Below are positions 1 through 64,000 of a stretch of DNA of 64,000 bases, piece after piece. This stretch comes from Streptomyces sp. T12. GTDB taxonomy: Bacteria; Actinomycetota; Actinomycetes; Streptomycetales; Streptomycetaceae. Each line of letters starts with the position of its first letter. Position 1 is the stretch's first letter. Both the position numbers and the translations under genes were made by a program. The stretch spans positions 1,736,001 through 1,800,000 of the forward strand of contig NZ_CP117866.1 in NCBI RefSeq assembly GCF_028736035.1, read 5' to 3'. Below the pieces are notes generated by a model. That model was given only the letters and a program-made list of their open reading frames with translations, did not search any database and had not been told where the DNA came from.

Positions 1-196
1 TCTGCTCCCACCTCGCCAAACGGCCCGTGCGGCACCCTGGGGCGGGCCACACCCTCGCAGGTACGATGCCCTCGGTGCGCCCTACGGCTGCTCTGCGCAC
101 CGTTGCAACTCCGGTCCGCGGTACGGCGGTTCGATCAAGGCGGTCGACGCGCGACCGGTCGCCAACCGACGGGGGCACGGTTTGTGGGGGGACGTG

Positions 197-2059
197 ATGG
201 ACTTCGGCACGCAGGGCCCCGAGGCCCCGGCCGACCTCGCTTGGCTGCGAGGCGTGGACGCCTACACGATGGGGGCGTATCCGCAGGCGGAGGAGGAGTT
301 CCGTACCGCGGTGCGGATCGATCCCGGGATGGCCGACGGCTGGCTCGGGCTGCACGCGCTGCGCGTCGACACGACGACCGCGCTGCTGCGCATGTTCCGG
401 CACCGGGAGCGCTTCGGGGAACAGCGCACCCGGCACCGGCGGACGCTCAACTCCTGGTACTGGCTGGGCTGGTGGGTGCAGCCGGTGCTGGAGAGCCCGC
501 GCGACCTGCTGCTGGCCCACGCCTCGCACTGGCTGGACGGCCGGCACGTCCCTGAGCTGGACCGCGCGCTGGCCGGGCTCCCGCCCGTGGACACCGACCA
601 CCAGGTCCGCTTCCTGCACGCCTGCCGCGCCTACCTCGTCAAGGACTGGGAGCAGCTCGTCCGGCACACCGACCCGCTGCTCGACGACCAGCTGCTCGGC
701 ATCGAGGCCGGCCTGTTCGGCGGGATGGCGCGGGTACGGCTGGAGACGTACGGGCAGGCCGAGCCGCTGTTGTCGGCCGCGCTGATGCGCTGCCGCAGCG
801 AGCAGCCGCAGCGCAAGGAGCTGCGGTACTGGCTGGCCCGGGCGCATGAGGGCACGGGCCGGTCCGCGGCCGCCCTCCCGCTCTACCGTGCCGTGCACCG
901 CGTCGACCCCGCCTTCATGGACACCTCGGCCCGGCTCGCGGCGATCGCCGAGGGCGACGGCTACGACGACACCGCCGACCTCGCGGCGATCACGCTCACC
1001 GGGGTGGGCCAGGACGTGGCCGACGGTCCCGATGGGCTCGACCCGCTCTTCGGCATCGAGGGACGGGACCTGAGGCTGCCGGACCCCGACCTGCCGCCCG
1101 CTCCGCTGCCGTCGGTGGTCGATCCGGCGGTGCGCGAGAAGACGGCCGTTCCGCAGCAGTCACTGCCCGCCGGGCCCACCGACCCCGGGTTACTCGAGGA
1201 GGCGCTCGCCGAGCTCGAGCGCATGGTGGGGCTGGAGCCCGTCAAACGCCAGGTCAAGGCGCTGTCCGCGCAGCTGAACATGGCCCGGCTGCGCACCGGG
1301 CAGGGCCTGCCGGTGCAGCCGCCCAAACGGCACTTCGTCTTCTCCGGCCCCTCCGGCACCGGCAAGACCACGGTCGCCCGCATCCTCGGCCGCGTCTTCT
1401 ACGCGCTCGGCCTCCTCGGCGGCGACCATCTGGTGGAGGCCCAGCGAGCCGATCTGGTCGGCGAGTATCTGGGCCAGACGGCCGTGAAGGCCAACGAGCT
1501 CATCGACTCCGCGCTCGGCGGTGTCCTGTTCGTGGACGAGGCGTACTCCCTCTCCAACTCCGGCTACGGCAAGGGCGACGCCTACGGCGACGAGGCCCTC
1601 CAGGTGCTGCTGAAGCGGGCCGAGGACAACCGGGACCACCTGGTGGTGATCCTGGCAGGCTATCCGGAGGGCATGGACCGTCTGCTGGCCGCCAATCCGG
1701 GCCTGTCGTCCCGTTTCACGACCCGCGTCGACTTCCCGTCCTACCGGCCCCTCGAACTCACCTCGATCGGCGAGGTGCTCGCCGGGGACAACGGGGACGT
1801 GTGGGACGAGGAGGCGCTGGACGAGCTGCGGTCCATCGCCGGGCACGTGGTCGACCAGGGCTGGATCGACGAGTTGGGCAACGGGCGGTTCCTGCGGACG
1901 CTGTACGAGAAGAGCTGTGCGTACCGGGATCTGCGGTTGACGACTTATCCGGGGGCGCTGACGAGGGACGACCTGTCGACGCTCCGGTTGCCGGATCTGA
2001 TGCAGGCGTACGGGGAAGTGCTGTCGGGGCGGGGGCCGCAGGATCCGTCGGCGATGTGA
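197..2059 (+). CDS. TPR/AAA+ ATPase, CbxX/CfqX (SpoVK/EccA-like) family
   Basis: A 620-residue cytosolic two-part protein. The N-terminal half is helical and alanine-rich with TPR-like periodicity. The C-terminal part (about residues 335-600) is a CbxX/CfqX-type AAA+ module with Walker A GPSGTGKTT near residue 384, Walker B VLFVDEAYSL near 443 and an SRF arginine-finger region. The arrangement matches EccA of type VII secretion and SpoVK, which act as hexameric remodelling ATPases, but no ESX genes are in the window, so a secretion role is only a possibility. I start at the ATG at 197, preceded by a G-rich run, rather than the in-frame TTG at 182. The gene stands alone and converges on the CNNM pair. 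The family call is firm; the biological role is unknown. Confidence 0.85.
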   Translation: MDFGTQGPEAPADLAWLRGVDAYTMGAYPQAEEEFRTAVRIDPGMADGWLGLHALRVDTTTALLRMFRHRERFGEQRTRHRRTLNSWYWLGWWVQPVLESPRDLLLAHASHWLDGRHVPELDRALAGLPPVDTDHQVRFLHACRAYLVKDWEQLVRHTDPLLDDQLLGIEAGLFGGMARVRLETYGQAEPLLSAALMRCRSEQPQRKELRYWLARAHEGTGRSAAALPLYRAVHRVDPAFMDTSARLAAIAEGDGYDDTADLAAITLTGVGQDVADGPDGLDPLFGIEGRDLRLPDPDLPPAPLPSVVDPAVREKTAVPQQSLPAGPTDPGLLEEALAELERMVGLEPVKRQVKALSAQLNMARLRTGQGLPVQPPKRHFVFSGPSGTGKTTVARILGRVFYALGLLGGDHLVEAQRADLVGEYLGQTAVKANELIDSALGGVLFVDEAYSLSNSGYGKGDAYGDEALQVLLKRAEDNRDHLVVILAGYPEGMDRLLAANPGLSSRFTTRVDFPSYRPLELTSIGEVLAGDNGDVWDEEALDELRSIAGHVVDQGWIDELGNGRFLRTLYEKSCAYRDLRLTTYPGALTRDDLSTLRLPDLMQAYGEVLSGRGPQDPSAM

Positions 2060-2176
2060 CGGACGTCGGGCAGTGCCCGGTGCCGTTGGGCGGTGCCCGC
2101 GGATTGCGTGGCGCGCACATGCCGCCGGGTGGGTGCTACCCCGGCGGCACGACTGCCCGCAGGCGCGGCGGCGCGC

Positions 2177-3265
2177 TCAGCCCGCCAGGGCCTCCTCCGG
2201 CTCCCCGCTGCTCACCCGCGGTCCCGTGACCCGTACCTCCGGCAGCTCCCGGTGTGCCGGATCCCGTACCTCGCCGACCAGCAGCTCCAGTACGTCCTCC
2301 AGCGCGACGAGGCCGAGCACCTTGCCGGACGCGTCGGCCACCTGGGCCAGATGGGTCGCGGCGCGGCGCATCACCGTCAGGGCGTCGTCCAGCGGCAGTT
2401 CCGAGCGCAGTGTCGTCATCGGGCGCCACACGTGCTGCGGCACCGCCCGTTCCGACTGCTCCAGATCCAGTACGTCCTTCACGTGCAGATAGCCCATGAA
2501 GGCGCCGGTCTCCGCCGCCACCGGGAAACGGGAGTACCCCGTGCGGGCGGTGAGCGCGACGATCTGCCCGGGGGTGACCGACGGGCTGACCGTGACGAGG
2601 GACTCGCGCTTGAGGAGCACGTCCGTCACGGGGCGGGAGCCCAGTTCCAGCGCGTCCTCCAAACGTTCCTGCTCCTCGGGGTCGAGCAGGCCGGCCTGGC
2701 CGGAGTCCTCGACGAGGCGGTTGAGCTGTTCGCTGGTGAACACCGCCTCGACCTCGTCCTTCGGCTCGACCCGGAAGAGCCGCAGGATGGCCTGGGCGAC
2801 CGCGCCGAGGGCCACGGTGATCGGCCTGCAGAAGCGGGCGAACCAGACCAGGCCCGGGCTGAGCCACAGCGCGACCTTCTCCGGCGCCGCCATCGCCAGG
2901 TTCTTCGGCAGCATCTCGCCGATGACCAGATGGAAGAAGACCACCGCGGCGAGCGCGATGACATAGGTCAGCGGATGGATCAGGCCGTGCGGCATATGGA
3001 CCCACTCGAACACCGGTTCAAGCAGATGAGCCACCGTCGGCTCGGCGACCGCGCCTAGCGTCAGCGAGCAGACCGTGATGCCGAACTGGGCCGCCGCCAT
3101 CATCTGCGGCAGCCGCTCCAGGCCGTACAGCACCTGGCGGGCGCGCGCCGTGCCCAGCGGTTCGATCTGGCTGCGGCGGACCGAGACGAGGGCGAACTCG
3201 GCGCCGACGAAGAACCCGTTGGCGAGCACGAGCAGCGCGGCGAAGAGGAGCTGGAGCACGCTCAT
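2177..3265 (-). CDS. CNNM/CBS-domain membrane protein (HlyC/CorC family), short form
   Basis: A 362-residue membrane protein. The N-terminal DUF21/CNNM domain opens with a hydrophobic helix ending NGFFVGAEFALV, the family signature. It is followed by two CBS motifs, which normally bind adenosine nucleotides (for example the stretch ending in LVALEDVLELLVGEV). Unlike its upstream partner it stops after the CBS pair and lacks the C-terminal CorC_HlyC domain. Its start overlaps the upstream gene's stop by 4 bp, so the two are probably translationally coupled and may form a heteromer. CNNM relatives transport or sense Mg2+; the old haemolysin label is not supported by anything here. Substrate is unknown. 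Confidence 0.88.
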   Translation of the reverse strand: MSVLQLLFAALLVLANGFFVGAEFALVSVRRSQIEPLGTARARQVLYGLERLPQMMAAAQFGITVCSLTLGAVAEPTVAHLLEPVFEWVHMPHGLIHPLTYVIALAAVVFFHLVIGEMLPKNLAMAAPEKVALWLSPGLVWFARFCRPITVALGAVAQAILRLFRVEPKDEVEAVFTSEQLNRLVEDSGQAGLLDPEEQERLEDALELGSRPVTDVLLKRESLVTVSPSVTPGQIVALTARTGYSRFPVAAETGAFMGYLHVKDVLDLEQSERAVPQHVWRPMTTLRSELPLDDALTVMRRAATHLAQVADASGKVLGLVALEDVLELLVGEVRDPAHRELPEVRVTGPRVSSGEPEEALAG

Positions 3266-4587
3266 CGGGCGACCTCCACCACGGCGCCGGTCCTGACCAG
3301 CCGGACCCGTTCGGCCCGGTAGTGGCCGACCCGGCGCACCGACAGCCGCCAGCCCGGCAGTTCCGCCTTGTCGCCGACGGCCGGGATGCGCCCGAGCAGA
3401 TCGGCGACGAGTCCGGCGACGGTCTCGTACGGCCCCTCGGGCACGTCGAGTCCTATGCGCTGGAGGATGTCGACGCGGCAGCTGCCGTCCGCGTCCCAGG
3501 CGGGGCGGCCGTCCTCCGGCGGGGCGGCGGCCAGTTCGGGCAGGTCCTGGCCGTCGTGTTCGTCGCGGACCTCGCCGACGATCTCCTCGACGATGTCCTC
3601 CAGCGTGACCACGCCGGCCGTGCCGCCGTACTCGTCGACGACGACCGCGATGGGCTGCTCGCTGCGCAGCTGGGCGAGGAGGGGCTGGACCGGCAGGGTC
3701 TCGGGGACGAGCAGCGCCGGGCGGGCGATGCGGCCGACCGGGGTGCGCAGACGATCACTCGAACGGACCGCCAGCGCGTCCTTCAGATGGACCATGCCGA
3801 CGATCTCGTCGATCTTCTCCCGGTAGACCGGGAAGCGGGACAGGCCCGTGGCGCGGGTCAGGTTCACCACGTCCTCGGCGGTCGCCGACGACTGCAGCGC
3901 GCTGACCTTCACGCGCGGCGTCATCACGTGCTGCGCGGTGAGCTCGCCGAGGGACAGGGTCCGTACGAAGAGATCCGCGGTGTCCTGTTCCAGCGCGCCG
4001 GCCTGGGCGGAGTGGCGAGCCAGGGAGACGAGTTCACCAGGGGTGCGGGCGGAGGCCAGCTCCGCGGTGGGCTCGATGCCCAGTGCGCGCACGAGCCGGT
4101 TGGCGACGGAGTTCAGCCCGGCGATCACCGGCCGGAACAGGCGCGCGAAGACGTGCTGCGGGCCGGCGACGAAGCGCGCGACCTGCATCGGCCGGGACAC
4201 CGCCCAGTTCTTGGGCACGAGCTCGCCGATCACCATCTGCACGGCCGAGGTCAGCAGCATGCCGACGACCACGGCCACCCCGGACACCGCGCCCTCGGGG
4301 ATGCCGATCGCGGTGAAGGGGCCGCCCAGCAGCTCCGCGAGCGCCGGTTCGGCGAGCATGCCGACGACGAGGGAGGTGATGGTGATGCCGAGCTGGGTGC
4401 CGGAGAGCTGGAAGGACAGCTCCTTCAGCGACTCGACGACCCGGTGGGCCCGTCGGTCGCCCTCGGCCGCGGCCTTCTCGGCGTCCGTGGCCTCGACCGT
4501 GACCAGGCCGAACTCGGCGGCCACGAAGAAGCCGTTGGCAAGGATCAGGAGGAACGCGGCTGCCAGAAGCAGCAAGGGGACGCTCAT
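3262..4587 (-). CDS. CNNM/CBS/CorC-domain membrane protein (HlyC/CorC family), long form
   Basis: A 441-residue integral membrane protein. It has an N-terminal DUF21/CNNM domain with the NGFFVAAEFGLV signature, a central CBS pair with the strongly conserved VVDEYGGTAGVVTLEDIVEEIVG block, and a C-terminal CorC_HlyC domain of the kind that follows the CBS pair in YfjD/YtfL proteins. The likely role is divalent-cation (Mg2+ or Co2+) efflux or sensing at the cytoplasmic membrane. It is the first gene of a two-gene unit whose second member is a shorter paralogue, coupled through a 4-bp overlap. The ATG at 4587 is the natural start because it opens directly into the first transmembrane helix. Confidence 0.88.
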   Translation of the reverse strand: MSVPLLLLAAAFLLILANGFFVAAEFGLVTVEATDAEKAAAEGDRRAHRVVESLKELSFQLSGTQLGITITSLVVGMLAEPALAELLGGPFTAIGIPEGAVSGVAVVVGMLLTSAVQMVIGELVPKNWAVSRPMQVARFVAGPQHVFARLFRPVIAGLNSVANRLVRALGIEPTAELASARTPGELVSLARHSAQAGALEQDTADLFVRTLSLGELTAQHVMTPRVKVSALQSSATAEDVVNLTRATGLSRFPVYREKIDEIVGMVHLKDALAVRSSDRLRTPVGRIARPALLVPETLPVQPLLAQLRSEQPIAVVVDEYGGTAGVVTLEDIVEEIVGEVRDEHDGQDLPELAAAPPEDGRPAWDADGSCRVDILQRIGLDVPEGPYETVAGLVADLLGRIPAVGDKAELPGWRLSVRRVGHYRAERVRLVRTGAVVEVAR

Positions 4588-4712
4588 GATGCCGCCGCCC
4601 CGGTATGTCGGGAGGGGGCGGCGCAGGTACTACAGGACGATCCGTCCATCGCTGGAGGGAATCACTCCTCGGGTAGCAGGGGGCCTCTGAAGTCCGGATG
4701 GAACATCAGAGA

Positions 4713-4736
4713 CGGAGGCGCCAGAAAACGCCTCCG
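4713..4736 (-). terminator. Hairpin downstream of the hisG/membrane-protein unit
   Basis: A perfect 8-bp stem (CGGAGGCG / CGCCTCCG) encloses an 8-nt loop, just past the end of the gene finishing at 4789 on the minus strand. It probably ends the long riboflavin-histidine transcript. No strong U tract follows, as is usual in streptomycetes. Confidence 0.5.
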
Positions 4737-4788
4737 CCAACAGATTAATCAAGACATGGGGATTTACGGCAGGGTGAACGTCCCGGAG

Positions 4789-5247
4789 TCAGCCCTGATG
4801 GTCCTCGGGGTCCTTGATCGCGCGGGCCTCGGCGAGCGCCCGCAGAGCGCGCGCGTCGGCGATGGCACGCTGCTTGGCGATGCCCGGCTGGATGCCGAGC
4901 GCGGGCAGGCTGGTGCCGTCGCTGAGGTTGAGGAAGACCCAGGGATCACCCGGGCGGAGGTTCACCTGGACGATCTCGGCCCACTCCAGACGGCGTCTGC
5001 CGGCGATGTTCACCACAGTGACGCCGGTCTCCTCGGCGACGACCTTGACGCGCGCCAGCCTGGCCAGCACGCCGAACATGAGCGCGCCGGTGAGGATGAA
5101 GCTGAGGCGTTCGCCCGGGCCGAGCTTCTCCAGCAGCAGCGCGACCGCCGTGATGACGACGAAGATCGCGATGCCGGCGGTGAGCAGGACGGCCCGGGTG
5201 CGGCCCGGCCGGAACGTGACGGGCAGGGTGGGCAGTTCGGAGGACAT
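4789..5247 (-). CDS. Small PH-like membrane protein downstream of hisG
   Basis: A 152-residue protein with two N-terminal hydrophobic helices (about residues 17-36 and 46-62). A short beta-rich domain follows, containing EETGVTVVNIAGRRRLEWAEI, which has the look of bacterial PH (bPH_6-type) domains. It probably sits in the membrane with its PH-like part in the cytosol. It starts 19 bp after the hisG stop, so it is very likely co-transcribed with hisE-hisG, but nothing in its sequence suggests a histidine enzyme. The C-terminal tail is alanine/arginine-rich and charged. Function is unknown. Confidence 0.75.
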   Translation of the reverse strand: MSSELPTLPVTFRPGRTRAVLLTAGIAIFVVITAVALLLEKLGPGERLSFILTGALMFGVLARLARVKVVAEETGVTVVNIAGRRRLEWAEIVQVNLRPGDPWVFLNLSDGTSLPALGIQPGIAKQRAIADARALRALAEARAIKDPEDHQG

Positions 5248-5266
5248 CGGTGTAAGGCCCCTCGGG

Positions 5267-6115
5267 TCAGAGGCGGCAGGCGTGGATGGCCGTGGTCAGG
5301 ATGGCCCGGGCGCCGATGTCGTACAGGTCGTCCATGATGCGCTGGGCCTCCTTGGCCGGAACCATGGCCCGGACCGCGACCCAGCCCTCGTTGTGCAGCG
5401 GGGAGACGGTCGGGGACTCCAGGCCCGGGGTGAGGGCGACGGCCTTCTCCAGCTGCTCGACGCGGCAGTCGTAGTCCATCATCACGTACGTCCGGGCGAC
5501 CAGGACGCCCTGGAGGCGGCGCAGGAACTGCTGCACCTTGGGCTCCTCGCCGTCCGCGCCGGTGCGGCGGATGACGACGGCCTCGGACTTCATGATCGGC
5601 TCGCCGAAGACCTCCAGGCCCGCGTTGCGCAGGCTGGTGCCGGTCTCCACGACGTCCGCGATGACCTCGGCCACGCCCAGCTCGATGGCGGTCTCGACGG
5701 CACCGTCGAGGTGGACGACGGCGGCGTCGATGCCGCTGTCGGCGAGGTGCTTGGCGACGATGCCCTCGTAGGAGGTGGCGACCGTCTTGCCCGTCAGGTC
5801 CTCGACGCCCCTCGCCGCGCCCGGCTTGGAGGCGAAGCGGAAGGTGGAGCGGGCGAAGCCGAGCGGCAGGATCTCCTCGGCGTTGGCGCCGGAGTCGATC
5901 AGCAGGTCGCGTCCGGTGATGCCGATGTCGAGGCGGCCCGAGGAGACGTAGATCGCGATGTCCCGGGGGCGGAGGTAGAAGAACTCCACCTCGTTCACCG
6001 GGTCGACGATCCGCAGTTCCTTGGACTCCCGGCGCTGCTGGTAACCGGCCTCATGCAGCATCTCCGCCGCAGGGCCGGACAGGGAACCCTTGTTGGGGAC
6101 GGCGATGCGCAGCAT
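5267..6115 (-). CDS. hisG: ATP phosphoribosyltransferase (long form)
   Basis: Catalyses the first committed step of histidine synthesis: ATP plus PRPP gives N1-(5-phosphoribosyl)-ATP and pyrophosphate. The 282-residue length and the C-terminal regulatory domain (about residues 205-282) identify the long, histidine-inhibited form, so no HisZ partner is needed. The opening MLRIAVPNKGSLSGPAAEML and the phosphate-binding EVIADVVETGTSLRNAGLE segment are family signatures. It follows hisE by 53 bp, an adjacent hisE-hisG pair as in other actinobacteria. Both sit directly behind the riboflavin genes, which draw on the same purine and ribose-phosphate precursors. Confidence 0.96.
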   Translation of the reverse strand: MLRIAVPNKGSLSGPAAEMLHEAGYQQRRESKELRIVDPVNEVEFFYLRPRDIAIYVSSGRLDIGITGRDLLIDSGANAEEILPLGFARSTFRFASKPGAARGVEDLTGKTVATSYEGIVAKHLADSGIDAAVVHLDGAVETAIELGVAEVIADVVETGTSLRNAGLEVFGEPIMKSEAVVIRRTGADGEEPKVQQFLRRLQGVLVARTYVMMDYDCRVEQLEKAVALTPGLESPTVSPLHNEGWVAVRAMVPAKEAQRIMDDLYDIGARAILTTAIHACRL

Positions 6116-6168
6116 GAGGTCGGCTTCCTTTGCTCTGTTGTCGTACGGCGGTGTGTGCGGGGGTCGGC

Positions 6169-6441
6169 TCAGAGGTGGGCGTAGACGTCGTCCAGGGAGA
6201 TCCCGCGGGCGACCATCATCACCTGGACGTGGTACAGCAGCTGCGAGATCTCCTCGGCTGCCGCCTCCTTGCCCTCGTACTCGGCGGCCATCCAGACCTC
6301 GGCGGCCTCCTCGACGACCTTCTTGCCGATGGCATGGACGCCCTTGCCGACCAGTTCGGCGGTGCGGGAAGTGGCGGGGTCGCCGTTTGCGGCCTTGTGC
6401 TGGAGCTCGGTGAAGAGCTCCTCGAACGTCTTCTTGGACAT
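6169..6441 (-). CDS. hisE: Phosphoribosyl-ATP pyrophosphohydrolase
   Basis: A 90-residue all-alpha NTP-pyrophosphohydrolase (MazG-like fold) that converts phosphoribosyl-ATP to phosphoribosyl-AMP, the second histidine step. The [14 protein letters not shown] segment carries the acidic Mg2+-binding residues of the HisE/MazG family. I start at the ATG giving [10 protein letters not shown]; the longer in-frame opening adds eight residues with no family support. It lies 34 bp after ribH and 53 bp before hisG. In this organism HisE is a separate protein rather than a HisIE fusion. Confidence 0.93.
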
Positions 6442-6475
6442 GGTGACGCTCAGCCTATGCCACACCCGGGATGCG

Positions 6476-6961
6476 TCAGCGCCATGGTTCAGATACTGAG
6501 CGGAGCGTGGCGGCCGTGGCCACGGCCGCCGTCACCGCCTCGTGCCCCTTGTCCTCGTTGGAGCCCTCGATGCCCGCCCGGTCCAGGGCCTGTTCCTCGG
6601 TGTCGCAGGTCAGCACGCCGAAGCCGACGGGGACGCCGGTCTCGACCGAGACCTGGGTCAGGCCCTGGGTCACGCCCTGGCAGACGAACTCGAAGTGGGG
6701 GGTGCCGCCGCGGATCACGACGCCGAGAGCCACGATCGCGTCGTAGCCACGGCCCGCGAGGACCTTGGCGACGACCGGGAGTTCCCAGCTGCCGGGGACC
6801 CGCAGGAGGGTCGGCTCGTCGATCCCCAGGTCGTGCAGGGCGCGCAGCGCGCCGTTGACCAGACCGTCCATCACCTTCTCGTGCCACTGCGCCGCGATGA
6901 CCGCGACCCGAAGGTCGCCCACATTGCGTACGGACAGCTCCGGTGCGCCCTTGCCGCTCAC
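6476..6961 (-). CDS. ribH: 6,7-dimethyl-8-ribityllumazine synthase
   Basis: Condenses 5-amino-6-ribitylaminouracil with 3,4-dihydroxy-2-butanone 4-phosphate, the penultimate riboflavin step. The 161-residue length is typical of the icosahedral or pentameric enzyme. Recognisable blocks are the VPGSWELP substrate loop, the [17 protein letters not shown] region and [16 protein letters not shown] near the C-terminus. It is the last riboflavin gene, 22 bp after ribBA, which makes the butanone phosphate it uses. The ribE-ribM-ribBA-ribH order matches the flavin clusters of other streptomycetes, and transcription probably continues into hisE. Confidence 0.96.
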
Positions 6962-6983
6962 GTTCTTGTGTCTCCTCGGTGTG

Positions 6984-8273
6984 CTACTGGTTGCTGCAGG
7001 TGGACACGGGGGCCGTGTCCAGCCAGGGCAGGTCGTGTCCCATCCGGTCCCGCTTGGTGCGCAGGTAGCGGAGGTTGTGCTCGCCCGCCTGTACAGGCAT
7101 CGGCTCGCGGTCGGTGACCTTGATGCCGTGCCGGACGAGGGCGTCGCTCTTGTCGGGGTTGTTGGTCATCAGGCGGACGCTGGTGATGGACAGGTCCGCC
7201 AGGATCTGCGCGCCTGCGCCGTAGTCGCGGGCGTCGGCGGGCAGGCCGAGTTCGAGGTTGGCGTCGAGGGTGTCGCGGCCGCGCTCCTGGAGTTCGTACG
7301 CCCGCAGCTTGGACAGCAGGCCGATGCCGCGTCCCTCGTGTCCGCGCAGGTAGACCACCACTCCCCTGCCCTCGGCCTGGATGCGCTGCAGGGAGGCGTC
7401 CAGCTGGGGGCCGCAGTCGCAGCGCAGGGAGCTGAACACATCGCCGGTGAGGCACTCGGAGTGGACGCGGACCAGGACATCCTCGCCGTCGCCGATCTCG
7501 CCGTGCACGAGGGCCACGTGCTCGACGCCGTCGACGGTGGAGCGGTAGCCGTACGCCGTGAAGGTGCCGTGGGCGGTGGGGAGCCGGGTCTCGGCCTCAC
7601 GGCGGACGGTGGGCTCGGCGGAGCGGCGGTAGGCGATCAGGTCCTCGATGGAGATGATCGTCAGGCCGTGCTTGCGGGCGAACGGGATCAGCTCGGGCAG
7701 CCGCAGCATCTCGCCGTCCTCGCCGGCGATCTCGACGATGGCACCGGCCGGGCGCAGCCCCGCGAGCCGGGCGAGGTCGACAGCCGCCTCGGTGTGGCCG
7801 TTGCGCACGAGGACGCCGCCGGACCTGGCGCGCAGCGGGAAGATGTGGCCGGGGCGGACGAGGTCCGACGGCTCCGCGCTGCCGCTCGCCAGGAGCTGAA
7901 GCGTGGTCGCCCGGTCGGAGGCCGAGATGCCCGTGGTCACACCGTGCGCGGCGGAGGCGTCCACGGACACCGTGAACGCGGTCTTCATCGACTCGGTGTT
8001 GTCGTCGACCATCTGCTGGAGTCCCAGCCGGTCCAGTTCCTCGGGCTCCATGGGCGCGCAGATCAGGCCGCGGCACTCGCTCATCATGAAGGCGACGATC
8101 TCGGGGGTCGCGTGCTCGGCGGCGACCACGAGGTCGCCTTCGTTCTCCCGGTCCTCGTCGTCGACGACCACGACCGGGCGGCCCGCGGCGATGTCGGCGA
8201 TGGCCCGCTCGATCGGGTCGAGGGTGAGGTCCTCGAAACCGTCGGTGCTGTACAGGATCGGTGCCGTGGTCAT
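6984..8273 (-). CDS. ribBA: Bifunctional DHBP synthase / GTP cyclohydrolase II
   Basis: A 429-residue two-domain enzyme feeding both branches of riboflavin synthesis. The N-terminal half is 3,4-dihydroxy-2-butanone 4-phosphate synthase ([13 protein letters not shown] and [14 protein letters not shown] motifs). The C-terminal half is GTP cyclohydrolase II, with zinc-ligand cysteines in [18 protein letters not shown] and the [10 protein letters not shown] segment. I start at the ATG at 8273, with an AAGGAG ribosome site; the longer open frame upstream is an out-of-frame extension inside ribM. The start overlaps the ribM stop by 4 bp. The gene is often called ribA or ribAB in streptomycetes. Confidence 0.95.
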
Positions 8274-8911
8274 GCCGGCGCTCCTTCCAGGACGGGCCGC
8301 GCGTCCTCGCGGGAGCGCAGCCACCAGTCGCGCATGCCCCACAGGACGAGTGCGCCGTAGATGACGTAGACGAAGCCGGAGAAGGCGTAGCCGTTGGCGA
8401 AGTTCAGGGGCACGCCGACCAGGTCGACGAGCAGCCAGGCGAACCAGAACTCGACCATGCCGCGTGCCTGGGCGTACATGGCGACGATGGTGCCGACGAA
8501 TATGTAGGCGTCGGGCCAGGGGTCCCAGGACAGGGTCGGGTACGCCTTGAAGAGCAGCGCCACCGCGACGGTGCCGGCGGCCGCCGCCGCGACCATCGCA
8601 CCGCGCTCGCGCCAGGTGGCGAAGCGTACGGCGATGTGGCCGTCCGCCGTCCGGCCCTTGCCGCGCTGCCACTGCCACCAGCCGTACAGGGCGACGACCA
8701 TGACGACCGCCTGCTTGCCCGCGCTGCCGGTGAGGTGGCCGAAGAAGGCGCCGAAGAGGATCAGGCCGGCCAGGAACTGCACGGGCCAGGTCCATATGGA
8801 CCGGCGCCAGCCGAGGGCGAGGGCGGCCAGGCCGAAGAGGTTGCCGATCATGTCCGACCAGAGGATGTGCTGGCCGAACAGGACGAACGCCTCGGAGTTC
8901 AGCGAGTTCAC
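8270..8911 (-). CDS. ribM: PnuC-like riboflavin transporter
   Basis: A 213-residue membrane protein with about six or seven hydrophobic helices and the tryptophan-rich [12 protein letters not shown] segment typical of PnuC-fold vitamin transporters. The position inside the riboflavin operon, between riboflavin synthase and ribBA, matches RibM of Streptomyces davaonensis and Corynebacterium, an energy-independent flavin facilitator rather than a nicotinamide riboside carrier. It starts at a GTG overlapping the ribE stop (GTGA) and ends overlapping the ribBA start (ATGA), so it is translationally coupled on both sides. Substrate assignment is by context and family; flavin versus nicotinamide riboside cannot be decided from sequence alone. 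Confidence 0.85.
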
Positions 8912-9525
8912 TTGGCCGTCGCCCCTTCGGAGGAGAACCGGTCGCCCAGCATCCGCTCGACGTACTTGGCGATGACGTCGACCTCGAGGTTGACCGGGTC
9001 GCCGGGCTGCTTCAGGCCGAGCGTGGTCAGGTCGAGGGTGGTCGGGATGAGGCTGACGGTGAAGTAGTCGGGTCCGGCGTCGACGACGGTGAGGCTGATG
9101 CCGTCGACGGTGATGGAGCCCTTCTCGACGACGTACCGGGAGAGGTCCGCGGGGAGCGAGATCTTGACGATCTCCCAGTTCTCGGAGGGCTTGCGCTCCA
9201 GCACCTGTCCGGTGCCGTCGACGTGCCCCTGCACGATGTGCCCGCCGAGGCGCGCGCCGACGGCGGTGGGCCGCTCGAGGTTGACGCGGGAGCCGACGGT
9301 GAGAACGCCCAGGCTGGACCGGTTCAGGGTCTCGGCCATGACGTCCGCGGTGAACTCGTCGCCCTCGTGGTCGACGACTGTGAGGCAGACGCCGTTGACG
9401 GCGATGGAGTCGCCGTGCTTCGCGCCGTCGGTGACGACGGGGCCGCGCAGTCGGAAGCGACAGGCGTCGTCGAGGGTCTCGACGGCCGTGACCTGGCCCA
9501 GCTCTTCGACGATTCCGGTGAACAC
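8908..9525 (-). CDS. ribE: Riboflavin synthase, alpha chain
   Basis: Catalyses dismutation of two molecules of 6,7-dimethyl-8-ribityllumazine to riboflavin and the pyrimidine returned to the pathway. The 205-residue protein shows the diagnostic N-terminus (M)FTGIVEELG and two internally homologous lumazine-binding barrels (about residues 1-97 and 98-200), each with a DGxxLTVV-type strand. The start is a GTG at 9525 behind an AGGAGG ribosome site. It is the first gene after the FMN riboswitch leader of about 150 nt, and its stop overlaps the ribM start. It is also named ribC in some actinobacterial annotations. Confidence 0.95.
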
Positions 9526-9673
9526 TTCCCGGGTCCTCCTGCCTCATTGGGGCACGGACTCCGGGGCTGTCGATGACGACAGAATGTACGAGCAGGGACA
9601 CCGGGGGCGACGCCGGACAGGGCTCGCCTCAACGACGAACCGGTACGGCGACGCGCACGAATGCCCGCCCGCC

Positions 9674-9800
9674 GCGCACTGCCTCCCATCCGGACTTTAA
9701 CCGTCGGTCCAGGAATTTCACCTGGTCAACCGGCCGCTGGAGGCGACCGGGTCGCGGACTGTAACCGCCGGTTCGGACTTTCACCGACCCCGGAGTGCGC
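9674..9800 (-). promoter_or_regulatory. FMN riboswitch (RFN element)
   Basis: Read on the minus strand, the region contains the hallmark RFN blocks in order: GGGGTCGGTGAAAGTCC, ACCGGCGGTTACAGTCCGCG, TTGACCAGGTGAAATTCC, ACCGACGGTTAAAGTCCGGA and GGGAGGCAGTGC. The closing P1 stem is visible as GCGCACT at the 5' end and AGTGCGC at the 3' end. It lies about 150 nt upstream of the ribE start, so FMN binding should repress ribE-ribM-ribBA-ribH. I see no obvious terminator or anti-SD switch between the aptamer and the ribosome site, so the off-mechanism is unresolved. Confidence 0.95.
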
Positions 9801-9915
9801 TGCTTCTGGTACAGGGCCAGTGTGCCACGCCCGATCCGCGTCCATGCGGGCGAATGCTGTGGGGTGCCTCACAGGGTGCGTGGCTGGATTTCTTCGACAC
9901 TACTTCGATTCGGAA

Positions 9916-9952
9916 TTGGTCCATACCTATTGACTCACTGGTCTAGTCCTCT
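9916..9952 (+). promoter_or_regulatory. Chitinase-type direct repeats with a DasR (dre)-like site
   Basis: Two direct repeats of the pattern TGGTCYAKWCCT lie 22 bp apart (9916-9928 and 9938-9950) and flank a TTGACT -35-like hexamer at 9930. This is the architecture of Streptomyces chitinase promoters. The second repeat lies in ACTGGTCTAGTCCTCT (9937-9952), which matches the published DasR operator ACTGGTCTAGACCACT at 14 of 16 positions by my count. No chitinase follows; the next gene is the sigma factor at 10075. Confidence 0.65.
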
Positions 9953-10074
9953 CTAGTGTCGGCGCAACTTCCGCGGACAGGAACGACAGACGGCCCGGCG
10001 GCGGTGACGACGGCCCTTGCCCGCCGCCGGGTCTCCCAAGTCCCGCTTCCGGCGGTTCTGGCAGGGTGAACGGC

Positions 10075-10962
10075 ATGACGACCGCGACCGCCGACGAGTT
10101 CGAGACCCACCGGCCCCGGCTGTTCGGCCTGGCCTATCGGATGCTGGGCTCCGCCGAGGAGGCCGAGGACACCGTCCAGGACGCGTATCTGCGTTTCAGT
10201 GCCGCCGACCGTGCGCGGATCGAACACCCGGCGGCCTGGCTCGCCAAGGTCGTCACCAACCTCTGCCTCACCCGGCTGACTTCGGCCAGGGCCCGGCGCG
10301 AGCAGTACGTCGGACCCTGGCTGCCGGAGCCCGTGGTCACCTCGGACGGCACGCTCGGACCGCTGGAGTCCGCCGAGCAGCGCGATGCGGTGTCCATGGC
10401 GATGCTGGTGCTGCTGGAGCGGCTCACGCCGACCGAGCGGGCCGTGTATGTGCTGCGGGAGGCGTTCGCGTACGGCCACCGGGAGATCGCCGGAGTGCTG
10501 GACCTGACCGAGGCCAACTGCCGCCAGCTGTACCGGCGGGCGGTCCAGCGGGTGAGTGAGGCACGCTCGCGGTTCGAGTCGTCTTCCGAGCGGCACGAGG
10601 AGCTCGTCACGTCCTTCGTCGCGGCGGCCCGCGACGGCGACCTCAGCGGGCTCGAGAAGCTGCTGGCGGCCGACGTCGTCTGGTCGAGCGACGGCGGCGG
10701 CAAGGTCTCGGCGGCGCGGCGGCCGATCGAGGGCCGGGAGAAGGTGTTCCGCTTCCTGGTGGGCGCGACGCGAACGTTCCTGGCCGGCCTGGACTTCACG
10801 GTGATCGAGATCAACGGTTCGACCGCGCTGGCCTCGTGGGCGGGCGACACGCTGCTCTCGGTGGTGGCGTTCGAGCTGCGGGACGGCGTGGTCGCGCATG
10901 CCTGGGCCATGGTGAACCCGGACAAGCTGGAGTTCGTACGCCGGCAGCTGGCACCGGCCTAG
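10075..10962 (+). CDS. ECF41-family RNA polymerase sigma factor with SnoaL-like C-terminal domain
   Basis: A 295-residue extracytoplasmic-function sigma factor. Region 2 spans about residues 8-45 (RPRLFGLAYRMLGSAEEAEDTVQD) and region 4 about 120-160 (helix-turn-helix HREIAGVLDLTEANCRQLY). A SnoaL-like extension follows that in ECF41 proteins replaces an anti-sigma factor by modulating activity in cis. The three ECF41 fingerprint motifs are all present: WLPEP (about 82-86), DGGGK and, near the C-terminus, NPDKL. I start at the ATG at 10075, behind AGGGTG, rather than the GTG at 10066. The adjacent COE-type oxidoreductase and its promoter complete the usual ECF41 locus. The inducing signal is unknown. 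Confidence 0.92.
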   Translation: MTTATADEFETHRPRLFGLAYRMLGSAEEAEDTVQDAYLRFSAADRARIEHPAAWLAKVVTNLCLTRLTSARARREQYVGPWLPEPVVTSDGTLGPLESAEQRDAVSMAMLVLLERLTPTERAVYVLREAFAYGHREIAGVLDLTEANCRQLYRRAVQRVSEARSRFESSSERHEELVTSFVAAARDGDLSGLEKLLAADVVWSSDGGGKVSAARRPIEGREKVFRFLVGATRTFLAGLDFTVIEINGSTALASWAGDTLLSVVAFELRDGVVAHAWAMVNPDKLEFVRRQLAPA

Positions 10963-10994
10963 CGGGGCGCCGCAGGGCCGTACGGGCGCCGGGC

Positions 10995-11021
10995 TGTCAC
11001 ATTTCTCGCGGGTACTCGGTC
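10995..11021 (+). promoter_or_regulatory. Putative ECF41-type promoter of the COE gene
   Basis: TGTCACA at 10995-11001, then 16 nt, then GGTC at 11018-11021. The published ECF41 promoter is TGTCACA-n16-CGTC, so the -35 is perfect and the -10 matches three of four bases. It lies about 60 bp upstream of the COE start, as expected for direct control by the sigma factor encoded just upstream. Confidence 0.7.
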
Positions 11022-11079
11022 CCAGCTGACGAGGGGCGCTCCGTCCGGGAGCGCCCGGCGTCCGAAGGGGCTGAACAGC

Positions 11080-11817
11080 ATGACCACGATCCTGGTGACC
11101 GGCGGTACCGGAACGCTCGGCCGGCTCGTCACCGAGCGGCTGCGCGCGGACGGGCACGAGGTGCGGGTGCTGAGCCGGCACGCCCAGCCGTACGCCGTCG
11201 ATCTGCGCAAGGGCGGCCCCGGCCTGGACGCGGCGGTGGAGGGCGTGGACACGATCGTGCACTGCGCGACCTCGCCGGGCGGGGGTGACCAGGAGGCGGC
11301 GGCGCATCTGATCGCGGCGGCGGGCAAGGCGGGCGTAGGGCACCTGGTGTACATCTCGATCGTCGGCATCGACCGGGTGCCGCTCGGCTACTACCGGACC
11401 AAGCTCGCCGTGGAGAGGCTGATCGAGGAATCGGGGCTCGGCTGGACCGTGCTGCGGGCGACGCAGTTCCACGACCTGCTGGTACGGATGTTCGCGATCC
11501 TCTCCAAGCCGCCCGTCATGCTGCTCCCGGCCGGCGTGCAGGACCAGCCCGTGGAGGTGGCGGAGGTCGCGGACCGCCTCGCCGAACTGGCCCTCGCGGC
11601 CCCGGCGGGGCGGGTCGAGGACATGGGCGGCCCCGCGGTGCGGACCATCGACTCACTGGCCCGCGCGTACCTCAAGGCGACGGGACGCAAGCGGGCCGTG
11701 GTGAACGTGCCGCTGTGGGGCAAGGCGTACCGGGGGTTCCGCTCGGGCGGCCATCTGACGCCGGCGCGGGCGGTGGGCAAGGGGACGTTCGAGGAGTATT
11801 TGGGGCGGCGGGGCTGA
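11080..11817 (+). CDS. NAD(P)-binding COE-type oxidoreductase/epimerase, ECF41 partner
   Basis: A 245-residue atypical short-chain dehydrogenase (NmrA/NAD-dependent epimerase type) with the Rossmann fingerprint VTGGTGTLGRL at residues 5-15 and an extended-SDR-like YYRTKLAVERLI segment replacing a strict YxxxK. ECF41 sigma factors are genetically paired with carboxymuconolactone decarboxylases, oxidoreductases or epimerases (COE proteins). This gene fills that slot, 117 bp downstream of the sigma gene and preceded by an ECF41-like promoter. Substrate is unknown. It converges on the ROK regulator. Confidence 0.87.
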   Translation: MTTILVTGGTGTLGRLVTERLRADGHEVRVLSRHAQPYAVDLRKGGPGLDAAVEGVDTIVHCATSPGGGDQEAAAHLIAAAGKAGVGHLVYISIVGIDRVPLGYYRTKLAVERLIEESGLGWTVLRATQFHDLLVRMFAILSKPPVMLLPAGVQDQPVEVAEVADRLAELALAAPAGRVEDMGGPAVRTIDSLARAYLKATGRKRAVVNVPLWGKAYRGFRSGGHLTPARAVGKGTFEEYLGRRG

Positions 11818-11955
11818 CGGGGCGAGTGGGGGGGCTGAGTGGGGGTCCTTCCCGCGGTCCGGGGAGGCGGCAAGCGGCGGGGCGCGGCCGCCCGTGGAAC
11901 CCGCCGGTCAGTTCCTGTCGGCTCCCGGACCGCCGCTCAAGGGCGGTTGGGCGGG

Positions 11956-13164
11956 TCACCGGTCCGGCGGTGCGAACAGCTCGTCCTGTGCGGCGTCCCG
12001 CGCGGTGAGCAGCGCTCCGCGTAGCACGGCCCCGCCGCCCAGACCGCTGGGCCGCACCACCGTCACCAACGGCGACATCCGCCGCGTCCGCTCCTCCACC
12101 CGCCGGGCCAGCACGTCCCCGCCGGCCTGCCCGACCTCTCCGCCGAGGACCACGCAACCGGGGTCGAGGATCGCGACGACGGAGGCGACACCGATGGCGA
12201 GACGGTCGGCGAGGGCATCGAGGAAACGGTCGGCGGACGCAGCGGGCGTGTCGGTACCGGCGACCAATGCCACGGCTTCTCTGACAACCCCCGCCGCCAG
12301 TGGCTCGTGTGCAGCGAAGCCCCCGAGGCTCAAGCCGTACGAGCCCGCAAGCTCCGCCACCGCCGTCGACCCCGCCAGCGAGTGGAATCCCCCCTCGCAG
12401 TCCACCGCCGACGGCAGCCCCGGCGTCCCCGGCACCGGCAGGAAGCCGATCTCGCCGGTTCCGCCGGAGGCCCCGCGGCGCAGGGCGCCGTCGAGGACCA
12501 CGGCCGCGCCGGTGCCGTGGCCCAGCCACAGCAGGACGAAGGTGTCCCGGTCCCGGGCGGCCCCGTCGCGCTGTTCCGCGAGGGCGGCGAGGTTGGTCTC
12601 GTTCTCGACGTTGAAGCGGGCCTCGGGGAACCTTTCCTGGAGTGCCGCGACCAGCCGGCGGTGCCATGCGGGCAGGCCCGTGGAGTCGCGCAGCTCACCG
12701 CTGGCCGGGTCGATCAGGCCCGGGGCGCCGATGCCCACCGTATGGAGCCGGTCCGCCCCCGCCTCCTTCACCACCCGCTCCACCAGCGCCACCGCCTGTT
12801 CCACGGCGGGCCCGGTCCCCGTGTCGCCGTCGATCGGCACCGACGCCTCGGCGAGCACGGCCCCGACCAGGTCGGACACGACCACCGAGACGCCCTCGGT
12901 ACGGACGTCCAGCGCCGCCAGATGGGCGCGGTCGGCGACGATGCCGTACAGCTTGGCGTTCGGCCCGCGCCGCTGTTCCCCCGCCTCGCCGACCACCGCG
13001 ATCAGGCCGGCGGCGGTGAGGCGTTCGACGAGGTCGGCGACGGTCGGCCGGGACAGGCCGGTCAGCTGCTTCAACTGCCCTGCCGTCAACGGGCCCTCCT
13101 GCTGGAGCAGGCGCAGGGCGAGCCGGTCGTTGATGGCCCGGGCGGTGCTCGGGGATGCGGGCAT
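11956..13164 (-). CDS. ROK-family transcriptional regulator
   Basis: A 402-residue protein with an N-terminal winged helix-turn-helix (about residues 12-75, LKQLTGLSRPTVADLVERL) joined to a sugar-kinase-like ROK domain. The glycine-rich WLGHGTGAAVVLDGALRRG segment is the ROK nucleotide/sugar region. The cysteine-rich zinc motif common in ROK kinases is not obvious, so this looks like a NagC/XylR-type regulator without kinase activity. It is divergent from the MFS gene at 13285 with a perfect dyad between them, suggesting that it controls itself and that carrier. The sugar effector is unknown. Confidence 0.88.
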   Translation of the reverse strand: MPASPSTARAINDRLALRLLQQEGPLTAGQLKQLTGLSRPTVADLVERLTAAGLIAVVGEAGEQRRGPNAKLYGIVADRAHLAALDVRTEGVSVVVSDLVGAVLAEASVPIDGDTGTGPAVEQAVALVERVVKEAGADRLHTVGIGAPGLIDPASGELRDSTGLPAWHRRLVAALQERFPEARFNVENETNLAALAEQRDGAARDRDTFVLLWLGHGTGAAVVLDGALRRGASGGTGEIGFLPVPGTPGLPSAVDCEGGFHSLAGSTAVAELAGSYGLSLGGFAAHEPLAAGVVREAVALVAGTDTPAASADRFLDALADRLAIGVASVVAILDPGCVVLGGEVGQAGGDVLARRVEERTRRMSPLVTVVRPSGLGGGAVLRGALLTARDAAQDELFAPPDR

Positions 13165-13198
13165 GCCGGGATCCTCCCACGGCTGGTTTATCCGCTAT

Positions 13199-13221
13199 CT
13201 ATCAGGCAGGGTCCCTGATAG
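13199..13221. promoter_or_regulatory. Perfect inverted repeat, candidate ROK operator
   Basis: Two perfect 8-bp arms, CTATCAGG (13199-13206) and CCTGATAG (13214-13221), are separated by 7 nt in the 120-bp gap between the ROK regulator and the divergent MFS gene. Such a dyad, 64 bp before the MFS ATG and 35 bp before the regulator ATG, could repress both promoters. Confidence 0.6.
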
Positions 13222-13284
13222 TTTACGCGGCGACCGCAGGGCCCGGAACCGACAGTGGGCCGAAAACCAGGGAGGGGCCGCAGA

Positions 13285-14496
13285 ATGAGCGCAGTGGTCG
13301 ACGAACAGCGCGAGGTGAAGCGCGCCCGGTACGCCGTGGCCGCCGTCTTCGCCGTGCACGGCGCTGTCACCGGCTCGTTCGCGACACGGGTGCCGTGGAT
13401 CCAGGACCACGCCGGGGTCAGCGCCGGCCAGCTGGGGCTCGCGCTCGCCTTCCCCGCACTCGGCGCCTCCGTGGCGATGCCGCTGGCGGGCAGCATCAGC
13501 CACCGCTTCGGCGCCCGGAACGCCCTGCGCGGCCTGATCGCCCTGTGGACGCTCGCCCTCGCGCTGCCTTCCCTCGCCCCCAACCTGCTGACCCTGTGCC
13601 TGGCCCTGTTCACCTTCGGTGCCACGGCGGGCATGGCGGACGTGGCGATGAACGCGCTCGGCGTCGAGGTCGAGAACCGCCTGGACCGGTCGATCATGTC
13701 GGGGCTGCACGGCATGTGGAGCGCGGGCGCCCTGATCGGCTCGGCGGCCGGCACGCTCGCGGCGCACCTGGGCACCGACGCCCGGCTGCACCACGCGTTC
13801 GCCGCGGCCACCCTCACCTTCCTCGGCGTCCTGGCCTGCCGGTGGGTGCTCGACCTTCAGCCCGCCGAGGACGAGGAACCGCCGCCCCGGTTCGCCCTGC
13901 CGCCACGGTCGGCGCTGCTCATCGGCGCGGTCGGGTTCTGCGCGGTCTTCGCGGAGGGCGCGAGTCTGGACTGGTCGGCGGTCTATCTGCGGGACCAGCT
14001 GGAGACCTCGGCCGGTCTCGCGGCGGCGTGCACGACCGGCTTCACACTCACGATGGCGCTGGCCCGGATCGCCGGCGACAAGGTGGTGGACCGCTACGGA
14101 GCCGTGCGCACGGTCCGGTCCGGCGGCGTCCTCGCCACGCTCGGCGGCCTGCTAGTCGTCGGGTCGGCCCAGCCGGCCGTGGCGATGGCCGGGTTCGCAC
14201 TGCTGGGCCTGGGCATCGCGGTGGTCGTCCCGCTGTGCTTCGCGGCGGCGGGCCGCAGCGGCCCCAACCCCTCTCAGGCCATCGCGGGCGTCGCGACCAT
14301 CACGTACACCTCGGGTCTCGTCGCCCCCGGCGCGATCGGCGGGCTCGCCCAGGCGACCAGTCTGATGGTGTCGTTCTGCGTGGTCACCGTCCTGGCGTCC
14401 GGCCTCGCCGTGTTCGCGGGCGTCCTGCGCGCCGGCGACCGCGACCGCCCGAAGGTCAGCCGCCCGGACGCTGCGGTTCCCGAGCCGCGCTCCTGA
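13285..14496 (+). CDS. MFS transporter divergent from the ROK regulator
   Basis: A 403-residue major facilitator with about 12 hydrophobic helices. It resembles the YbjJ/fucose-permease side of the superfamily, with the first helix reached after a short charged N-terminus (VKRARYAVAAVFAVHGAVTGSFATRVPWIQD) and conserved glycine-rich helices 4, 5 and 11. I start at the ATG at 13285, which has a GGAGGGG ribosome site; the GTG at 13255 would add ten basic residues. The shared dyad with the ROK regulator suggests a sugar or sugar-derived substrate or effector, but this is inference. Confidence 0.85.
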   Translation: MSAVVDEQREVKRARYAVAAVFAVHGAVTGSFATRVPWIQDHAGVSAGQLGLALAFPALGASVAMPLAGSISHRFGARNALRGLIALWTLALALPSLAPNLLTLCLALFTFGATAGMADVAMNALGVEVENRLDRSIMSGLHGMWSAGALIGSAAGTLAAHLGTDARLHHAFAAATLTFLGVLACRWVLDLQPAEDEEPPPRFALPPRSALLIGAVGFCAVFAEGASLDWSAVYLRDQLETSAGLAAACTTGFTLTMALARIAGDKVVDRYGAVRTVRSGGVLATLGGLLVVGSAQPAVAMAGFALLGLGIAVVVPLCFAAAGRSGPNPSQAIAGVATITYTSGLVAPGAIGGLAQATSLMVSFCVVTVLASGLAVFAGVLRAGDRDRPKVSRPDAAVPEPRS

Positions 14497-14537
14497 GGGC
14501 CGCGACTGCGGGCGCCCGATCGGAGGCCTGATGTCGA

Positions 14538-15212
14538 ATGCGCCGGTTCCCGATCGACGTGAGGGTGAAGGCAGCACATCCCAGGACTTCAGGAGCACCC
14601 CATCGGACCGTAACCGCGGATATGGCCATCTCCCTCGACGGCTACGTCGCCGGCACCGACGTCACCATCGACAACCCGGCAGGCCACGGCGCCGAGCCGC
14701 TCTTCGAGTGGATCCACAACCTGGCGAGCTGGCGGGAGCGCCAGGGCATGACCGGCGGGGAGGAGAACCGTGACTCCGAGCTGATGCGCGAGTGGTTCGA
14801 GGCCACCGGAGCGGTGGTCATGGGCCGGATGATGTACGACACGGGTGAGGAGTTCTGGGGCGACAACCCGCCGTTCCGGACCCCGGTCTTCGTCCTCACC
14901 CACCGCCCCCGGCCGACCCTGGTGAAGGAGGGCGGCACCACCTTCACCTTCGTCACCGACGGCATCCACAGCGCCCTCGACCGGGCGAAGGCTGCCGCCG
15001 GGGGCCGGAACGTCGACATCGCGGGCGGGGCGAGCACCGTGCGGCAGTACCTCGCGGAGGGGCTCATCGACGAGCTGCAGCTCCACGTGGTCCCCGCGCT
15101 CCTCGGAGCGGGGCTGCGGCTGTTCGAGGGACCGGGCGCGGTGCGCCGGAACCTCGAACCGGTCAGGGTGGTCGACACGCCCCTCGCCACCCACCTGAAG
15201 TACCGCTTCTGA
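14538..15212 (+). CDS. Dihydrofolate reductase / RibD C-terminal domain family protein
   Basis: A protein of at most 224 residues with the RibD_C/DHFR fold. The sequence TVTADMAISLDGYVAG is the conserved first strand, and NVDIAGGASTVRQYLAEGLIDELQLHVVPALLGAG is the NADPH-binding and C-terminal core. Family members are small NADPH-dependent reductases, mostly of unknown substrate, related to the reductase half of RibD. The start is doubtful. The ATG at 14538 adds about 25 residues not expected for the family. The next in-frame ATG (14622) would cut into the first strand. A GGAGG site sits better for an ATG at 14531 in another frame. The gene lies 41 bp after the MFS stop. Confidence 0.8.
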   Translation: MRRFPIDVRVKAAHPRTSGAPHRTVTADMAISLDGYVAGTDVTIDNPAGHGAEPLFEWIHNLASWRERQGMTGGEENRDSELMREWFEATGAVVMGRMMYDTGEEFWGDNPPFRTPVFVLTHRPRPTLVKEGGTTFTFVTDGIHSALDRAKAAAGGRNVDIAGGASTVRQYLAEGLIDELQLHVVPALLGAGLRLFEGPGAVRRNLEPVRVVDTPLATHLKYRF

Positions 15213-15235
15213 AGTACCGCGCGCACCTGGCTCGG

Positions 15236-16483
15236 CTACAGCCGCACGAGCTGACCGTCGGCGCGCGAAGCGGTGTGCTTCGGTGGGTTGTCCTCGCGAC
15301 CGCCGGGGCGTATGTGGCCGGGGCGGGCGGCGAGGAGTCCGGCGACCGCCTCCGGCACCACCAGAGCGATCAGGGCGGCAAGGGGCACCCGCCAGCCGCC
15401 GGTGGCGGTGTGGAGCACCCCCATGGCCAGCGGGCCGAGGCCGGCCAGCAGGTAGCCGATGGTCTGCGCCATCCCCGAGAGGTCGGCGGCGGCCCGCGGG
15501 CCGTCCGTGCGCAGCCCGAGCAGCGTGATGGCCAGGGGGAAGGCGCCGCCGGTCGCCGCGCCGAGCAGGCACACCCACACCCAGCCGAGAGCGGGGGCCA
15601 GCAGCAGGCCCGCGAGCGAGATCAGCTTCGCCACGATCACGGCCACCACGAGGGGCCTTTGGCCGCGCATGCGGGCGGCGGCGACGGGGACGACGAACCC
15701 CAGCGGGACGCCGATGGCCAGCATCACCGACATCATCAGCCCGGCCTGGCCGCGTGTGTAGCCGCTCGCGTGCATGATCTGCGGCAGCCACGCCACCAGC
15801 ACGTAGAACATCAGCGACACCAGCCCGAGGAACGCCGACACCCACCAGGCCAGCGCGCAGCGCAGCAATGATCCGCCGGATCCCCCTTGCGTCCTCGGCG
15901 CGGGAGGCGGCTGCGACCCGCGATGCCTGCCGCGCGCTCCGGGGGCGGCCAGCAGCCACCACACCGCCGCGGCCGGCACAGCGGGCAGCGCCCACACCGC
16001 GAGCGCCGGCTGCCACCCGGCTGCGGTGCACAGCGGCACCGCGACCGCGGCAGCGAGTGCGCCGGAGACGGCCATGAGGGTCATGGCGAGGCCGGTGAAC
16101 AGGCCGATCCGCCGGGCGAAGTGGTCCTTGATGACCGCGGGCATCAGTACGTTCCCGACGGCGATACCGGCCCCGGACAGCACCGTGCCGGCGAAGAGCG
16201 CCGTCGGCCACGGAAGCGCCCGCACAGCGGCGCCGAGCGCCAGAACCCCGACGGCGGCGCCCACGGCGGCGTGCGTTCCGAACCGGCGGGCCAGGCGGGG
16301 TGCGAGCCAGGCGAAGACGCCCAGGCACAGGACCGGCAACGTCGCCAGCACGCTGACCTGGGTGTCGGAAAGGGTGAGTGCCTCCTGCACGTTCCCGATG
16401 AGCGGCGTCGTCCCCGTGATCGCCGCGCGGAGATTGATGGTCAGCAGAATCAGGCCGGCGATGAGCCACAGCCTGGTTTTCAC
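15236..16483 (-). CDS. CynX/NimT-family MFS transporter
   Basis: A 415-residue, 12-helix carrier of the cyanate/2-nitroimidazole porter group. The opening VKTRLWLIAGLILLTINLRAAITGTTPLIG, with its NLRxAI element at the end of helix 1, is characteristic of CynX/NimT/YeaN proteins. I start at the GTG at 16483, preceded by GGGGGGAAA; upstream codons of the open frame do not resemble the family. It is convergent with the RibD-like gene, 23 bp apart. CynX relatives often act as drug or anion exporters, and no cyanase or nitroreductase gene is nearby, so substrate is unknown. Confidence 0.86.
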   Translation of the reverse strand: MKTRLWLIAGLILLTINLRAAITGTTPLIGNVQEALTLSDTQVSVLATLPVLCLGVFAWLAPRLARRFGTHAAVGAAVGVLALGAAVRALPWPTALFAGTVLSGAGIAVGNVLMPAVIKDHFARRIGLFTGLAMTLMAVSGALAAAVAVPLCTAAGWQPALAVWALPAVPAAAVWWLLAAPGARGRHRGSQPPPAPRTQGGSGGSLLRCALAWWVSAFLGLVSLMFYVLVAWLPQIMHASGYTRGQAGLMMSVMLAIGVPLGFVVPVAAARMRGQRPLVVAVIVAKLISLAGLLLAPALGWVWVCLLGAATGGAFPLAITLLGLRTDGPRAAADLSGMAQTIGYLLAGLGPLAMGVLHTATGGWRVPLAALIALVVPEAVAGLLAARPGHIRPGGREDNPPKHTASRADGQLVRL

Positions 16484-16525
16484 GTGTGTTTCCCCCCATG
16501 CACGTGCGTTCCCCCATGAACGTGA

Positions 16526-16562
16526 CGGCGGCCCTCTCCTCGGTCCCGGGAGAGGGCCGCCG
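16526..16562 (-). terminator. Strong hairpin ending the exported-protein gene
   Basis: A perfect 14-bp stem (arms 16526-16539 and 16549-16562, CGGCGGCCCTCTCC and its complement) with a 9-nt loop lies between the stop of the exported protein at 16584 and the start of the CynX-type carrier. It should separate the two minus-strand transcripts. Confidence 0.75.
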
Positions 16563-16583
16563 GGCTTGCGACATGCGTTGCGG

Positions 16584-17759
16584 TCAGACACTCACGCTGT
16601 GGTTGACCGGACACTTCGCCCTGCCCGCCGTACGGAACGCCGCCGCACCGGCAGCCCCGCCGGAGACGGGCGTGCCCAGTTCCCTCAGGATCTCGTCGGA
16701 CAGCAGGTCCTCCTTGCCCTTCAGGGCGTCGGCGACCTTGAGGTCGGAGACGAACACCAACTCCGCGGCGATGTTGTCCTGAACGATCCGCGCCAGGTTG
16801 TCCAGGGCCACCCCGATGGGGTCCGACGGCAGCTGCGCCGTGGGGATGTCGATCAGGTGGGTGTCCACCTTCTTCTGGTTCATCATCGGCTTGATGATGA
16901 TCTCGGCCTGGTTCAGCACCGACGTCGTCCAGATCGACAGCACCACGGTGTACAGGTCCGCCCAGGCGGCCTCACCGATCTGCGCCCGCCACTTCCTGCA
17001 CAGGCCCTGCACGCCGGAGATCTGCGCCGCGGCGGCGTGCTGCATGTTGACCCGGATCGACGGGTAGACGCGCCCCGCGAAGACCTGGAACGAGGCGATG
17101 TCGAAGGCGCGGGCGCGCAGGGAGTCGGCGATGAAGGTCAGCGCCTCGTCGAGGATCTTCGCGCAGGAGTCGTGCAGTTCCTGCGGCAGGTTCGCCGCGG
17201 CAAGGTTGTTCTTCGCGGTGGTCAGCTTGTCCGCGAACGCCTGCAGCGGCGTCGTCCAGGCGTCGGTGACGGGACCCTTCATCGCCACCATGTCGAGGTC
17301 GTGGGCGTCGATCCGGTCGGCGTTGGAGACGCCCGGGACCTTGTTCGACAGGTACTCCGCGAGCGTGGAGTAGATGCCCAGCGGGACGTGGGCGATGGAC
17401 TTCGCCAGCTCGAACTCCTCCGCCACCGGGTGCTCGACGTACTGCTTGCCCTTGTGGATGAGGGTGAACGTGCCGCCCTTCGCGTCGTTCTGCACCACGA
17501 TGACGGGCCCGAGATTCTTGACCAGGTCGGCCTTCAGCGCCGCGTAGTTGGTGCGCATCGCCGCGTTCACCGCACGGATGGAGTCCCGGGCGGCGGTCCG
17601 GGTGGCCGCGGCGTCCACCGCGTCCACCGCGTCCACCGCGTCCGCGGCAGGGGCGGCGTCGAGAACGGATGCCGCGTTCGGCTGCGCAGCCGTATAGCCC
17701 AGGAGCGTCGCGGCGCCGATGCCGCCCGCGCCACCGATGAATTTCCGTCGTGTTGCCAT
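16584..17759 (-). CDS. Tat-exported protein of unknown family
   Basis: A 391-residue protein that I do not recognise. The N-terminus MATRRKFIGGAGGIGAATLLGY is a textbook twin-arginine signal (TRRKFIG), so it is probably folded in the cytosol and exported. Residues about 36-52 hold a DAV repeat encoded by four copies of a 9-bp unit. The rest is mostly amphipathic helix without transmembrane segments or recognisable catalytic motifs. Only a few cysteines are present, at SCAKIL, LCRKW and the C-terminal AKCPVNHS. It follows the exported isochorismatase-fold protein by 206 bp on the same strand, which suggests a shared extracytoplasmic task. Confidence 0.7.
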   Translation of the reverse strand: MATRRKFIGGAGGIGAATLLGYTAAQPNAASVLDAAPAADAVDAVDAVDAAATRTAARDSIRAVNAAMRTNYAALKADLVKNLGPVIVVQNDAKGGTFTLIHKGKQYVEHPVAEEFELAKSIAHVPLGIYSTLAEYLSNKVPGVSNADRIDAHDLDMVAMKGPVTDAWTTPLQAFADKLTTAKNNLAAANLPQELHDSCAKILDEALTFIADSLRARAFDIASFQVFAGRVYPSIRVNMQHAAAAQISGVQGLCRKWRAQIGEAAWADLYTVVLSIWTTSVLNQAEIIIKPMMNQKKVDTHLIDIPTAQLPSDPIGVALDNLARIVQDNIAAELVFVSDLKVADALKGKEDLLSDEILRELGTPVSGGAAGAAAFRTAGRAKCPVNHSVSV

Positions 17760-17872
17760 GACTTGCTCTCCGTAACGAATCGGTCGTCAGGTGTTCCCGC
17801 CGTGGGGAGCGGTGGCGTGGGGGGAACTGACCCGCCGGGAGCCACGAAGGGCCGGGACGCGGGGAGCAATGC

Positions 17873-17910
17873 AAGGAGGGGAAGGGAAGTGAAGGGAAAG
17901 GAAGGGAAGT
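17873..17910 (+). repeat. Polypurine GGAAG-type tract
   Basis: Nearly 40 bases contain only A and G apart from a few T, built from imperfect GAAGGGAAG units. It lies in the leader between the two exported-protein genes, where the minus-strand transcript would be polypyrimidine. Function is unknown; it may affect mRNA structure or simply be low-complexity DNA. Confidence 0.5.
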
Positions 17911-17952
17911 TCCCTCTCCGACAGCGTGGGGCTGCGGGACGCCGGAGAGGGA
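17911..17952 (-). terminator. Inverted repeat after the isochorismatase pair
   Basis: Perfect 10-bp arms TCCCTCTCCG (17911-17920) and CGGAGAGGGA (17943-17952) enclose a 22-nt loop just past the stop of the exported hydrolase at 17966. It may act as an attenuator or terminator between that gene and the next exported protein. Confidence 0.45.
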
Positions 17953-17965
17953 GAACTGCGAGGTG

Positions 17966-18748
17966 TTACGTCAGCGCGGTGTGGGAGGGAACGACGACGC
18001 CGTACAGGTCGGCGATCGTCGCCAGCGCGCTGTGGTGGATCTGCTCGGCGGACAGCCCGCCCCCGACCGACGGCAGCGGCCGCGTGGCGCAGGCGTCGGC
18101 GACCACAGTGGGCTTGTTCCCGCGCAGGAACGCGCCCTCGGCGGTGAACGTCACGCACATGTGCGTCATGAACCCGGCGATGACCAGGTTCTCGTTCCCC
18201 GCCCGGTCGACGAGCCTGCCGAGGTCGGTGTTCACGAAGGCGTTGGGGGCCTTCTTCACCACGGTCTGCTCGCCCTTCGCGGGCCTGACCTTGTCGTGGA
18301 TCGCGCCGATCGGCCGGCGGATGTCGTACGGGGTGCCCTCCCCGCCGTCGTTGACGATGTGGATGACCTTCCCGCCCGCCTCGCGGGCCGCGCTCAGCAG
18401 CTCCGCCGCGGCGTCCAGGGCCGCCTGCCAGCCGGTCAGTTCCATCACACCCCGGGTGTAGGTGTTCTGGTAGTCGACCATGATCAAAGTGGCGGAGGCG
18501 AGCGAAGCCGGCTTGTCGGCCAGGCCGTTGAGCCCGCGCAGCGTGGTCGTGCCCGACGTGTCCGCGTCCGCCGCCTGCGCGGGGGTGGCGCCCAGCCGGG
18601 TGGCGCCGAACACCCCGGCGCCGCCGACGACAGCCGCACCGGCGGCCTTCAGGAACCCACGACGGGGCCCGCGGCTCTGCTCCTCCGGCCGCTCCTCCTC
18701 CCGTCGCCCCTCCTCCCGCCGCTCCCGCTCGCGCTCTTCCTCCGTCAT
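17966..18748 (-). CDS. Isochorismatase-fold cysteine hydrolase, Tat-exported
   Basis: A 260-residue protein in two parts. Residues 1-62 form an unusually long export signal: an extremely Glu/Arg-rich 28-residue n-region, then SRGPRRGFLKAAGAAVVGG, a canonical Tat motif. From about 68 onward comes an isochorismatase-like hydrolase domain with the Asp-Lys-Cys triad of the family visible in IMVDYQNTY, TVVKKAPNAF and GFMTHMCVTF. Family members hydrolyse amides or vinyl ethers (nicotinamide, N-carbamoyl compounds, isochorismate). Its ATG is one base past the stop of a shorter paralogue, so the two are coupled. Export of this normally cytosolic fold is unusual. Substrate is unknown. Confidence 0.85.
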   Translation of the reverse strand: MTEEERERERREEGRREEERPEEQSRGPRRGFLKAAGAAVVGGAGVFGATRLGATPAQAADADTSGTTTLRGLNGLADKPASLASATLIMVDYQNTYTRGVMELTGWQAALDAAAELLSAAREAGGKVIHIVNDGGEGTPYDIRRPIGAIHDKVRPAKGEQTVVKKAPNAFVNTDLGRLVDRAGNENLVIAGFMTHMCVTFTAEGAFLRGNKPTVVADACATRPLPSVGGGLSAEQIHHSALATIADLYGVVVPSHTALT

Positions 18749-18749
18749 G

Positions 18750-19328
18750 TCAGGCCAGCTCTTTGCCGGAGGCGACGACCACGCCGTACGCGTCGGCGAT
18801 GGCCGCCAGCGCGCTGCGGTGCAGTTCGTCGGCGGACACGTCCACGATCGACCGGGTGGCGCACGCGTCCGCCGGCACGGTGGGCTTGTTGCCGCGCAGG
18901 GCCGCCGACGCCGACGTGTACGCGATGCACATGTGGGTCATGAACCCGGCGACGATCACGGTCTCGTTCCCGGCCTCGTCCACGAGCTTGCCGAGTTCGG
19001 TCCCGTGGAAGGCGTCCGGGGCCTGCTTGACGACCACGGCCTCGCCGTCGATCGGCGCCACGCCGGGGTGGATCGCGCCGATCTCCGCGCGGATGTCGTA
19101 CGGCGAACCCTCGCCGCCGTCGTGCTGGATGTGGATGACCTGGGCACCGGCCCGGCGGGCACGGGACAGCAGGTCCGACGCCGCTTCCAGGGCGGGCTTC
19201 CAGCCGTCGAGTTCCATCGCACCGCGGGTGTAGGTGTTCTGGTAGTCGACGAGGATGAGCGTCGAGGACGCGAGGGCCGCGGGGGTGGTGTCGGCGCCAC
19301 CGAGTTCGCGCAGCGTCTTGCTTGCCAC
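18750..19328 (-). CDS. Isochorismatase-fold cysteine hydrolase, cytosolic paralogue
   Basis: A 192-residue cysteine hydrolase closely similar to its downstream neighbour over the whole domain (both contain VDYQNTYTRG, MEL, GWxxAL and GFMTHMC) but without a signal peptide. The triad is Asp in LILVDYQ, Lys in VVVKQAP and Cys in MTHMCIA. I start at the GTG giving VASKTLREL, behind GGAGA; a TTG 45 bp upstream is less likely. The pair looks like a tandem duplication in which one copy gained a Tat signal. It is divergent from a GlxA-type regulator, a common pairing for such hydrolases. Confidence 0.85.
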   Translation of the reverse strand: MASKTLRELGGADTTPAALASSTLILVDYQNTYTRGAMELDGWKPALEAASDLLSRARRAGAQVIHIQHDGGEGSPYDIRAEIGAIHPGVAPIDGEAVVVKQAPDAFHGTELGKLVDEAGNETVIVAGFMTHMCIAYTSASAALRGNKPTVPADACATRSIVDVSADELHRSALAAIADAYGVVVASGKELA

Positions 19329-19367
19329 AGGTCTTCTCCAGGGTTTTTCCGGGGACTTGAGTAAGTT

Positions 19368-19399
19368 GTTCAACAGAGTCGTTCAACAGACTGTTGAAC
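19368..19399. promoter_or_regulatory. Palindrome plus repeat, candidate operator for the divergent GlxA regulator
   Basis: GTTCAACAGACTGTTGAAC at 19381-19399 is a perfect palindrome with 9-bp arms around one base. GTTCAACAGA also occurs at 19368-19377, giving three copies of the half-site. It lies between the isochorismatase start and the regulator start and could control both. Confidence 0.6.
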
Positions 19400-19505
19400 A
19401 CACATGCGACGCTATGGCGTGAACCGGGGTGTCGGCAATGACGCGCTATTTGCAGAAACCGACGCCCGTGTCCGTGAGCGAAACGGGGACTACAGGGTGG
19501 GGACC

Positions 19506-20534
19506 GTGAACCGGTTGATCGTGATCGTGCTGTTCGAAGGCGTCGACCTCCTCGACGTCACCGGCCCACCGGAGGTGTTCTCCCTCGTCCCGCGCGAGAC
19601 GACGGAGCGAGTGGGCTACGAGGTCGTGCTGGCCGCCGAGACACCGGATCCGGTGACGACGGCGGCCGGCGTGTGCATCCTGCCCGACACCACGTTCGAC
19701 GAAGTCGGCGCACGGGCGATCGACACACTGCTGGTTCCCGGCTCGGTCGAGGTCGACGCCGAGCGCCGCGTCCACCCCGTCATCGAGCCCGGCACGGTGG
19801 CCCGGGTGAAGGCGTTGGCCACCCGCAGTCGGCGCGTGGCCTCGGTGTGCGTCGGCGCGCACATCCTCGCCGCCGCGGGGCTCCTCGACGGCAAGCGCGC
19901 CACCACGCACTGGTCCACCGCGCAGCGGCTCGCCGCCGACCATCCGGCGGTGCGGGTCGACCCGGATCCGATCTTCATCCGCGAGGAGGGCGAGGTCTGG
20001 ACCGGCGCGGGGATCAGCGCCTGCCTGGACCTGTCCCTCGCGCTGGTCGCGGAGGACTTCGGCGAGCCCGTCGCGCTGCGCGTCGCCCGCCAACTCGTGA
20101 TGTACCTGAAGCGACCCGGCGGGCAGTCCCAGTTCAGCGTGCCGTTGGAGCAGGTGTCCACGACGCGGCGGATCGAAGACCTCCGGCACCACATCCTGAA
20201 CCACATCGGCCGGCGCCTCACCGTCCCGGACCTGGCCGCGTACGCGCATGTCAGCGACCGGCAGCTCACCCGGATCTTCAAGACCGAACTCGGCACGACC
20301 CCGCACGCCTACATCGAGTCGGTCCGGGTCGAGCTGGCCGGCAACCTGCTGGAGACCACCGACGACACCCTCGAACGGGTCGCCTCCCGCTGCGGGTTCG
20401 GCACCGTCGACACCCTCATCCGGGCCTTCCGCCGCCGCCTCGCCACGACTCCGAGCGAGTACCGGGCCCGGTTCCGCGCCGGCCCGGTCCGGCACACGCC
20501 GCAGATCGCGCTCTGTCAGCGCGCCAAGTCGTAG
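19506..20534 (+). CDS. GlxA-family (DJ-1/PfpI + AraC HTH) transcriptional regulator
   Basis: A 342-residue regulator. The N-terminal DJ-1/PfpI-like domain (about residues 1-180) includes the nucleophile-elbow-like VASVCVGAHILAAAGLLDGKRATTHW, and two AraC-type helix-turn-helix motifs follow in the last 100 residues (LAAYAHVSDRQLTRIFK, ASRCGFGTVDTLIRAFRR). Family members regulate catabolic or nitrogen genes with small-molecule effectors. I start at the GTG at 19506, where MNRLIVIVLFEGVDLLD begins the fold and a purine-rich site precedes; upstream in-frame codons look non-coding. Its divergence from the isochorismatase pair suggests it is their regulator. Its 3' end overlaps the convergent GH6 gene by 19 bp. 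Confidence 0.87.
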   Translation: MNRLIVIVLFEGVDLLDVTGPPEVFSLVPRETTERVGYEVVLAAETPDPVTTAAGVCILPDTTFDEVGARAIDTLLVPGSVEVDAERRVHPVIEPGTVARVKALATRSRRVASVCVGAHILAAAGLLDGKRATTHWSTAQRLAADHPAVRVDPDPIFIREEGEVWTGAGISACLDLSLALVAEDFGEPVALRVARQLVMYLKRPGGQSQFSVPLEQVSTTRRIEDLRHHILNHIGRRLTVPDLAAYAHVSDRQLTRIFKTELGTTPHAYIESVRVELAGNLLETTDDTLERVASRCGFGTVDTLIRAFRRRLATTPSEYRARFRAGPVRHTPQIALCQRAKS

Positions 20535-21727
20535 GCGTACGACGCCGTGAAGGTCCCCGGGCTCCCCTTGCACCCGTCCGATTCCCCCGGCAGCTTCACC
20601 CACAGGTAGGCGTCGATCCGCGCCTCGCCGGTGCTGAGCGTCGGCGCCCGGCCCAGCTTGCGGCCCGCCGGATCGCACCACTCCCCGTCGGCCGGGGCCC
20701 CGGCGCCGTTGCGGCTGGTGTCGATGACGACGCCCAGGCTCGCCGGGCCGCCGAGGGCGTCGAGGACCTGCCGGTCGTAGGCGATCTCGTCGGTCGTGGC
20801 GTGGAAGTTGGAGACGTTGCTGAAGATGCCGTCGGAGGACGCGGCCGAGGCGGCGCCGGCCTGCTTCAGCCGCTCCGCCTGCTTCGCGGGCGCGTTCCAG
20901 CCGGAGTGCCCGGCGTCGTAGTAGACGCGTGCCTTCGGGTTCGCGGCCTTGAAGGCGCGGCCCGCGCGGGCCAACGAGGCGAAGCGGTCGGCGCGTTCCC
21001 CGGCGGAGAGGCACTCGGACTGGGCGATGGAGTCGGGCTCCAGGATCACGATGACGTCGCCGGAGCCCAGCCCCGCGGCGAACCTGTCGATCCAGGCGTC
21101 GTAGGCGTCGAGGTCGGGCGCCCCGCCCTCGGAGTAGCCGCCGCAGTCGCGGTCCGGTATCGCATACGGCACGACCACCGGCACCCGCCCCAGCGCCGAC
21201 CCGCCCGAAGTGACCGCGCGGACCCGGGCGGTGACGGTGTCCGGCGCGAAGTCGGCGAACCACACCGCGGCCGGCTGGGCGGCGATGCGGGACTCTATGA
21301 CGGCGTGGCGCGGGTCGCCGGCGTTGTCGCGGACCCACTCGAGGACCTGGGAGTCGGGGTGCCGGTAGAGGCGGGCGGACACCACGGCCGGCTGCTGCTT
21401 CCGCTCGGTCCTGGTCGGCGAGGGCGTGGGGCTCGTAGGGCCGGCCTTCACCCGCGGAGTCGGTGAAGCAGGCGTCGGCGAAGGGGACTTGGTGGCCGAC
21501 GGGGAGGGCGAGGGCACGAGCGGCAGGGACTGAAGGCTCGGTGAGCGCGTCGTCTCGGGCGGCCCGGCCTCGTCGGAGCCCCGACTGCCGTCGAGCGCGG
21601 AGATCATGCCGGTCGCGGTACCGACGGCGACCACGACGGAGGCGGCCACGACCATGGCATGGCGCCGGGCCGCCCTCCTGCGCTCGGACCTGCGTGCGGC
21701 CAGTCGCTGGGCACGTAAGCCTGGCAC
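20516..21727 (-). CDS. Glycoside hydrolase family 6 protein (membrane-anchored or secreted)
   Basis: A 403-residue protein: a very basic N-terminus, one hydrophobic helix (HAMVVAASVVVAVGTATGMI), a Ser/Pro/Thr linker of about 60 residues, then a GH6 catalytic domain. GH6 signatures are VVPYAIPDRDCGGYSEGG, IVILEPDSIAQ and VKLPGESDGC; the Asp residues in the first two correspond to the catalytic acid region of cellobiohydrolases and endoglucanases. The hydrophobic helix lacks a clear cleavage site, so it may be a membrane anchor. I start at the GTG at 21727, preceded by a GGGGGAGGGGGAG run; a GTG at 21796 is possible. Probable substrate is cellulose or another beta-1,4-glucan. Confidence 0.88.
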   Translation of the reverse strand: MPGLRAQRLAARRSERRRAARRHAMVVAASVVVAVGTATGMISALDGSRGSDEAGPPETTRSPSLQSLPLVPSPSPSATKSPSPTPASPTPRVKAGPTSPTPSPTRTERKQQPAVVSARLYRHPDSQVLEWVRDNAGDPRHAVIESRIAAQPAAVWFADFAPDTVTARVRAVTSGGSALGRVPVVVPYAIPDRDCGGYSEGGAPDLDAYDAWIDRFAAGLGSGDVIVILEPDSIAQSECLSAGERADRFASLARAGRAFKAANPKARVYYDAGHSGWNAPAKQAERLKQAGAASAASSDGIFSNVSNFHATTDEIAYDRQVLDALGGPASLGVVIDTSRNGAGAPADGEWCDPAGRKLGRAPTLSTGEARIDAYLWVKLPGESDGCKGSPGTFTASYAYDLAR

Positions 21728-21828
21728 CGTCCCGCTCCCCCTCCCCCACAGCGAGCGCGTTCCCCCGTTCTGGGGAAGCGCCGGGCCCGCCGACACTTCC
21801 GCCAGCCTAAAGCTGGGACTCTGCCCCC

Positions 21829-22515
21829 ATGGCGCAATGCGAACAATTCACCACAGCCGTGGACGCGGTCATCTCCCGTATGCGCGCCCTCGATGCGACC
21901 CTGCCCCAAGCCGACGGAGTCGCGGTCTTCAACCGCGTCTACCTCAGCGTCACGCAGGCGGTCGACCGGCACATCGACGGCGGCCGGTTCCCGGACGCGC
22001 GGGCCGTGATCACGCTGGACGTGCGGTTCGCGCAGCGGTATCTCGCGGCGGTGCGCACGGCCGAGGACGAGGGGCGCCCACCCGCCTGCTGGCGGCCCCT
22101 GTTCCAGATGCGCCGCCATCCCGGCGTACGACCGCTGCAGTTCGCGCTCGCGGGCATCAACGCGCACATCGGGCACGACCTGGCGCTCGCCGTGGTGGAC
22201 GCCTGTCGTAGCCTCGACTGCGCACCCGCCGAGCTGGAGGACGAGTTCGATCGCGTGGGTGATCTCCTCGTCTCGCTGGAGGAGCGCATCCGCGAAGATC
22301 TGATGCCGGGTCCCGACCTGCTCCAGATCGCCGACCCGCTCACCCATCTGCTCGGCTCCTGGAGCCTGGAGCGGGCCCGGGACGCCACCTGGTCGGCGGC
22401 CCGTGCCCTGTGGGCCCTGCGCCGACTGCCGGACGTCGCCGAGGAGTTCACCGAGCGGCTGGACGGGGCGGTGGGGTTCGCGGGACGCATGCTGCTCACG
22501 CCACTGCCGGACTGA
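21829..22515 (+). CDS. DUF5995-like protein
   Basis: A 228-residue, mainly helical soluble protein. The conserved FNRVYLSVTQAVD, FQMR, GINAHIGHDLALAVVDAC and DLLVSLEERIRED segments match my recollection of the DUF5995 family, widespread in actinobacteria and without known function. The paired histidines in GINAHIGHDL hint at a metal or haem site, but that is speculation. It is divergent from the GH6 gene with 101 bp between starts and ends 88 bp before the LLM oxidoreductase. No signal peptide or membrane segment. Confidence 0.7.
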   Translation: MAQCEQFTTAVDAVISRMRALDATLPQADGVAVFNRVYLSVTQAVDRHIDGGRFPDARAVITLDVRFAQRYLAAVRTAEDEGRPPACWRPLFQMRRHPGVRPLQFALAGINAHIGHDLALAVVDACRSLDCAPAELEDEFDRVGDLLVSLEERIREDLMPGPDLLQIADPLTHLLGSWSLERARDATWSAARALWALRRLPDVAEEFTERLDGAVGFAGRMLLTPLPD

Positions 22516-22554
22516 TCCGGCCACTCCTGTGCCGAGGGGCCTCAACTCGTAGAT

Positions 22555-22569
22555 GAACGTTGTACGTTC
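22555..22569. promoter_or_regulatory. Dyad upstream of the LLM oxidoreductase
   Basis: GAACGT-TGT-ACGTTC is a perfect 6-bp inverted repeat 34 bp before the ATG at 22604. It has the size and symmetry of a TetR/MarR-type operator, yet no such regulator gene is in the neighbourhood. Confidence 0.45.
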
Positions 22570-22603
22570 GACATGACTGGACCTTTTGCAAAGGAGCACA
22601 GGC

Positions 22604-23533
22604 ATGGCGACTCGGCTCGGACTCGCACTCCCCCAGAACAGGCAGTACGACCTCGGCAGGGACGTGCCGGACGTGGCACGGGCCGCCGAGGCGGTCGGCT
22701 ACGAGAGTCTGTGGGTGTACGAGCGGGCCCTGTTCCCCGAGCCCGCCACCCAGGGCCTGTACGGCATCGAGGGCCTGCCCTGGCCGGACGACTACCGCGG
22801 GGTCGCCGACCCGCTGGTCACGCTGACGCTTGCAGCCTCGGCCACCGAGCGGGCCCGGCTCGGCACCAGCGTGCTGGTGGCCCCGCTGCACGTGCCCTTC
22901 CAGCTGGCCAAGTCGCTCGCCACTCTGGACGCGGCCAGCGGCGGCCGGGTCGTCGCGGGCCTCGGCACCGGCTGGTCGCACGACGAGTACGCGGCCGCCT
23001 CCGTCCGTCCCTTCGAGGAGCGCGGCCAGGTCCTCGACGAGGTGATCGAGGTCTGCCGCGCGGTGTGGGGGCCGGACCCGGTGTCGTACGACGGCCGGAT
23101 CACGAAGATCGCCCCCGCCGTGGTCGGCCCCAAGCCCGCCCGGCCCCTGCCGATCCTGCTCGCCGCCGCCACCCGCAAGGCGCAGCGCCGGCTCGTGGAC
23201 CACGCCGACGGATGGATGCCCGTCGCCATGAGCGCCGAGTCGCTGGCCACGCAGTGGCAGGAGCTGCAGGACCTGGCCGCCGAGCGGGGACGCACGGAAC
23301 CGATCCAGACAGTCGTGCGCACCAACGCGCGCTATTCCGCCCAGGGATACGAGGGCTCCGACCGCCAGCCCTTCCACGGCAGCGTGGACCAGATCGTCGA
23401 GGACCTGGCCGCGTACGCCGAGGTCGGCCTGGACGAGATCTTCGTCGACCTCCAGAGCACCGTGCGCGACGCCCAGGAACTCAAGGACGTCGCCGCGGAG
23501 GTGTACGAGAAGGCGCGGGCAGCCGGGATCTGA
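22604..23533 (+). CDS. LLM-class F420-dependent oxidoreductase
   Basis: A 309-residue luciferase-like monooxygenase-fold enzyme (TIM barrel). The opening TRLGLALPQNRQYDLG, the LGTSVLVAPLHVPFQLAKSLATLD strand and GGRVVAGLGTGWSHDEY are typical of the F420-binding subgroup abundant in actinobacteria rather than FMN-dependent alkanal monooxygenases. Substrate is unknown. It has a strong AAAGGAG ribosome site 7 bp before the ATG. It is convergent with the monooxygenase gene ending at 23557 and stands alone, with a dyad operator-like element in its promoter region. Confidence 0.87.
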   Translation: MATRLGLALPQNRQYDLGRDVPDVARAAEAVGYESLWVYERALFPEPATQGLYGIEGLPWPDDYRGVADPLVTLTLAASATERARLGTSVLVAPLHVPFQLAKSLATLDAASGGRVVAGLGTGWSHDEYAAASVRPFEERGQVLDEVIEVCRAVWGPDPVSYDGRITKIAPAVVGPKPARPLPILLAAATRKAQRRLVDHADGWMPVAMSAESLATQWQELQDLAAERGRTEPIQTVVRTNARYSAQGYEGSDRQPFHGSVDQIVEDLAAYAEVGLDEIFVDLQSTVRDAQELKDVAAEVYEKARAAGI

Positions 23534-23556
23534 TCCTCGCCTGCGGGCTCGGCCGC

Positions 23557-25257
23557 TCAGTCCTCGGGCAGCTCGACCGGCGCGATCTCGTCGTACACGT
23601 CGCCGGGCCCCGGGTTGCTCGGGTCGGTCGCCCCGCCGAAGTGGTGCATGACGCCCCAGACCGCGTTCAGCGCGGTCTGGATCGCGCCCTCGGCCCAGCC
23701 GGCCGTCCAGGAGATGTCGTCACCGGCGAGGAAGATGCCCCGCTTGTCCTCGGCCAGCCGGTCCTGCATGAAGTGCGTGAACAGGCGCCGCTGGTAGCGG
23801 TAGTGGCCGGGCAGGTTGGCCTTGAACGCGCCCATGAAGTACGGCTCGTTCTCCCACGACACCGTCACCGGGTTGCCGATGATGTGCTTCCGGATGTCGA
23901 CCTTCGGGTAGATCTCGCCGAGCGACTTCAGCATGACCTCCATCCGCTCGTTCGCGGACAGCGGCAGCCACTTCAGGCTGTCGTCGCACCAGGTGTAAGA
24001 CAGGCAGATGACGGCCGGCTTGTCCGGACCGTCGTCCAGCAGGTAGGTCCCGCGGGTCATCCGGTCGGTGAGCGTCATCGACATGACGTCCCGGCCCGTC
24101 TGCTCATCCTTGTCCAGCCAGAACGGCCGGTCGACGGGCACGAAGAGCTTGCTGGACTCCATGTAGTGGGTCCGCTCGATGGCCGTCCAGTGGTCGATCG
24201 GGAAGAGCGAGTCGTCGCAGGCGATCTTCGACAGCAGCATCCAGGACTGGGCGGTGAAGACGGCCGCCTGGTAGGTACGGATGTCGCCGTTCGCGTCGGT
24301 CACGGTGATGCGGTTGCCCGCGGTGCGGTGCAGCCGGGTCACGGCCGGGCGGGGCGCGCCGTTCTCGTGCAGCTTCGCCAGCGACGTCCCGTAGGCCCAG
24401 TGGACGATCTTCTCCGGCTCGCGCTCCCACAGGCGCAGCGGCAGCTGCTGAGAGCCGCCGACGATGCCGCGGTGGTGGTCGTCGGCCTCGGTGTAGACGA
24501 CGCGCAGGATCTCCAGGATGGAGTTCGGGAAGTCGGTGTCCCAGCCGCCGGTGCCGAAGCCGACCTGGCCGAAGATCTCGCGGTGGCGGAAGGACTTGAA
24601 GGCCTCGGAGTCGCAGAGGAAGCCGTAGAAGGTCTGGTTGTCGAGCTTCTCGACGAGCTTCGCCCAGATCTCGCGGATGCGCGGCACGTCCCGCTCGCGC
24701 ATCGCCTGGTTCATGTCGGAGAAGTCGGCGCCCTCGTCGAGGCACTTGTTCCAGGCGGCGGCGACGTCCCGGTAGACCTGGGGGAGGTCCTCGATCGTCT
24801 CGGCGTAGTGCGACTCGCCCTTGAGGTCGACGACCGTCGAAGGGGTCGTCTCCGCAAGGGGGTTGGGGAAGGGACGGGTCTCCAGACCGGCCAGGTCGAT
24901 GTAGTGCTGGAGCGCCGTGGAGGACGGCGGGAACCGCATCGCGCCCATCTCGGCGGTCAGGCCCTCGGTGCCCGGGCCGTCGAAGCCCACGGTCCGCAGT
25001 CGCCCGCCGATCTGGTCGGCCTCGTACACGACCGGCTTGAGGCCCATCTTCATCAGCTCGTACGCGGCCACGATGCCGGAGAGCCCGCCGCCGATGACCG
25101 CGACCTCGGTGCCGTGCTCGGTCGCGGGTATCTGGCCGAGCCCCGCGGGGTGGGCGAGGAAGTCGTCGTACGCGTACGGGAAGTCCGGGCCGAACATGGT
25201 GATCGGCGGCTGCTGCTCGTCGGCGTGCTGGACGGCGTTGGGCACCGTGGACGTCAT
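23557..25257 (-). CDS. Flavin amino-acid 2-monooxygenase (DavB/IaaM-like amine oxidase family)
   Basis: A 566-residue FAD enzyme. The dinucleotide fold VAVIGGGLSGIVAAYELMKMGL starts near residue 51, followed by the EADQIGGRLRT element, and the C-terminal FAD-contact region is IFLAGDDISWTAGWAEGAIQTALNAVWG. Length and fold match tryptophan 2-monooxygenase and lysine 2-monooxygenase, which convert an amino acid, O2 and water to the amide with loss of CO2. Coupling to the amidase 46 bp upstream supports this over plain amine oxidase activity. Because that amidase resembles DavA, lysine is my preferred substrate; tryptophan (indole-acetamide route) or phenylalanine is possible. A TTGCG operator array lies upstream of the pair. 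Confidence 0.8.
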   Translation of the reverse strand: MTSTVPNAVQHADEQQPPITMFGPDFPYAYDDFLAHPAGLGQIPATEHGTEVAVIGGGLSGIVAAYELMKMGLKPVVYEADQIGGRLRTVGFDGPGTEGLTAEMGAMRFPPSSTALQHYIDLAGLETRPFPNPLAETTPSTVVDLKGESHYAETIEDLPQVYRDVAAAWNKCLDEGADFSDMNQAMRERDVPRIREIWAKLVEKLDNQTFYGFLCDSEAFKSFRHREIFGQVGFGTGGWDTDFPNSILEILRVVYTEADDHHRGIVGGSQQLPLRLWEREPEKIVHWAYGTSLAKLHENGAPRPAVTRLHRTAGNRITVTDANGDIRTYQAAVFTAQSWMLLSKIACDDSLFPIDHWTAIERTHYMESSKLFVPVDRPFWLDKDEQTGRDVMSMTLTDRMTRGTYLLDDGPDKPAVICLSYTWCDDSLKWLPLSANERMEVMLKSLGEIYPKVDIRKHIIGNPVTVSWENEPYFMGAFKANLPGHYRYQRRLFTHFMQDRLAEDKRGIFLAGDDISWTAGWAEGAIQTALNAVWGVMHHFGGATDPSNPGPGDVYDEIAPVELPED

Positions 25258-25303
25258 GGGGTACGGACTCCTTGCGCAAACAGGGACTGCGGGGGGCAGA
25301 GGC

Positions 25304-26092
25304 TCAGATCAGGGACCCGTAGAGGCCGGGGCGGCGGTCCTTCAGGTACGGGTTCGCCTCGCGGGAGGCGGCGAGGAAGGCGGGGTCGACGTCGGCGAGC
25401 ACGAGCTCCTCACGGCGGCCGGCGCGGGTGCGCGCGACCCCGTCGGGACCGGCGAGGGTGGAGAGGCCGACGAACTCGAACTCCCCTTCCTGGCCGACCC
25501 GGTTGACGTACGCGACGTACATCTGGTTCTCGAAGGCCCGCACCGGGATCATCGACTCGGCGACGAACTGGAACGGGTGCATCTGCGCGGTCGGCACGAC
25601 GAGCAGGTCGGTGCCGGCGAGGGCGTGGGCGCGGACGTTCTCCGGGAACTCGACGTCGTAGCAGATCAGGATGCCGACGCGGAGGCCGTCGAGCTCGGCC
25701 TGGACGACCGGCTGGTCCCCCGGCGTGAAGTGGTCGCGCTCGAAGCAGCCGAAGAGGTGGGTCTTGCGGTAATTGGCGAGCCGGGTGCCGTCGGCGGAGA
25801 TCAGCTGGGCGGAGTTGAAGACGGCGTCGCCGGACCGCTCGGGGTAGCCGTAGGCGATCGCCAGGCCGTGCCTCGTCGCGGTCTCGGCGATCGCGTCCGC
25901 GCAGTCGCCGTCGGCGGGCTCGGCGAGGCGGGCGATGTCGTCGCCGATCGCGTACCCGGTCAGGAACATCTCCGGCGCGACCAGCAGCCCGGCGCCCGCG
26001 GCGGCGGCCCGGCCCGCGGCCTCGTCGAGGACCTTGAGGTTCTCGACGGTGGAGCCGGGGCGGCCGGAGCTCTGGAGCAGGGCGGTGCGCAT
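25304..26092 (-). CDS. Nitrilase-superfamily amidase (DavA / 5-aminovaleramidase-like)
   Basis: A 262-residue C-N hydrolase with the Glu-Lys-Cys triad clear as E41 (APEMFLTGY), K110 (NYRKTHLFG) and C144 (LICYDVEFPE). The LVAPEMFLTGY, YGYPER, NYRKTHLFG, CYDVEFPENVR and DRRPGLYG blocks closely follow DavA as I remember it, which hydrolyses 5-aminovaleramide to 5-aminovalerate in lysine catabolism. It is the first gene of a two-gene unit with the amino-acid monooxygenase, whose amide product it would hydrolyse. A GAGGA ribosome site precedes the ATG. Three phased TTGCG motifs upstream suggest Lrp-type control. Confidence 0.83.
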   Translation of the reverse strand: MRTALLQSSGRPGSTVENLKVLDEAAGRAAAAGAGLLVAPEMFLTGYAIGDDIARLAEPADGDCADAIAETATRHGLAIAYGYPERSGDAVFNSAQLISADGTRLANYRKTHLFGCFERDHFTPGDQPVVQAELDGLRVGILICYDVEFPENVRAHALAGTDLLVVPTAQMHPFQFVAESMIPVRAFENQMYVAYVNRVGQEGEFEFVGLSTLAGPDGVARTRAGRREELVLADVDPAFLAASREANPYLKDRRPGLYGSLI

Positions 26093-26186
26093 GCGTGTTC
26101 CTCACCGGGCGGAAGGGGGGGGCAGGGGGCCGTGTAGGGGCCACGTAGACGGTACGGGCGGCTGAGCAGGGCGGACAAGAAGGAGC

Positions 26187-26249
26187 CGTTGCGCGCCGGT
26201 GAGCGGTTCGTTGCGTGCACCAGGGCGTCGACGGCGATTCGTTGCGCGA
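26187..26249. promoter_or_regulatory. Phased TTGCG array, candidate Lrp/AsnC operator
   Basis: Three copies of TTGCG, each preceded by CG, begin at 26189, 26211 and 26242, spaced 22 and 31 bp (about two and three helical turns). They lie 97-157 bp upstream of the amidase start in the 310-bp gap (26093-26402) shared with the secreted protein. A matching array precedes the permease-AsnC unit. Nothing else is evident in this gap. Confidence 0.6.
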
Positions 26250-26402
26250 CCTCGGCCGTAGCCCCGGTCCTCCTCGAAGCGCACACCCGACCGGTCTCCC
26301 CCACCGGACGGCTGAGACGGGGTCCCGTCTCCGGCGCGATGTGGTGCGAGCGCGGCGCCGGGAGAGTGGGGACTGTCCACTTGACCTGCAGAAAGGACCG
26401 CG

Positions 26403-26951
26403 ATGAAGCGCCGTACGAAGATCGTCGTGCTCGGCTCCGCACTGCTGCTCACCGCTGGAGCGGCCACCGCCGCGACCGGCGCCACCGCCACCGCGTCGGA
26501 CGCGCCGGGGCAGCGGGAGGCCGCCGCGCTCACCGGCACCGCCAAGCTGTACCGCTCGGCCGGGGACGACATCACGTTCTCGTTCGACGCGCACCTCGCC
26601 GGCGCGGACCAGGCCGACCCGATGAAGGCGACCGGCACCTTCGAGTGGAGCCACTATCTGAACGGCGAGGGGGCCTGGGCGAAGGCGAAGGTCGACTGCC
26701 TCGTCACCGGGGGCAAGGTGGCCGTCGTCTCCGGCGTGGTCACCGACACGGACCTGCCGGGCGAGAAGGGCAAGCGCGTCGGCATCACGGTGCACGACCT
26801 CGGCCGCCGCGACCGGCTCGGCTACAGCTGGGCGACGACCGAGGACTTGGGCCCGAAGGACCTGCCCAAGTGCGTGAGCTCGGCGCCCTTCGAGAAGGTC
26901 AGGAAGGGCACCGGCGATTTCACGGTCGTGCCGTGGCAGCCCGGGTTCTAG
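26403..26951 (+). CDS. Small secreted protein of unknown function
   Basis: A 182-residue protein with a clear Sec signal: MKRRTK, a hydrophobic core IVVLGSALLLTAGAATAA, and an Ala-rich cleavage region before residue 35. The mature part is a beta-rich single domain beginning LTGTAKLYRSAGDDITFSFDAHLAG, with two cysteines (VDCLV and PKCVS) that could form a disulfide outside the cell. I do not recognise the family with certainty; similar small extracellular proteins occur across streptomycetes. An AGAAAGGA ribosome site precedes the ATG. It overlaps the convergent MFS gene by 32 bp at its 3' end. Confidence 0.78.
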   Translation: MKRRTKIVVLGSALLLTAGAATAATGATATASDAPGQREAAALTGTAKLYRSAGDDITFSFDAHLAGADQADPMKATGTFEWSHYLNGEGAWAKAKVDCLVTGGKVAVVSGVVTDTDLPGEKGKRVGITVHDLGRRDRLGYSWATTEDLGPKDLPKCVSSAPFEKVRKGTGDFTVVPWQPGF

Positions 26952-28116
26952 CCAGGGCCAGCGCCGTCACCAGGTACGGAACCGCGAGCACCGCGAACAC
27001 CGTGCTGTGCGCCGCCCTCGTGCCGAGCAGCGCGTACACGCCGAACGTGGCGACCGTGGCCAGCTCGGTGCCCAGGCTCGCGACGGAGGTGAGGGTGGCC
27101 CGGCGGGACTCTTCGATACGGTGCTGGAGGCGGACGTCGGCGAGCACCTCCGCCAGCTGGAACCCGCCGAAGGCGAGGCCGATTAGGGCGATGCCGGCCG
27201 TTGTGCCGGCCGCGGCTCCCACGGCCAGGGCGAGCGCGGCGCCCGCGAGCAGCGCCGCGAGCCCTCTCGTGCCGAGGCGTTCGGCCGGTCCGGCCAGGAG
27301 GCTTCCGGCGGTGACGCCCGCCCAGATCAGCAGGATCAGCCAGGGGACGGCCGCCTCGGCGACGCCGATGTCCCGGACCAGCAGCGGGGTGTACTCGTCG
27401 AGCGCCCCCCATACGGCGGCGACAGCGGGGATCAGCAGCAGCGCTCCGCGCACGGAACGGTCCCCGCGGACCTCGGCGAGTCCGGTCCGCAGGGTCGTCG
27501 CCCAGCTGTCGCCCCCGGTCTCCGGCCGCACCCGGTGCTCCGGGAAGCGGCTCGCCGTGGCGGCGGTCAGCAGACAGGCCAGGATGCTCGCCGCGCCGAG
27601 GGCCGGATAGCCGCCCAGCGCGAGGACGGGTCCCGCGAGTCCGGCGGAGGTCATCGTCCCCACCAGTCGCGCGGCCCGGGCCCGGCCCATGACCCGCGCA
27701 TACCGGTCGGCGGCACCCAGCCGGTCCAGTTCGTCGTACAACAGCGCCTCCAGCGCACCGGAGCCGAGCGCTCCGCCGGCCCCCCACAGGACGAAGCCGA
27801 GCGCGAAGGCCCAGTACGACGGGAGCAGCACCCACAGCCCGAAGCCGACGGCCGTGAGCAGCGGGCCGAGCCACAGCAGCAGCCGCCGCGAGACGGCATC
27901 GGCCCAGGCACCGGAGGGGACCTCCAGCAGGACGCCGGTGGTCGACCACAGGGCGAACAGGGAGGAGATCTGCCAGAGCGACAGGCCGGTGTCGGCGAAC
28001 AGCAGCGCGTACACCGGGTAGAGCAGGACGAAGTCGTCCAGGAACGAGTAGCCGTACAGCGTGGCCGTGAGCCGCCGGACACCGGTGGCGGGCACACGCG
28101 CAGGTGAGAGTGTCAT
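26920..28116 (-). CDS. MFS transporter
   Basis: A 398-residue carrier with about 12 transmembrane helices. The opening LTATLYGYSFLDDFVLLYPVYALLFADTGLSLWQISSLFALWSTTG and the WADAVSRRLLLWLG loop (motif A-like between helices 2 and 3) mark it as a major facilitator of the drug/solute efflux type. I start at the ATG at 28116, behind GGAAGG; the open frame continues far upstream only as an overlap with other reading frames. Its last 32 bp overlap the convergent secreted-protein gene. Substrate is unknown, and no adjacent regulator is obvious. Confidence 0.83.
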   Translation of the reverse strand: MTLSPARVPATGVRRLTATLYGYSFLDDFVLLYPVYALLFADTGLSLWQISSLFALWSTTGVLLEVPSGAWADAVSRRLLLWLGPLLTAVGFGLWVLLPSYWAFALGFVLWGAGGALGSGALEALLYDELDRLGAADRYARVMGRARAARLVGTMTSAGLAGPVLALGGYPALGAASILACLLTAATASRFPEHRVRPETGGDSWATTLRTGLAEVRGDRSVRGALLLIPAVAAVWGALDEYTPLLVRDIGVAEAAVPWLILLIWAGVTAGSLLAGPAERLGTRGLAALLAGAALALAVGAAAGTTAGIALIGLAFGGFQLAEVLADVRLQHRIEESRRATLTSVASLGTELATVATFGVYALLGTRAAHSTVFAVLAVPYLVTALALARTRAATARP

Positions 28117-28342
28117 GAGGCCTTCCCGCAGGGACTGTTCGGACACCGGGGGTACGGCGTCCGAGGCGGCCCTCGGGAGGCACGGCTGGTGGATCAATGT
28201 CGCCAGGTCATGGCATCGATGGTAGGCGGGCCGGGGGCGGGGGCGCAGCGACAATTCCGCCGGGGCCCCCTCCGCCAGGAGGAGTCCGGCGCCACGCGCC
28301 TCCGCCGAGCGGCGAGGAACGTCGGCCCGTGGGAGGACGCCG

Positions 28343-28816
28343 GTGCGCGAGGCCGCGCGCGAGACTGCCGACATGGACGTCACCGAGATCCACGACCTGC
28401 CGTTCGTCGACGCGCACACGTCGGTCGTCGCGGCGCAGCCGGACGCCGTCTGGCGGGCCCTCGCCGACACCGTGGACCACCACTTCGCGGGCCGGCGCAC
28501 CGCGGCCGTGGCGCGCCTGCTCGGCTGCGCCGACCGCTCGCCGATCCCCGGGTTCCATGTGGTCACCGCGGTGCCGGGGAAGGAGCTGGCGCTCGCCGGC
28601 AGCCACCGCTTCTCGACGTACGCCCTGATCTTCCGCCTGGAGGAGGCCGGCGCGGGGCGCACCCGGCTGCGTGCCGAGACCCGCGCCGCGTTCCCGGGCC
28701 CGGCCGGGCGCCTCTACCGGCTGCTGGTGATCGAAACGCGCGGGCACGCGGTGGCCGTACGGCGCATGCTGACGACCGTACGCGAACGCGCCCCAAAGGG
28801 GCGCGGGGCTGCATAG
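28343..28816 (+). CDS. SRPBCC-like small protein
   Basis: A 157-residue protein whose pattern (VVAAQPDAVWRALADTV, a long central helix, GSHRFSTYALIFRLEEAGAGRTRLRAETRAAFPGPAGRLYRLLVIETRGHAVAVRRML) fits the START/SRPBCC helix-grip fold used to bind hydrophobic ligands. Function is unknown. The GTG at 28343 has a good GGGAGG site six bases upstream; an ATG at 28373 would remove ten residues. It is divergent from the MFS gene and its 3' end contains a terminator hairpin. Confidence 0.65.
   Translation: MREAARETADMDVTEIHDLPFVDAHTSVVAAQPDAVWRALADTVDHHFAGRRTAAVARLLGCADRSPIPGFHVVTAVPGKELALAGSHRFSTYALIFRLEEAGAGRTRLRAETRAAFPGPAGRLYRLLVIETRGHAVAVRRMLTTVRERAPKGRGAA
28788..28804. terminator. Hairpin at the 3' end of the SRPBCC gene
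   Basis: GCGCCCC-AAA-GGGGCGC is a perfect 7-bp stem with a 3-nt loop overlapping the last codons, between convergent genes. It can work in both directions. Confidence 0.6.
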
Positions 28817-28901
28817 ATGTGCGGCTCCGCCGCGTGGGCGCGACCAGCCACGATGACGCCGCAGACAACCGACGGCACCACGCGGCACTCCCAGCGGAGC
28901 G

Positions 28902-29354
28902 CTACGTCGGCGACCCGGAAGAAAACCTCCGCAGCAACGGCGACAACACCAGCACCGACTTGGTCCGCTCCACGAACGGTTCCCCCGCGATCCGCTCCAG
29001 GACCCGCTCGAAGTGCCGCATGTCGGAGGCGAAGACCTGCACGACCGCGTCCGCCTCACCGGTGACGGTGGAGGCGGCCACGACCTCCTGATAGCGCTCC
29101 AGCCCCCGCTGAATCGTCTCCGGCGAGGTGTTGCGCCGGCAGTAGATCTCGACGAACCCCTCGGTCTCCCAGCCGAGCGCCGCCGGGTCGACCCGGACGG
29201 TGAATCCGGTGATCGCTCCGGTGGCGCGCAGCCGGTCCACGCGCCGTTTCACGGCGGGCGCGGACAGGCCGACGAGCTGCCCGATGTCCGCGTAGGAGCG
29301 GCGGGCGTCCTCGGCGAGGGCGTGCACGATGCGTTCGTCGAGATCGTTCAGCAC
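28902..29354 (-). CDS. AsnC/Lrp-family transcriptional regulator
   Basis: A 150-residue leucine-responsive-type regulator. The N-terminal helix-turn-helix (LDERIVHALAEDARRSYADIGQLVGLSAPAVKRRVDRLRATGAI) is followed by an AsnC ligand-binding RAM domain (VVAASTVTGEADAVVQVFASDMRHFERVLERI), which oligomerises and binds amino acids. It starts at a GTG 10 bp after the permease stop, so the two form one transcription unit. The TTGCG array upstream of that unit, and the similar array upstream of the amino-acid monooxygenase pair, are plausible targets. The likely effector is lysine or another amino acid handled by these genes. Confidence 0.92.
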   Translation of the reverse strand: MLNDLDERIVHALAEDARRSYADIGQLVGLSAPAVKRRVDRLRATGAITGFTVRVDPAALGWETEGFVEIYCRRNTSPETIQRGLERYQEVVAASTVTGEADAVVQVFASDMRHFERVLERIAGEPFVERTKSVLVLSPLLRRFSSGSPT

Positions 29355-29364
29355 TGCGGGTGGT

Positions 29365-30834
29365 TCACTTCACTTCTGGTGCGGCAAGACGGGAACGGCG
29401 ATAGCCGTAGAGGAAGTAGAACACGAGACCCGCGGCCATCCAGCACCCGAAGACGACCCAGGTCACGGTGTCCAGGCTGAACATGTTGTACGCGCAGAAC
29501 AGGAAGCCCAGCACCGGCAGCACCGGCCCGAACGGCACCCTGAACGTGCGCTCGAGCTCCGGCCGCCGGTAACGCAGGACGATCACCGCGATGTTGACCA
29601 GCCCGAAGGCGAACAGCGTGCCGATGCTGGTGGCGTCGACGAGCTTGCCCAGCGGGATGAGGGCGGCGAGCGCACCGCAGAACAGGGACACGATGACCGT
29701 GTTGAGGCGGGGCGCACCGGTCTTGCGGTGGACCTTGCCGAGCGCCTTGGGCACCAGGCCGTCGCGGGACATCGCGAAGAGGATGCGGGTCTGGCCGTAG
29801 AGCACGGTGAGCACGACGCTCGCGATGGAGATGACCGCGCCGAGGGCGAGCAGGGTGCCCCAGAAGGACTGGCCGCTGACGTCCTTCATGATCGCGGCGA
29901 GGGAGGCTTCCGAGCCCTCGAACTTGGTCCAGTTCCAGGCGCCGACGGCGACGCCCGCGACGAGCACGTACAGCGCGGTGACGATGATCAGCGAGAGCAT
30001 GATCGCCCGCGGCAGGTCCCGCTTGGGGTCCTTCGCCTCCTCACCGGCGGTGGAGGCGGCGTCGAAACCGATGTAGGAGAAGAAGAGCGTGGCACCCGCG
30101 GCACTCACGCCCGCCATGCCGAGCGGCATGAAGTCGGCGTAGTTACCGGACTTGAAGCCCATGAAGCCGACCGCGCAGAACAGCACCAGCGCGGCGATCT
30201 TGACGGCGACCATGATCGTGTTGGCGCGGGCGGACTCGCGCACGCCGCCGAGCAGGAAGACCATCGCCAGCAGCACGACGATCAGCGCGGGCAGGTTGAT
30301 GATCCCGCCCTCACCGGGCGCCGAGGACAGCACGGCCGGGATGGTGACGCCTATGGTCCCGTCGAGCAGCTCGTTGAGGTACTCGCCCCAGCCGACGGCG
30401 ACGGCGGCCACCGACACGCCGTACTCCAGCACCAGACACCAGCCGCAGACCCAGGCGACCAGCTCACCCATCGTTGCGTACGCATACGAGTACGAGGAGC
30501 CGGCGACCGGGATGCTGCCCGCCAGCTCGGCGTACGACAGGGCCGAGAACAGCGCCGTGAGACCGGCGATCACGAAGGCCAGGGTGACCGCGGGGCCGGC
30601 CTCCGGGACGGCGTCGCCGAGGACGACGAAGATGCCGGTGCCGAGGGTGGCACCGATGCTGATCATGGTGAGCTGCCACAGGCCCAGGGAGCGCCGCAGG
30701 GACCCTCCCTCGCCCTGGCCACCCTCTTCGACCAGGTGTTCCACGGGCTTGCGACGCAACAGGCGCGCGCCGACACCCGGGGACGGCGGGCCTGACTGGG
30801 TGCGGTTCTGCGGGGGTGCGCCTTGATCGAGCAC
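29365..30834 (-). CDS. APC-superfamily amino acid permease (cationic amino acid type)
   Basis: A 489-residue membrane transporter with about 12 or more helices. Family signatures include TMISIGATLGTGIFVVLGDAV in helix 1, SYAELAGSIPVAGSSYSYAYATMGEL, and FSYIGFDAASTAGEEAKDPKRDLPRAIM, which place it with the CAT/YfnA branch of APC transporters. I start at the GTG at 30834, with an AAGGAG site; the frame remains open upstream without family resemblance. Coupling to an AsnC regulator, and the operator-like array shared with the DavA/DavB-like pair, suggest uptake of a catabolised amino acid, lysine being a reasonable guess. Confidence 0.88.
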   Translation of the reverse strand: MLDQGAPPQNRTQSGPPSPGVGARLLRRKPVEHLVEEGGQGEGGSLRRSLGLWQLTMISIGATLGTGIFVVLGDAVPEAGPAVTLAFVIAGLTALFSALSYAELAGSIPVAGSSYSYAYATMGELVAWVCGWCLVLEYGVSVAAVAVGWGEYLNELLDGTIGVTIPAVLSSAPGEGGIINLPALIVVLLAMVFLLGGVRESARANTIMVAVKIAALVLFCAVGFMGFKSGNYADFMPLGMAGVSAAGATLFFSYIGFDAASTAGEEAKDPKRDLPRAIMLSLIIVTALYVLVAGVAVGAWNWTKFEGSEASLAAIMKDVSGQSFWGTLLALGAVISIASVVLTVLYGQTRILFAMSRDGLVPKALGKVHRKTGAPRLNTVIVSLFCGALAALIPLGKLVDATSIGTLFAFGLVNIAVIVLRYRRPELERTFRVPFGPVLPVLGFLFCAYNMFSLDTVTWVVFGCWMAAGLVFYFLYGYRRSRLAAPEVK

Positions 30835-30893
30835 GCGCTGACTCCTTCGTCGCTGCCTCTCAGGGCGGCGGGGACCGGCGGCACCCTGCGACA

Positions 30894-30921
30894 GCAGGAA
30901 CCCACCGAGCGGGGTCCCTGC
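30894..30921 (-). promoter_or_regulatory. Stable leader hairpin upstream of the permease
   Basis: Read on the minus strand, GCAGGGACCC and GGGTTCCTGC form a 10-bp stem (one G-U pair) with an 8-nt loop in the untranslated leader 60 nt before the permease GTG. It could be an attenuation or RNA-stability element. It does not match a riboswitch class I recognise. Confidence 0.4.
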
Positions 30922-30981
30922 CACGCCACGTACGAGGCGACAGCCTATGAGGAGCGGCGTTGCCGTTGTAATGCAGCAACC

Positions 30982-31058
30982 TTGCGCATGCCCGCAAGAT
31001 CATTGCGTTCCTGGGGGTTGGGTGGGTGTTCGTTGCGCGGTGGCTTTCGACCGTTGCG
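30982..31058. promoter_or_regulatory. Phased TTGCG array, candidate Lrp/AsnC operator
   Basis: TTGCG begins at 30982, 31003, 31033 and 31054 (spacings 21, 30 and 21 bp), and an inverted CGCAA at 30993-30997 makes TTGCG-6-CGCAA a dyad. The even helical phasing is typical of Lrp-family multimer binding. It lies 148-225 bp upstream of the permease start. Confidence 0.65.
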
Positions 31059-31068
31059 CAGGCGGCTT

Positions 31069-31563
31069 TCAGAGGGCCTTGACGAGGAACACGCAGGCAT
31101 CGGCCCGCTCATGCCGTACGCCGTCGGAGTCCAGGTGGGTCCAGCGGTCGACGTAGGCCACGGCGGGCAGGTATCCGAGCCGTGCGTAGAGCGCCGCCGC
31201 GCGCGGGTTGTGGTCGCCGACGCCGAGCCCCATGGCGCCGACGCCGCGCTCCCGCGCCAGCCGCTCGGCGGCACTCACCAGGGCGGCGCCGATGCCCTGG
31301 GAACGGAGGGACTCGGGCCAGACGAAGAGGCCGTTGATCTCCGGGCAGCCCGGCCGCGCGGCCCGCACCTCCGGCGCCGCGCACCCGGTCCAGCGCACCT
31401 CCGCGTGCCCCACGGGCCTGCCGTCCAGCCACGGGATCAGATAGGTGCTGTCCCCCGCCTCCTGCCGTCCGAAGCGGGCGACGTGATTGCCGTCGACGCT
31501 GTACGACGGCATGAAGCGGTCCAGCACCTCGATGTCCTCGGCCCTGCAAGCGGCTATCTCCAT
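31069..31563 (-). CDS. GNAT-family N-acetyltransferase
   Basis: A 164-residue acetyl-CoA-dependent acetyltransferase. The GNAT core is visible as INGLFVWPESLRSQGIGAALVSAAERLARERG (strand 4, pyrophosphate loop QGIGAA, helix 3) followed by GLGVGDHNPRAAALYARLGYLP (motif B). Substrate is unknown. I start at the ATG at 31563; no convincing ribosome site is visible, and an ATG at 31587 lies inside the upstream terminator. It is separated from guaB1 by a terminator-like hairpin, so it probably has its own promoter or is read through. Confidence 0.85.
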   Translation of the reverse strand: MEIAACRAEDIEVLDRFMPSYSVDGNHVARFGRQEAGDSTYLIPWLDGRPVGHAEVRWTGCAAPEVRAARPGCPEINGLFVWPESLRSQGIGAALVSAAERLARERGVGAMGLGVGDHNPRAAALYARLGYLPAVAYVDRWTHLDSDGVRHERADACVFLVKAL

Positions 31564-31590
31564 ACGCCGACGGTAGGGGCCGGGCATGCG

Positions 31591-31637
31591 AAACGGCCCC
31601 CGATTTTCCCGGGCGAGCGGGACAACAGGGGCCGTTT
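31591..31637 (-). terminator. Terminator-like hairpin after guaB1
   Basis: Perfect 10-bp arms AAACGGCCCC (31591-31600) and GGGGCCGTTT (31628-31637) enclose a second small stem (TCCCG/CGGGA). It follows the guaB1 stop at 31658. Confidence 0.65.
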
Positions 31638-31657
31638 CACAGGGCGTTGATGCGGCG

Positions 31658-33142
<1,485 letters not shown>

Positions 33143-33230
33143 TCAGCCAGGGGGAAGAGCACGTACTTCATTGTCCCATGCTGACCGGAATGCGATGCAC
33201 GGTCGCTTCATACGAGCAGGTCAGAGGGGC

Positions 33231-33545
33231 CTAGGAGGATCCTCCGAGAGTAACCGTCACCGAGAGTGCCGGCGTCCGGTCCACCGCCTCGGAGAAGACC
33301 TCCTGAGCGGTCTGCCACTCCTCGGGCCGCGCCTTCGCGTACGGCCGCCAGTTCCGTACGACGATCAGCAGCCCCTGCTCGACGGCGCCCTCGGGCCAGA
33401 CGGTGTGGTCGCGGAGGGAGTCGGCGAGGGCGTCCCAGTTGCGGCCGAACCAGTCGGGCAGGTCCAGGGCGCGGGCGCAGCGGTCCATCAGGCCCGCCTT
33501 GTCCGTGACCCCGTCGAGGTCCAGCGTGACCACGAGCTCCGTCAT
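33231..33545 (-). CDS. Barstar-family protein
   Basis: A 104-residue acidic protein with the barstar fold signatures TLDLDGVTDKAGLMDRCARALDLPDWFGRNWDALADSLRD and the C-terminal strand ALSVTVTL. Barstar neutralises the RNase barnase by blocking its active site; orphan actinobacterial homologues are common and their partners unknown. No barnase/ribonuclease gene is visible in this window. I start at the ATG at 33545 (MTELVVTLDLDG), although a strong ribosome site is not evident. It follows the SorC regulator and its terminator on the same strand. Confidence 0.85.
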   Translation of the reverse strand: MTELVVTLDLDGVTDKAGLMDRCARALDLPDWFGRNWDALADSLRDHTVWPEGAVEQGLLIVVRNWRPYAKARPEEWQTAQEVFSEAVDRTPALSVTVTLGGSS

Positions 33546-33584
33546 CTCAGTACCGCCAAGGTCGTAGTGATCGTCGATGAACGA

Positions 33585-33611
33585 AGGGGCGGCCCCAGCC
33601 GGGCCGCCCCT
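33585..33611 (-). terminator. Strong terminator after the SorC regulator
   Basis: An 11-bp perfect stem (AGGGGCGGCCC / GGGCCGCCCCT) with a 5-nt loop, followed on the minus strand by TTCGTTC, lies 15 bp past the regulator's stop. Confidence 0.8.
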
Positions 33612-33625
33612 GTGCTGACGTCCCG

Positions 33626-34645
33626 TCAGTGTCCGTCCGGGTCGGCCCGGTTGAGCGCGGGCTTCGGCGTCTGCCCCGCCGTCATCAGCACGTCCGCCGC
33701 CGCCGTGTCCGTCACCAGGCTGGTGACGAGCCCCGACCGCAGCACCGCGTCGATCGCGGACGCCTTGCGCTGCCCGCCCGCGATCGCGACGACCTCGGGG
33801 ATTCGGCGGAGCTGGTCGGCCTTGACCGTGATGCACCGCTCCCCCAGGTCCCGTCCGACCCGGCGTCCCTCCGCGTCGAAGAGGTGCGCGGACATCTCGG
33901 CGGCGACGCCGAGGGAGGCGTAGTGCGCCCGCTCCTCGTCGCTGAGCATGTCGTGCACCGTCGAGATGCCGGGCTCCCAGGAGCCGATGGAGACACAGGC
34001 GACCGTGACCTTGTCGAAGTACTCGAAGGCCCGGGCGATCCCGGTCTGGTGGCGCAGCGCCGCCGCGGTGGCCGCGTCCGGCAGCAGCATCGGCGCGTAG
34101 ATGGGGTGTGCGTCGCCGCCGGATACCTGCGCGGCACGGCGCACCGCCTCGACCGAACCGCGCTCCGCGGTCCCGGCGTCGTACACACCGGTCAGCTGCA
34201 CCACCGTGCAGGGCGGCAGCCGGTCGAGGGCGGCCGCCATGTGGATGGTGGACCGGCCCCAGGCCAGGCCCAGCACATCCCCCTCGTTCACCAGCTCGCC
34301 GAGCAGGTCGGCGGCCACCTCTCCCAGGTTCTCCGGGTCGGGCGACTCCTCGGCCTCGGCCGGGGACTCGACCACGACTGCATGCCTGAGGCCGTACCGG
34401 GCACGGAGCGCGTCCGAGCGCTCGGCGTCCAGTTCGGCCGGCACACGGATCTCGATGCGCACCAGATCCCGTTCGAGAGCGGTCTCCAGGACCCGGGCCA
34501 CCTTGAAGCGGCTGACGCCGAACTCCTCCGCGATCTGGATCTTGGACTTGCCCTCGAGGTAGAAGCGGCGGGCCATGGCCGCCGCCTGCACCAGCTCAGC
34601 GGGTCCCATCCGCATGGCTGACCGGCCCGCCGACATACCCGACAC
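33626..34645 (-). CDS. SorC/DeoR-type sugar-binding transcriptional regulator
   Basis: A 339-residue regulator. The N-terminal helix-turn-helix (MARRFYLEGKSKIQIAEEFGVSRFKVARVLETAL) is followed by a SorC sugar-phosphate-binding domain (about residues 70-320) with the GLAWGRSTIHMAAALDRLPPCTVVQLTGV segment. Relatives such as DeoR and CggR respond to phosphorylated sugars. Upstream neighbour rpe, a pentose-phosphate enzyme on the same strand, is a plausible context, but the target is unknown. I start at the GTG at 34645, with a GAGGAG site; another GTG at 34669 is in frame but poorly placed. Confidence 0.88.
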   Translation of the reverse strand: MSGMSAGRSAMRMGPAELVQAAAMARRFYLEGKSKIQIAEEFGVSRFKVARVLETALERDLVRIEIRVPAELDAERSDALRARYGLRHAVVVESPAEAEESPDPENLGEVAADLLGELVNEGDVLGLAWGRSTIHMAAALDRLPPCTVVQLTGVYDAGTAERGSVEAVRRAAQVSGGDAHPIYAPMLLPDAATAAALRHQTGIARAFEYFDKVTVACVSIGSWEPGISTVHDMLSDEERAHYASLGVAAEMSAHLFDAEGRRVGRDLGERCITVKADQLRRIPEVVAIAGGQRKASAIDAVLRSGLVTSLVTDTAAADVLMTAGQTPKPALNRADPDGH

Positions 34646-34747
34646 GGCGATCTCCTCACTGCTGTTCACACTCTGGATTCGCCGTTCATCCTTGCAGATC
34701 CGGCGCTCTTGATCCGCCCTGATGGGCGCCGTTCACGTTGTCTTGGC

Positions 34748-35434
34748 TCAGTGGTCGCATGCCCAGACTGCGGTCTTCGTGACCGCCTCCGCCTGAGCAC
34801 GCAGCGCCCGCACCGCCTCGGCCGGGTCCTCGGCCCCGTACACCGCCGAACCGGCGACGAAGACATCGGCGCCCGCCTCGGCGCACCGCTCGATGGTCGA
34901 GGCGGAGACACCGCCGTCCACCTGGAGCCACAGCTGAAGGCCGTGCTTGCTGATCAACTCGCGGGTGCGGCGAATCTTCGGAAGCATGATGTCGAGAAAC
35001 GCCTGACCACCGAAGCCCGGCTCGACCGTCATGATCAGCAGCATGTCGAGCTCGGGGAGCAGATCCTCGTACGGCTCGATGGGCGTCGCGGGCTTGAGGG
35101 CCATGGAGGCACGCGCGCCCTTCGCCCGGATCTCCCGGGCCAGCCGCACGGGTGCCGCGGCGGCCTCGACATGGAAGGTGACGGAAGAGGCCCCTGCTTC
35201 CACGTACTGGGGCGCCCACCGATCGGGGGCCTCGATCATCAGATGGCAGTCCAGCGGGGTGTCCGTCGCACGGGCCAGTGACTCTACGACCGGTACGCCG
35301 AGCGTGAGGTTCGGGACGAAATGGTTGTCCATGACGTCGACGTGGAGCCAGTCGGCTCCCTCGACCGCCTTGGCCTCGTCCGCGAGGCGGGCGAAGTCGG
35401 CGGACAGGATGCTGGGGCTGATCTGCGGGGCCAT
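34748..35434 (-). CDS. rpe: Ribulose-phosphate 3-epimerase
   Basis: Interconverts D-ribulose 5-phosphate and D-xylulose 5-phosphate in the pentose phosphate pathway. The 228-residue TIM barrel opens with [14 protein letters not shown] and contains the metal- and catalysis-related [36 protein letters not shown] and [11 protein letters not shown] motifs, all intact. It is divergent from the MMPL exporter (134 bp between starts) and lies about 100 bp upstream of the SorC regulator on the same strand. It is probably an essential housekeeping gene with its own promoter. Confidence 0.97.
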
Positions 35435-35568
35435 GACCCAAGACTGCCATGCCGGAGCACGAATGTTCGCGCCGGTACAGACCTGAGACGTTCATCGGAT
35501 GTTGTGTCCGGTTCGCGCATGCCATGCTGGGCGGCCGACCGGCTCCACATACGGCTGCGGGGGTGGCC

Positions 35569-37755
35569 ATGACGGAGACCCAGGAGCACCGGCGGACGCC
35601 GTCGGGACAGCGGGGCATCGCGCATCTGGTCTGCGGGCGACGCGCCAAGTGGGTGGTGCTCGTCCTGTGGCTGGCGGTGCTGTTCCTGACGGCGCCGTTC
35701 GCCCAGAAGCTGACCGACGCGCAGGACAACGACGCGGCCTCCTGGCTGCCGGGATCGGCGGAATCCACTCAAGTCCTGGAGATCTCCGAGAACTTCAGGC
35801 CGGAGCAGATCCCCGCGGTCGTCGTCTACGCCCGTGACGGCGGCCTGACGGCACAGGACCGGGCGGCGATCACCGCGGACGTGGCCGAGCTGAAGCAGCT
35901 CACCGACCACGGCATACGGGGCGCCGAGACCCGGGGGCCGGTCTTCGACCGCGAGGTGGACCCGCGCGCGGCCCAGGTCCAGGTCCCGATCACCATGGAC
36001 GAGCAGGGCTGGGAGCGCATCGCGCCCGCCGTCGACTCCATCCGGGACGTCGTCGGCGAGGGCGGCGGCGCGCTGACCGTGCACATCACGGGTCCGGGCG
36101 GCACGTCCGCGGACTTCGCGGAGGCCTTCGAGGGCATCGACTCCACGCTGCTGGTGTCGGCGATGGCTGTCGTCATCGTCATGCTCCTGATCACCTACCG
36201 CAGCCCGACCCTGCTCCTGGTCCCCCTCATCGCCGTGATCGTCGCCCTGTTCACCGCACAGGCCCTCATCTATCTCCTGGCGGAACACGGGGGCCTGACG
36301 GTCAACGGCCAGAGCGCCGGCATCCTCACGGTGCTGGTCTTCGGGGCAGGCACGGACTACGCCCTCCTGCTCGTCGCCCGCTACCGGGAGGAACTGCGCC
36401 GCCACGAGGACCGCCACGAGGCGATGGCCCTGGCCCTGCACCGCGCGGGCCCGGCGGTGATCGCCTCCGGCGCGACCGTCGTCCTGAGCATGCTGGTGCT
36501 GCTGACAGCCGAGATGAACTCGACGAGAGGCCTTGGCCCGGTGGCCGCGATCGGCGTAGCGGTGGGCCTCCTGGCCATGCTGACCCTGTTCCCCGCCCTC
36601 CTCGTCATCTGCGGCCGCTGGATCTTCTGGCCGGTGATCCCGCACCTGGGTACGGAGAACCCGGACGAGCGAGGCGTCTGGGCCCGCATGGGCCGACGTA
36701 TCGCCCACCGCCCGCGCATGGTCTGGGCCGTCACGGCCATCGCCCTGGCGATCTGCTCCCTCGGCCTGATCCAACTGCGCGCCGAGGGGCTGAGCAATGC
36801 CGACGCGTTCACCGAGAAACCCGACTCGATCACCGGCCAGGAGGTCTCCGAGCAGTACTTCCCGGCCGGCAGCGGCGACCCCCTGGTCATCGTCAGCAAC
36901 CAGGCACAGGCCGTGCAGGTGGGCCGCGCGGTGGCCGGGACACGGGGCGTCGTCCCCGACTCGCTGGGCCTCCCCCCGGGCACGAAACCGTCGTACGACG
37001 GCAAGGTGCTCTTCGAGGCGACCATGACGGACCCCGCCGACAGCGAGGCCGCGAAACAGACCGTCGAACGGGTCCGCGACGCCGTCCACGCGGTGCCGGA
37101 CGCGGACGCTCAGGTGGGCGGCGGCACGGCAGCCCTGCTGGACATGGACAAAGCAACGACCCACGACAACATACTGATCATCCCGCTGGTCCTGGTCGTG
37201 GTCCTGCTGATCCTCTGCGCCCTGCTCCGCGCACTGATCGCCCCACTCCTGCTGATCGGCACGGTCATCCTGTCGTTCGCCGCCGCGCTGGGCATCAGCG
37301 CCCTGGCCTTCCGCCACCTCTTCGACTACGCGGGCGAGTCGACCGACTTCCCGCTGTTCGTCTTCGTCTTCCTGGTGGCGCTGGGCATCGACTACAACAT
37401 CTTCCTCACGACCCGCATCCGCGAGGAGGCGACCCACCAGGGCACCCGCCCCGGCGTCGTCACCGGCCTCGCCGCCACCGGCGCCGTCATCACCTCGGCC
37501 GGCCTGGTCCTCGCCGGCACCTTCGCCGCCCTGGGCACCCTCCCCATGGTCGCCTTCGCCGAAATCGGCTTCGCGGTGGCGCTGGGCGTCCTCCTGGACA
37601 CCTTCATCGTGCGCTCGGTCCTGGTGACGTCCCTGTTCCTGGACGTGGGCCCGAAGGTGTGGTGGCCGCATCGGCTGGCGCGGGAGGACGGGGGGACGGC
37701 GGCAGTTCCGAAGGCGGAGGAGGGGACGGCACCATCCAGCCCGTCCGGCGTTTGA
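35569..37755 (+). CDS. MMPL-family (RND) membrane transporter
   Basis: A 728-residue exporter with the duplicated MMPL architecture: one N-terminal helix, a first periplasmic domain, helices 2-6 with the VFGAGTDYALLLVARYREEL motif, a second periplasmic domain, and helices 8-12 with ALGIDYNIFLTTRIREEA. The paired GTDY/GIDY sequences carry the aspartate-tyrosine pairs of the proton relay in MmpL proteins. Relatives export lipids, pigments or drugs. I start at the ATG at 35569, which leads into RRAKWVVLVLWLAVLFLTAPF; the 40 residues of open frame upstream show no similarity. Substrate is unknown. Repeats and hairpins follow the gene. Confidence 0.88.
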   Translation: MTETQEHRRTPSGQRGIAHLVCGRRAKWVVLVLWLAVLFLTAPFAQKLTDAQDNDAASWLPGSAESTQVLEISENFRPEQIPAVVVYARDGGLTAQDRAAITADVAELKQLTDHGIRGAETRGPVFDREVDPRAAQVQVPITMDEQGWERIAPAVDSIRDVVGEGGGALTVHITGPGGTSADFAEAFEGIDSTLLVSAMAVVIVMLLITYRSPTLLLVPLIAVIVALFTAQALIYLLAEHGGLTVNGQSAGILTVLVFGAGTDYALLLVARYREELRRHEDRHEAMALALHRAGPAVIASGATVVLSMLVLLTAEMNSTRGLGPVAAIGVAVGLLAMLTLFPALLVICGRWIFWPVIPHLGTENPDERGVWARMGRRIAHRPRMVWAVTAIALAICSLGLIQLRAEGLSNADAFTEKPDSITGQEVSEQYFPAGSGDPLVIVSNQAQAVQVGRAVAGTRGVVPDSLGLPPGTKPSYDGKVLFEATMTDPADSEAAKQTVERVRDAVHAVPDADAQVGGGTAALLDMDKATTHDNILIIPLVLVVVLLILCALLRALIAPLLLIGTVILSFAAALGISALAFRHLFDYAGESTDFPLFVFVFLVALGIDYNIFLTTRIREEATHQGTRPGVVTGLAATGAVITSAGLVLAGTFAALGTLPMVAFAEIGFAVALGVLLDTFIVRSVLVTSLFLDVGPKVWWPHRLAREDGGTAAVPKAEEGTAPSSPSGV

Positions 37756-37768
37756 GGACGAGGCCCCT

Positions 37769-37871
37769 CAAGGGCCGAAGCGGGTCTGGGGCTCAAAGGC
37801 CGAAGCGGGGTCTGGGGCTCAAGGTCCGAAGCGGGGTCTGGGGCTCAAGGTCCGAAGCGGGGTCTGGGGCG
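37769..37871 (+). repeat. Four tandem 25/26-bp repeats
   Basis: The unit CAAGGTCCGAAGCGGGGTCTG plus GGGCT repeats at 37769, 37794, 37820 and 37846, with one or two mismatches between units and the first unit one base shorter. It begins 14 bp past the MMPL stop and runs into a hairpin cluster. Confidence 0.85.
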
Positions 37872-37931
37872 GCAGCCCCCAGCGGGGTCCAGGGGCAGAA
37901 CCCCTGGCGGGGTCGAAGGGGCAGCGCCCCT
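37864..37931. terminator. Cluster of three hairpins between convergent genes
   Basis: Three successive GGGGTC-linked stems: CTGGGG/CCCCAG (37864-37882), CCAGGGG/CCCCTGG (37889-37907, perfect 7 bp) and AGGGG/CCCCT (37917-37931). They are placed to end both the MMPL and rsmB transcripts. Confidence 0.65.
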
Positions 37932-37968
37932 GGGGATGGGACGGGTAGGGGCGGCGGGGGCGAAACCC

Positions 37969-39396
37969 TCAGCCCACCGGGCCCACCTTCCGAATCAGCG
38001 CCAAGTACATCGCATCCGTCCCATGCAGATGAGGCCACAACTGCACATCAGGCCCCTCCCCCAACTCCGGCACCCCGGCGAACAAGGCCCGAGCATCGAT
38101 CAGCTCACCATCAGCCCGCTGCTTCAACACGTCATCGACAACCGCCCGCGTCTCGGCAAGATGCGGCGAACACGTGGCGTACCCGACAACTCCACCGACC
38201 CGCACGGAATCAAGAGCGGTCTGCAACAACCCCCGCTGCAGAGGCGCAAACCCCTCCAGGTCCTCCGGCCGCCGCCGCCACCGCGCCTCCGGCCGCCGCC
38301 GCAACGCCCCCAGCCCGGTGCACGGAACATCCATCAGCACCCGGTCAAAACTCCCGTCCCGCCACGCAGGCCGCGTCCCATCCGCAGCGATGACCTGGTA
38401 CGGCCCCGGGTTGCCCTCCAGCGCCTTGGCCACGAGCCCCGCCCGATGCGGCTGCTTCTCGGAGGCGAGCAGCATGGCCCCCCGCTCGGCGGCCAACGCC
38501 CCGAGCAGCGCTGCCTTGCCGCCGGGCCCGGCACACCCGTCGAGCCACCGCTCATCGGGCCCGTCGAGGGGAGCGTTGGCAAGGGCCAGGGCAACCAGCT
38601 GACTCCCCTCGTCCTGCACCCCCGCCCGCCCTTCCCGTACGGCCTCGATCGCACCGGGCTCCCCGCCCTCGGCCAGCCGCACGGCATACGGCGACCAACG
38701 CCCCGGAACAGCTGCCTCCGCACCGAGCAGCTCTTCGGTCGTGGCCCGCCCGGGCCGCGCGACCAGCGTCACCTCGGGCCGCTCGTTGTCGGCCTCCAGC
38801 AACCGCTCGATTCCGGCCCGCCCGCCACCGAGCGAGTCCCACAGCGCCGAGACGACCCAGCGCGGATGCGAGTGCACGACGGAGAGATGGTCCTCGGGAT
38901 CGTCGTCGTAAGGCGGAGCGACCCGCTGGATCCACCCGTCGAGATCGTCCTGCGCGACTTTCCGCAGCACGGCGTTGACAAACTTGGCCCGCCCGTCGCC
39001 GAGAACGACACGCGCGAGTTCCACGGACGCGGACACGGCGGCATGCGGCGGAATCCGCGTCCCGAGCAGCTGATGCACACCCAGGCTGAGCACATCGAGC
39101 ACCGGCGGGTCGACCTCACGCAACGGCCGGTCCACACACGCGGAGATGACCGCGTCGTACGTCCCCTGCCGGCGCAGCGTCCCGTACACGAGCTCGGTGG
39201 CGAGCGCGGCGTCCCGACCGTCGAAGTCGCCCTTCTCCCGCGCCTTGCGCAGCAACGGCGGCAGCACGAGGTTGGCATACGCGTCCCGCTCGTCCACGGC
39301 ACGCAGCGCCTCGAAGGCGAGTACGCGGACGGGGTCCTTCTTGGGCCGTCGGTAGGGCTTGCCGGGTTTGCTGGGCCGACGGGAGGTGTCGCTCAC
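37969..39396 (-). CDS. rsmB: 16S rRNA (cytosine-5) methyltransferase, RsmB/Fmu/NOL1-NOP2-Sun family
   Basis: A 475-residue two-domain enzyme: an N-terminal NusB-like RNA-binding domain (about residues 20-160) and a C-terminal SAM-dependent methyltransferase. Motif I is WLDGCAGPGGKAALL, motif IV holds LMDVPCTGLGALRRRPEARW with the PC cysteine, and the catalytic cysteine lies in YATCSPHLAET. It should methylate C967-equivalent cytosine of 16S rRNA using SAM. Arg/Lys-rich residues at the N-terminus (RRPSKPGKPYRRPKK) fit RNA contact. It lies downstream of fmt on the same strand with about 140 bp between them; the fmt-rsmB order is conserved widely. Confidence 0.94.
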   Translation of the reverse strand: MSDTSRRPSKPGKPYRRPKKDPVRVLAFEALRAVDERDAYANLVLPPLLRKAREKGDFDGRDAALATELVYGTLRRQGTYDAVISACVDRPLREVDPPVLDVLSLGVHQLLGTRIPPHAAVSASVELARVVLGDGRAKFVNAVLRKVAQDDLDGWIQRVAPPYDDDPEDHLSVVHSHPRWVVSALWDSLGGGRAGIERLLEADNERPEVTLVARPGRATTEELLGAEAAVPGRWSPYAVRLAEGGEPGAIEAVREGRAGVQDEGSQLVALALANAPLDGPDERWLDGCAGPGGKAALLGALAAERGAMLLASEKQPHRAGLVAKALEGNPGPYQVIAADGTRPAWRDGSFDRVLMDVPCTGLGALRRRPEARWRRRPEDLEGFAPLQRGLLQTALDSVRVGGVVGYATCSPHLAETRAVVDDVLKQRADGELIDARALFAGVPELGEGPDVQLWPHLHGTDAMYLALIRKVGPVG

Positions 39397-39494
39397 GAAA
39401 AAGGTGCTCCGGATTGCTGGATGAGATGTACGACCAGCCTACGTCGCACCATCGGCCCGGCGTACGGCTGGTTACGCCCCGAGGCCATCCCGTC

Positions 39495-39548
39495 GGTCAG
39501 GCCCCGAGGTCAGGCCCCGAGGGCATGCCCCGATGGTCAGGCCCCGAG
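39495..39548 (-). repeat. Direct repeats containing the fmt stop codon
   Basis: GGTCAGGCCCCGAG occurs at 39495, 39508 (one base overlap) and 39535, with a degenerate copy between. On the minus strand each unit reads CTCGGGGCC-TGA, duplicating the last codons and stop of fmt (stop at 39537-39539). Confidence 0.75.
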
Positions 39549-40469
39549 GCTCTCCCCGTCCCCGATCCGCACGCCCCGCGCCCAGTCCGCCGCCCGCATC
39601 GGCTTCTTGCCCTGAGCCTGCACCCACAGCAACTCGACGGCGTACGACCCGGTCCCGACGTACACGTTGTTCTTCCCGACGGAGAGCGCACCGGGGGCGA
39701 GATCGTCCCGCCCGGGCACCGGCTGCACCTGGATGAGCTTGAGCCGCTCGCCACGGAAGACGGTCCAGGCCCCCGGGGCGGGGGTGCACCCGCGCACGAC
39801 ACGGTCGACGCGCAGGGAGGGAGCGCTCCAGTCGATGTGGGCGTCCTCGACATTGACCTTGGGTGCGAGAGTGACCCCCTCGGACGGCTGCGGTACGGCC
39901 TTCAGCGTGCCGTCCTCGATCCCGTCCATGGTCGCGGCGAGCAGACCGGCGCCCGCGAAGGCGAGGCGGGTCAGCAGATCGCCGCTGGTGTCGGTGGCCC
40001 GGACCTCCTCGGTAACGGTGCCGTAGACGGGTCCGGAGTCGAGCCCTTCCTCGATGAGGAAGGTCGAGGCCCCGGTGATCTCGTCGCCCGCCATGATGGC
40101 GTGCTGCACGGGCGCGGCCCCACGCCAGGCGGGCAGCAGCGAGAAGTGCAGGTTGACCCAGCCGTGGGCCGGGATGTCGAGGGCGACGCGCGGCAGCAGG
40201 GCGCCGTAGGCGACGACCGGACAGCAGTCGGGCGCGATCTCCCTGAGCCGCTCCAGGAACTCGGGGTCGCGCGGCTTGGCGGGCTTGAGCACCTCGATCC
40301 CGGCCTCCACGGCCCGCTCGGCCACCGGACTCGCCACCAGCCTGCGCCCGCGTCCGGCCGGCGCGTCGGGCCGCGTGACGACGGCGGCCACCTCGTGCCG
40401 CCCGGAGGCGATCAGAGCGTCCAGAGCGGGTACGGCGACCTCGGGGGTACCGGCGAAGACAAGCTTCAT
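39537..40469 (-). CDS. fmt: Methionyl-tRNA formyltransferase
   Basis: Transfers a formyl group from 10-formyltetrahydrofolate to methionyl-initiator tRNA. The 310-residue protein begins [20 protein letters not shown]. It contains the folate-site region [39 protein letters not shown], with the SLLPxxRGxxP signature, and a C-terminal tRNA-binding beta-barrel ([20 protein letters not shown]). I start at the ATG at 40469, where family homology begins. It is upstream of rsmB. Its 3' end has been duplicated in a short repeat array just beyond the stop. Confidence 0.96.
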
Positions 40470-40718
40470 GGGTGGGTACGGGCCTCTCGGGCGGGGTTGG
40501 TTGGGGCAACGCACAAGTCTATGGGGGCGGGGCGCAGGGGCTCACGTCGGCAGCACCAGGAACGAATGCGCCCCCTACGAGCCCCTCGGGAGAGTCCAGC
40601 AGCTTGGCCAACTGGAAACGTGTGGTGCGAGGTCAGGCATGCATCCGAGTCCGACGGCCGAGGCGCACCACCCCCGCCCGGGGGCGTAGGCATATGCCCA
40701 CACGCCCCCACTGCGTGA

Positions 40719-41366
<648 letters not shown>

Positions 41367-41509
41367 CGCCTCCTCACTCTGCCCTCCCGACTCTGCCCTC
41401 CTGGAACGCACCGGGAGGGCAGCGGCATGCCGGGACGACGGAAGCCGACCTCAGGGGCAGGAGGACCGCAAGCCAGGACAACCGCGAGCCAGCAGGCAGC
41501 AGGCAGCAG

Positions 41510-41558
41510 CCACCAGCCACCAGCCACCAGCCACCAGCCACCAGCCACCAGCCACCAG
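41510..41558 (+). repeat. Seven tandem CCACCAG heptamers
   Basis: Seven exact copies of CCACCAG run without interruption from 41510 to 41558, preceded by CAGGCAG variants. The array ends 5 bp before the priA stop codon, so it lies in the 3' untranslated region of priA. As a perfect short tandem repeat it is a likely variable-number locus. Confidence 0.92.
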
Positions 41559-41563
41559 CAGGA

Positions 41564-43723
41564 TCACCCGATATCAGGCGGATCAATCCGAACCCGCACC
41601 GCGGGCACGTCCCCACCTCCCCGCGCCATCCGCGCCGCCTGCGCGGCCTTCAACGCGGACGCCAACGCGGCCCCGCTCCCAGGCGGGACCCGGATCAACG
41701 CCCGGTCCCAGTGCTCCCCGGGCGGCGGCGCCCCCGCACGCCGCGGCGAGGCCACCGCCGTGACGGGCAGCGGCACGGGCCCCAACACCTCGGCCTCCGG
41801 CGGCAGTTCGGCCGTACCGAGGAACTCGGCGACCGTCTCGCCCGGCCCGGCCACGGCAGCCATCCGGGACACCGGCGGAAACCCCAGCTCGGTCCGCTCG
41901 GCAAGCTCCCGCACCGCGTGCCCGACGGGATCCCACCGCACCAGCGCCTGCACAGGCCGCAGCGTGGGCTCGGCGACGACGACCACCGTCCCCCCGGCAC
42001 TCTGCGGCCGTACCAGCGAGGCAGCCGCGATCCAGCGACGCAGCGCGTCCTCCCCCGCCCGCAGATCGGGCCGCCCGAGCATGGCCCAGCCGTCCAGCAG
42101 CAGGGCCGCCGCATACCCGCCCTCGGCGACCGGCTCGGCCCCCGGTGTGCTCACGACCAGCGAGGGCGTGTCCGGCACGGTGTCCAGCACATGGTCACGC
42201 CCGGAGGTCCGCACCGGAACGGCGGGAAAGGCCCGCCCCAGCTCCTCGGCGGTCCGCCGCGCCCCCACCACCTGAGCCCGCAACCGGAACCCCCCGCACT
42301 CAGGACAGTGCCAGCCCCCCTCCTCCGCACGCCCGCACCACCCACACCGCAGATCGGCCCCCGAGCCCCGCGCCTCCAGCGGCCCGGAACAGTGCCGGCA
42401 CCGAGCCGGCGCCCGGCAGTTGGCACAGGCCATCCGCGGCACGTACCCGCGCCGAGGCACCTGGACCAGGACCGGACCCTGCCGCAGTCCCTCCCTCACC
42501 ACCTGCCAGGCGAGGGTCGGCAGCCGAGCGGCCCGAGCGGCCTCGTCCCGCGCCAGATCTGCGTCCCCCACGGTCCGTACGAGCGGAGCCGCGCCCCGCA
42601 CCCGCTCCCGCCCGGCGACGAGCGGCCGGGCCCAGCCGCTCTCCACAAGCTGGGCGGCCTCGACGGTGCAGCTCCAACTCCCCAGCAGAAAGCCACACTT
42701 GTCCTGCGCGGCCCGAAGCAGCAGCACTTCACGCGCATGAGGCTGCGGGGCATGCTGCTCGCTATGGCTGTCGTCACCGTCGTCCCACAGCGCGACCAGC
42801 CCGAGGTCCTGCACCGGAGCGAACATGGCGGCCCGAGTCCCCACGACCGCCCGCACGGCCCCCCGCCGCACCGCGAGCCACTCCCGGTACCGCTTCTCGG
42901 GCCCGGCATCGGCGGTCAGCACCGCATGCCGCCCCGCCCCCAGCAGCGCGGTCAGGGCGGCATCGACCCGCGCGACGGCCCGACCGTCCGGCAGGACGAC
43001 CAGCGCTCCGCGCCCGGAAGCCAGCGTCGCGACGACGGCCCGGGCCAGCTCCTCACTCCACTCGGGCCCGGGCAGCGCATTCCACACGGCCCGCGGCGCA
43101 CCCCCGGAGGCCAGCGCCTCCAAAAAGACGGCCCCCCGCTCATACCGCCCCCAGGACCCCACCTCGGGCCTAGCGGGAGCCGGAAGCGGCTCCGGCGAAG
43201 GCCGCTGCTCGGCCCGCGCACTGCGCGGCGGCACGGCCAGCTGCAACACATCGGCCAGCCCTCCGGCATACCGATCGGCAACCGCCCGCGCGAGCCCCAG
43301 CAACTCCTCGCTCAGCACCCGCTCGGGCGAAACGACCTGCGCGAGCGCCGCAAGGGGCCCGGAGTAGTCGGACTCGGCAACCCGCTCGACCAGGAACCCG
43401 TCAATGAGCCCCCCGCCCTCGCGCCGCCCCTCCCGCACCCGATGCCGCCCGGCCCCGAACCGCACCCGCACCCGCACCCCGGGCTGCGCTTCGGCATCGA
43501 GCTCCTCCGGCACGGCATAGTCGAAGTACCGATCAAGGTGCAGCACACCCTTGTCGACCAGCACCCGCGCCACGGGCAACTCCTTGGCCAGCGCGGCCCC
43601 CCGCCACGTCCGCGGCTTGGCCTTGGGCACCCTGGCCTTGCGCACACTCTCCCGAATGAGCGCAAGCTGCTCGGGCGGCGCCCCCTCGGCCCCACCACCC
43701 GTCTGCCCGTTCTCGCTGCTCAC
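41564..43723 (-). CDS. priA: Replication restart protein PriA (actinobacterial, helicase motifs degenerate)
   Basis: A 719-residue primosomal protein N' homologue. The N-terminal DNA-binding domain is clear (VARVLVDKGVLHLDRYFDYAVPEELDAEAQPGVRVRVRFG). The zinc-binding region keeps its cysteine pairs (CANCRAPARCRHCSG, CGWCGRAEEGGWHCPECGG). However, where PriA normally has the Walker A GVTGSGKT there is NALPGPEWSEELA, and the DEEH box reads WDDGDDSH. ATP-driven helicase activity is therefore unlikely, as noted for other actinobacterial PriA proteins. I start at the GTG at 43723 (MSSENGQTGG); a TTG at 43753 is possible. It is followed by a heptamer repeat and converges on the small HTH gene. Confidence 0.9.
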   Translation of the reverse strand: MSSENGQTGGGAEGAPPEQLALIRESVRKARVPKAKPRTWRGAALAKELPVARVLVDKGVLHLDRYFDYAVPEELDAEAQPGVRVRVRFGAGRHRVREGRREGGGLIDGFLVERVAESDYSGPLAALAQVVSPERVLSEELLGLARAVADRYAGGLADVLQLAVPPRSARAEQRPSPEPLPAPARPEVGSWGRYERGAVFLEALASGGAPRAVWNALPGPEWSEELARAVVATLASGRGALVVLPDGRAVARVDAALTALLGAGRHAVLTADAGPEKRYREWLAVRRGAVRAVVGTRAAMFAPVQDLGLVALWDDGDDSHSEQHAPQPHAREVLLLRAAQDKCGFLLGSWSCTVEAAQLVESGWARPLVAGRERVRGAAPLVRTVGDADLARDEAARAARLPTLAWQVVREGLRQGPVLVQVPRRGYVPRMACANCRAPARCRHCSGPLEARGSGADLRCGWCGRAEEGGWHCPECGGFRLRAQVVGARRTAEELGRAFPAVPVRTSGRDHVLDTVPDTPSLVVSTPGAEPVAEGGYAAALLLDGWAMLGRPDLRAGEDALRRWIAAASLVRPQSAGGTVVVVAEPTLRPVQALVRWDPVGHAVRELAERTELGFPPVSRMAAVAGPGETVAEFLGTAELPPEAEVLGPVPLPVTAVASPRRAGAPPPGEHWDRALIRVPPGSGAALASALKAAQAARMARGGGDVPAVRVRIDPPDIG

Positions 43724-44052
43724 GCTTGCATTCTTACCAAACACCACTGACAACCGACGCCCGACCGAGATCAGCCCGGTCCCGGATCACGTACGCGCGC
43801 ATCGCCCCGCGCCGGCGTCGCCTGACCCAAGATCACGAGCGTACGAACCCGCAAGCCCGCGCTGTCGGCCATTTCCGATCTGCGATTCGGCCCGAACCGA
43901 TCATCAAGGCTTGAGTCCGACCTCCGCCGGTATCAGAACTGGAAACGGGAAACTCCGCCGGCAGCCTTGCCCGGACCGCTCGCCCGGCGGACGCTGAATC
44001 GCGACGACGGACGGCCCAGCGCATCCGCTGCGTCGGCATGAGGGGGGATCAC

Positions 44053-45351
44053 ATGCTGGAGCAGCCACCTGTGTTCGGTGCCGAACTGCGCCGCTTGCGG
44101 ATGGCCGCCGGGCTCACACTGGCGCAGTTCGCTGCCTCGGTGCACTACAGCAAGGGGCAGATCAGCAAGATCGAGACGGGGCAGCAGCGAGCGACGCCCG
44201 AATTCGCCCGTCTGTGCGACGTGGCACTCGACACCGGCGGCACGCTCGAGGCCCTCGCCCCCACGCGTGCCCGCCGCCGTCGTACCGGACAGCTCCCCGT
44301 CCCCGACCAGGCAGGAGCCATGCGAGAGACACCGCCCGAACGGCCCGGCGACACTCCTTGGCCGCCCCCTTCCCGCCGGCAGCTCATGGCAGCCGGGGCC
44401 ATGTCCGTGTTCGGCATCGGAGCCGCGCCCCCTCACCCCGACCCCTCCGACCAGCCTCTGCTGGACGCTTACCGCACCCTCTTCGACCAGTACCGGCGCA
44501 TCGGCCAGCTGTCGTCACCGAGAGCCCTGCTGCCGACGCTGGCCGAACAGACGAGCGCGCTGCGTGCGTTGGCCGCACGCACGGGCGGCCGCAGCGGCCC
44601 TCGCCTGCTGAACCTGGCGGCACGCTTCGCGGAGTACACCGGGTGGATGGCGCAGGAGGCGGGCGACGAAGCAGCGGCCGCGCGCTGGACCAGCCATGCC
44701 GTGGACCTCGCCGGATCGGCGGGCGACCGCCAGCTGGCGTCGTACTCCCTGGTCCGTCACGCGCTGATCACCTACTACCGGGGAGAGGCCGCTGACACCG
44801 TCGACCTGGCCGAAGGGGCCCTGAGCGGCGCTCTGCCGCCCCGCATCCGCGCCCTGGCGGCACAACGCGTGGGCCAGGGACATGCCCTGGGCGGCGACCA
44901 CGACGCCTGCATGCGCCATCTCGACCGAGCCCGCGACCTCTTCGACCTGGCCGCCGCCGAGACTTCCGAGCCCGACGCCCCCGTTCTCGGCACGGCACAC
45001 CTGAGCGACCCGGTTTCCCTGGTGACGGGCTGGTGCCTGGTGGATCTCGGCCGGCCTCGGCAGGCGGCCGACATCCTCGACGTCGAATGTGCCCGCATCC
45101 CCGCGCACGCCCTGCGGAACCACGCCCGCTACGGCGCCCGGCGCGCCCTCGCACACGCCCTGTCCGGCGAGATCGATCACGCCTGTGAGCTGACCGGTCA
45201 CCTGCTGCGGAACACGGCCTGCGTGGGCTCCGAGACCGTCGCGACCGACCTGCGCCGCCTTGCCCGCGTCCTGGCCCGGCACCCGCACCGTCCCGCCTGC
45301 CAGGCCGTCGCGGCCCCGCTCACCGCTTCCCTCACCCCGCCGGAGCTCTGA
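44053..45351 (+). CDS. XRE-family regulator with TPR-like C-terminal region
   Basis: A 432-residue protein. Residues about 8-60 form a Cro/XRE helix-turn-helix (ELRRLRMAAGLTLAQFAASVHYSKGQISKIETGQQ). A Pro-rich linker follows, then about 300 residues of helical repeats resembling TPRs (for example LLNLAARFAEYTGWMAQEAGDEAAAARWTSHAVDLAGSAGDRQLASYSLVRHAL). The SRRQLMAAGAMSVFGIGAA segment near residue 110 looks Tat-like but is internal. I start at the ATG at 44053, with GAGGGGGG just upstream. It is the first gene of a four-gene block and ends 41 bp before the TIR gene. It is probably the block's regulator or sensor. The 329-bp gap before it (43724-44052) shows no element I can name. Confidence 0.85.
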   Translation: MLEQPPVFGAELRRLRMAAGLTLAQFAASVHYSKGQISKIETGQQRATPEFARLCDVALDTGGTLEALAPTRARRRRTGQLPVPDQAGAMRETPPERPGDTPWPPPSRRQLMAAGAMSVFGIGAAPPHPDPSDQPLLDAYRTLFDQYRRIGQLSSPRALLPTLAEQTSALRALAARTGGRSGPRLLNLAARFAEYTGWMAQEAGDEAAAARWTSHAVDLAGSAGDRQLASYSLVRHALITYYRGEAADTVDLAEGALSGALPPRIRALAAQRVGQGHALGGDHDACMRHLDRARDLFDLAAAETSEPDAPVLGTAHLSDPVSLVTGWCLVDLGRPRQAADILDVECARIPAHALRNHARYGARRALAHALSGEIDHACELTGHLLRNTACVGSETVATDLRRLARVLARHPHRPACQAVAAPLTASLTPPEL

Positions 45352-45392
45352 CCGGCGCACTCCCGTCCCTCAGGCAGAGAGGCCATTCCGCC

Positions 45393-46100
45393 ATGCCCGA
45401 AATCTTCATCAACTACCGCACCGGCGACGGCGAACAGGTCGCGGCGACCCTCGACAACGCGCTGCGCACCCGCTTCGGCGACGACCACGTCTATCGGGCC
45501 AGCCGCTCGATCGCGCCCGGTGACCTGTTCGACAGCGACCTGATCACCAACGTGCGCAACAGCTCCGTCCTCCTCGCCCTCATCGGCGACCGCTGGCTGG
45601 ACAAGCCCACGCTCGGCACCGACGAGGACTGGGTCACCAAGGAGATCCTGGAAGCCTTCCGCCACGACATCCGGGTCATCCCCGTGCTCATCGGCCGACG
45701 CACCGAACGGCCGGCCAAGCGCGACCTGCCCGACAGTCTTCTGTGGCTCACCGACTGCCAGACCCTCCGCTACGACCACCAGACCGACGAACGCGACCTG
45801 AAGCACATCGGCGACGCACTCGCGGACCTCGTCCCCTCACTCGCCGCCGCCGACCGCACGGTCCAAGAGCCGGACGCGCCCGCGGCGACCGGCAACAGCA
45901 CGGGCGATCTGAACAACTCATGGGTGGTGCACACGGGTCAGGTCACGGGCGGCGCCATCCATATCGGCCCCGACGAATCGCGCCACAGCCACCACACCGT
46001 CCACCAGAACGGAACCGGCGCCAACTATGTGGCGGGAGACAACCACGGCGGCATCCGCCAGAGCTTCGGCGCCACCCCGCCGGCCGAGGACGGCGAGTGA
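45393..46100 (+). CDS. TIR-domain protein with Gly/Asn/His-rich C-terminal tail
   Basis: A 235-residue protein. Residues 1-145 are a bacterial TIR domain: strand A EIFINYRTGD, the BB-loop region HVYRASRSIAPGDLF, strand C SSVLLALIGDRWL, and DEDWVTKEILEAF, where E84 occupies the position of the catalytic glutamate of NAD-cleaving TIRs. The tail (about 160-235) is low-complexity, with NNSWVVHTGQVTGGAIHIG and GANYVAGDNHGGIRQSFG. This resembles the short beta-arch amyloid signalling motifs found on bacterial TIR and NLR-like proteins. NADase or signalling activity is inference. Its stop overlaps the next gene's GTG by 4 bp. Confidence 0.88.
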   Translation: MPEIFINYRTGDGEQVAATLDNALRTRFGDDHVYRASRSIAPGDLFDSDLITNVRNSSVLLALIGDRWLDKPTLGTDEDWVTKEILEAFRHDIRVIPVLIGRRTERPAKRDLPDSLLWLTDCQTLRYDHQTDERDLKHIGDALADLVPSLAAADRTVQEPDAPAATGNSTGDLNNSWVVHTGQVTGGAIHIGPDESRHSHHTVHQNGTGANYVAGDNHGGIRQSFGATPPAEDGE

Positions 46101-48058
46101 CGACCGATGTCCCCGGCCCACCGGGCGACGAACCGACCCAGCCGGGAACGACGAACAACTACCACATCCTCTTCGGACAGGCCCCCTCGCCGACGCCCGC
46201 CTCGCCCCGACAGGTGGCCGAACAGCAACTGCGCCACCTCCAACGGCGGTTCGCCCGTCCCGGCAACCTCAACGACGCCTACGACACCCTGGAAGAGCAC
46301 AACATCGTCTTCCTCGACGGCGCCCCGGGAAACGGCAGGACCTCGGCGGCCCGCGTCCTCCTGCGTGAACTGCCGCGCGGCACGGGGATCTACCACGAGA
46401 TCGCCACCGTTCTGGAGGGAAGATCACCGGAGATCCTCTCCCCCGGCCTCGTCGGGGAGGAGGACCGCATGCTGCTGGACCTGTCGGCGGTGGGCGAAGA
46501 CCTCTGGAAGCAGTACCACGACAGACTCCTCGGCTTTCACAAGATCCTCGCGGACAAGCGGGCGTACCTGGCCGTCGTGCTCCCGCATCAGTACGCGGAC
46601 CAGTTGAGTCCGGACTTCACCGGCTACCGCAGGCCGGTCAACCGTCCCGACGAGTTGGATGTGGTGGCCTCCCGTCTGCGCGCGGACGGTGTCACCGTCG
46701 GCCGTCCCCGGCCGGCTCCGCCCGCGCTGCGCGAGTATCTGGGCATCCACCCACCCATGCGTGAGCTGGCACGGCTGGCCGATCTCATCCTGGAGGCGCG
46801 CAAGGCGCTGCGTCCGGACAGCACCTTCACGGACTGGTGCGACCTGGCGATCACGGCTCAGACCGCCCGGGCCGAGGAGGTCGACTCCTTCGTCCCGGGA
46901 CTGCGGAAGGGTCCTCAGCGGGCCCTGCTGCTAACCGTGGCCATGCTGCACGGGGCACCCGCCGATATCGTCCATCGGGCCACGGCACTCCTCCAGGAAC
47001 TCCTCGGCATCCCGCAGGACGACCGCCCGCTCCTCGAACACAAGGGGCTCACCGAGCGCCTGCACAAGGTCGGCGCGACCCGCGACGACACGACCTGTGT
47101 GCACTTCGAGAAGCTCCGCTACGACCATGCCGTGCGCCGCCACTTCTGGCTGAACATGCCGGACCTTCGCGACCCGCTGCGCCAGTGGGTGGACCAGGTG
47201 CTCGAGCTGCCGCAGCTCCCCGACATCGACCACAGGCGGCTCGTCGTGCGGTTCGCGGAGCTGTGCCTGGCCACGGACCAGGACGAGCTGTTCCGTACCG
47301 CCTCGGCCTGGGCGGGGAAACGAGGCAGCAGGGCGACCGTGACGTACCTGCGTGCCGCCGCGGAGTTGCTCCGCTGGGGTGTCGAGAACGAGGAGACCAG
47401 CCAGCTCTTCCGCACGACGATCTACTCATGGTCGAAGAACTCGATCACGGCCGGACTGCGCCATGTCCTGATCGCGGTGTGCGCCGGGGTCATGTCGGTC
47501 CACTACCCGGAACAGGCCGTCGTCCGACTGCACCACCTGGCCCGCCGAGAACCGCCCCGCGAACCCAGGGCTCGTGGCGTCCTGCTGGAATTCGTCGCAC
47601 AGGACCTACGGCTCCAGCTCTACCTCCTCTACCGTCTGTTTCTCTTCTCCCCCACCAACCCCAGGCACAAGGAGTTCGACGCCCGCCTGTTCCTCGATCT
47701 CGTCGCCGTACCGACCTGGCCCGCGCACTCCTTCCTCCGCAACCCCGTGACCCGGGACTGGCTCGCGGGGTGCTGGACGGCCGTGTTCCGGCACACCGAC
47801 AGCGTGATCTGGCCGCCGTGTGTCAAGCAGTGGATCAGGGCCGCGAACAGCTCCGACGACCCGGCGCTCGTCCACCACGCCCTGAGCGTGCTGGTCGACG
47901 CCGCGGCCGGCAGCTATCGCGCTCTCCGCCAGGTCTACGCCACGGCCCGCGCCTCGCTCTCCGCCGAAGAGGCCCGCCTGCTCCTGTCCAGGATCCATGA
48001 GGCTCAGCGCGCAGGCCTGTCACCGCGGTCCAAGTCACAGGAGGGTCCACAGTCATGA
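46097..48058 (+). CDS. P-loop protein with variant Walker A (Arg for Lys), conflict-system NTPase-like
   Basis: A 653-residue protein that I cannot assign to a named family. A Pro-rich N-terminus contains TTNNYHILFGQAP (residues 18-30), then a helical segment. IVFLDGAPGNGRTSAARVLL (70-89) reads as a P-loop (GxxGxGxTS) whose usual Lys is Arg81. RMLLDLSAV near 125 could be Walker B. The remaining 450 residues are helical, with repeats like those of STAND/NLR sensor regions and several Trp-rich stretches near the end. No transmembrane segment. It starts at a GTG overlapping the TIR stop and ends overlapping the membrane protein start, so all three are tightly coupled. Confidence 0.75.
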   Translation: MTTDVPGPPGDEPTQPGTTNNYHILFGQAPSPTPASPRQVAEQQLRHLQRRFARPGNLNDAYDTLEEHNIVFLDGAPGNGRTSAARVLLRELPRGTGIYHEIATVLEGRSPEILSPGLVGEEDRMLLDLSAVGEDLWKQYHDRLLGFHKILADKRAYLAVVLPHQYADQLSPDFTGYRRPVNRPDELDVVASRLRADGVTVGRPRPAPPALREYLGIHPPMRELARLADLILEARKALRPDSTFTDWCDLAITAQTARAEEVDSFVPGLRKGPQRALLLTVAMLHGAPADIVHRATALLQELLGIPQDDRPLLEHKGLTERLHKVGATRDDTTCVHFEKLRYDHAVRRHFWLNMPDLRDPLRQWVDQVLELPQLPDIDHRRLVVRFAELCLATDQDELFRTASAWAGKRGSRATVTYLRAAAELLRWGVENEETSQLFRTTIYSWSKNSITAGLRHVLIAVCAGVMSVHYPEQAVVRLHHLARREPPREPRARGVLLEFVAQDLRLQLYLLYRLFLFSPTNPRHKEFDARLFLDLVAVPTWPAHSFLRNPVTRDWLAGCWTAVFRHTDSVIWPPCVKQWIRAANSSDDPALVHHALSVLVDAAAGSYRALRQVYATARASLSAEEARLLLSRIHEAQRAGLSPRSKSQEGPQS

Positions 48059-49131
48059 GTTCCGGTCAGAAGACCGTCTCCGTCTTTCTCATGCTGATCA
48101 GCTCGATGCTCGTGCTGATCCTCGGTCTGTACGTGTCCTGGCCGATCTGGGCCTGGCCCGTCGCCGTCGTTCTCCTGGGAGCGTCCTGGGCAGGGGCCAC
48201 GACCGCGGCGTCGCGAGTGAACCGGGGGAAGCTGTTCCCCGACACCGTGACGGCACCGCCGGTGCCGGAGGTGGAGCGTCGCGAGCTGTCCGTGAAGGAC
48301 GTCGCACTGCCGAGTGCGCTGGAGGACTACGACTTCCTCCTGTCCGCGACCATCCGCTGGTGTCCCGAGAAGCCCTACGCGCAGGAGACCGGGATCCACC
48401 ACGGAGGGTTGGCGGTGGAAGCCATCCTCGCCCGCGCCCGGACCATCACCGCTGCCTGCGATCCCTTCCGCAGCTCCCTCGTTCAACACGAACTGAGCGG
48501 AGCGCTGGCCGAGATGTACCCCGACCGCAGCGGGCACATCCGGGCGATGGCCCTGGACGTCGTACTCCGGCTCTCCGAGGAGGACCAGAACCGGCTGGAC
48601 CGACTCGCCGCCATCCGCAAGGACGAGGAGCTGTGGGAGCACGAACGCAAATGGGAGAAGAGCCGTCGCGCCTATCTGGGCGACGACGTCCTGCGTGACA
48701 CGGGACGTGCCGTGGTCTGGTGGCTGGCCAAGAACGACGACCAGGTGGAGAAGACCGTCGAGGACATCGGGCTGCTCGCCCGGCTCACCTCGGCCGCCAA
48801 CAACGAACAGGTCGCCGAGCCCTTCCGGCATCTCGTGCCGGACGCCTTCCCCGAGACGCCTGCGGCAAAGACGCCACGCGGTCCGGCCGACCTGTTCACC
48901 GACTTCATGCAGGGGCTGGGCTTCAAGCCCGGCGCCGACGACTGCATGATGGTCGCCGATCAGGTGGCCATGGCCATAAAGGAAAAGGACGCGGAGGCGG
49001 CCGAGGAGATCCGCAACCGGTTCGCCCCACCCAACGAGAGCGAAGACCAGGGCCGGGACGGGGATGACGACGGCGGCGGAGACGATCCGGACGCCCCTTC
49101 GACGGGCATCGGGCCTGTCACCGAGGAGTAG
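48055..49131 (+). CDS. Two-TM membrane protein with long cytosolic domain
   Basis: A 358-residue protein with two hydrophobic helices at the N-terminus (VFLMLISSMLVLILGLYV and IWAWPVAVVLLGASWAG, about residues 10-48) and a cytosolic domain. The beta-rich start of that domain (LPSALEDYDFLLSATIRWCP) and following helices loosely recall SPFH/band-7 proteins. A charged helix with coiled-coil character (LDRLAAIRKDEELWEHERKWEKSRRAYL) comes next, then VVWWLAKNDD, and a very acidic tail (DDDGGGDDPDAP). It starts with a 4-bp overlap with the P-loop gene. The likely role is a membrane anchor or effector for the TIR/P-loop pair. I do not recognise the family with confidence. Confidence 0.7.
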   Translation: MSSGQKTVSVFLMLISSMLVLILGLYVSWPIWAWPVAVVLLGASWAGATTAASRVNRGKLFPDTVTAPPVPEVERRELSVKDVALPSALEDYDFLLSATIRWCPEKPYAQETGIHHGGLAVEAILARARTITAACDPFRSSLVQHELSGALAEMYPDRSGHIRAMALDVVLRLSEEDQNRLDRLAAIRKDEELWEHERKWEKSRRAYLGDDVLRDTGRAVVWWLAKNDDQVEKTVEDIGLLARLTSAANNEQVAEPFRHLVPDAFPETPAAKTPRGPADLFTDFMQGLGFKPGADDCMMVADQVAMAIKEKDAEAAEEIRNRFAPPNESEDQGRDGDDDGGGDDPDAPSTGIGPVTEE

Positions 49132-49153
49132 GCCCGCGCCCGGGAAACACGAA

Positions 49154-49185
49154 CGAGGCCCGGTTCCCGCAGGAACCGGGCCTCG
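49154..49185. terminator. Strong bidirectional terminator
   Basis: A perfect 14-bp stem (CGAGGCCCGGTTCC and complement) with a CGCA loop between the stop of the membrane protein and the convergent metK stop. It isolates the TIR block from metK. Confidence 0.9.
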
Positions 49186-49204
49186 CACAAGCCTGGGATC
49201 AGGC

Positions 49205-50413
49205 CTACAGCCCCACAGCCTTCCGCAGCGCCTCCACCCGGTCCGTCCGCTCCCAGGTGAACTCCGGCAGCTCACGGCCGAAGTGGCCGTAGGCCGCGGT
49301 CTGGGCGTAGATCGGGCGCAGCAGGTCCAGGTCGCGGATGATCGCGGCCGGGCGCAGGTCGAAGACCTCGTCGATGGCCTTCTCGATCTTCTCGGTGTCG
49401 ATCTTGGCCGTACCGAAGGTCTCGACGAACAGACCGACGGGCTCGGCCTTGCCGATCGCGTACGCCACCTGCACCTCGCAGCGCGCGGCAAGGCCCGCGG
49501 CGACGATGTTCTTGGCGACCCAGCGCATCGCGTACGCGGCCGAGCGGTCCACCTTGGACGGGTCCTTGCCCGAGAAGGCACCACCGCCGTGGCGGGCCAT
49601 GCCGCCGTACGTGTCGATGATGATCTTCCGACCGGTCAGGCCCGCGTCACCCATCGGGCCGCCGATCTCGAAGCGGCCGGTGGGGTTGACCAGGAGACGG
49701 TAGTTCTCGGTGTCCAGCTTGATGCCGTCGTCGAGGAGAGCCTTGAGCTCCGGCTCGACCACGAACTCCCGGATGTCGGGGGCGAGGAGCGAGTCCAGGT
49801 CGATGTCGCTCGCGTGCTGCGAGGAGACCACGACCGTGTCCAGGCGGACCGCCTTGTCGCCGTCGTACTCGATGGTGACCTGCGTCTTGCCGTCCGGGCG
49901 CAGGTAGGGGATCGTGCCGTTCTTGCGGACCTCGGACAGGCGCTTGGACAGGCGGTGCGCCAGGAAGATCGGCAGCGGCATCAGCGTCGGCGTCTCGTCC
50001 GTCGCGTAGCCGAACATCAGGCCCTGGTCACCGGCACCCTGGCGGTCCAGCTCGTCTTCGTCGCCCTCGACCCGGGACTCGTACGCCGTGTCCACGCCCT
50101 GCGCGATGTCCGGCGACTGCGCGCCGATCGAGACGGAGACACCGCAGGAGGCGCCGTCGAAGCCCTTCTTCGAGGAGTCGTAGCCGATCTCGAGGATCTT
50201 GTTGCGGACCAGCGTCGCGATGTCCGCGTACGTCTTGGTCGTGACCTCTCCGGCCACATGCACCAGGCCGGTCGTGATCAGGGTCTCGACGGCGACCCGA
50301 GAGGTCGGGTCCTCGCGCAGAAGCGCGTCGAGAATGGTGTCGCTGATCTGGTCAGCGATCTTGTCGGGGTGACCCTCGGTCACGGACTCCGAGGTGAACA
50401 GGCGACGGGACAC
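49205..50413 (-). CDS. metK: S-adenosylmethionine synthetase
   Basis: Makes SAM from methionine and ATP. The 402-residue protein shows all family signatures: [20 protein letters not shown] (ATP and metal site), [16 protein letters not shown], the methionine/ATP loop region [26 protein letters not shown] and [28 protein letters not shown] start at the GTG at 50413 with GGGAG upstream; the open frame continues 5' without homology. SAM supply affects antibiotic production in streptomycetes. It follows coaBC on the same strand, 239 bp away. I looked for a SAM riboswitch in that gap and could not identify one. Confidence 0.97.
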
Positions 50414-50652
50414 AACGCTCCCTGTGGTTGCAGCGGCTGCTGGCTGATCATTGGCGGACGGGACGGGGGCTGCGCCCGGCGTCGTCCGAGGACAGTTTAT
50501 CTGTCGCGCTCGGCCGCGGGGCCCCTGTCTCGCCTCTCGGGAGCGCTGTGACCTGCGGCACGGGCATTCTGCCCAATGCCACATGCCCTTGGCCAGGGGC
50601 GCCACACCCGAATCGGGCAAGGCTCGGCCGAAGCCCGCAGCGCATCAAACAG

Positions 50653-51855
50653 TCACCCCAGTCGTCGCGCCACCAGGTCCCACACAGTTTCGGCCAGGGC
50701 TTCCTTGGGCCCGTGCGGTACGGGGGTCTCGCTGCCGTCGGCGCCCAGGACGACCGCCTCGTTCTCCTCCGAGCCGAAGGTCTTGCGCTCGCCCACCTCG
50801 TTCACCACCAGCAGGTCGCACCCCTTGCGTTCCAGCTTCTTGCGGCCGTTGGCCATGACGTCGTCCGTCTCGGCGGCGAAGCCGACGATGACCTGGCCGG
50901 GGCGGGCGCGGTCGGTCGAGATCTCCGCGAGGATGTCCGGATTCCGCACCAGGACGATGGGGTCCGGGTCCTGGCCGTCCTTCTTCTTGATCTTTCCGGC
51001 GGCGTACGTCTCCGGGCGGAAGTCCGCGACGGCGGCCGCCATCACCACCGCGTCAGCGTCCGCGACGGCCTTGAGGACCGCTTCCCTCAGCTGTACGGCC
51101 GTGCCGACCTGCACGACGTCCACGCCCGCCGGGTCGGGCAACCCGGTGTTCGCCGCGAGCAGCGTGACGCGGGCGCCCCGGGCGGCGGCGGTGCGGGCGA
51201 GGGCGTAGCCCTGCTTGCCGGAGGAGCGGTTGCCGAGGAAGCGGACCGGGTCGAGGGGCTCGCGGGTGCCGCCGGCGCTCACGACGACGTGCCGGCCCTT
51301 GAGGTCCGGCTCGGTGACGCCCCGGGCCAGGACCCGGCGACAGACCTCGAAGATCTCCGCGGGGTCGGGCAGTCGGCCCTTGCCCGTGTCGACGCCGGTG
51401 AGCCGGCCGACGGCGGGCTCGATGACGACCGCGCCGCGGCGGCGCAGCGTCGCCACGTTCTCCTGCGTGGCCGGGTGCTCCCACATCTCGGTGTGCATGG
51501 CGGGCGCGAAGACGACCGGGCAGCGGGCGGTGAGCAGCGTGTTGGTCAGCAGGTCGTCGGCGAGGCCGTGCGCGGCCTTGGCGAGCATGTCGGCCGTGGC
51601 CGGGGCGACGACCACCAGGTCGGCCTGCTGGCCGATGCGGACGTGCGGAACCTCGTGGACGTCGTCCCAGACCTCCGTCGAGACGGGATGGCCGGACAGG
51701 GCGGACCAGGTGGCGGCGCCGACGAAGTGCAGCGCGGAGGCGGTGGGCACGACCCGGACGTCATGCCCGGACTCCGTGAGTCTGCGCAGCAGCTCACAGG
51801 CCTTGTACGCGGCGATGCCACCACTGACCCCCAGAACGACCTTGGGCTTGTCCAC
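50653..51855 (-). CDS. coaBC: Phosphopantothenoylcysteine synthetase/decarboxylase
   Basis: A bifunctional coenzyme A enzyme of 400 residues (also called dfp). The N-terminal flavoprotein decarboxylase CoaC (about 1-180) has GVSGGIAAYKACELLRRL, HVRIGQQADLVVVAPATADMLAKAAHGLADDLL and the substrate-recognition PAMHTEMWEHPATQEN motif. The C-terminal CoaB ligase (about 185-400) has VSAGGTREPLDPVRFLGNRSSGKQGYALA. It converts 4'-phosphopantothenate and cysteine to 4'-phosphopantetheine. I start at the GTG at 51855, with a GGGAGG site. It lies in the conserved gmk-rpoZ-coaBC-metK run and is separated from rpoZ by a terminator-like hairpin. Confidence 0.96.
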   Translation of the reverse strand: MDKPKVVLGVSGGIAAYKACELLRRLTESGHDVRVVPTASALHFVGAATWSALSGHPVSTEVWDDVHEVPHVRIGQQADLVVVAPATADMLAKAAHGLADDLLTNTLLTARCPVVFAPAMHTEMWEHPATQENVATLRRRGAVVIEPAVGRLTGVDTGKGRLPDPAEIFEVCRRVLARGVTEPDLKGRHVVVSAGGTREPLDPVRFLGNRSSGKQGYALARTAAARGARVTLLAANTGLPDPAGVDVVQVGTAVQLREAVLKAVADADAVVMAAAVADFRPETYAAGKIKKKDGQDPDPIVLVRNPDILAEISTDRARPGQVIVGFAAETDDVMANGRKKLERKGCDLLVVNEVGERKTFGSEENEAVVLGADGSETPVPHGPKEALAETVWDLVARRLG

Positions 51856-51910
51856 CGCGGGCCTCCCACTCGTTGAACCGACGACTCGAACCGACGACTC
51901 CATGACACAC

Positions 51911-51943
51911 CACAGGCCCGACAGTCACGCTGCCGGGCCTGTG
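51911..51943 (-). terminator. Hairpin after rpoZ
   Basis: A perfect 10-bp stem CACAGGCCCG (51911-51920) / CGGGCCTGTG (51934-51943), with a small inner CAG/CTG pairing, lies 31 bp past the rpoZ stop. It could end or attenuate transcription before coaBC. Confidence 0.7.
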
Positions 51944-51973
51944 GAAAAGCCAGCTCAAAGCTGAAAATACTAC

Positions 51974-52246
51974 TTACTGCGCCGGGCCTTCGACGGCCTC
52001 GGACGTCAGCAGACCCGCGTTGATCTCGCGCAGGGAGATCGAGAGCGGCTTCTCGTGGACGTGGGTGTCGACGAGCGGACCGACGTACTCGAGGAGGCCC
52101 TCGCCGAGCTGCGAGTAGTACGCGTTGATCTGGCGGGCCCGCTTGGCCGCGTAGATCACGAGGCTGTACTTCGAGTCGGTGGCCTCGAGGAGCTCGTCGA
52201 TCGGCGGGTTGATGATGCCCTCGGGCGCGGAGATGGAAGAGGACAC
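51974..52246 (-). CDS. rpoZ: RNA polymerase omega subunit
   Basis: A 90-residue omega subunit that assists assembly and stability of RNA polymerase through the beta' subunit. The [33 protein letters not shown] block carries the conserved helix and the AAKRARQIN core. The C-terminal extension [23 protein letters not shown] is typical of actinobacteria. It sits 84 bp downstream of gmk on the same strand, a widely conserved pairing. Loss of rpoZ is known to impair sporulation and antibiotic production in streptomycetes. Confidence 0.96.
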
Positions 52247-52330
52247 GCTCTACCTTCCGATGGATGGGAAAGATTCAGTGCGAATGATCAAGCCTGACCG
52301 AAACGACCAAGCTTCAACGATCAATCACGA

Positions 52331-52888
52331 TCACACAACGTCCATCAAGGCTAGCAGCTCGCGCGCTACGTCCTCGACGGAGGTGTTGACCAAGGTCACG
52401 TCGAACTCCGGCTCGGCCGCCAGCTCGACCTTCGCCGCGTCCAGGCGGCGCTCGATCACCTCGGGCGGCTCGGTGCCACGTCCGGTGAGTCTGCGCACGA
52501 GCTCCTCCCAGGAGGGAGGAGCCAGGAACACCAGCTGAGCCTCGGCCATGGACTCGCGGACCTGCCGGGCGCCCTGGAGGTCGATCTCCAGGAGCACCGG
52601 CTCACCCGCCTCCAGCCGCTCCAGCACAGCCGCACGCGGCGTGCCGTAGCGGTTGCCGGCGAACTCGGCCCACTCCAGCAGCTCGCCGTTGGCGATCAGC
52701 TTGTCCATCTCGTCGTCCGTGACGAAGAAGTAGTGGACTCCGTGCCGCTCGCCGGGACGGGGCTTGCGGGTCGTCGCCGACACCGAGAGCCAGACCTCGG
52801 GGTGTTCCTTGCGCATATGGGCGACGACCGTGCTCTTGCCGACCCCGGAGGGGCCGGAGAGCACGGTCAGTCGCGGACGTTCACTCAT
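52331..52888 (-). CDS. gmk: Guanylate kinase
   Basis: Phosphorylates GMP (and dGMP) to the diphosphate with ATP. The 185-residue protein contains the P-loop [12 protein letters not shown] (about residues 11-22), the GMP-binding [21 protein letters not shown] segment and the lid region [17 protein letters not shown], all as in the family. It is downstream of sIHF and upstream of rpoZ on the same strand; the sIHF-gmk-rpoZ order is conserved in streptomycetes. No unusual features. Confidence 0.96.
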
Positions 52889-52947
52889 GCAGCGATTATT
52901 CCAGCAATCCCGGAGTGCCCGGGACTCCCAGTCCGGAGTACCCGGAC

Positions 52948-53271
52948 TCAGGAGCCGGTGCTGCCGAACTCACGCTCCAGGGAAGCGATCTGGTTCGAAC
53001 CGAGGCCACGCACGCGGCGGCTCTCGGAGATGCCGAGTCGCTCCATGATCTGCTTGGCGCGGACCTTGCCCACGCCCGGCAGGGACTCGAGCAGCGCGGA
53101 GACCTTCATCTTGCCGATGACGTCGTTCTCCTGGCCCTGCTTGATGACCTCGTGAAGAGAGGCGCCGGAGTGCTTGAGTCGATTCTTGACCTCGGCCCGC
53201 TCCCGGCGAGCCGCGGCGGCCTTTTCGAGCGCGGCTGCGCGCTGTTCAGGGGTAAGGGGCGGAAGAGCCAC
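52948..53271 (-). CDS. ihf: Actinobacterial integration host factor (sIHF/mIHF)
   Basis: A 107-residue basic nucleoid-associated protein. A long N-terminal helix ([29 protein letters not shown]) leads into a helix-two-turn-helix DNA-binding domain of S13 type, [26 protein letters not shown], with the glycine-rich hairpin contacting the minor groove. It binds DNA without sequence specificity, stimulates topoisomerase activity and affects condensation and sporulation. I start at the GTG giving [10 protein letters not shown]; the longer frame upstream is not supported. It lies upstream of gmk. Confidence 0.94.
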
Positions 53272-53559
53272 GCCTACGTCACCTCGGATGTTGAACTGTC
53301 GGATACGGACCGGTGAGGAACCTAGTCGCCCCACACCTGGGGAGCTACGAGCAACACGCTTGCCCGTTCACTCTCGTCGGAGACTAGCGGCCAAGTCCGC
53401 CAGAGTCAGCGAGAACAGCGGAAAAGTCCTGGTCAGCCTCCGTCAGGCCAGACATTTAGGACATAATGCCCCGGATTTGAGGATGTATTCAGACTCAAGT
53501 CGCCCCCGAGCCACTCATCGGAGGTCTCGCGCGAGCGACTCGAACGCCTCTGACGACGG

Positions 53560-54405
53560 TCAGTCGACCGACACAGCCGCCCGGATCTCGTCAGCGAAGC
53601 GTGACGCCGCGTCACGCAGCGCGACGACGTCGGGCCCGTGCCGCAGCACACCCCGGCTGACGTTCGGGACGACGTTGCGCACCGCCGCGCCGAAGACCCG
53701 GGGAAGATCGGCCGGCGTGGCTCCCTGCGCTCCGATGCCGGGCGCGAGGAGCGGACCGTTGATGTCGAGGTCGTACGTCGACAGGTCGCCGAGCGTGGCT
53801 CCGACGACGGCCCCGAAGGACCCCAGGGGCTCCTCCCCCGAGTTTTCGACAGCCAGGTGCCCCAGCATCGTCGCGCCGACGGTACGGCCGTCCGCGCGGA
53901 TCGCGTGCTGGACCTCGCCGCCTTCCGGGTTCGAGGTCAGCGCGAGCACGAACAGGCCGGTGCCGCTCTCGCGCGCCAGCGCGATCGCCGGCGACAGCGA
54001 CCCGTAGCCGAGGTACGGCGAGACCGTCAGCGCGTCCGAGAACAGCGGGGAGTCCTTCCGCAGGAAGGACTCGGCGTACGCGGCCATGGTCGAGCCGATG
54101 TCGCCGCGCTTGGCGTCCATGACGACCAGCGCACCGGCCGCCCGCGCCTCCTCGACCGACTTCTCCAGCACCGCGACACCGCGGGACCCGAAGCGCTCGA
54201 AGAACGCGCTCTGCGGCTTGAGCACGGCGACCCGGTCGGCCATCGCCTCGACGACCGTGCGGCTGAACCGCTCCAGGCCGGCCACGTCGTCGTTCAGGCC
54301 CCACTCGGCGAGCAGGGACGCGTGCGGGTCGATTCCGACGCACAGCGGGCCACGCTCGTCCATCGCGCGGCGAAGGCGTGCACCGAAGGGTTCCAGAGCA
54401 GTCAT
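53560..54405 (-). CDS. pyrF: Orotidine 5'-phosphate decarboxylase (type 2)
   Basis: Decarboxylates OMP to UMP, the last step of de novo UMP synthesis. The 281-residue length and the VVMDAKRGDIGSTMAAYAESFL motif, with its catalytic DxKRxDI, place it in the longer type-2 group found in actinobacteria. PLCVGIDPHASLL is the N-terminal phosphate-site strand. Its ATG overlaps the pyrD stop by 4 bp, so the two are coupled. The 288 bp after its stop up to sIHF (53272-53559) show nothing I can name. Confidence 0.95.
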   Translation of the reverse strand: MTALEPFGARLRRAMDERGPLCVGIDPHASLLAEWGLNDDVAGLERFSRTVVEAMADRVAVLKPQSAFFERFGSRGVAVLEKSVEEARAAGALVVMDAKRGDIGSTMAAYAESFLRKDSPLFSDALTVSPYLGYGSLSPAIALARESGTGLFVLALTSNPEGGEVQHAIRADGRTVGATMLGHLAVENSGEEPLGSFGAVVGATLGDLSTYDLDINGPLLAPGIGAQGATPADLPRVFGAAVRNVVPNVSRGVLRHGPDVVALRDAASRFADEIRAAVSVD

Positions 54406-55517
54406 GCGGCTTCCTCGGCCTTCCTGACGTCGGCGCCGACCGCGTCGGCGAGGGTGGCGTACGGGCTGGTACGGAGGCGTGCGGCCAGCCCCTTGTGGAT
54501 GGCGCGGCCCCAGAAGGGCCCTTCGTAGATGAAGGCGCTGTATCCCTGGACCAGCGTGGCGCCCGCCAGGATCCGCTGCCAGGCGTCCTCGGCGTTCTCG
54601 ACGCCACCGACGCCCACCAGGGTGATCCGGTCGCCCACGCGCGCGTACAGGCGCCGCAGCACCTCCAGGGAGCGTGCCTTCAGGGGCGCGCCGGAGAGAC
54701 CGCCGGTCTCCTTCACCAGAGAGGATTCGGATTTCAAACCGAGCCCCTCGCGCGCGATGGTGGTGTTCGTGGCGATGATCCCGTCCAGACCCAGCTCGAC
54801 GGCCAGGTCGGCGACCGCGTCGACGTCCTCGTCGGCGAGGTCGGGCGCGATCTTCACCAGGAGCGGGACACGGCGGTTCGCGACCGTACGGTCGGCGGCC
54901 TCGCGAACGGCGGTCAGCAGCGGGCGCAGCGCCTCGGTGGCCTGCAGGTTGCGCAGGCCGGGCGTGTTCGGCGAGGAGACATTGACCACCAGGTAGTCGG
55001 CGTACGGCGCCAGCCGCTCCGTCGACTTCACGTAGTCGCCGACGGCCTCCGCCTCCGGGACGACCTTGGTCTTGCCGATGTTGACGCCCACGACGGTCCT
55101 GAAGACGGGCCTACGGGAGGCCAGACGGGCCGCGACGGCCAGCGAACCCTCGTTGTTGAAGCCCATGCGGTTGATCAGCGCCCGGTCCTTCACGAGCCGG
55201 AACAGCCGCTGCTTGGGGTTGCCCGGCTGCGCCTCCCCCGTCACCGTGCCGATCTCGACGTGGTCGAAGCCCAGCATCGACATCCCGTCGATGGCGACGG
55301 CGTTCTTGTCGAAGCCGGCGGCGAGCCCGAAGGGGCCGTGCATGCGCAGCCCGAAGGCCTCGGTCCGCAGTTCCTCGTACCGGGGCGCGAGAGCGGCGGC
55401 GACGAACGTACGCAGCACGGGGATCCTGACGGCGAGTCGGATCCAGCGGAAGGCCAGGTAGTGGGCCTGCTCCGGGTCCATCCGTTTGAAGACCAGACGG
55501 AAGAAAAGCTTGTACAT
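54402..55517 (-). CDS. pyrD: Dihydroorotate dehydrogenase, quinone-dependent (class 2)
   Basis: Oxidises dihydroorotate to orotate with FMN, passing electrons to menaquinone at the membrane. The 371-residue length and the N-terminal membrane-association extension ([29 protein letters not shown]) define class 2. [31 protein letters not shown] and [14 protein letters not shown] are the FMN/substrate signatures. I start at the ATG at 55517; 24 bp of open frame upstream are unlikely to be used. A strong terminator lies between it and carB, so pyrDF may be expressed partly independently of carAB. Confidence 0.95.
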
Positions 55518-55561
55518 CTCAGAAGTCCTCGGGTTCCTCATGAAGACCGGGTCCTCATGAA

Positions 55562-55591
55562 GAGGGGGACACCGTTTCCGGTGTCCCCCTC
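55562..55591 (-). terminator. Terminator between carB and pyrD
   Basis: A perfect 12-bp stem GAGGGGGACACC (55562-55573) / GGTGTCCCCCTC (55580-55591) with a 6-nt loop, beginning 8 bp past the carB stop. On the minus strand it ends the pyrR-carB transcript or attenuates it before pyrDF. Confidence 0.85.
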
Positions 55592-55598
55592 AGGGCTG

Positions 55599-58899
<3,301 letters not shown>

Positions 58900-58907
<8 letters not shown>

Positions 58908-60057
58908 GCTGGCCCTCCATCAGGGATACGAAGCGGTCGAACAGGTAGGCGGCGTCGTGCGGGCCCGCTGCCGCTTCGGGGTGGTACTGGACGCTGAAGG
59001 CCGGCTGGTCGAGCAGCTGGAGGCCCTCCACCACGTTGTCGTTGAGGCAGACGTGGGAGACCTCGGCGCGGCCGTAGGGGGTGTCGGACACCTTGTCGAG
59101 CGGGGCGTCCACGGCGAAGCCGTGGTTGTGTGCGGTGACCTCGACCTTGCCGGTCGTGCGGTCCTGCACCGGCTGGTTGATGCCGCGGTGGCCGTACTTC
59201 AGCTTGTAGGTGCCGAAGCCCAGCGCACGGCCCAGGATCTGGTTGCCGAAGCAGATGCCGAAGAGCGGGGTGCCGCGCTCCAGGACCGCCTGCATGACGG
59301 AGACCGGGTGGTCGGCGGTGGCCGGGTCGCCCGGGCCGTTGGAGAAGAACACGCCGTCGGGGTTCACGGCGTAGACGTCCTCGGCGGTCGCCGTGGCCGG
59401 CAGCACGTGCACCTCGATGCCGCGCTCGGCCATCCGGTGCGGGGTCATGCCCTTGATGCCGAGGTCGACGGCGGCGACGGTGAACTTCTTCTCGCCGATC
59501 GCGGGGACGACGTACGTCTCCTTGGTGGCCACCTCGGCGGAGAGGTCGGCGCCCTTCATCTCGGGGGCCTGGCGCACCTCGGCGAGCATGGTGCCCTCGT
59601 CGGGCAGCGCGTTGCCGGAGAAGATGCCGACGCGCATGGCGCCGCGCTCGCGCAGGTGGCGGGTGAGCGCGCGGGTGTCGATGCCGGAGATCCCGACGAC
59701 GCCCTGGTGGCGCAGCTCGTCGTCCAGCGAGCGCCGGGAGCGCCAGTTGGACGGCACGCGCGCGGGGTCGCGCACGACGTACCCGGCGACCCAGATCTGC
59801 TTGGACTCCGGGTCCTCGTCGTTGACGCCGGTGTTGCCGACGTGCGGGGCGGTCATCACGACGACCTGGCGGTGGTACGACGGGTCGGTGAGGGTCTCCT
59901 GGTAGCCGGTCATGCCGGTGGAGAACACGGCCTCGCCGAAGGTCACCCCCGCGGCCCCGTAGGCGCGGCCGCGGAAGATCCGGCCGTCCTCCAGGACGAG
60001 TACGGCGGGAGCCGCCTTGTGCCTCGGCGAGGCGGTCCCCTGGATGGAGGTCGTCAT
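58900..60057 (-). CDS. carA: Carbamoyl-phosphate synthase small subunit (glutaminase)
   Basis: Supplies ammonia from glutamine to CarB. The 385-residue protein has an N-terminal CPSase_sm domain ([43 protein letters not shown]) and a C-terminal class-I glutamine amidotransferase whose nucleophile lies in [14 protein letters not shown]. The His/Glu pair is in [12 protein letters not shown]. Its ATG overlaps the stop of the small membrane protein by 4 bp, and its own 3' end overlaps carB by 8 bp, so translation of all three is coupled. Confidence 0.97.
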
Positions 60058-60641
60058 CGTTCGGCGCCTTCCGTGCTGTTGGTGTTGATCATGGAGTTAA
60101 TGAGGTCGACCCACTCGTTGTGCTCGGCCGCGTGGTCCGAACGGAACCCGGAGTCGATCAGCCGATCGCCGTGCGCCCACGTCACGACCAGCAGACCACC
60201 CTCGGTCAGGACCTTGCCCGCGATGCCCTTGTCGAGCCGGGCCTCACGCAGCTGTGCGGCCGGGACGAAGAAGTCGGGCGCCCCGGGGCGTACGACGTCC
60301 AGTCCCGCGTCCGTCAGCGTGAGCTCGACCCGGCTGCGGGTGCCCAGGCCGTGCGCCACGATGCGGTCCAGCCACTGACCGGCGGTGGTCGAGCCGTGGT
60401 AGCGGCCGCTCATGCTCAGTCTGGCCGGGCCGGGGTCGTCCTGCGCGCTGGGCAGCTCGGGCAGGTCGCCCTGGAGCGTGCCGCGCCACTTCCAGCCCTC
60501 GCGCATCAGCCAGTAGACGAGCGCGACGAAGAGGGCGAGTCCGACGACCCAGCCGACGCGGGCGGCCCAGTCGGTCACTTCGGCCGACTTCTGTTCGGCC
60601 GCGAGCCCGGTTCCGGCTGCGAGCAGTGTTGCAGGTGTCAC
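60054..60641 (-). CDS. Membrane-anchored PH-like protein embedded in the pyr operon
   Basis: A 195-residue protein with one transmembrane helix near the N-terminus ([22 protein letters not shown], about residues 24-45) and a cytosolic beta-rich domain (about 70-185) resembling a PH-type fold. It has no enzyme motif and no known role in pyrimidine synthesis. It starts at a GTG overlapping the pyrC stop and ends overlapping the carA ATG, both by 4 bp. This suggests a fixed stoichiometry with those enzymes and perhaps membrane recruitment of the carbamoyl-phosphate/dihydroorotase machinery. I recall a hypothetical membrane protein at this site in other streptomycetes. Confidence 0.8.
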
Positions 60642-61924
60642 GTGAGCTTCCCGTCGACGAGCGTGGCCTTGCCCCGGAGCCACGTGTGCGTGACACGGCC
60701 CGGCAGCTCACGCCCCTGGTACGGAGTGTTGCGGCTGCGCGAGGCGAAGCCCGCGGGGTCCACGGACCCACGGTATTCCGTGTCGACGAGCGTGAGGTTG
60801 GCGGGCTCACCAGCCGAGACGGGACGGCCGTGCCCCTTCGCCTGCCCGATCTCGGCGGGCTTGAAGGACATGCGCTCGGCGACCCCGGCCCAGGTGAGGA
60901 GCCCGGTGTCCACCATGGTCTCCTGCACCACTGACAACGCGGTCTCCAGGCCGACCATGCCCATGGCGGCCGCGGCCCACTCGCAGTCCTTGTCCTCGTG
61001 CGGGTGCGGGGCGTGGTCGGTGGCCACGATGTCGATCGTGCCGTCGGCGAGCGCCTCGCGCAGGGCCAGCACGTCGCGCTCGGTACGCAGCGGCGGGTTC
61101 ACCTTGTAGACCGGGTTGTACGTCCGCACCAGCTCGTCGGTGAGGAGGAGGTGGTGCGGGGTGACCTCGGCGGTGACGTCGATGCCCCGGGACTTGGCCC
61201 AGCGCACGATCTCGACGGAGCCTGCGGTCGACAGGTGACAGATGTGCACGCGGGAGCCGACGTGCTCGGCCAGCAGGACATCCCGGGCGATGATCGATTC
61301 TTCGGCCACCGCGGGCCAGCCACCGAGCCCCAGCTCGGCGGAGACGACGCCCTCGTTCATCTGGGCGCCCTCGGTCAGCCGCGGCTCCTGCGCGTGCTGG
61401 GCGACCACGCCACCGAAGGCCTTCACGTACTCCAGCGCCCGCCGCATCATCACCGCGTCGTCGACGCACTTGCCGTCGTCGGAGAAGACGGTGACCCCGG
61501 CGGCCGACTCGTACATGGCGCCCAGCTCGGCGAGCTTCTTGCCCTCCAGGCCGACGGTCACGGCACCGATGGGCTGCACATCGCAGTAACCGTGCTCCTG
61601 GCCGAGCCGGTAGACCTGCTCGACGACACCGGCCGTGTCGGCGACGGGGAAGGTGTTGGCCATGGCGAACACGGACGTGTAGCCGCCGCCGGCCGCCGCG
61701 CGCGTGCCGGTCAGCACGGTCTCGGAGTCCTCGCGCCCGGGCTCACGCAGATGGGTGTGCAGGTCGACCAGGCCCGGCAGCAGCACCTTGCCCGCCGCCT
61801 CGACGACCTGGGCGCCCTCGGCGCTCAGACCGGCGCCCACCTCTGCGATGGTCCCGCCGTCGATCAGCACGTCCTGCGGCTCGCCGCCGAGCACCTTCGC
61901 ACCACGGATCAGGATCTTGCTCAT
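60638..61924 (-). CDS. pyrC: Dihydroorotase
   Basis: Cyclises carbamoyl aspartate to dihydroorotate. The 428-residue length and layout fit the type-I (class-I) enzyme of the amidohydrolase superfamily. The zinc-binding HxH is in GLVDLHTHLREPGREDSETV near residue 60. Further metal and catalytic residues are in HICHLSTAGSVEIVRWAKSRG and in VATDHAPHPHEDKDCEW, which holds the catalytic Asp. I start at the ATG giving MSKILIRGAKVLGG. It is 5 bp after pyrB and overlaps the membrane protein gene by 4 bp. Confidence 0.96.
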   Translation of the reverse strand: MSKILIRGAKVLGGEPQDVLIDGGTIAEVGAGLSAEGAQVVEAAGKVLLPGLVDLHTHLREPGREDSETVLTGTRAAAGGGYTSVFAMANTFPVADTAGVVEQVYRLGQEHGYCDVQPIGAVTVGLEGKKLAELGAMYESAAGVTVFSDDGKCVDDAVMMRRALEYVKAFGGVVAQHAQEPRLTEGAQMNEGVVSAELGLGGWPAVAEESIIARDVLLAEHVGSRVHICHLSTAGSVEIVRWAKSRGIDVTAEVTPHHLLLTDELVRTYNPVYKVNPPLRTERDVLALREALADGTIDIVATDHAPHPHEDKDCEWAAAAMGMVGLETALSVVQETMVDTGLLTWAGVAERMSFKPAEIGQAKGHGRPVSAGEPANLTLVDTEYRGSVDPAGFASRSRNTPYQGRELPGRVTHTWLRGKATLVDGKLT

Positions 61925-61929
61925 CTGTC

Positions 61930-62910
61930 TTACTTCTCCTCGGTGGTACGGGCGTGGGTGAGGGCGGGTTCGTTGCCCCCGAGCAGCAGATACAGAACGG
62001 CCATCCGGATGGACACTCCGTTTGCGACCTGCTCGATGGCGGTGCAGCGCTCCGAGTCGGCGACCTCGGCGGTGATCTCCATGCCGCGGACCATCGGGCC
62101 GGGGTGCATCACGATGGCGTGCTCGGGCATCTTGGCCATGCGGTCGCCGTCGAGGCCGTAGCGCCGCGAGTACTCGCGCTCGGTCGGGAAGAACGCGGCG
62201 TTCATGCGCTCGCGCTGCACGCGCAGCATCATCACCGCATCGGACTTGGGCAGCGTGCTGTCGAGGTCGTACGACACCTCGCAGGGCCAGGTCTCGACGC
62301 CGACCGGCACCAGGGTCGGCGGGGCGACGAGGGTGACCTCCGCGCCGAGGGTGTGCAGCAGGTCGACGTTGGAGCGGGCGACCCGCCCGTGCAGGATGTC
62401 GCCGACGATCGTGATGCGCTTGCCGGCGAGGTCCTGGCCGAGCCCGGCGTCCCGGCCGACCAGGCGGCGACGCATGGTGAAGGCGTCCAACAGGGCCTGG
62501 GTGGGGTGCTGGTGGGTGCCGTCGCCGGCGTTGATGACGGCCGCGTCGATCCAGCCGGAGTTGGCGAGGCGGTACGGCGCTCCGGAGGCGCCGTGCCGGA
62601 TGACGACGGCGTCGACGCCCATGGCCTCCAGGGTCTGGGCGGTGTCCTTCAGGGACTCGCCCTTGGACACGCTCGACCCCTTGGCCGAGAAGTTGATGAC
62701 GTCCGCCGACAACCGCTTCTCGGCGGCCTCGAAGGAGATACGCGTGCGCGTGGAGTCCTCGAAGAAGAGGTTGACGACGGTGCGGCCGCGCAGGGTCGGC
62801 AGCTTCTTGATCGGCCGGTCGGCGACCCGGGCCATCTCCTCGGCGGTGTCGAGGATCAGGACGGCGTCGTCGCGGGTGAGGTCGGCGGCCGAGATGAGAT
62901 GACGCTGCAT
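61930..62910 (-). CDS. pyrB: Aspartate carbamoyltransferase catalytic subunit
   Basis: Condenses carbamoyl phosphate and aspartate, the committed step of pyrimidine synthesis. The 326-residue protein has the carbamoyl-phosphate loop [15 protein letters not shown] (about residues 51-65), the [18 protein letters not shown] motif and the aspartate-side [10 protein letters not shown] segment. No pyrI regulatory subunit is present, as expected where PyrR controls the operon. It starts 103 bp after pyrR and is followed at 5 bp by pyrC, consistent with the ATCase-DHOase association known in several bacteria. Confidence 0.97.
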
Positions 62911-63013
62911 CTGTCAGGCTCCGTAAGGCAGTTAATTCAGGAGAATTCGGGGCAGACGGGTGCGCGCGTGGGCGCGCTGAGCGGGCGTACGACAACGGCG
63001 TACGCCGTGGGCG

Positions 63014-63632
<619 letters not shown>

Positions 63633-63740
63633 CGTCTGGTTTGCGCCATCCACCTTAGCAGGCGGGGGAAGCACCTCCGTTCACCCACTTGGCCCAATCG
63701 GCCACCGATAGCACGGAAGCGTCGGTGTGGACCATTCGGC

Positions 63741-63784
63741 TTGACGCGCCAGAGTAACGCTGCGTAACCTCACAGTGAGTTACC
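63741..63784 (+). promoter_or_regulatory. bldD promoter with a BldD-box-like element
   Basis: A TTGACG -35 (63741-63746), 18 bp, and a TAACCT -10 (63765-63770) place the start point near 63777. AGTGAGTTACC (63774-63784) overlaps it and resembles the BldD box AGTGA-n-TCACC, matching the known autorepression of bldD. The 254-bp gap also holds the pyrR promoter and leader on the other strand. Confidence 0.7.
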
Positions 63785-63840
63785 AACTGCGCGGCATGGA
63801 ACCCAAGCCAGTCGCGTCGACACAGTGTCCGGGGAGCTAT

Positions 63841-64000
63841 ATGTCCAGCGAATACGCCAAACAGCTCGGGGCCAAGCTCCGGGCCATCCGCACCCAGCAG
63901 GGCCTTTCCCTCCACGGTGTCGAGGAAAAGTCCCAGGGACGCTGGAAGGCCGTCGTGGTCGGTTCGTACGAGCGCGGCGACCGCGCCGTGACCGTGCAGC
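63841..64000 (+). CDS. bldD: Developmental master regulator BldD (partial, cut by window end)
   Basis: Only the first 53 codons are present; the frame is open to the edge. The translation starts MSSEYAKQLGAKLRAIRTQ and continues through QGLSLHGVEEKSQGRWKAVV to VGSYERGDRAVTVQ. This is the XRE-type helix-turn-helix of BldD, the c-di-GMP-controlled repressor of sporulation genes in Streptomyces. The missing C-terminal part binds the tetrameric c-di-GMP. The ATG is preceded by GGGGAGCTAT. Its promoter carries a BldD-box-like sequence. Recognition rests on the near-invariant N-terminus and on its place next to pyrR. Confidence 0.93.
   Translation, partial: MSSEYAKQLGAKLRAIRTQQGLSLHGVEEKSQGRWKAVVVGSYERGDRAVTVQ

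Follow-up and report, generated by a model that had tools for sequence, protein, structure and literature searches.

We describe a four-gene cassette of Streptomyces sp. T12 that encodes a helix-turn-helix regulator, a TIR protein, a P-loop NTPase and a membrane protein and that, judged from gene order and sequence distances, is one conserved, co-inherited unit. We read it as an accessory, modular STAND signalosome of actinobacteria assembled on a membrane scaffold, in which enzyme and regulator would form a second-messenger pair, a reading that we regard as evenly balanced between right and wrong. The stretch of DNA analysed (the window) comprises 64,000 nt, and its positions serve as coordinates below. 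The flanking genes are taken to be priA and metK on the basis of their sequences.

41564..43723, - strand: left flank, presumably priA (named from its sequence; short priA-metK interval at cassette-free loci)
44053..45351, + strand: regulator with XRE helix-turn-helix and TPR-like region, NsdA family (NCBIfam, Pfam)
45393..46100, + strand: TIR protein, 235 aa (Pfam TIR_2; match to the SARM1/TIR-1 TIR)
45642..45644, + strand: codon for E84, predicted to be the catalytic glutamate (alignment with the SARM1/TIR-1 TIR; conservation)
45885..46097, + strand: TIR C-terminal tail, Gly/Asn/His-rich; pairing-motif region, with the match undetectable in the window's clade
46097..48058, + strand: predicted STAND/NLR-like NTPase, 653 aa, GTG start (AF2 model, Foldseek; nSTAND3 below cut-off)
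46097..46180, + strand: NTPase N-terminal segment, residues 1-28 (pLDDT <50); pairing-motif site in relatives
46319..46342, + strand: Walker A GAPGNGRT, Arg replacing Lys
46466..46486, + strand: Walker B-like strand around D128
48055..49131, + strand: membrane protein with predicted SPFH fold, 358 aa
48061..48222, + strand: its N-terminal two-helix hydrophobic hairpin (model helices; hydrophobic sequence)
48265..48783, + strand: residues 71-243, SPFH-like domain with the helices after it (range covered by fold matches)
49154-49167/49172-49185, no strand: 14-bp inverted repeat, likely terminator between cassette and metK
49205..50413, - strand: right flank, presumably metK (named from its sequence)

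Conservation and distribution of the cassette

All four reading frames that the preliminary description had placed in this interval were found (44053-49131). The last three genes are linked, as had been noted, by two 4-bp overlaps, GTGA between TIR and NTPase and ATGA between NTPase and membrane protein, while 41 bp separate the XRE and TIR genes; the proposed 14-bp terminator boundary is a perfect inverted repeat.

For comparison 146 loci were collected, from which four without a called NTPase and 13 duplicates were taken out. The membrane-protein search had given 51 places; ten short, partial or weak ones were left out of the locus set, in which the window's own already stood, as were G000 and G056 from the 27 places of a second search. 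Gene starts are approximate, since a simple script was used for gene calling. The order regulator-TIR-NTPase-membrane protein on a single strand is kept in 106 of the 129 distinct loci, which bears out the single block first described from the window. Distance correlations among the four proteins amount to 0.84-0.91 (104 cassettes), values that vertical descent alone could also give. A start codon lies at the 4-bp TIR/NTPase overlap in 40/41 loci; the script sought that start, and the count thus means that it is available and open. In L141, from a metagenome-assembled genome, TIR and NTPase share one frame.

Of 199 Streptomyces genomes, 50 have a membrane-protein match, the genome that contains the window among them, and 49 of these 50 have a single match; the chromosomal site of the cassette differs between loci. 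Twenty genomes without such a match were queried, one of which gave no metK match; in the other 19, the distance from priA to metK, measured between aligned ends, is 68-386 bp at 17 of 20 metK loci, the remaining three comprising two cut by contig ends and one second metK copy. Universal presence in streptomycetes at this site, which the preliminary description had named as evidence against its conflict-system reading, is not observed because the distribution is accessory and the site variable. Conserved order together with the distance correlations rules out four unrelated neighbours, and the limited distribution with the short cassette-free intervals rules out fixed streptomycete core genes at priA-metK.

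Predicted functions of the four proteins

The regulator, described earlier as an XRE helix-turn-helix protein with helical repeats, scores 57.7 bits with Pfam HTH_31 (cut-off 27) and 162.9 bits with NCBIfam NF053720 (cut-off 75), and by these profiles is an HTH-TPR protein of the NsdA family. The TIR protein matches Pfam TIR_2 (38.6 bits, cut-off 28), and its best PDB match is the SARM1/TIR-1 TIR domain (E = 2.4e-7). The glutamate position that had been noted as kept, E84, aligns with the SARM1 TIR and is invariant in 104/104 complete cassettes, and we predict the protein to be an NADase. Across the family the TIR tails are rich in glycine (18% versus 7% in the core).

The AF2 model of the NTPase (pLDDT 89.9, residues 1-28 below 50) shows a P-loop core and helical repeats like those of STAND structures. 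Foldseek matches include the SIR2-STAND protein EfAvs5 (E = 3.2e-6) and STAND 6mfv (E = 2.8e-4), with Avs5/AVAST5 structures among the top four and low TM-scores. On its predicted fold the protein is therefore a STAND/NLR-like NTPase, in keeping with the STAND-like character ascribed to it before. The window protein scores 24.1 bits with nSTAND3 (PF20720), below the gathering cut-off of 27.2; we regard this as a borderline miss, since a number of homologues carry PF20720 and L141 scores 30.3. The variant P-loop first seen in the window is a family trait: Walker A has arginine in 101/104 proteins and lysine in 0/104, and a Walker B-like aspartate (D128) occurs in 99/104. Because the Walker A lysine is replaced, NTP hydrolysis may be weak.

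The fourth gene had been taken for a two-TM membrane effector. The model contains an N-terminal hydrophobic two-helix hairpin (helices 3-27 and 33-56), which agrees with that description; beyond it, within residues 71-243, the model has an SPFH (prohibitin/HflK-C-like) fold, which displaced the two-TM pore effector once the structure had been predicted; a pore-type role is not obvious for the protein. Neither the Band 7 model nor any other Pfam family matches it at E<=1. By its predicted fold and the adjoining membrane segment we place it in the SPFH superfamily.

A motif matched between enzyme tail and NTPase N-terminus in most of the family

The TIR tail and the NTPase N-terminus were compared against shuffles that preserve composition; one of the motif sets was confined to loci with a TIR of at least 220 aa and an NTPase of at least about 600 aa, and L072, whose NTPase start could not be placed, was excluded. 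At p<0.01 a match is seen in 77 of the 110 distinct TIR cassettes, in 7/7 cassettes with a cyclase-like enzyme and in the one Bell-type paralogue; 13 of 23 further cyclase loci (three repeats taken out) also carry a matched motif. Outside the window's clade this corresponds to 77/100 TIR cassettes, with 14/100 missing p<0.05; within the clade no match was detected at p<0.05 in any of the ten members, and the window copy itself gave p 0.41 and 0.52 in two test sets. Motif pairing was thus looked for and not found in the window copy, and templating there is inferred from relatives. In the strictest test (0 of 100 shuffles reach the score) 30 of 39 true pairs passed, whereas the five control pairings did so in 0, 0, 0, 1 and 1 of 39. 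The matched motif in most of the family is like paired amyloid-signalling motifs.

Joint exchange of enzyme and regulator

In seven loci a cyclase-like enzyme occupies the TIR place, and all seven have a CRP-type cNMP-binding protein in the regulator place. The pairs are TIR with XRE 114, TIR with CRP 0, cyclase with CRP 7 and cyclase with XRE 0. Pfam gave nothing convincing for the swapped enzyme, and a single-sequence PDB search found a sole match, CobT (E = 0.62). A profile search gave four matches at E<=5, all Ma1120/Cyclase entries (best E = 0.011); Ma1120 is a class III cyclase. Among 120 listed homologues most bear the label 'hypothetical' and some that of a guanylate or adenylate cyclase domain protein, and two aspartates of the cyclase pattern are invariant in 7/7. 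As the profile evidence is weak and Pfam unconvincing, we term the enzyme cyclase-like. A search for it gave 32 places, of which 30 were taken as loci and 28 had a called cyclase gene; three of these 28, L234, L236 and L239, repeat earlier loci.

Nineteen TIR cassettes have a fifth gene, as does the paralogue L077. We call it Bell-like from the reach of its family to L077_3 (E = 2.7e-12), the place of that gene and the description of Bell in PMC7889193. TIR tails of VQ type (our own pattern; kinship ignored) occur in 18/19 cassettes with the fifth gene versus 29/98 without. A by-eye guess of SPFH likeness for the third gene of L077 and the 521-aa gene of L079 was not borne out (hhalign probability 0.3 and 3.3).

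Proposed mechanism and alternative explanations

Bacterial, plant and animal immunity have NLR-like STAND proteins and TIR enzymes in common, and for many bacterial cases we know of no established route from sensor to enzyme, or reader of the enzyme's product. In the signalosome that we propose, the STAND protein would be the sensor, triggered by phage or by envelope stress, and would oligomerise, perhaps at membrane rings of the SPFH protein. Its N-terminal segment would recruit the Gly/Asn-rich TIR tail, by amyloid/RHIM-like templating in most relatives, and the resulting clustering of TIR domains would activate them. NAD would be consumed to yield an ADP-ribose-type product, with growth arrest at high activity. 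The XRE-TPR regulator may control the operon by reading either this product or the complex's state; in the cyclase version CRP would read a cyclic nucleotide in a parallel role. An anti-phage function is plausible, and the cassette is a candidate for it.

A more specific proposal, tentative and on balance unlikely, is that a STAND core on an SPFH scaffold takes exchangeable pairs of enzyme and receptor-regulator, that a prion-like, cassette-specific motif recruits the enzyme and that the NsdA-type HTH-TPR protein is the receptor for a TIR-made nucleotide. If true, NsdA-type HTH-TPR proteins would constitute a class of TIR-signal receptors with a direct action on transcription; a candidate transcriptional receptor would thereby be named and membrane scaffolds linked to NLR-type signalling.

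The foremost alternative, a serious contender though an unlikely one, is plain abortive infection, in which the STAND protein senses phage, the TIR kills by depleting NAD, the regulator serves solely as operon repressor with no messenger read, and the SPFH protein is an anchor or a sensor of envelope damage. It would account for the SARM1-like TIR, the Avs5/AVAST5 structures among the nearest NTPase folds and the accessory distribution at varying sites, but leaves unexplained why the regulator class changes with the enzyme class (7/7) and how the TIR place can be taken by a cyclase-like enzyme of no obvious toxicity.

Rather improbable, in our estimate, is endogenous signalling in development or envelope stress, that is, an NsdA-like circuit through which a mycelial organism would couple gene expression to the state of its membrane. 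Such a circuit is suggested by the regulator family, the SPFH fold, the strict four-gene conservation and the single membrane-protein match in nearly all matching genomes; against it, no more than roughly one in four of the sampled Streptomyces genomes has the cassette, and accessory systems are where short cassette-free intervals and swapped enzymes are more typically seen.

That the paired motif is a by-product of low-complexity tails, or of duplication or gene conversion across the gene junction, and not a coupling device, we judge quite improbable: the tails are Gly/Asn-rich, the window's clade manages without a match, 16/17 codons are identical between the two segments of L209 and identical codons are overall slightly in excess (702 versus 655 expected of 1250; 85 cassettes), but composition-preserving shuffles and control pairings seldom reach the score, differing motif types remain matched inside their own cassette and the similarity lies mostly at the protein level (56% of codons identical versus 52% expected).

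With its STAND core, exchanged enzyme/regulator pairs and cassette-specific matched motifs, the family offers a natural comparison, and the joint swapping hints at the wiring of immune-like circuits.

Comparison with known systems

The literature searched, available in part, contains no description of this four-gene composition, and within it the earlier statement that no described system has exactly this make-up holds. A check of the cassette against PADLOC, foreseen in the preliminary description, was run and gave weak matches: on the TIR protein ThsB1 reaches 23.4 bits (E = 6.8e-6, part of the model covered). PADLOC matches to the swap and paralogue proteins are likewise weak. With NCBIfam, ThcB4 scores 23.6 bits, far below its cut-off of 220.

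Like Thoeris, the cassette has a TIR enzyme that possibly makes an NAD-derived signal. The Thoeris effector ThsA contains a nucleotide-binding receptor domain, SLOG or macro; Pfam, PADLOC and NCBIfam detect no ThsA-type receptor in the other three genes, and a STAND NTPase and an SPFH protein stand in its place. With Avs/AVAST (EfAvs5 and AVAST5 structures) the NTPase shares the STAND architecture and the helical C-terminal region, whereas the enzyme is a separate polypeptide, the Walker A lysine is arginine, and an SPFH protein and a regulator are added. The membrane protein is like the SPFH proteins HflK/C, prohibitin and stomatin in predicted fold and membrane attachment, but differs in its two-helix N-terminal hairpin and in lacking a Pfam Band 7 match, and the cassette is without FtsH or NfeD.

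The motifs of bacterial amyloid signalosomes (BASS) are reportedly the subject of a study by Dyrka et al. 2020. PMC7889193 and PMC8086366 describe NLR-associated signalosomes with an NLR gene beside an effector gene and a short motif matched between the N-terminus of the NLR and the C-terminus of the effector; BASS systems are placed in filamentous actinobacteria, with TIR as a rarer effector. The cassette is alike in the STAND gene adjoining an effector gene, in the matched motif outside the window's clade (a likeness of layout) and in the Bell-like fifth gene. It differs by its four-gene make-up with the SPFH-fold protein, the HTH-TPR or CRP regulator and the joint enzyme/regulator swap, and the window's clade differs further, with no detectable motif match.

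In the VMAP, iSTAND and TERNS3 conflict systems of multicellular bacteria, adaptor domains join effectors to NTPases, and cNMP cyclase and TIR are alternative second-messenger enzymes, according to PMC7159879 and PMC8195603. Pfam detects neither MoxR nor vWA among the four cassette proteins, which differ also in their SPFH and HTH-TPR/CRP partners; common to both are multicellular hosts, and TIR and a cyclase (cyclase-like in the cassettes) as alternative enzymes.

The four-gene cassette in the window

The reading frames bear out the four genes at the positions claimed in the preliminary description, encoding an XRE-TPR regulator of the NsdA family, a TIR protein, a STAND-like NTPase and an SPFH-fold membrane protein. 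The regulator starts at 44053 downstream of a purine-rich stretch, with a further in-frame ATG at 44038. The GTG start of the NTPase at 46097 lies within the TIR stop and the ATG of the membrane protein at 48055 within the NTPase stop, confirming the 4-bp overlaps, and the 14-bp inverted repeat is exact. Close protein relatives bearing organism names are from Streptomyces; the window's own genome (G000) comprises 11.46 Mb.

Distribution and co-evolution

The preliminary description would have been refuted by genes present in essentially all streptomycetes at this site; instead, of 199 Streptomyces genomes, 50 gave a match to the membrane protein, counting that of the window, and several sites are occupied. 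We took 40 of the 50 other membrane-protein places, 80 named loci from an NTPase alignment search and 25 of the 27 places from a class-wide search, which together with the window gives 146 loci. A called NTPase was present in 142 of these, and 129 remained after duplicate removal; since loci were collected via NTPase or membrane-protein similarity, the counts apply to this cassette family and not to TIR genes generally.

The order XRE-TIR-NTPase-membrane protein is found in 106 of the 129 distinct loci, on a single strand in 106/106. A start codon is available at the 4-bp overlap in 40/41 TIR/NTPase and 35/41 NTPase/membrane protein junctions, the script having sought that start. Among 104 complete cassettes the distance matrices of the four proteins correlate at 0.84-0.91, which 0 of 500 permutations reach for each pair. 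The cassette is real, coherent and accessory, its composition and co-evolution being shown by these data.

Of the 104 complete cassettes, 33 map to metK/priA and 71 elsewhere, the second count being open to inflation by loci truncated at contig ends. A midpoint-rooted tree of the NTPase requires 6 changes of site label compared to a mean of 28 in shuffles, indicating that the cassette relocated a few times. In a cassette-free sample (20 of 149 Streptomyces genomes without a membrane-protein match; metK matched in 19) the priA-metK distance is 68-386 bp in 17 of 20 loci. Hosts outside Streptomyces are Kitasatospora, Streptacidiphilus, Planomonospora, Streptosporangium, Sphaerisporangium, Frankia, Catenulispora and also Nocardiopsis, with the regulator located elsewhere in the latter.

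Several loci depart from the common arrangement. In L148 and L149 (Marinactinospora, Nocardiopsis), L189, L197, L199 and L208 the gene for the XRE-TPR regulator is found past that of the membrane protein and is encoded on the other strand; it can thus move yet stay linked. TIR and NTPase form one 821-residue frame in L141, from a metagenome-assembled Streptosporangiaceae genome. The priA-metK cassette L109 (7845-9980) has no called TIR gene, and its called NTPase frame carries an additional N-terminal stretch. The 534-aa protein P0171 combines HTH Pfam domains with a match over 79% of the membrane protein, a hint that regulator and scaffold are fused there or that two genes were called as one.

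A motif shared by the enzyme tail and the NTPase start outside the window clade

In most of the family, the TIR protein ends in a tail with a short motif that recurs at the N-terminus of the NTPase, for example VNEPQGPVNTGPGPQY / VNDARGPVNNGPGPQY within the cassette L060. Tail and start match at p<0.01 against shuffled tails in 32 of 40 cassettes. In a stricter test with controls treated alike, 30 of 39 own pairs match compared to 0, 0, 0, 1 and 1 of 39 in five control pairings. In the de-duplicated larger set p<0.01 is reached by 77/110 TIR cassettes, 1/1 Bell-type paralogue and 7/7 cassettes with a cyclase-like enzyme in the TIR place, two of the latter barely (p 0.00998). The mean score of own-cassette pairs is 57.3 versus 42.5 (SD 0.76) for permuted partners, with 0 of 2000 permutations reaching 57.3, for 131 cassettes with duplicates included and relatedness not removed. 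The own partner ranks first of 131 in 5/7 cyclase cassettes and first in 11/123 TIR cassettes, where it is seldom the single best because many have one common motif type. Codons of shared residues are identical in 56% of cases compared to 52% expected, so the likeness is maintained mainly at the protein level, with a small codon excess.

For the window cassette and its nine near relatives no motif match was found at p<0.05 (0/10), which counts against matched-motif coupling in this clade. Near relatives of the window NTPase retain a stub, e.g. RDQYN, and the less close relatives P0016-P0018 have a fuller motif. The coupling in the window clade has thus either disappeared, been replaced, or altered past recognition by this test.

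Two related rows are present in the window's own genome:
G000:C1:4380038-4383312 (L077), a 140-aa Bell-like gene, a 667-aa STAND gene with the Walker A lysine and a 255-aa gene
G000:C1:5111362-5117285 (L079), four successive genes: CRP-like, cyclase-like, STAND-like (858 aa) and one of 521 aa

In L077 the motif is matched between the Bell-like and the STAND gene. The 858-aa protein of L079 matches the NTPase profile (probability 96.8), and the row is followed by presumably vWA-like and tubulin-like proteins. An SPFH likeness is supported in neither L077 nor L079. In L092 (11029-11562) and 18 more distinct TIR cassettes the membrane-protein gene is followed by a fifth one, in most cases about 149 aa long; its product is hydrophobic at the N-terminus and carries a RHIM-looking motif at the C-terminus, and it is a homologue of the L077 Bell-like gene.

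Enzyme and regulator are exchanged together

The most informative point, and a testable one, is that enzyme and regulator are swapped jointly. In L156 (Actinosynnema), L202, L204, L206, L207, L209 and L210 a cyclase-like protein occupies the TIR position and a CRP-type protein that of XRE; in 7/7 the CRP protein scores above the cut-offs of both Pfam models, cNMP-binding and HTH_Crp_2. Counted up to four genes away from the NTPase, TIR loci comprise 114 with XRE, 3 with neither regulator and 0 with CRP, and cyclase loci 7 with CRP and 0 with XRE; five loci have neither TIR nor cyclase as a separate gene in this range. An SPFH-type gene was recognised in 5/7 cyclase cassettes. One cyclase cassette, L202, contains a tandem pair of genes matching the membrane-protein profile (831-3189).

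When a single cyclase protein was used as an independent query, 26 of 296 genomes gave matches. A cyclase gene was called in 28 of the resulting loci; CRP is directly upstream in 18 of these, XRE in 0, and 10 have no CRP, 4 of which show no upstream gene. The cyclase gene and the next gene match in the motif at p<0.01 in 16/26 loci. After removal of three already-seen loci the values are 15/25 for upstream CRP and 13/23 for the motif. By eye, several of the cyclase-locus motifs resemble RHIM, e.g. NSVGTNNGQVIQADTITGDL / NSAGDVSGHLIQVGSLTGG in L241.

We infer every activity of the cassette proteins. The joint swap, in which CRP, a cNMP-binding type, accompanies the cyclase-like enzyme and HTH-TPR accompanies TIR, is the chief argument for tying the regulator to the enzyme's product: the HTH-TPR regulator would respond to the TIR product, and CRP to that of the cyclase-like enzyme. 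A TPR-type ligand pocket in the regulator would fit the pattern of other HTH-TPR sensors, the Rap/NprR/PlcR group among them.

Comparison with known systems

The four-gene composition was not found in the accessible portions of PMC7159879, PMC8195603, PMC11237479 and PMC10853773, nor did any of the titles found among open-access papers on SPFH with STAND and TIR, NsdA with TIR or amyloid with NLR and anti-phage defence describe the cassette. The earlier statement that no system of this exact composition is described holds within these partly accessible sources. Within STAND and vWA systems, TIR and cNMP cyclase are discussed there as enzymes that make second messengers (PMC7159879, PMC8195603, in part). 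In filamentous bacteria, NLR genes adjoin effector genes sharing BASS motifs, with Bell as the main effector and TIR rarer (PMC7889193, accessible portion). As far as that portion extends, the family outside the window clade works alike, with adjacent genes and a matched motif. In contrast, the window copy lacks the match on testing and is therefore not classed as a BASS signalosome member. The four-gene type, undescribed as far as the literature searched reaches, is a variant of STAND/TIR signalosomes.
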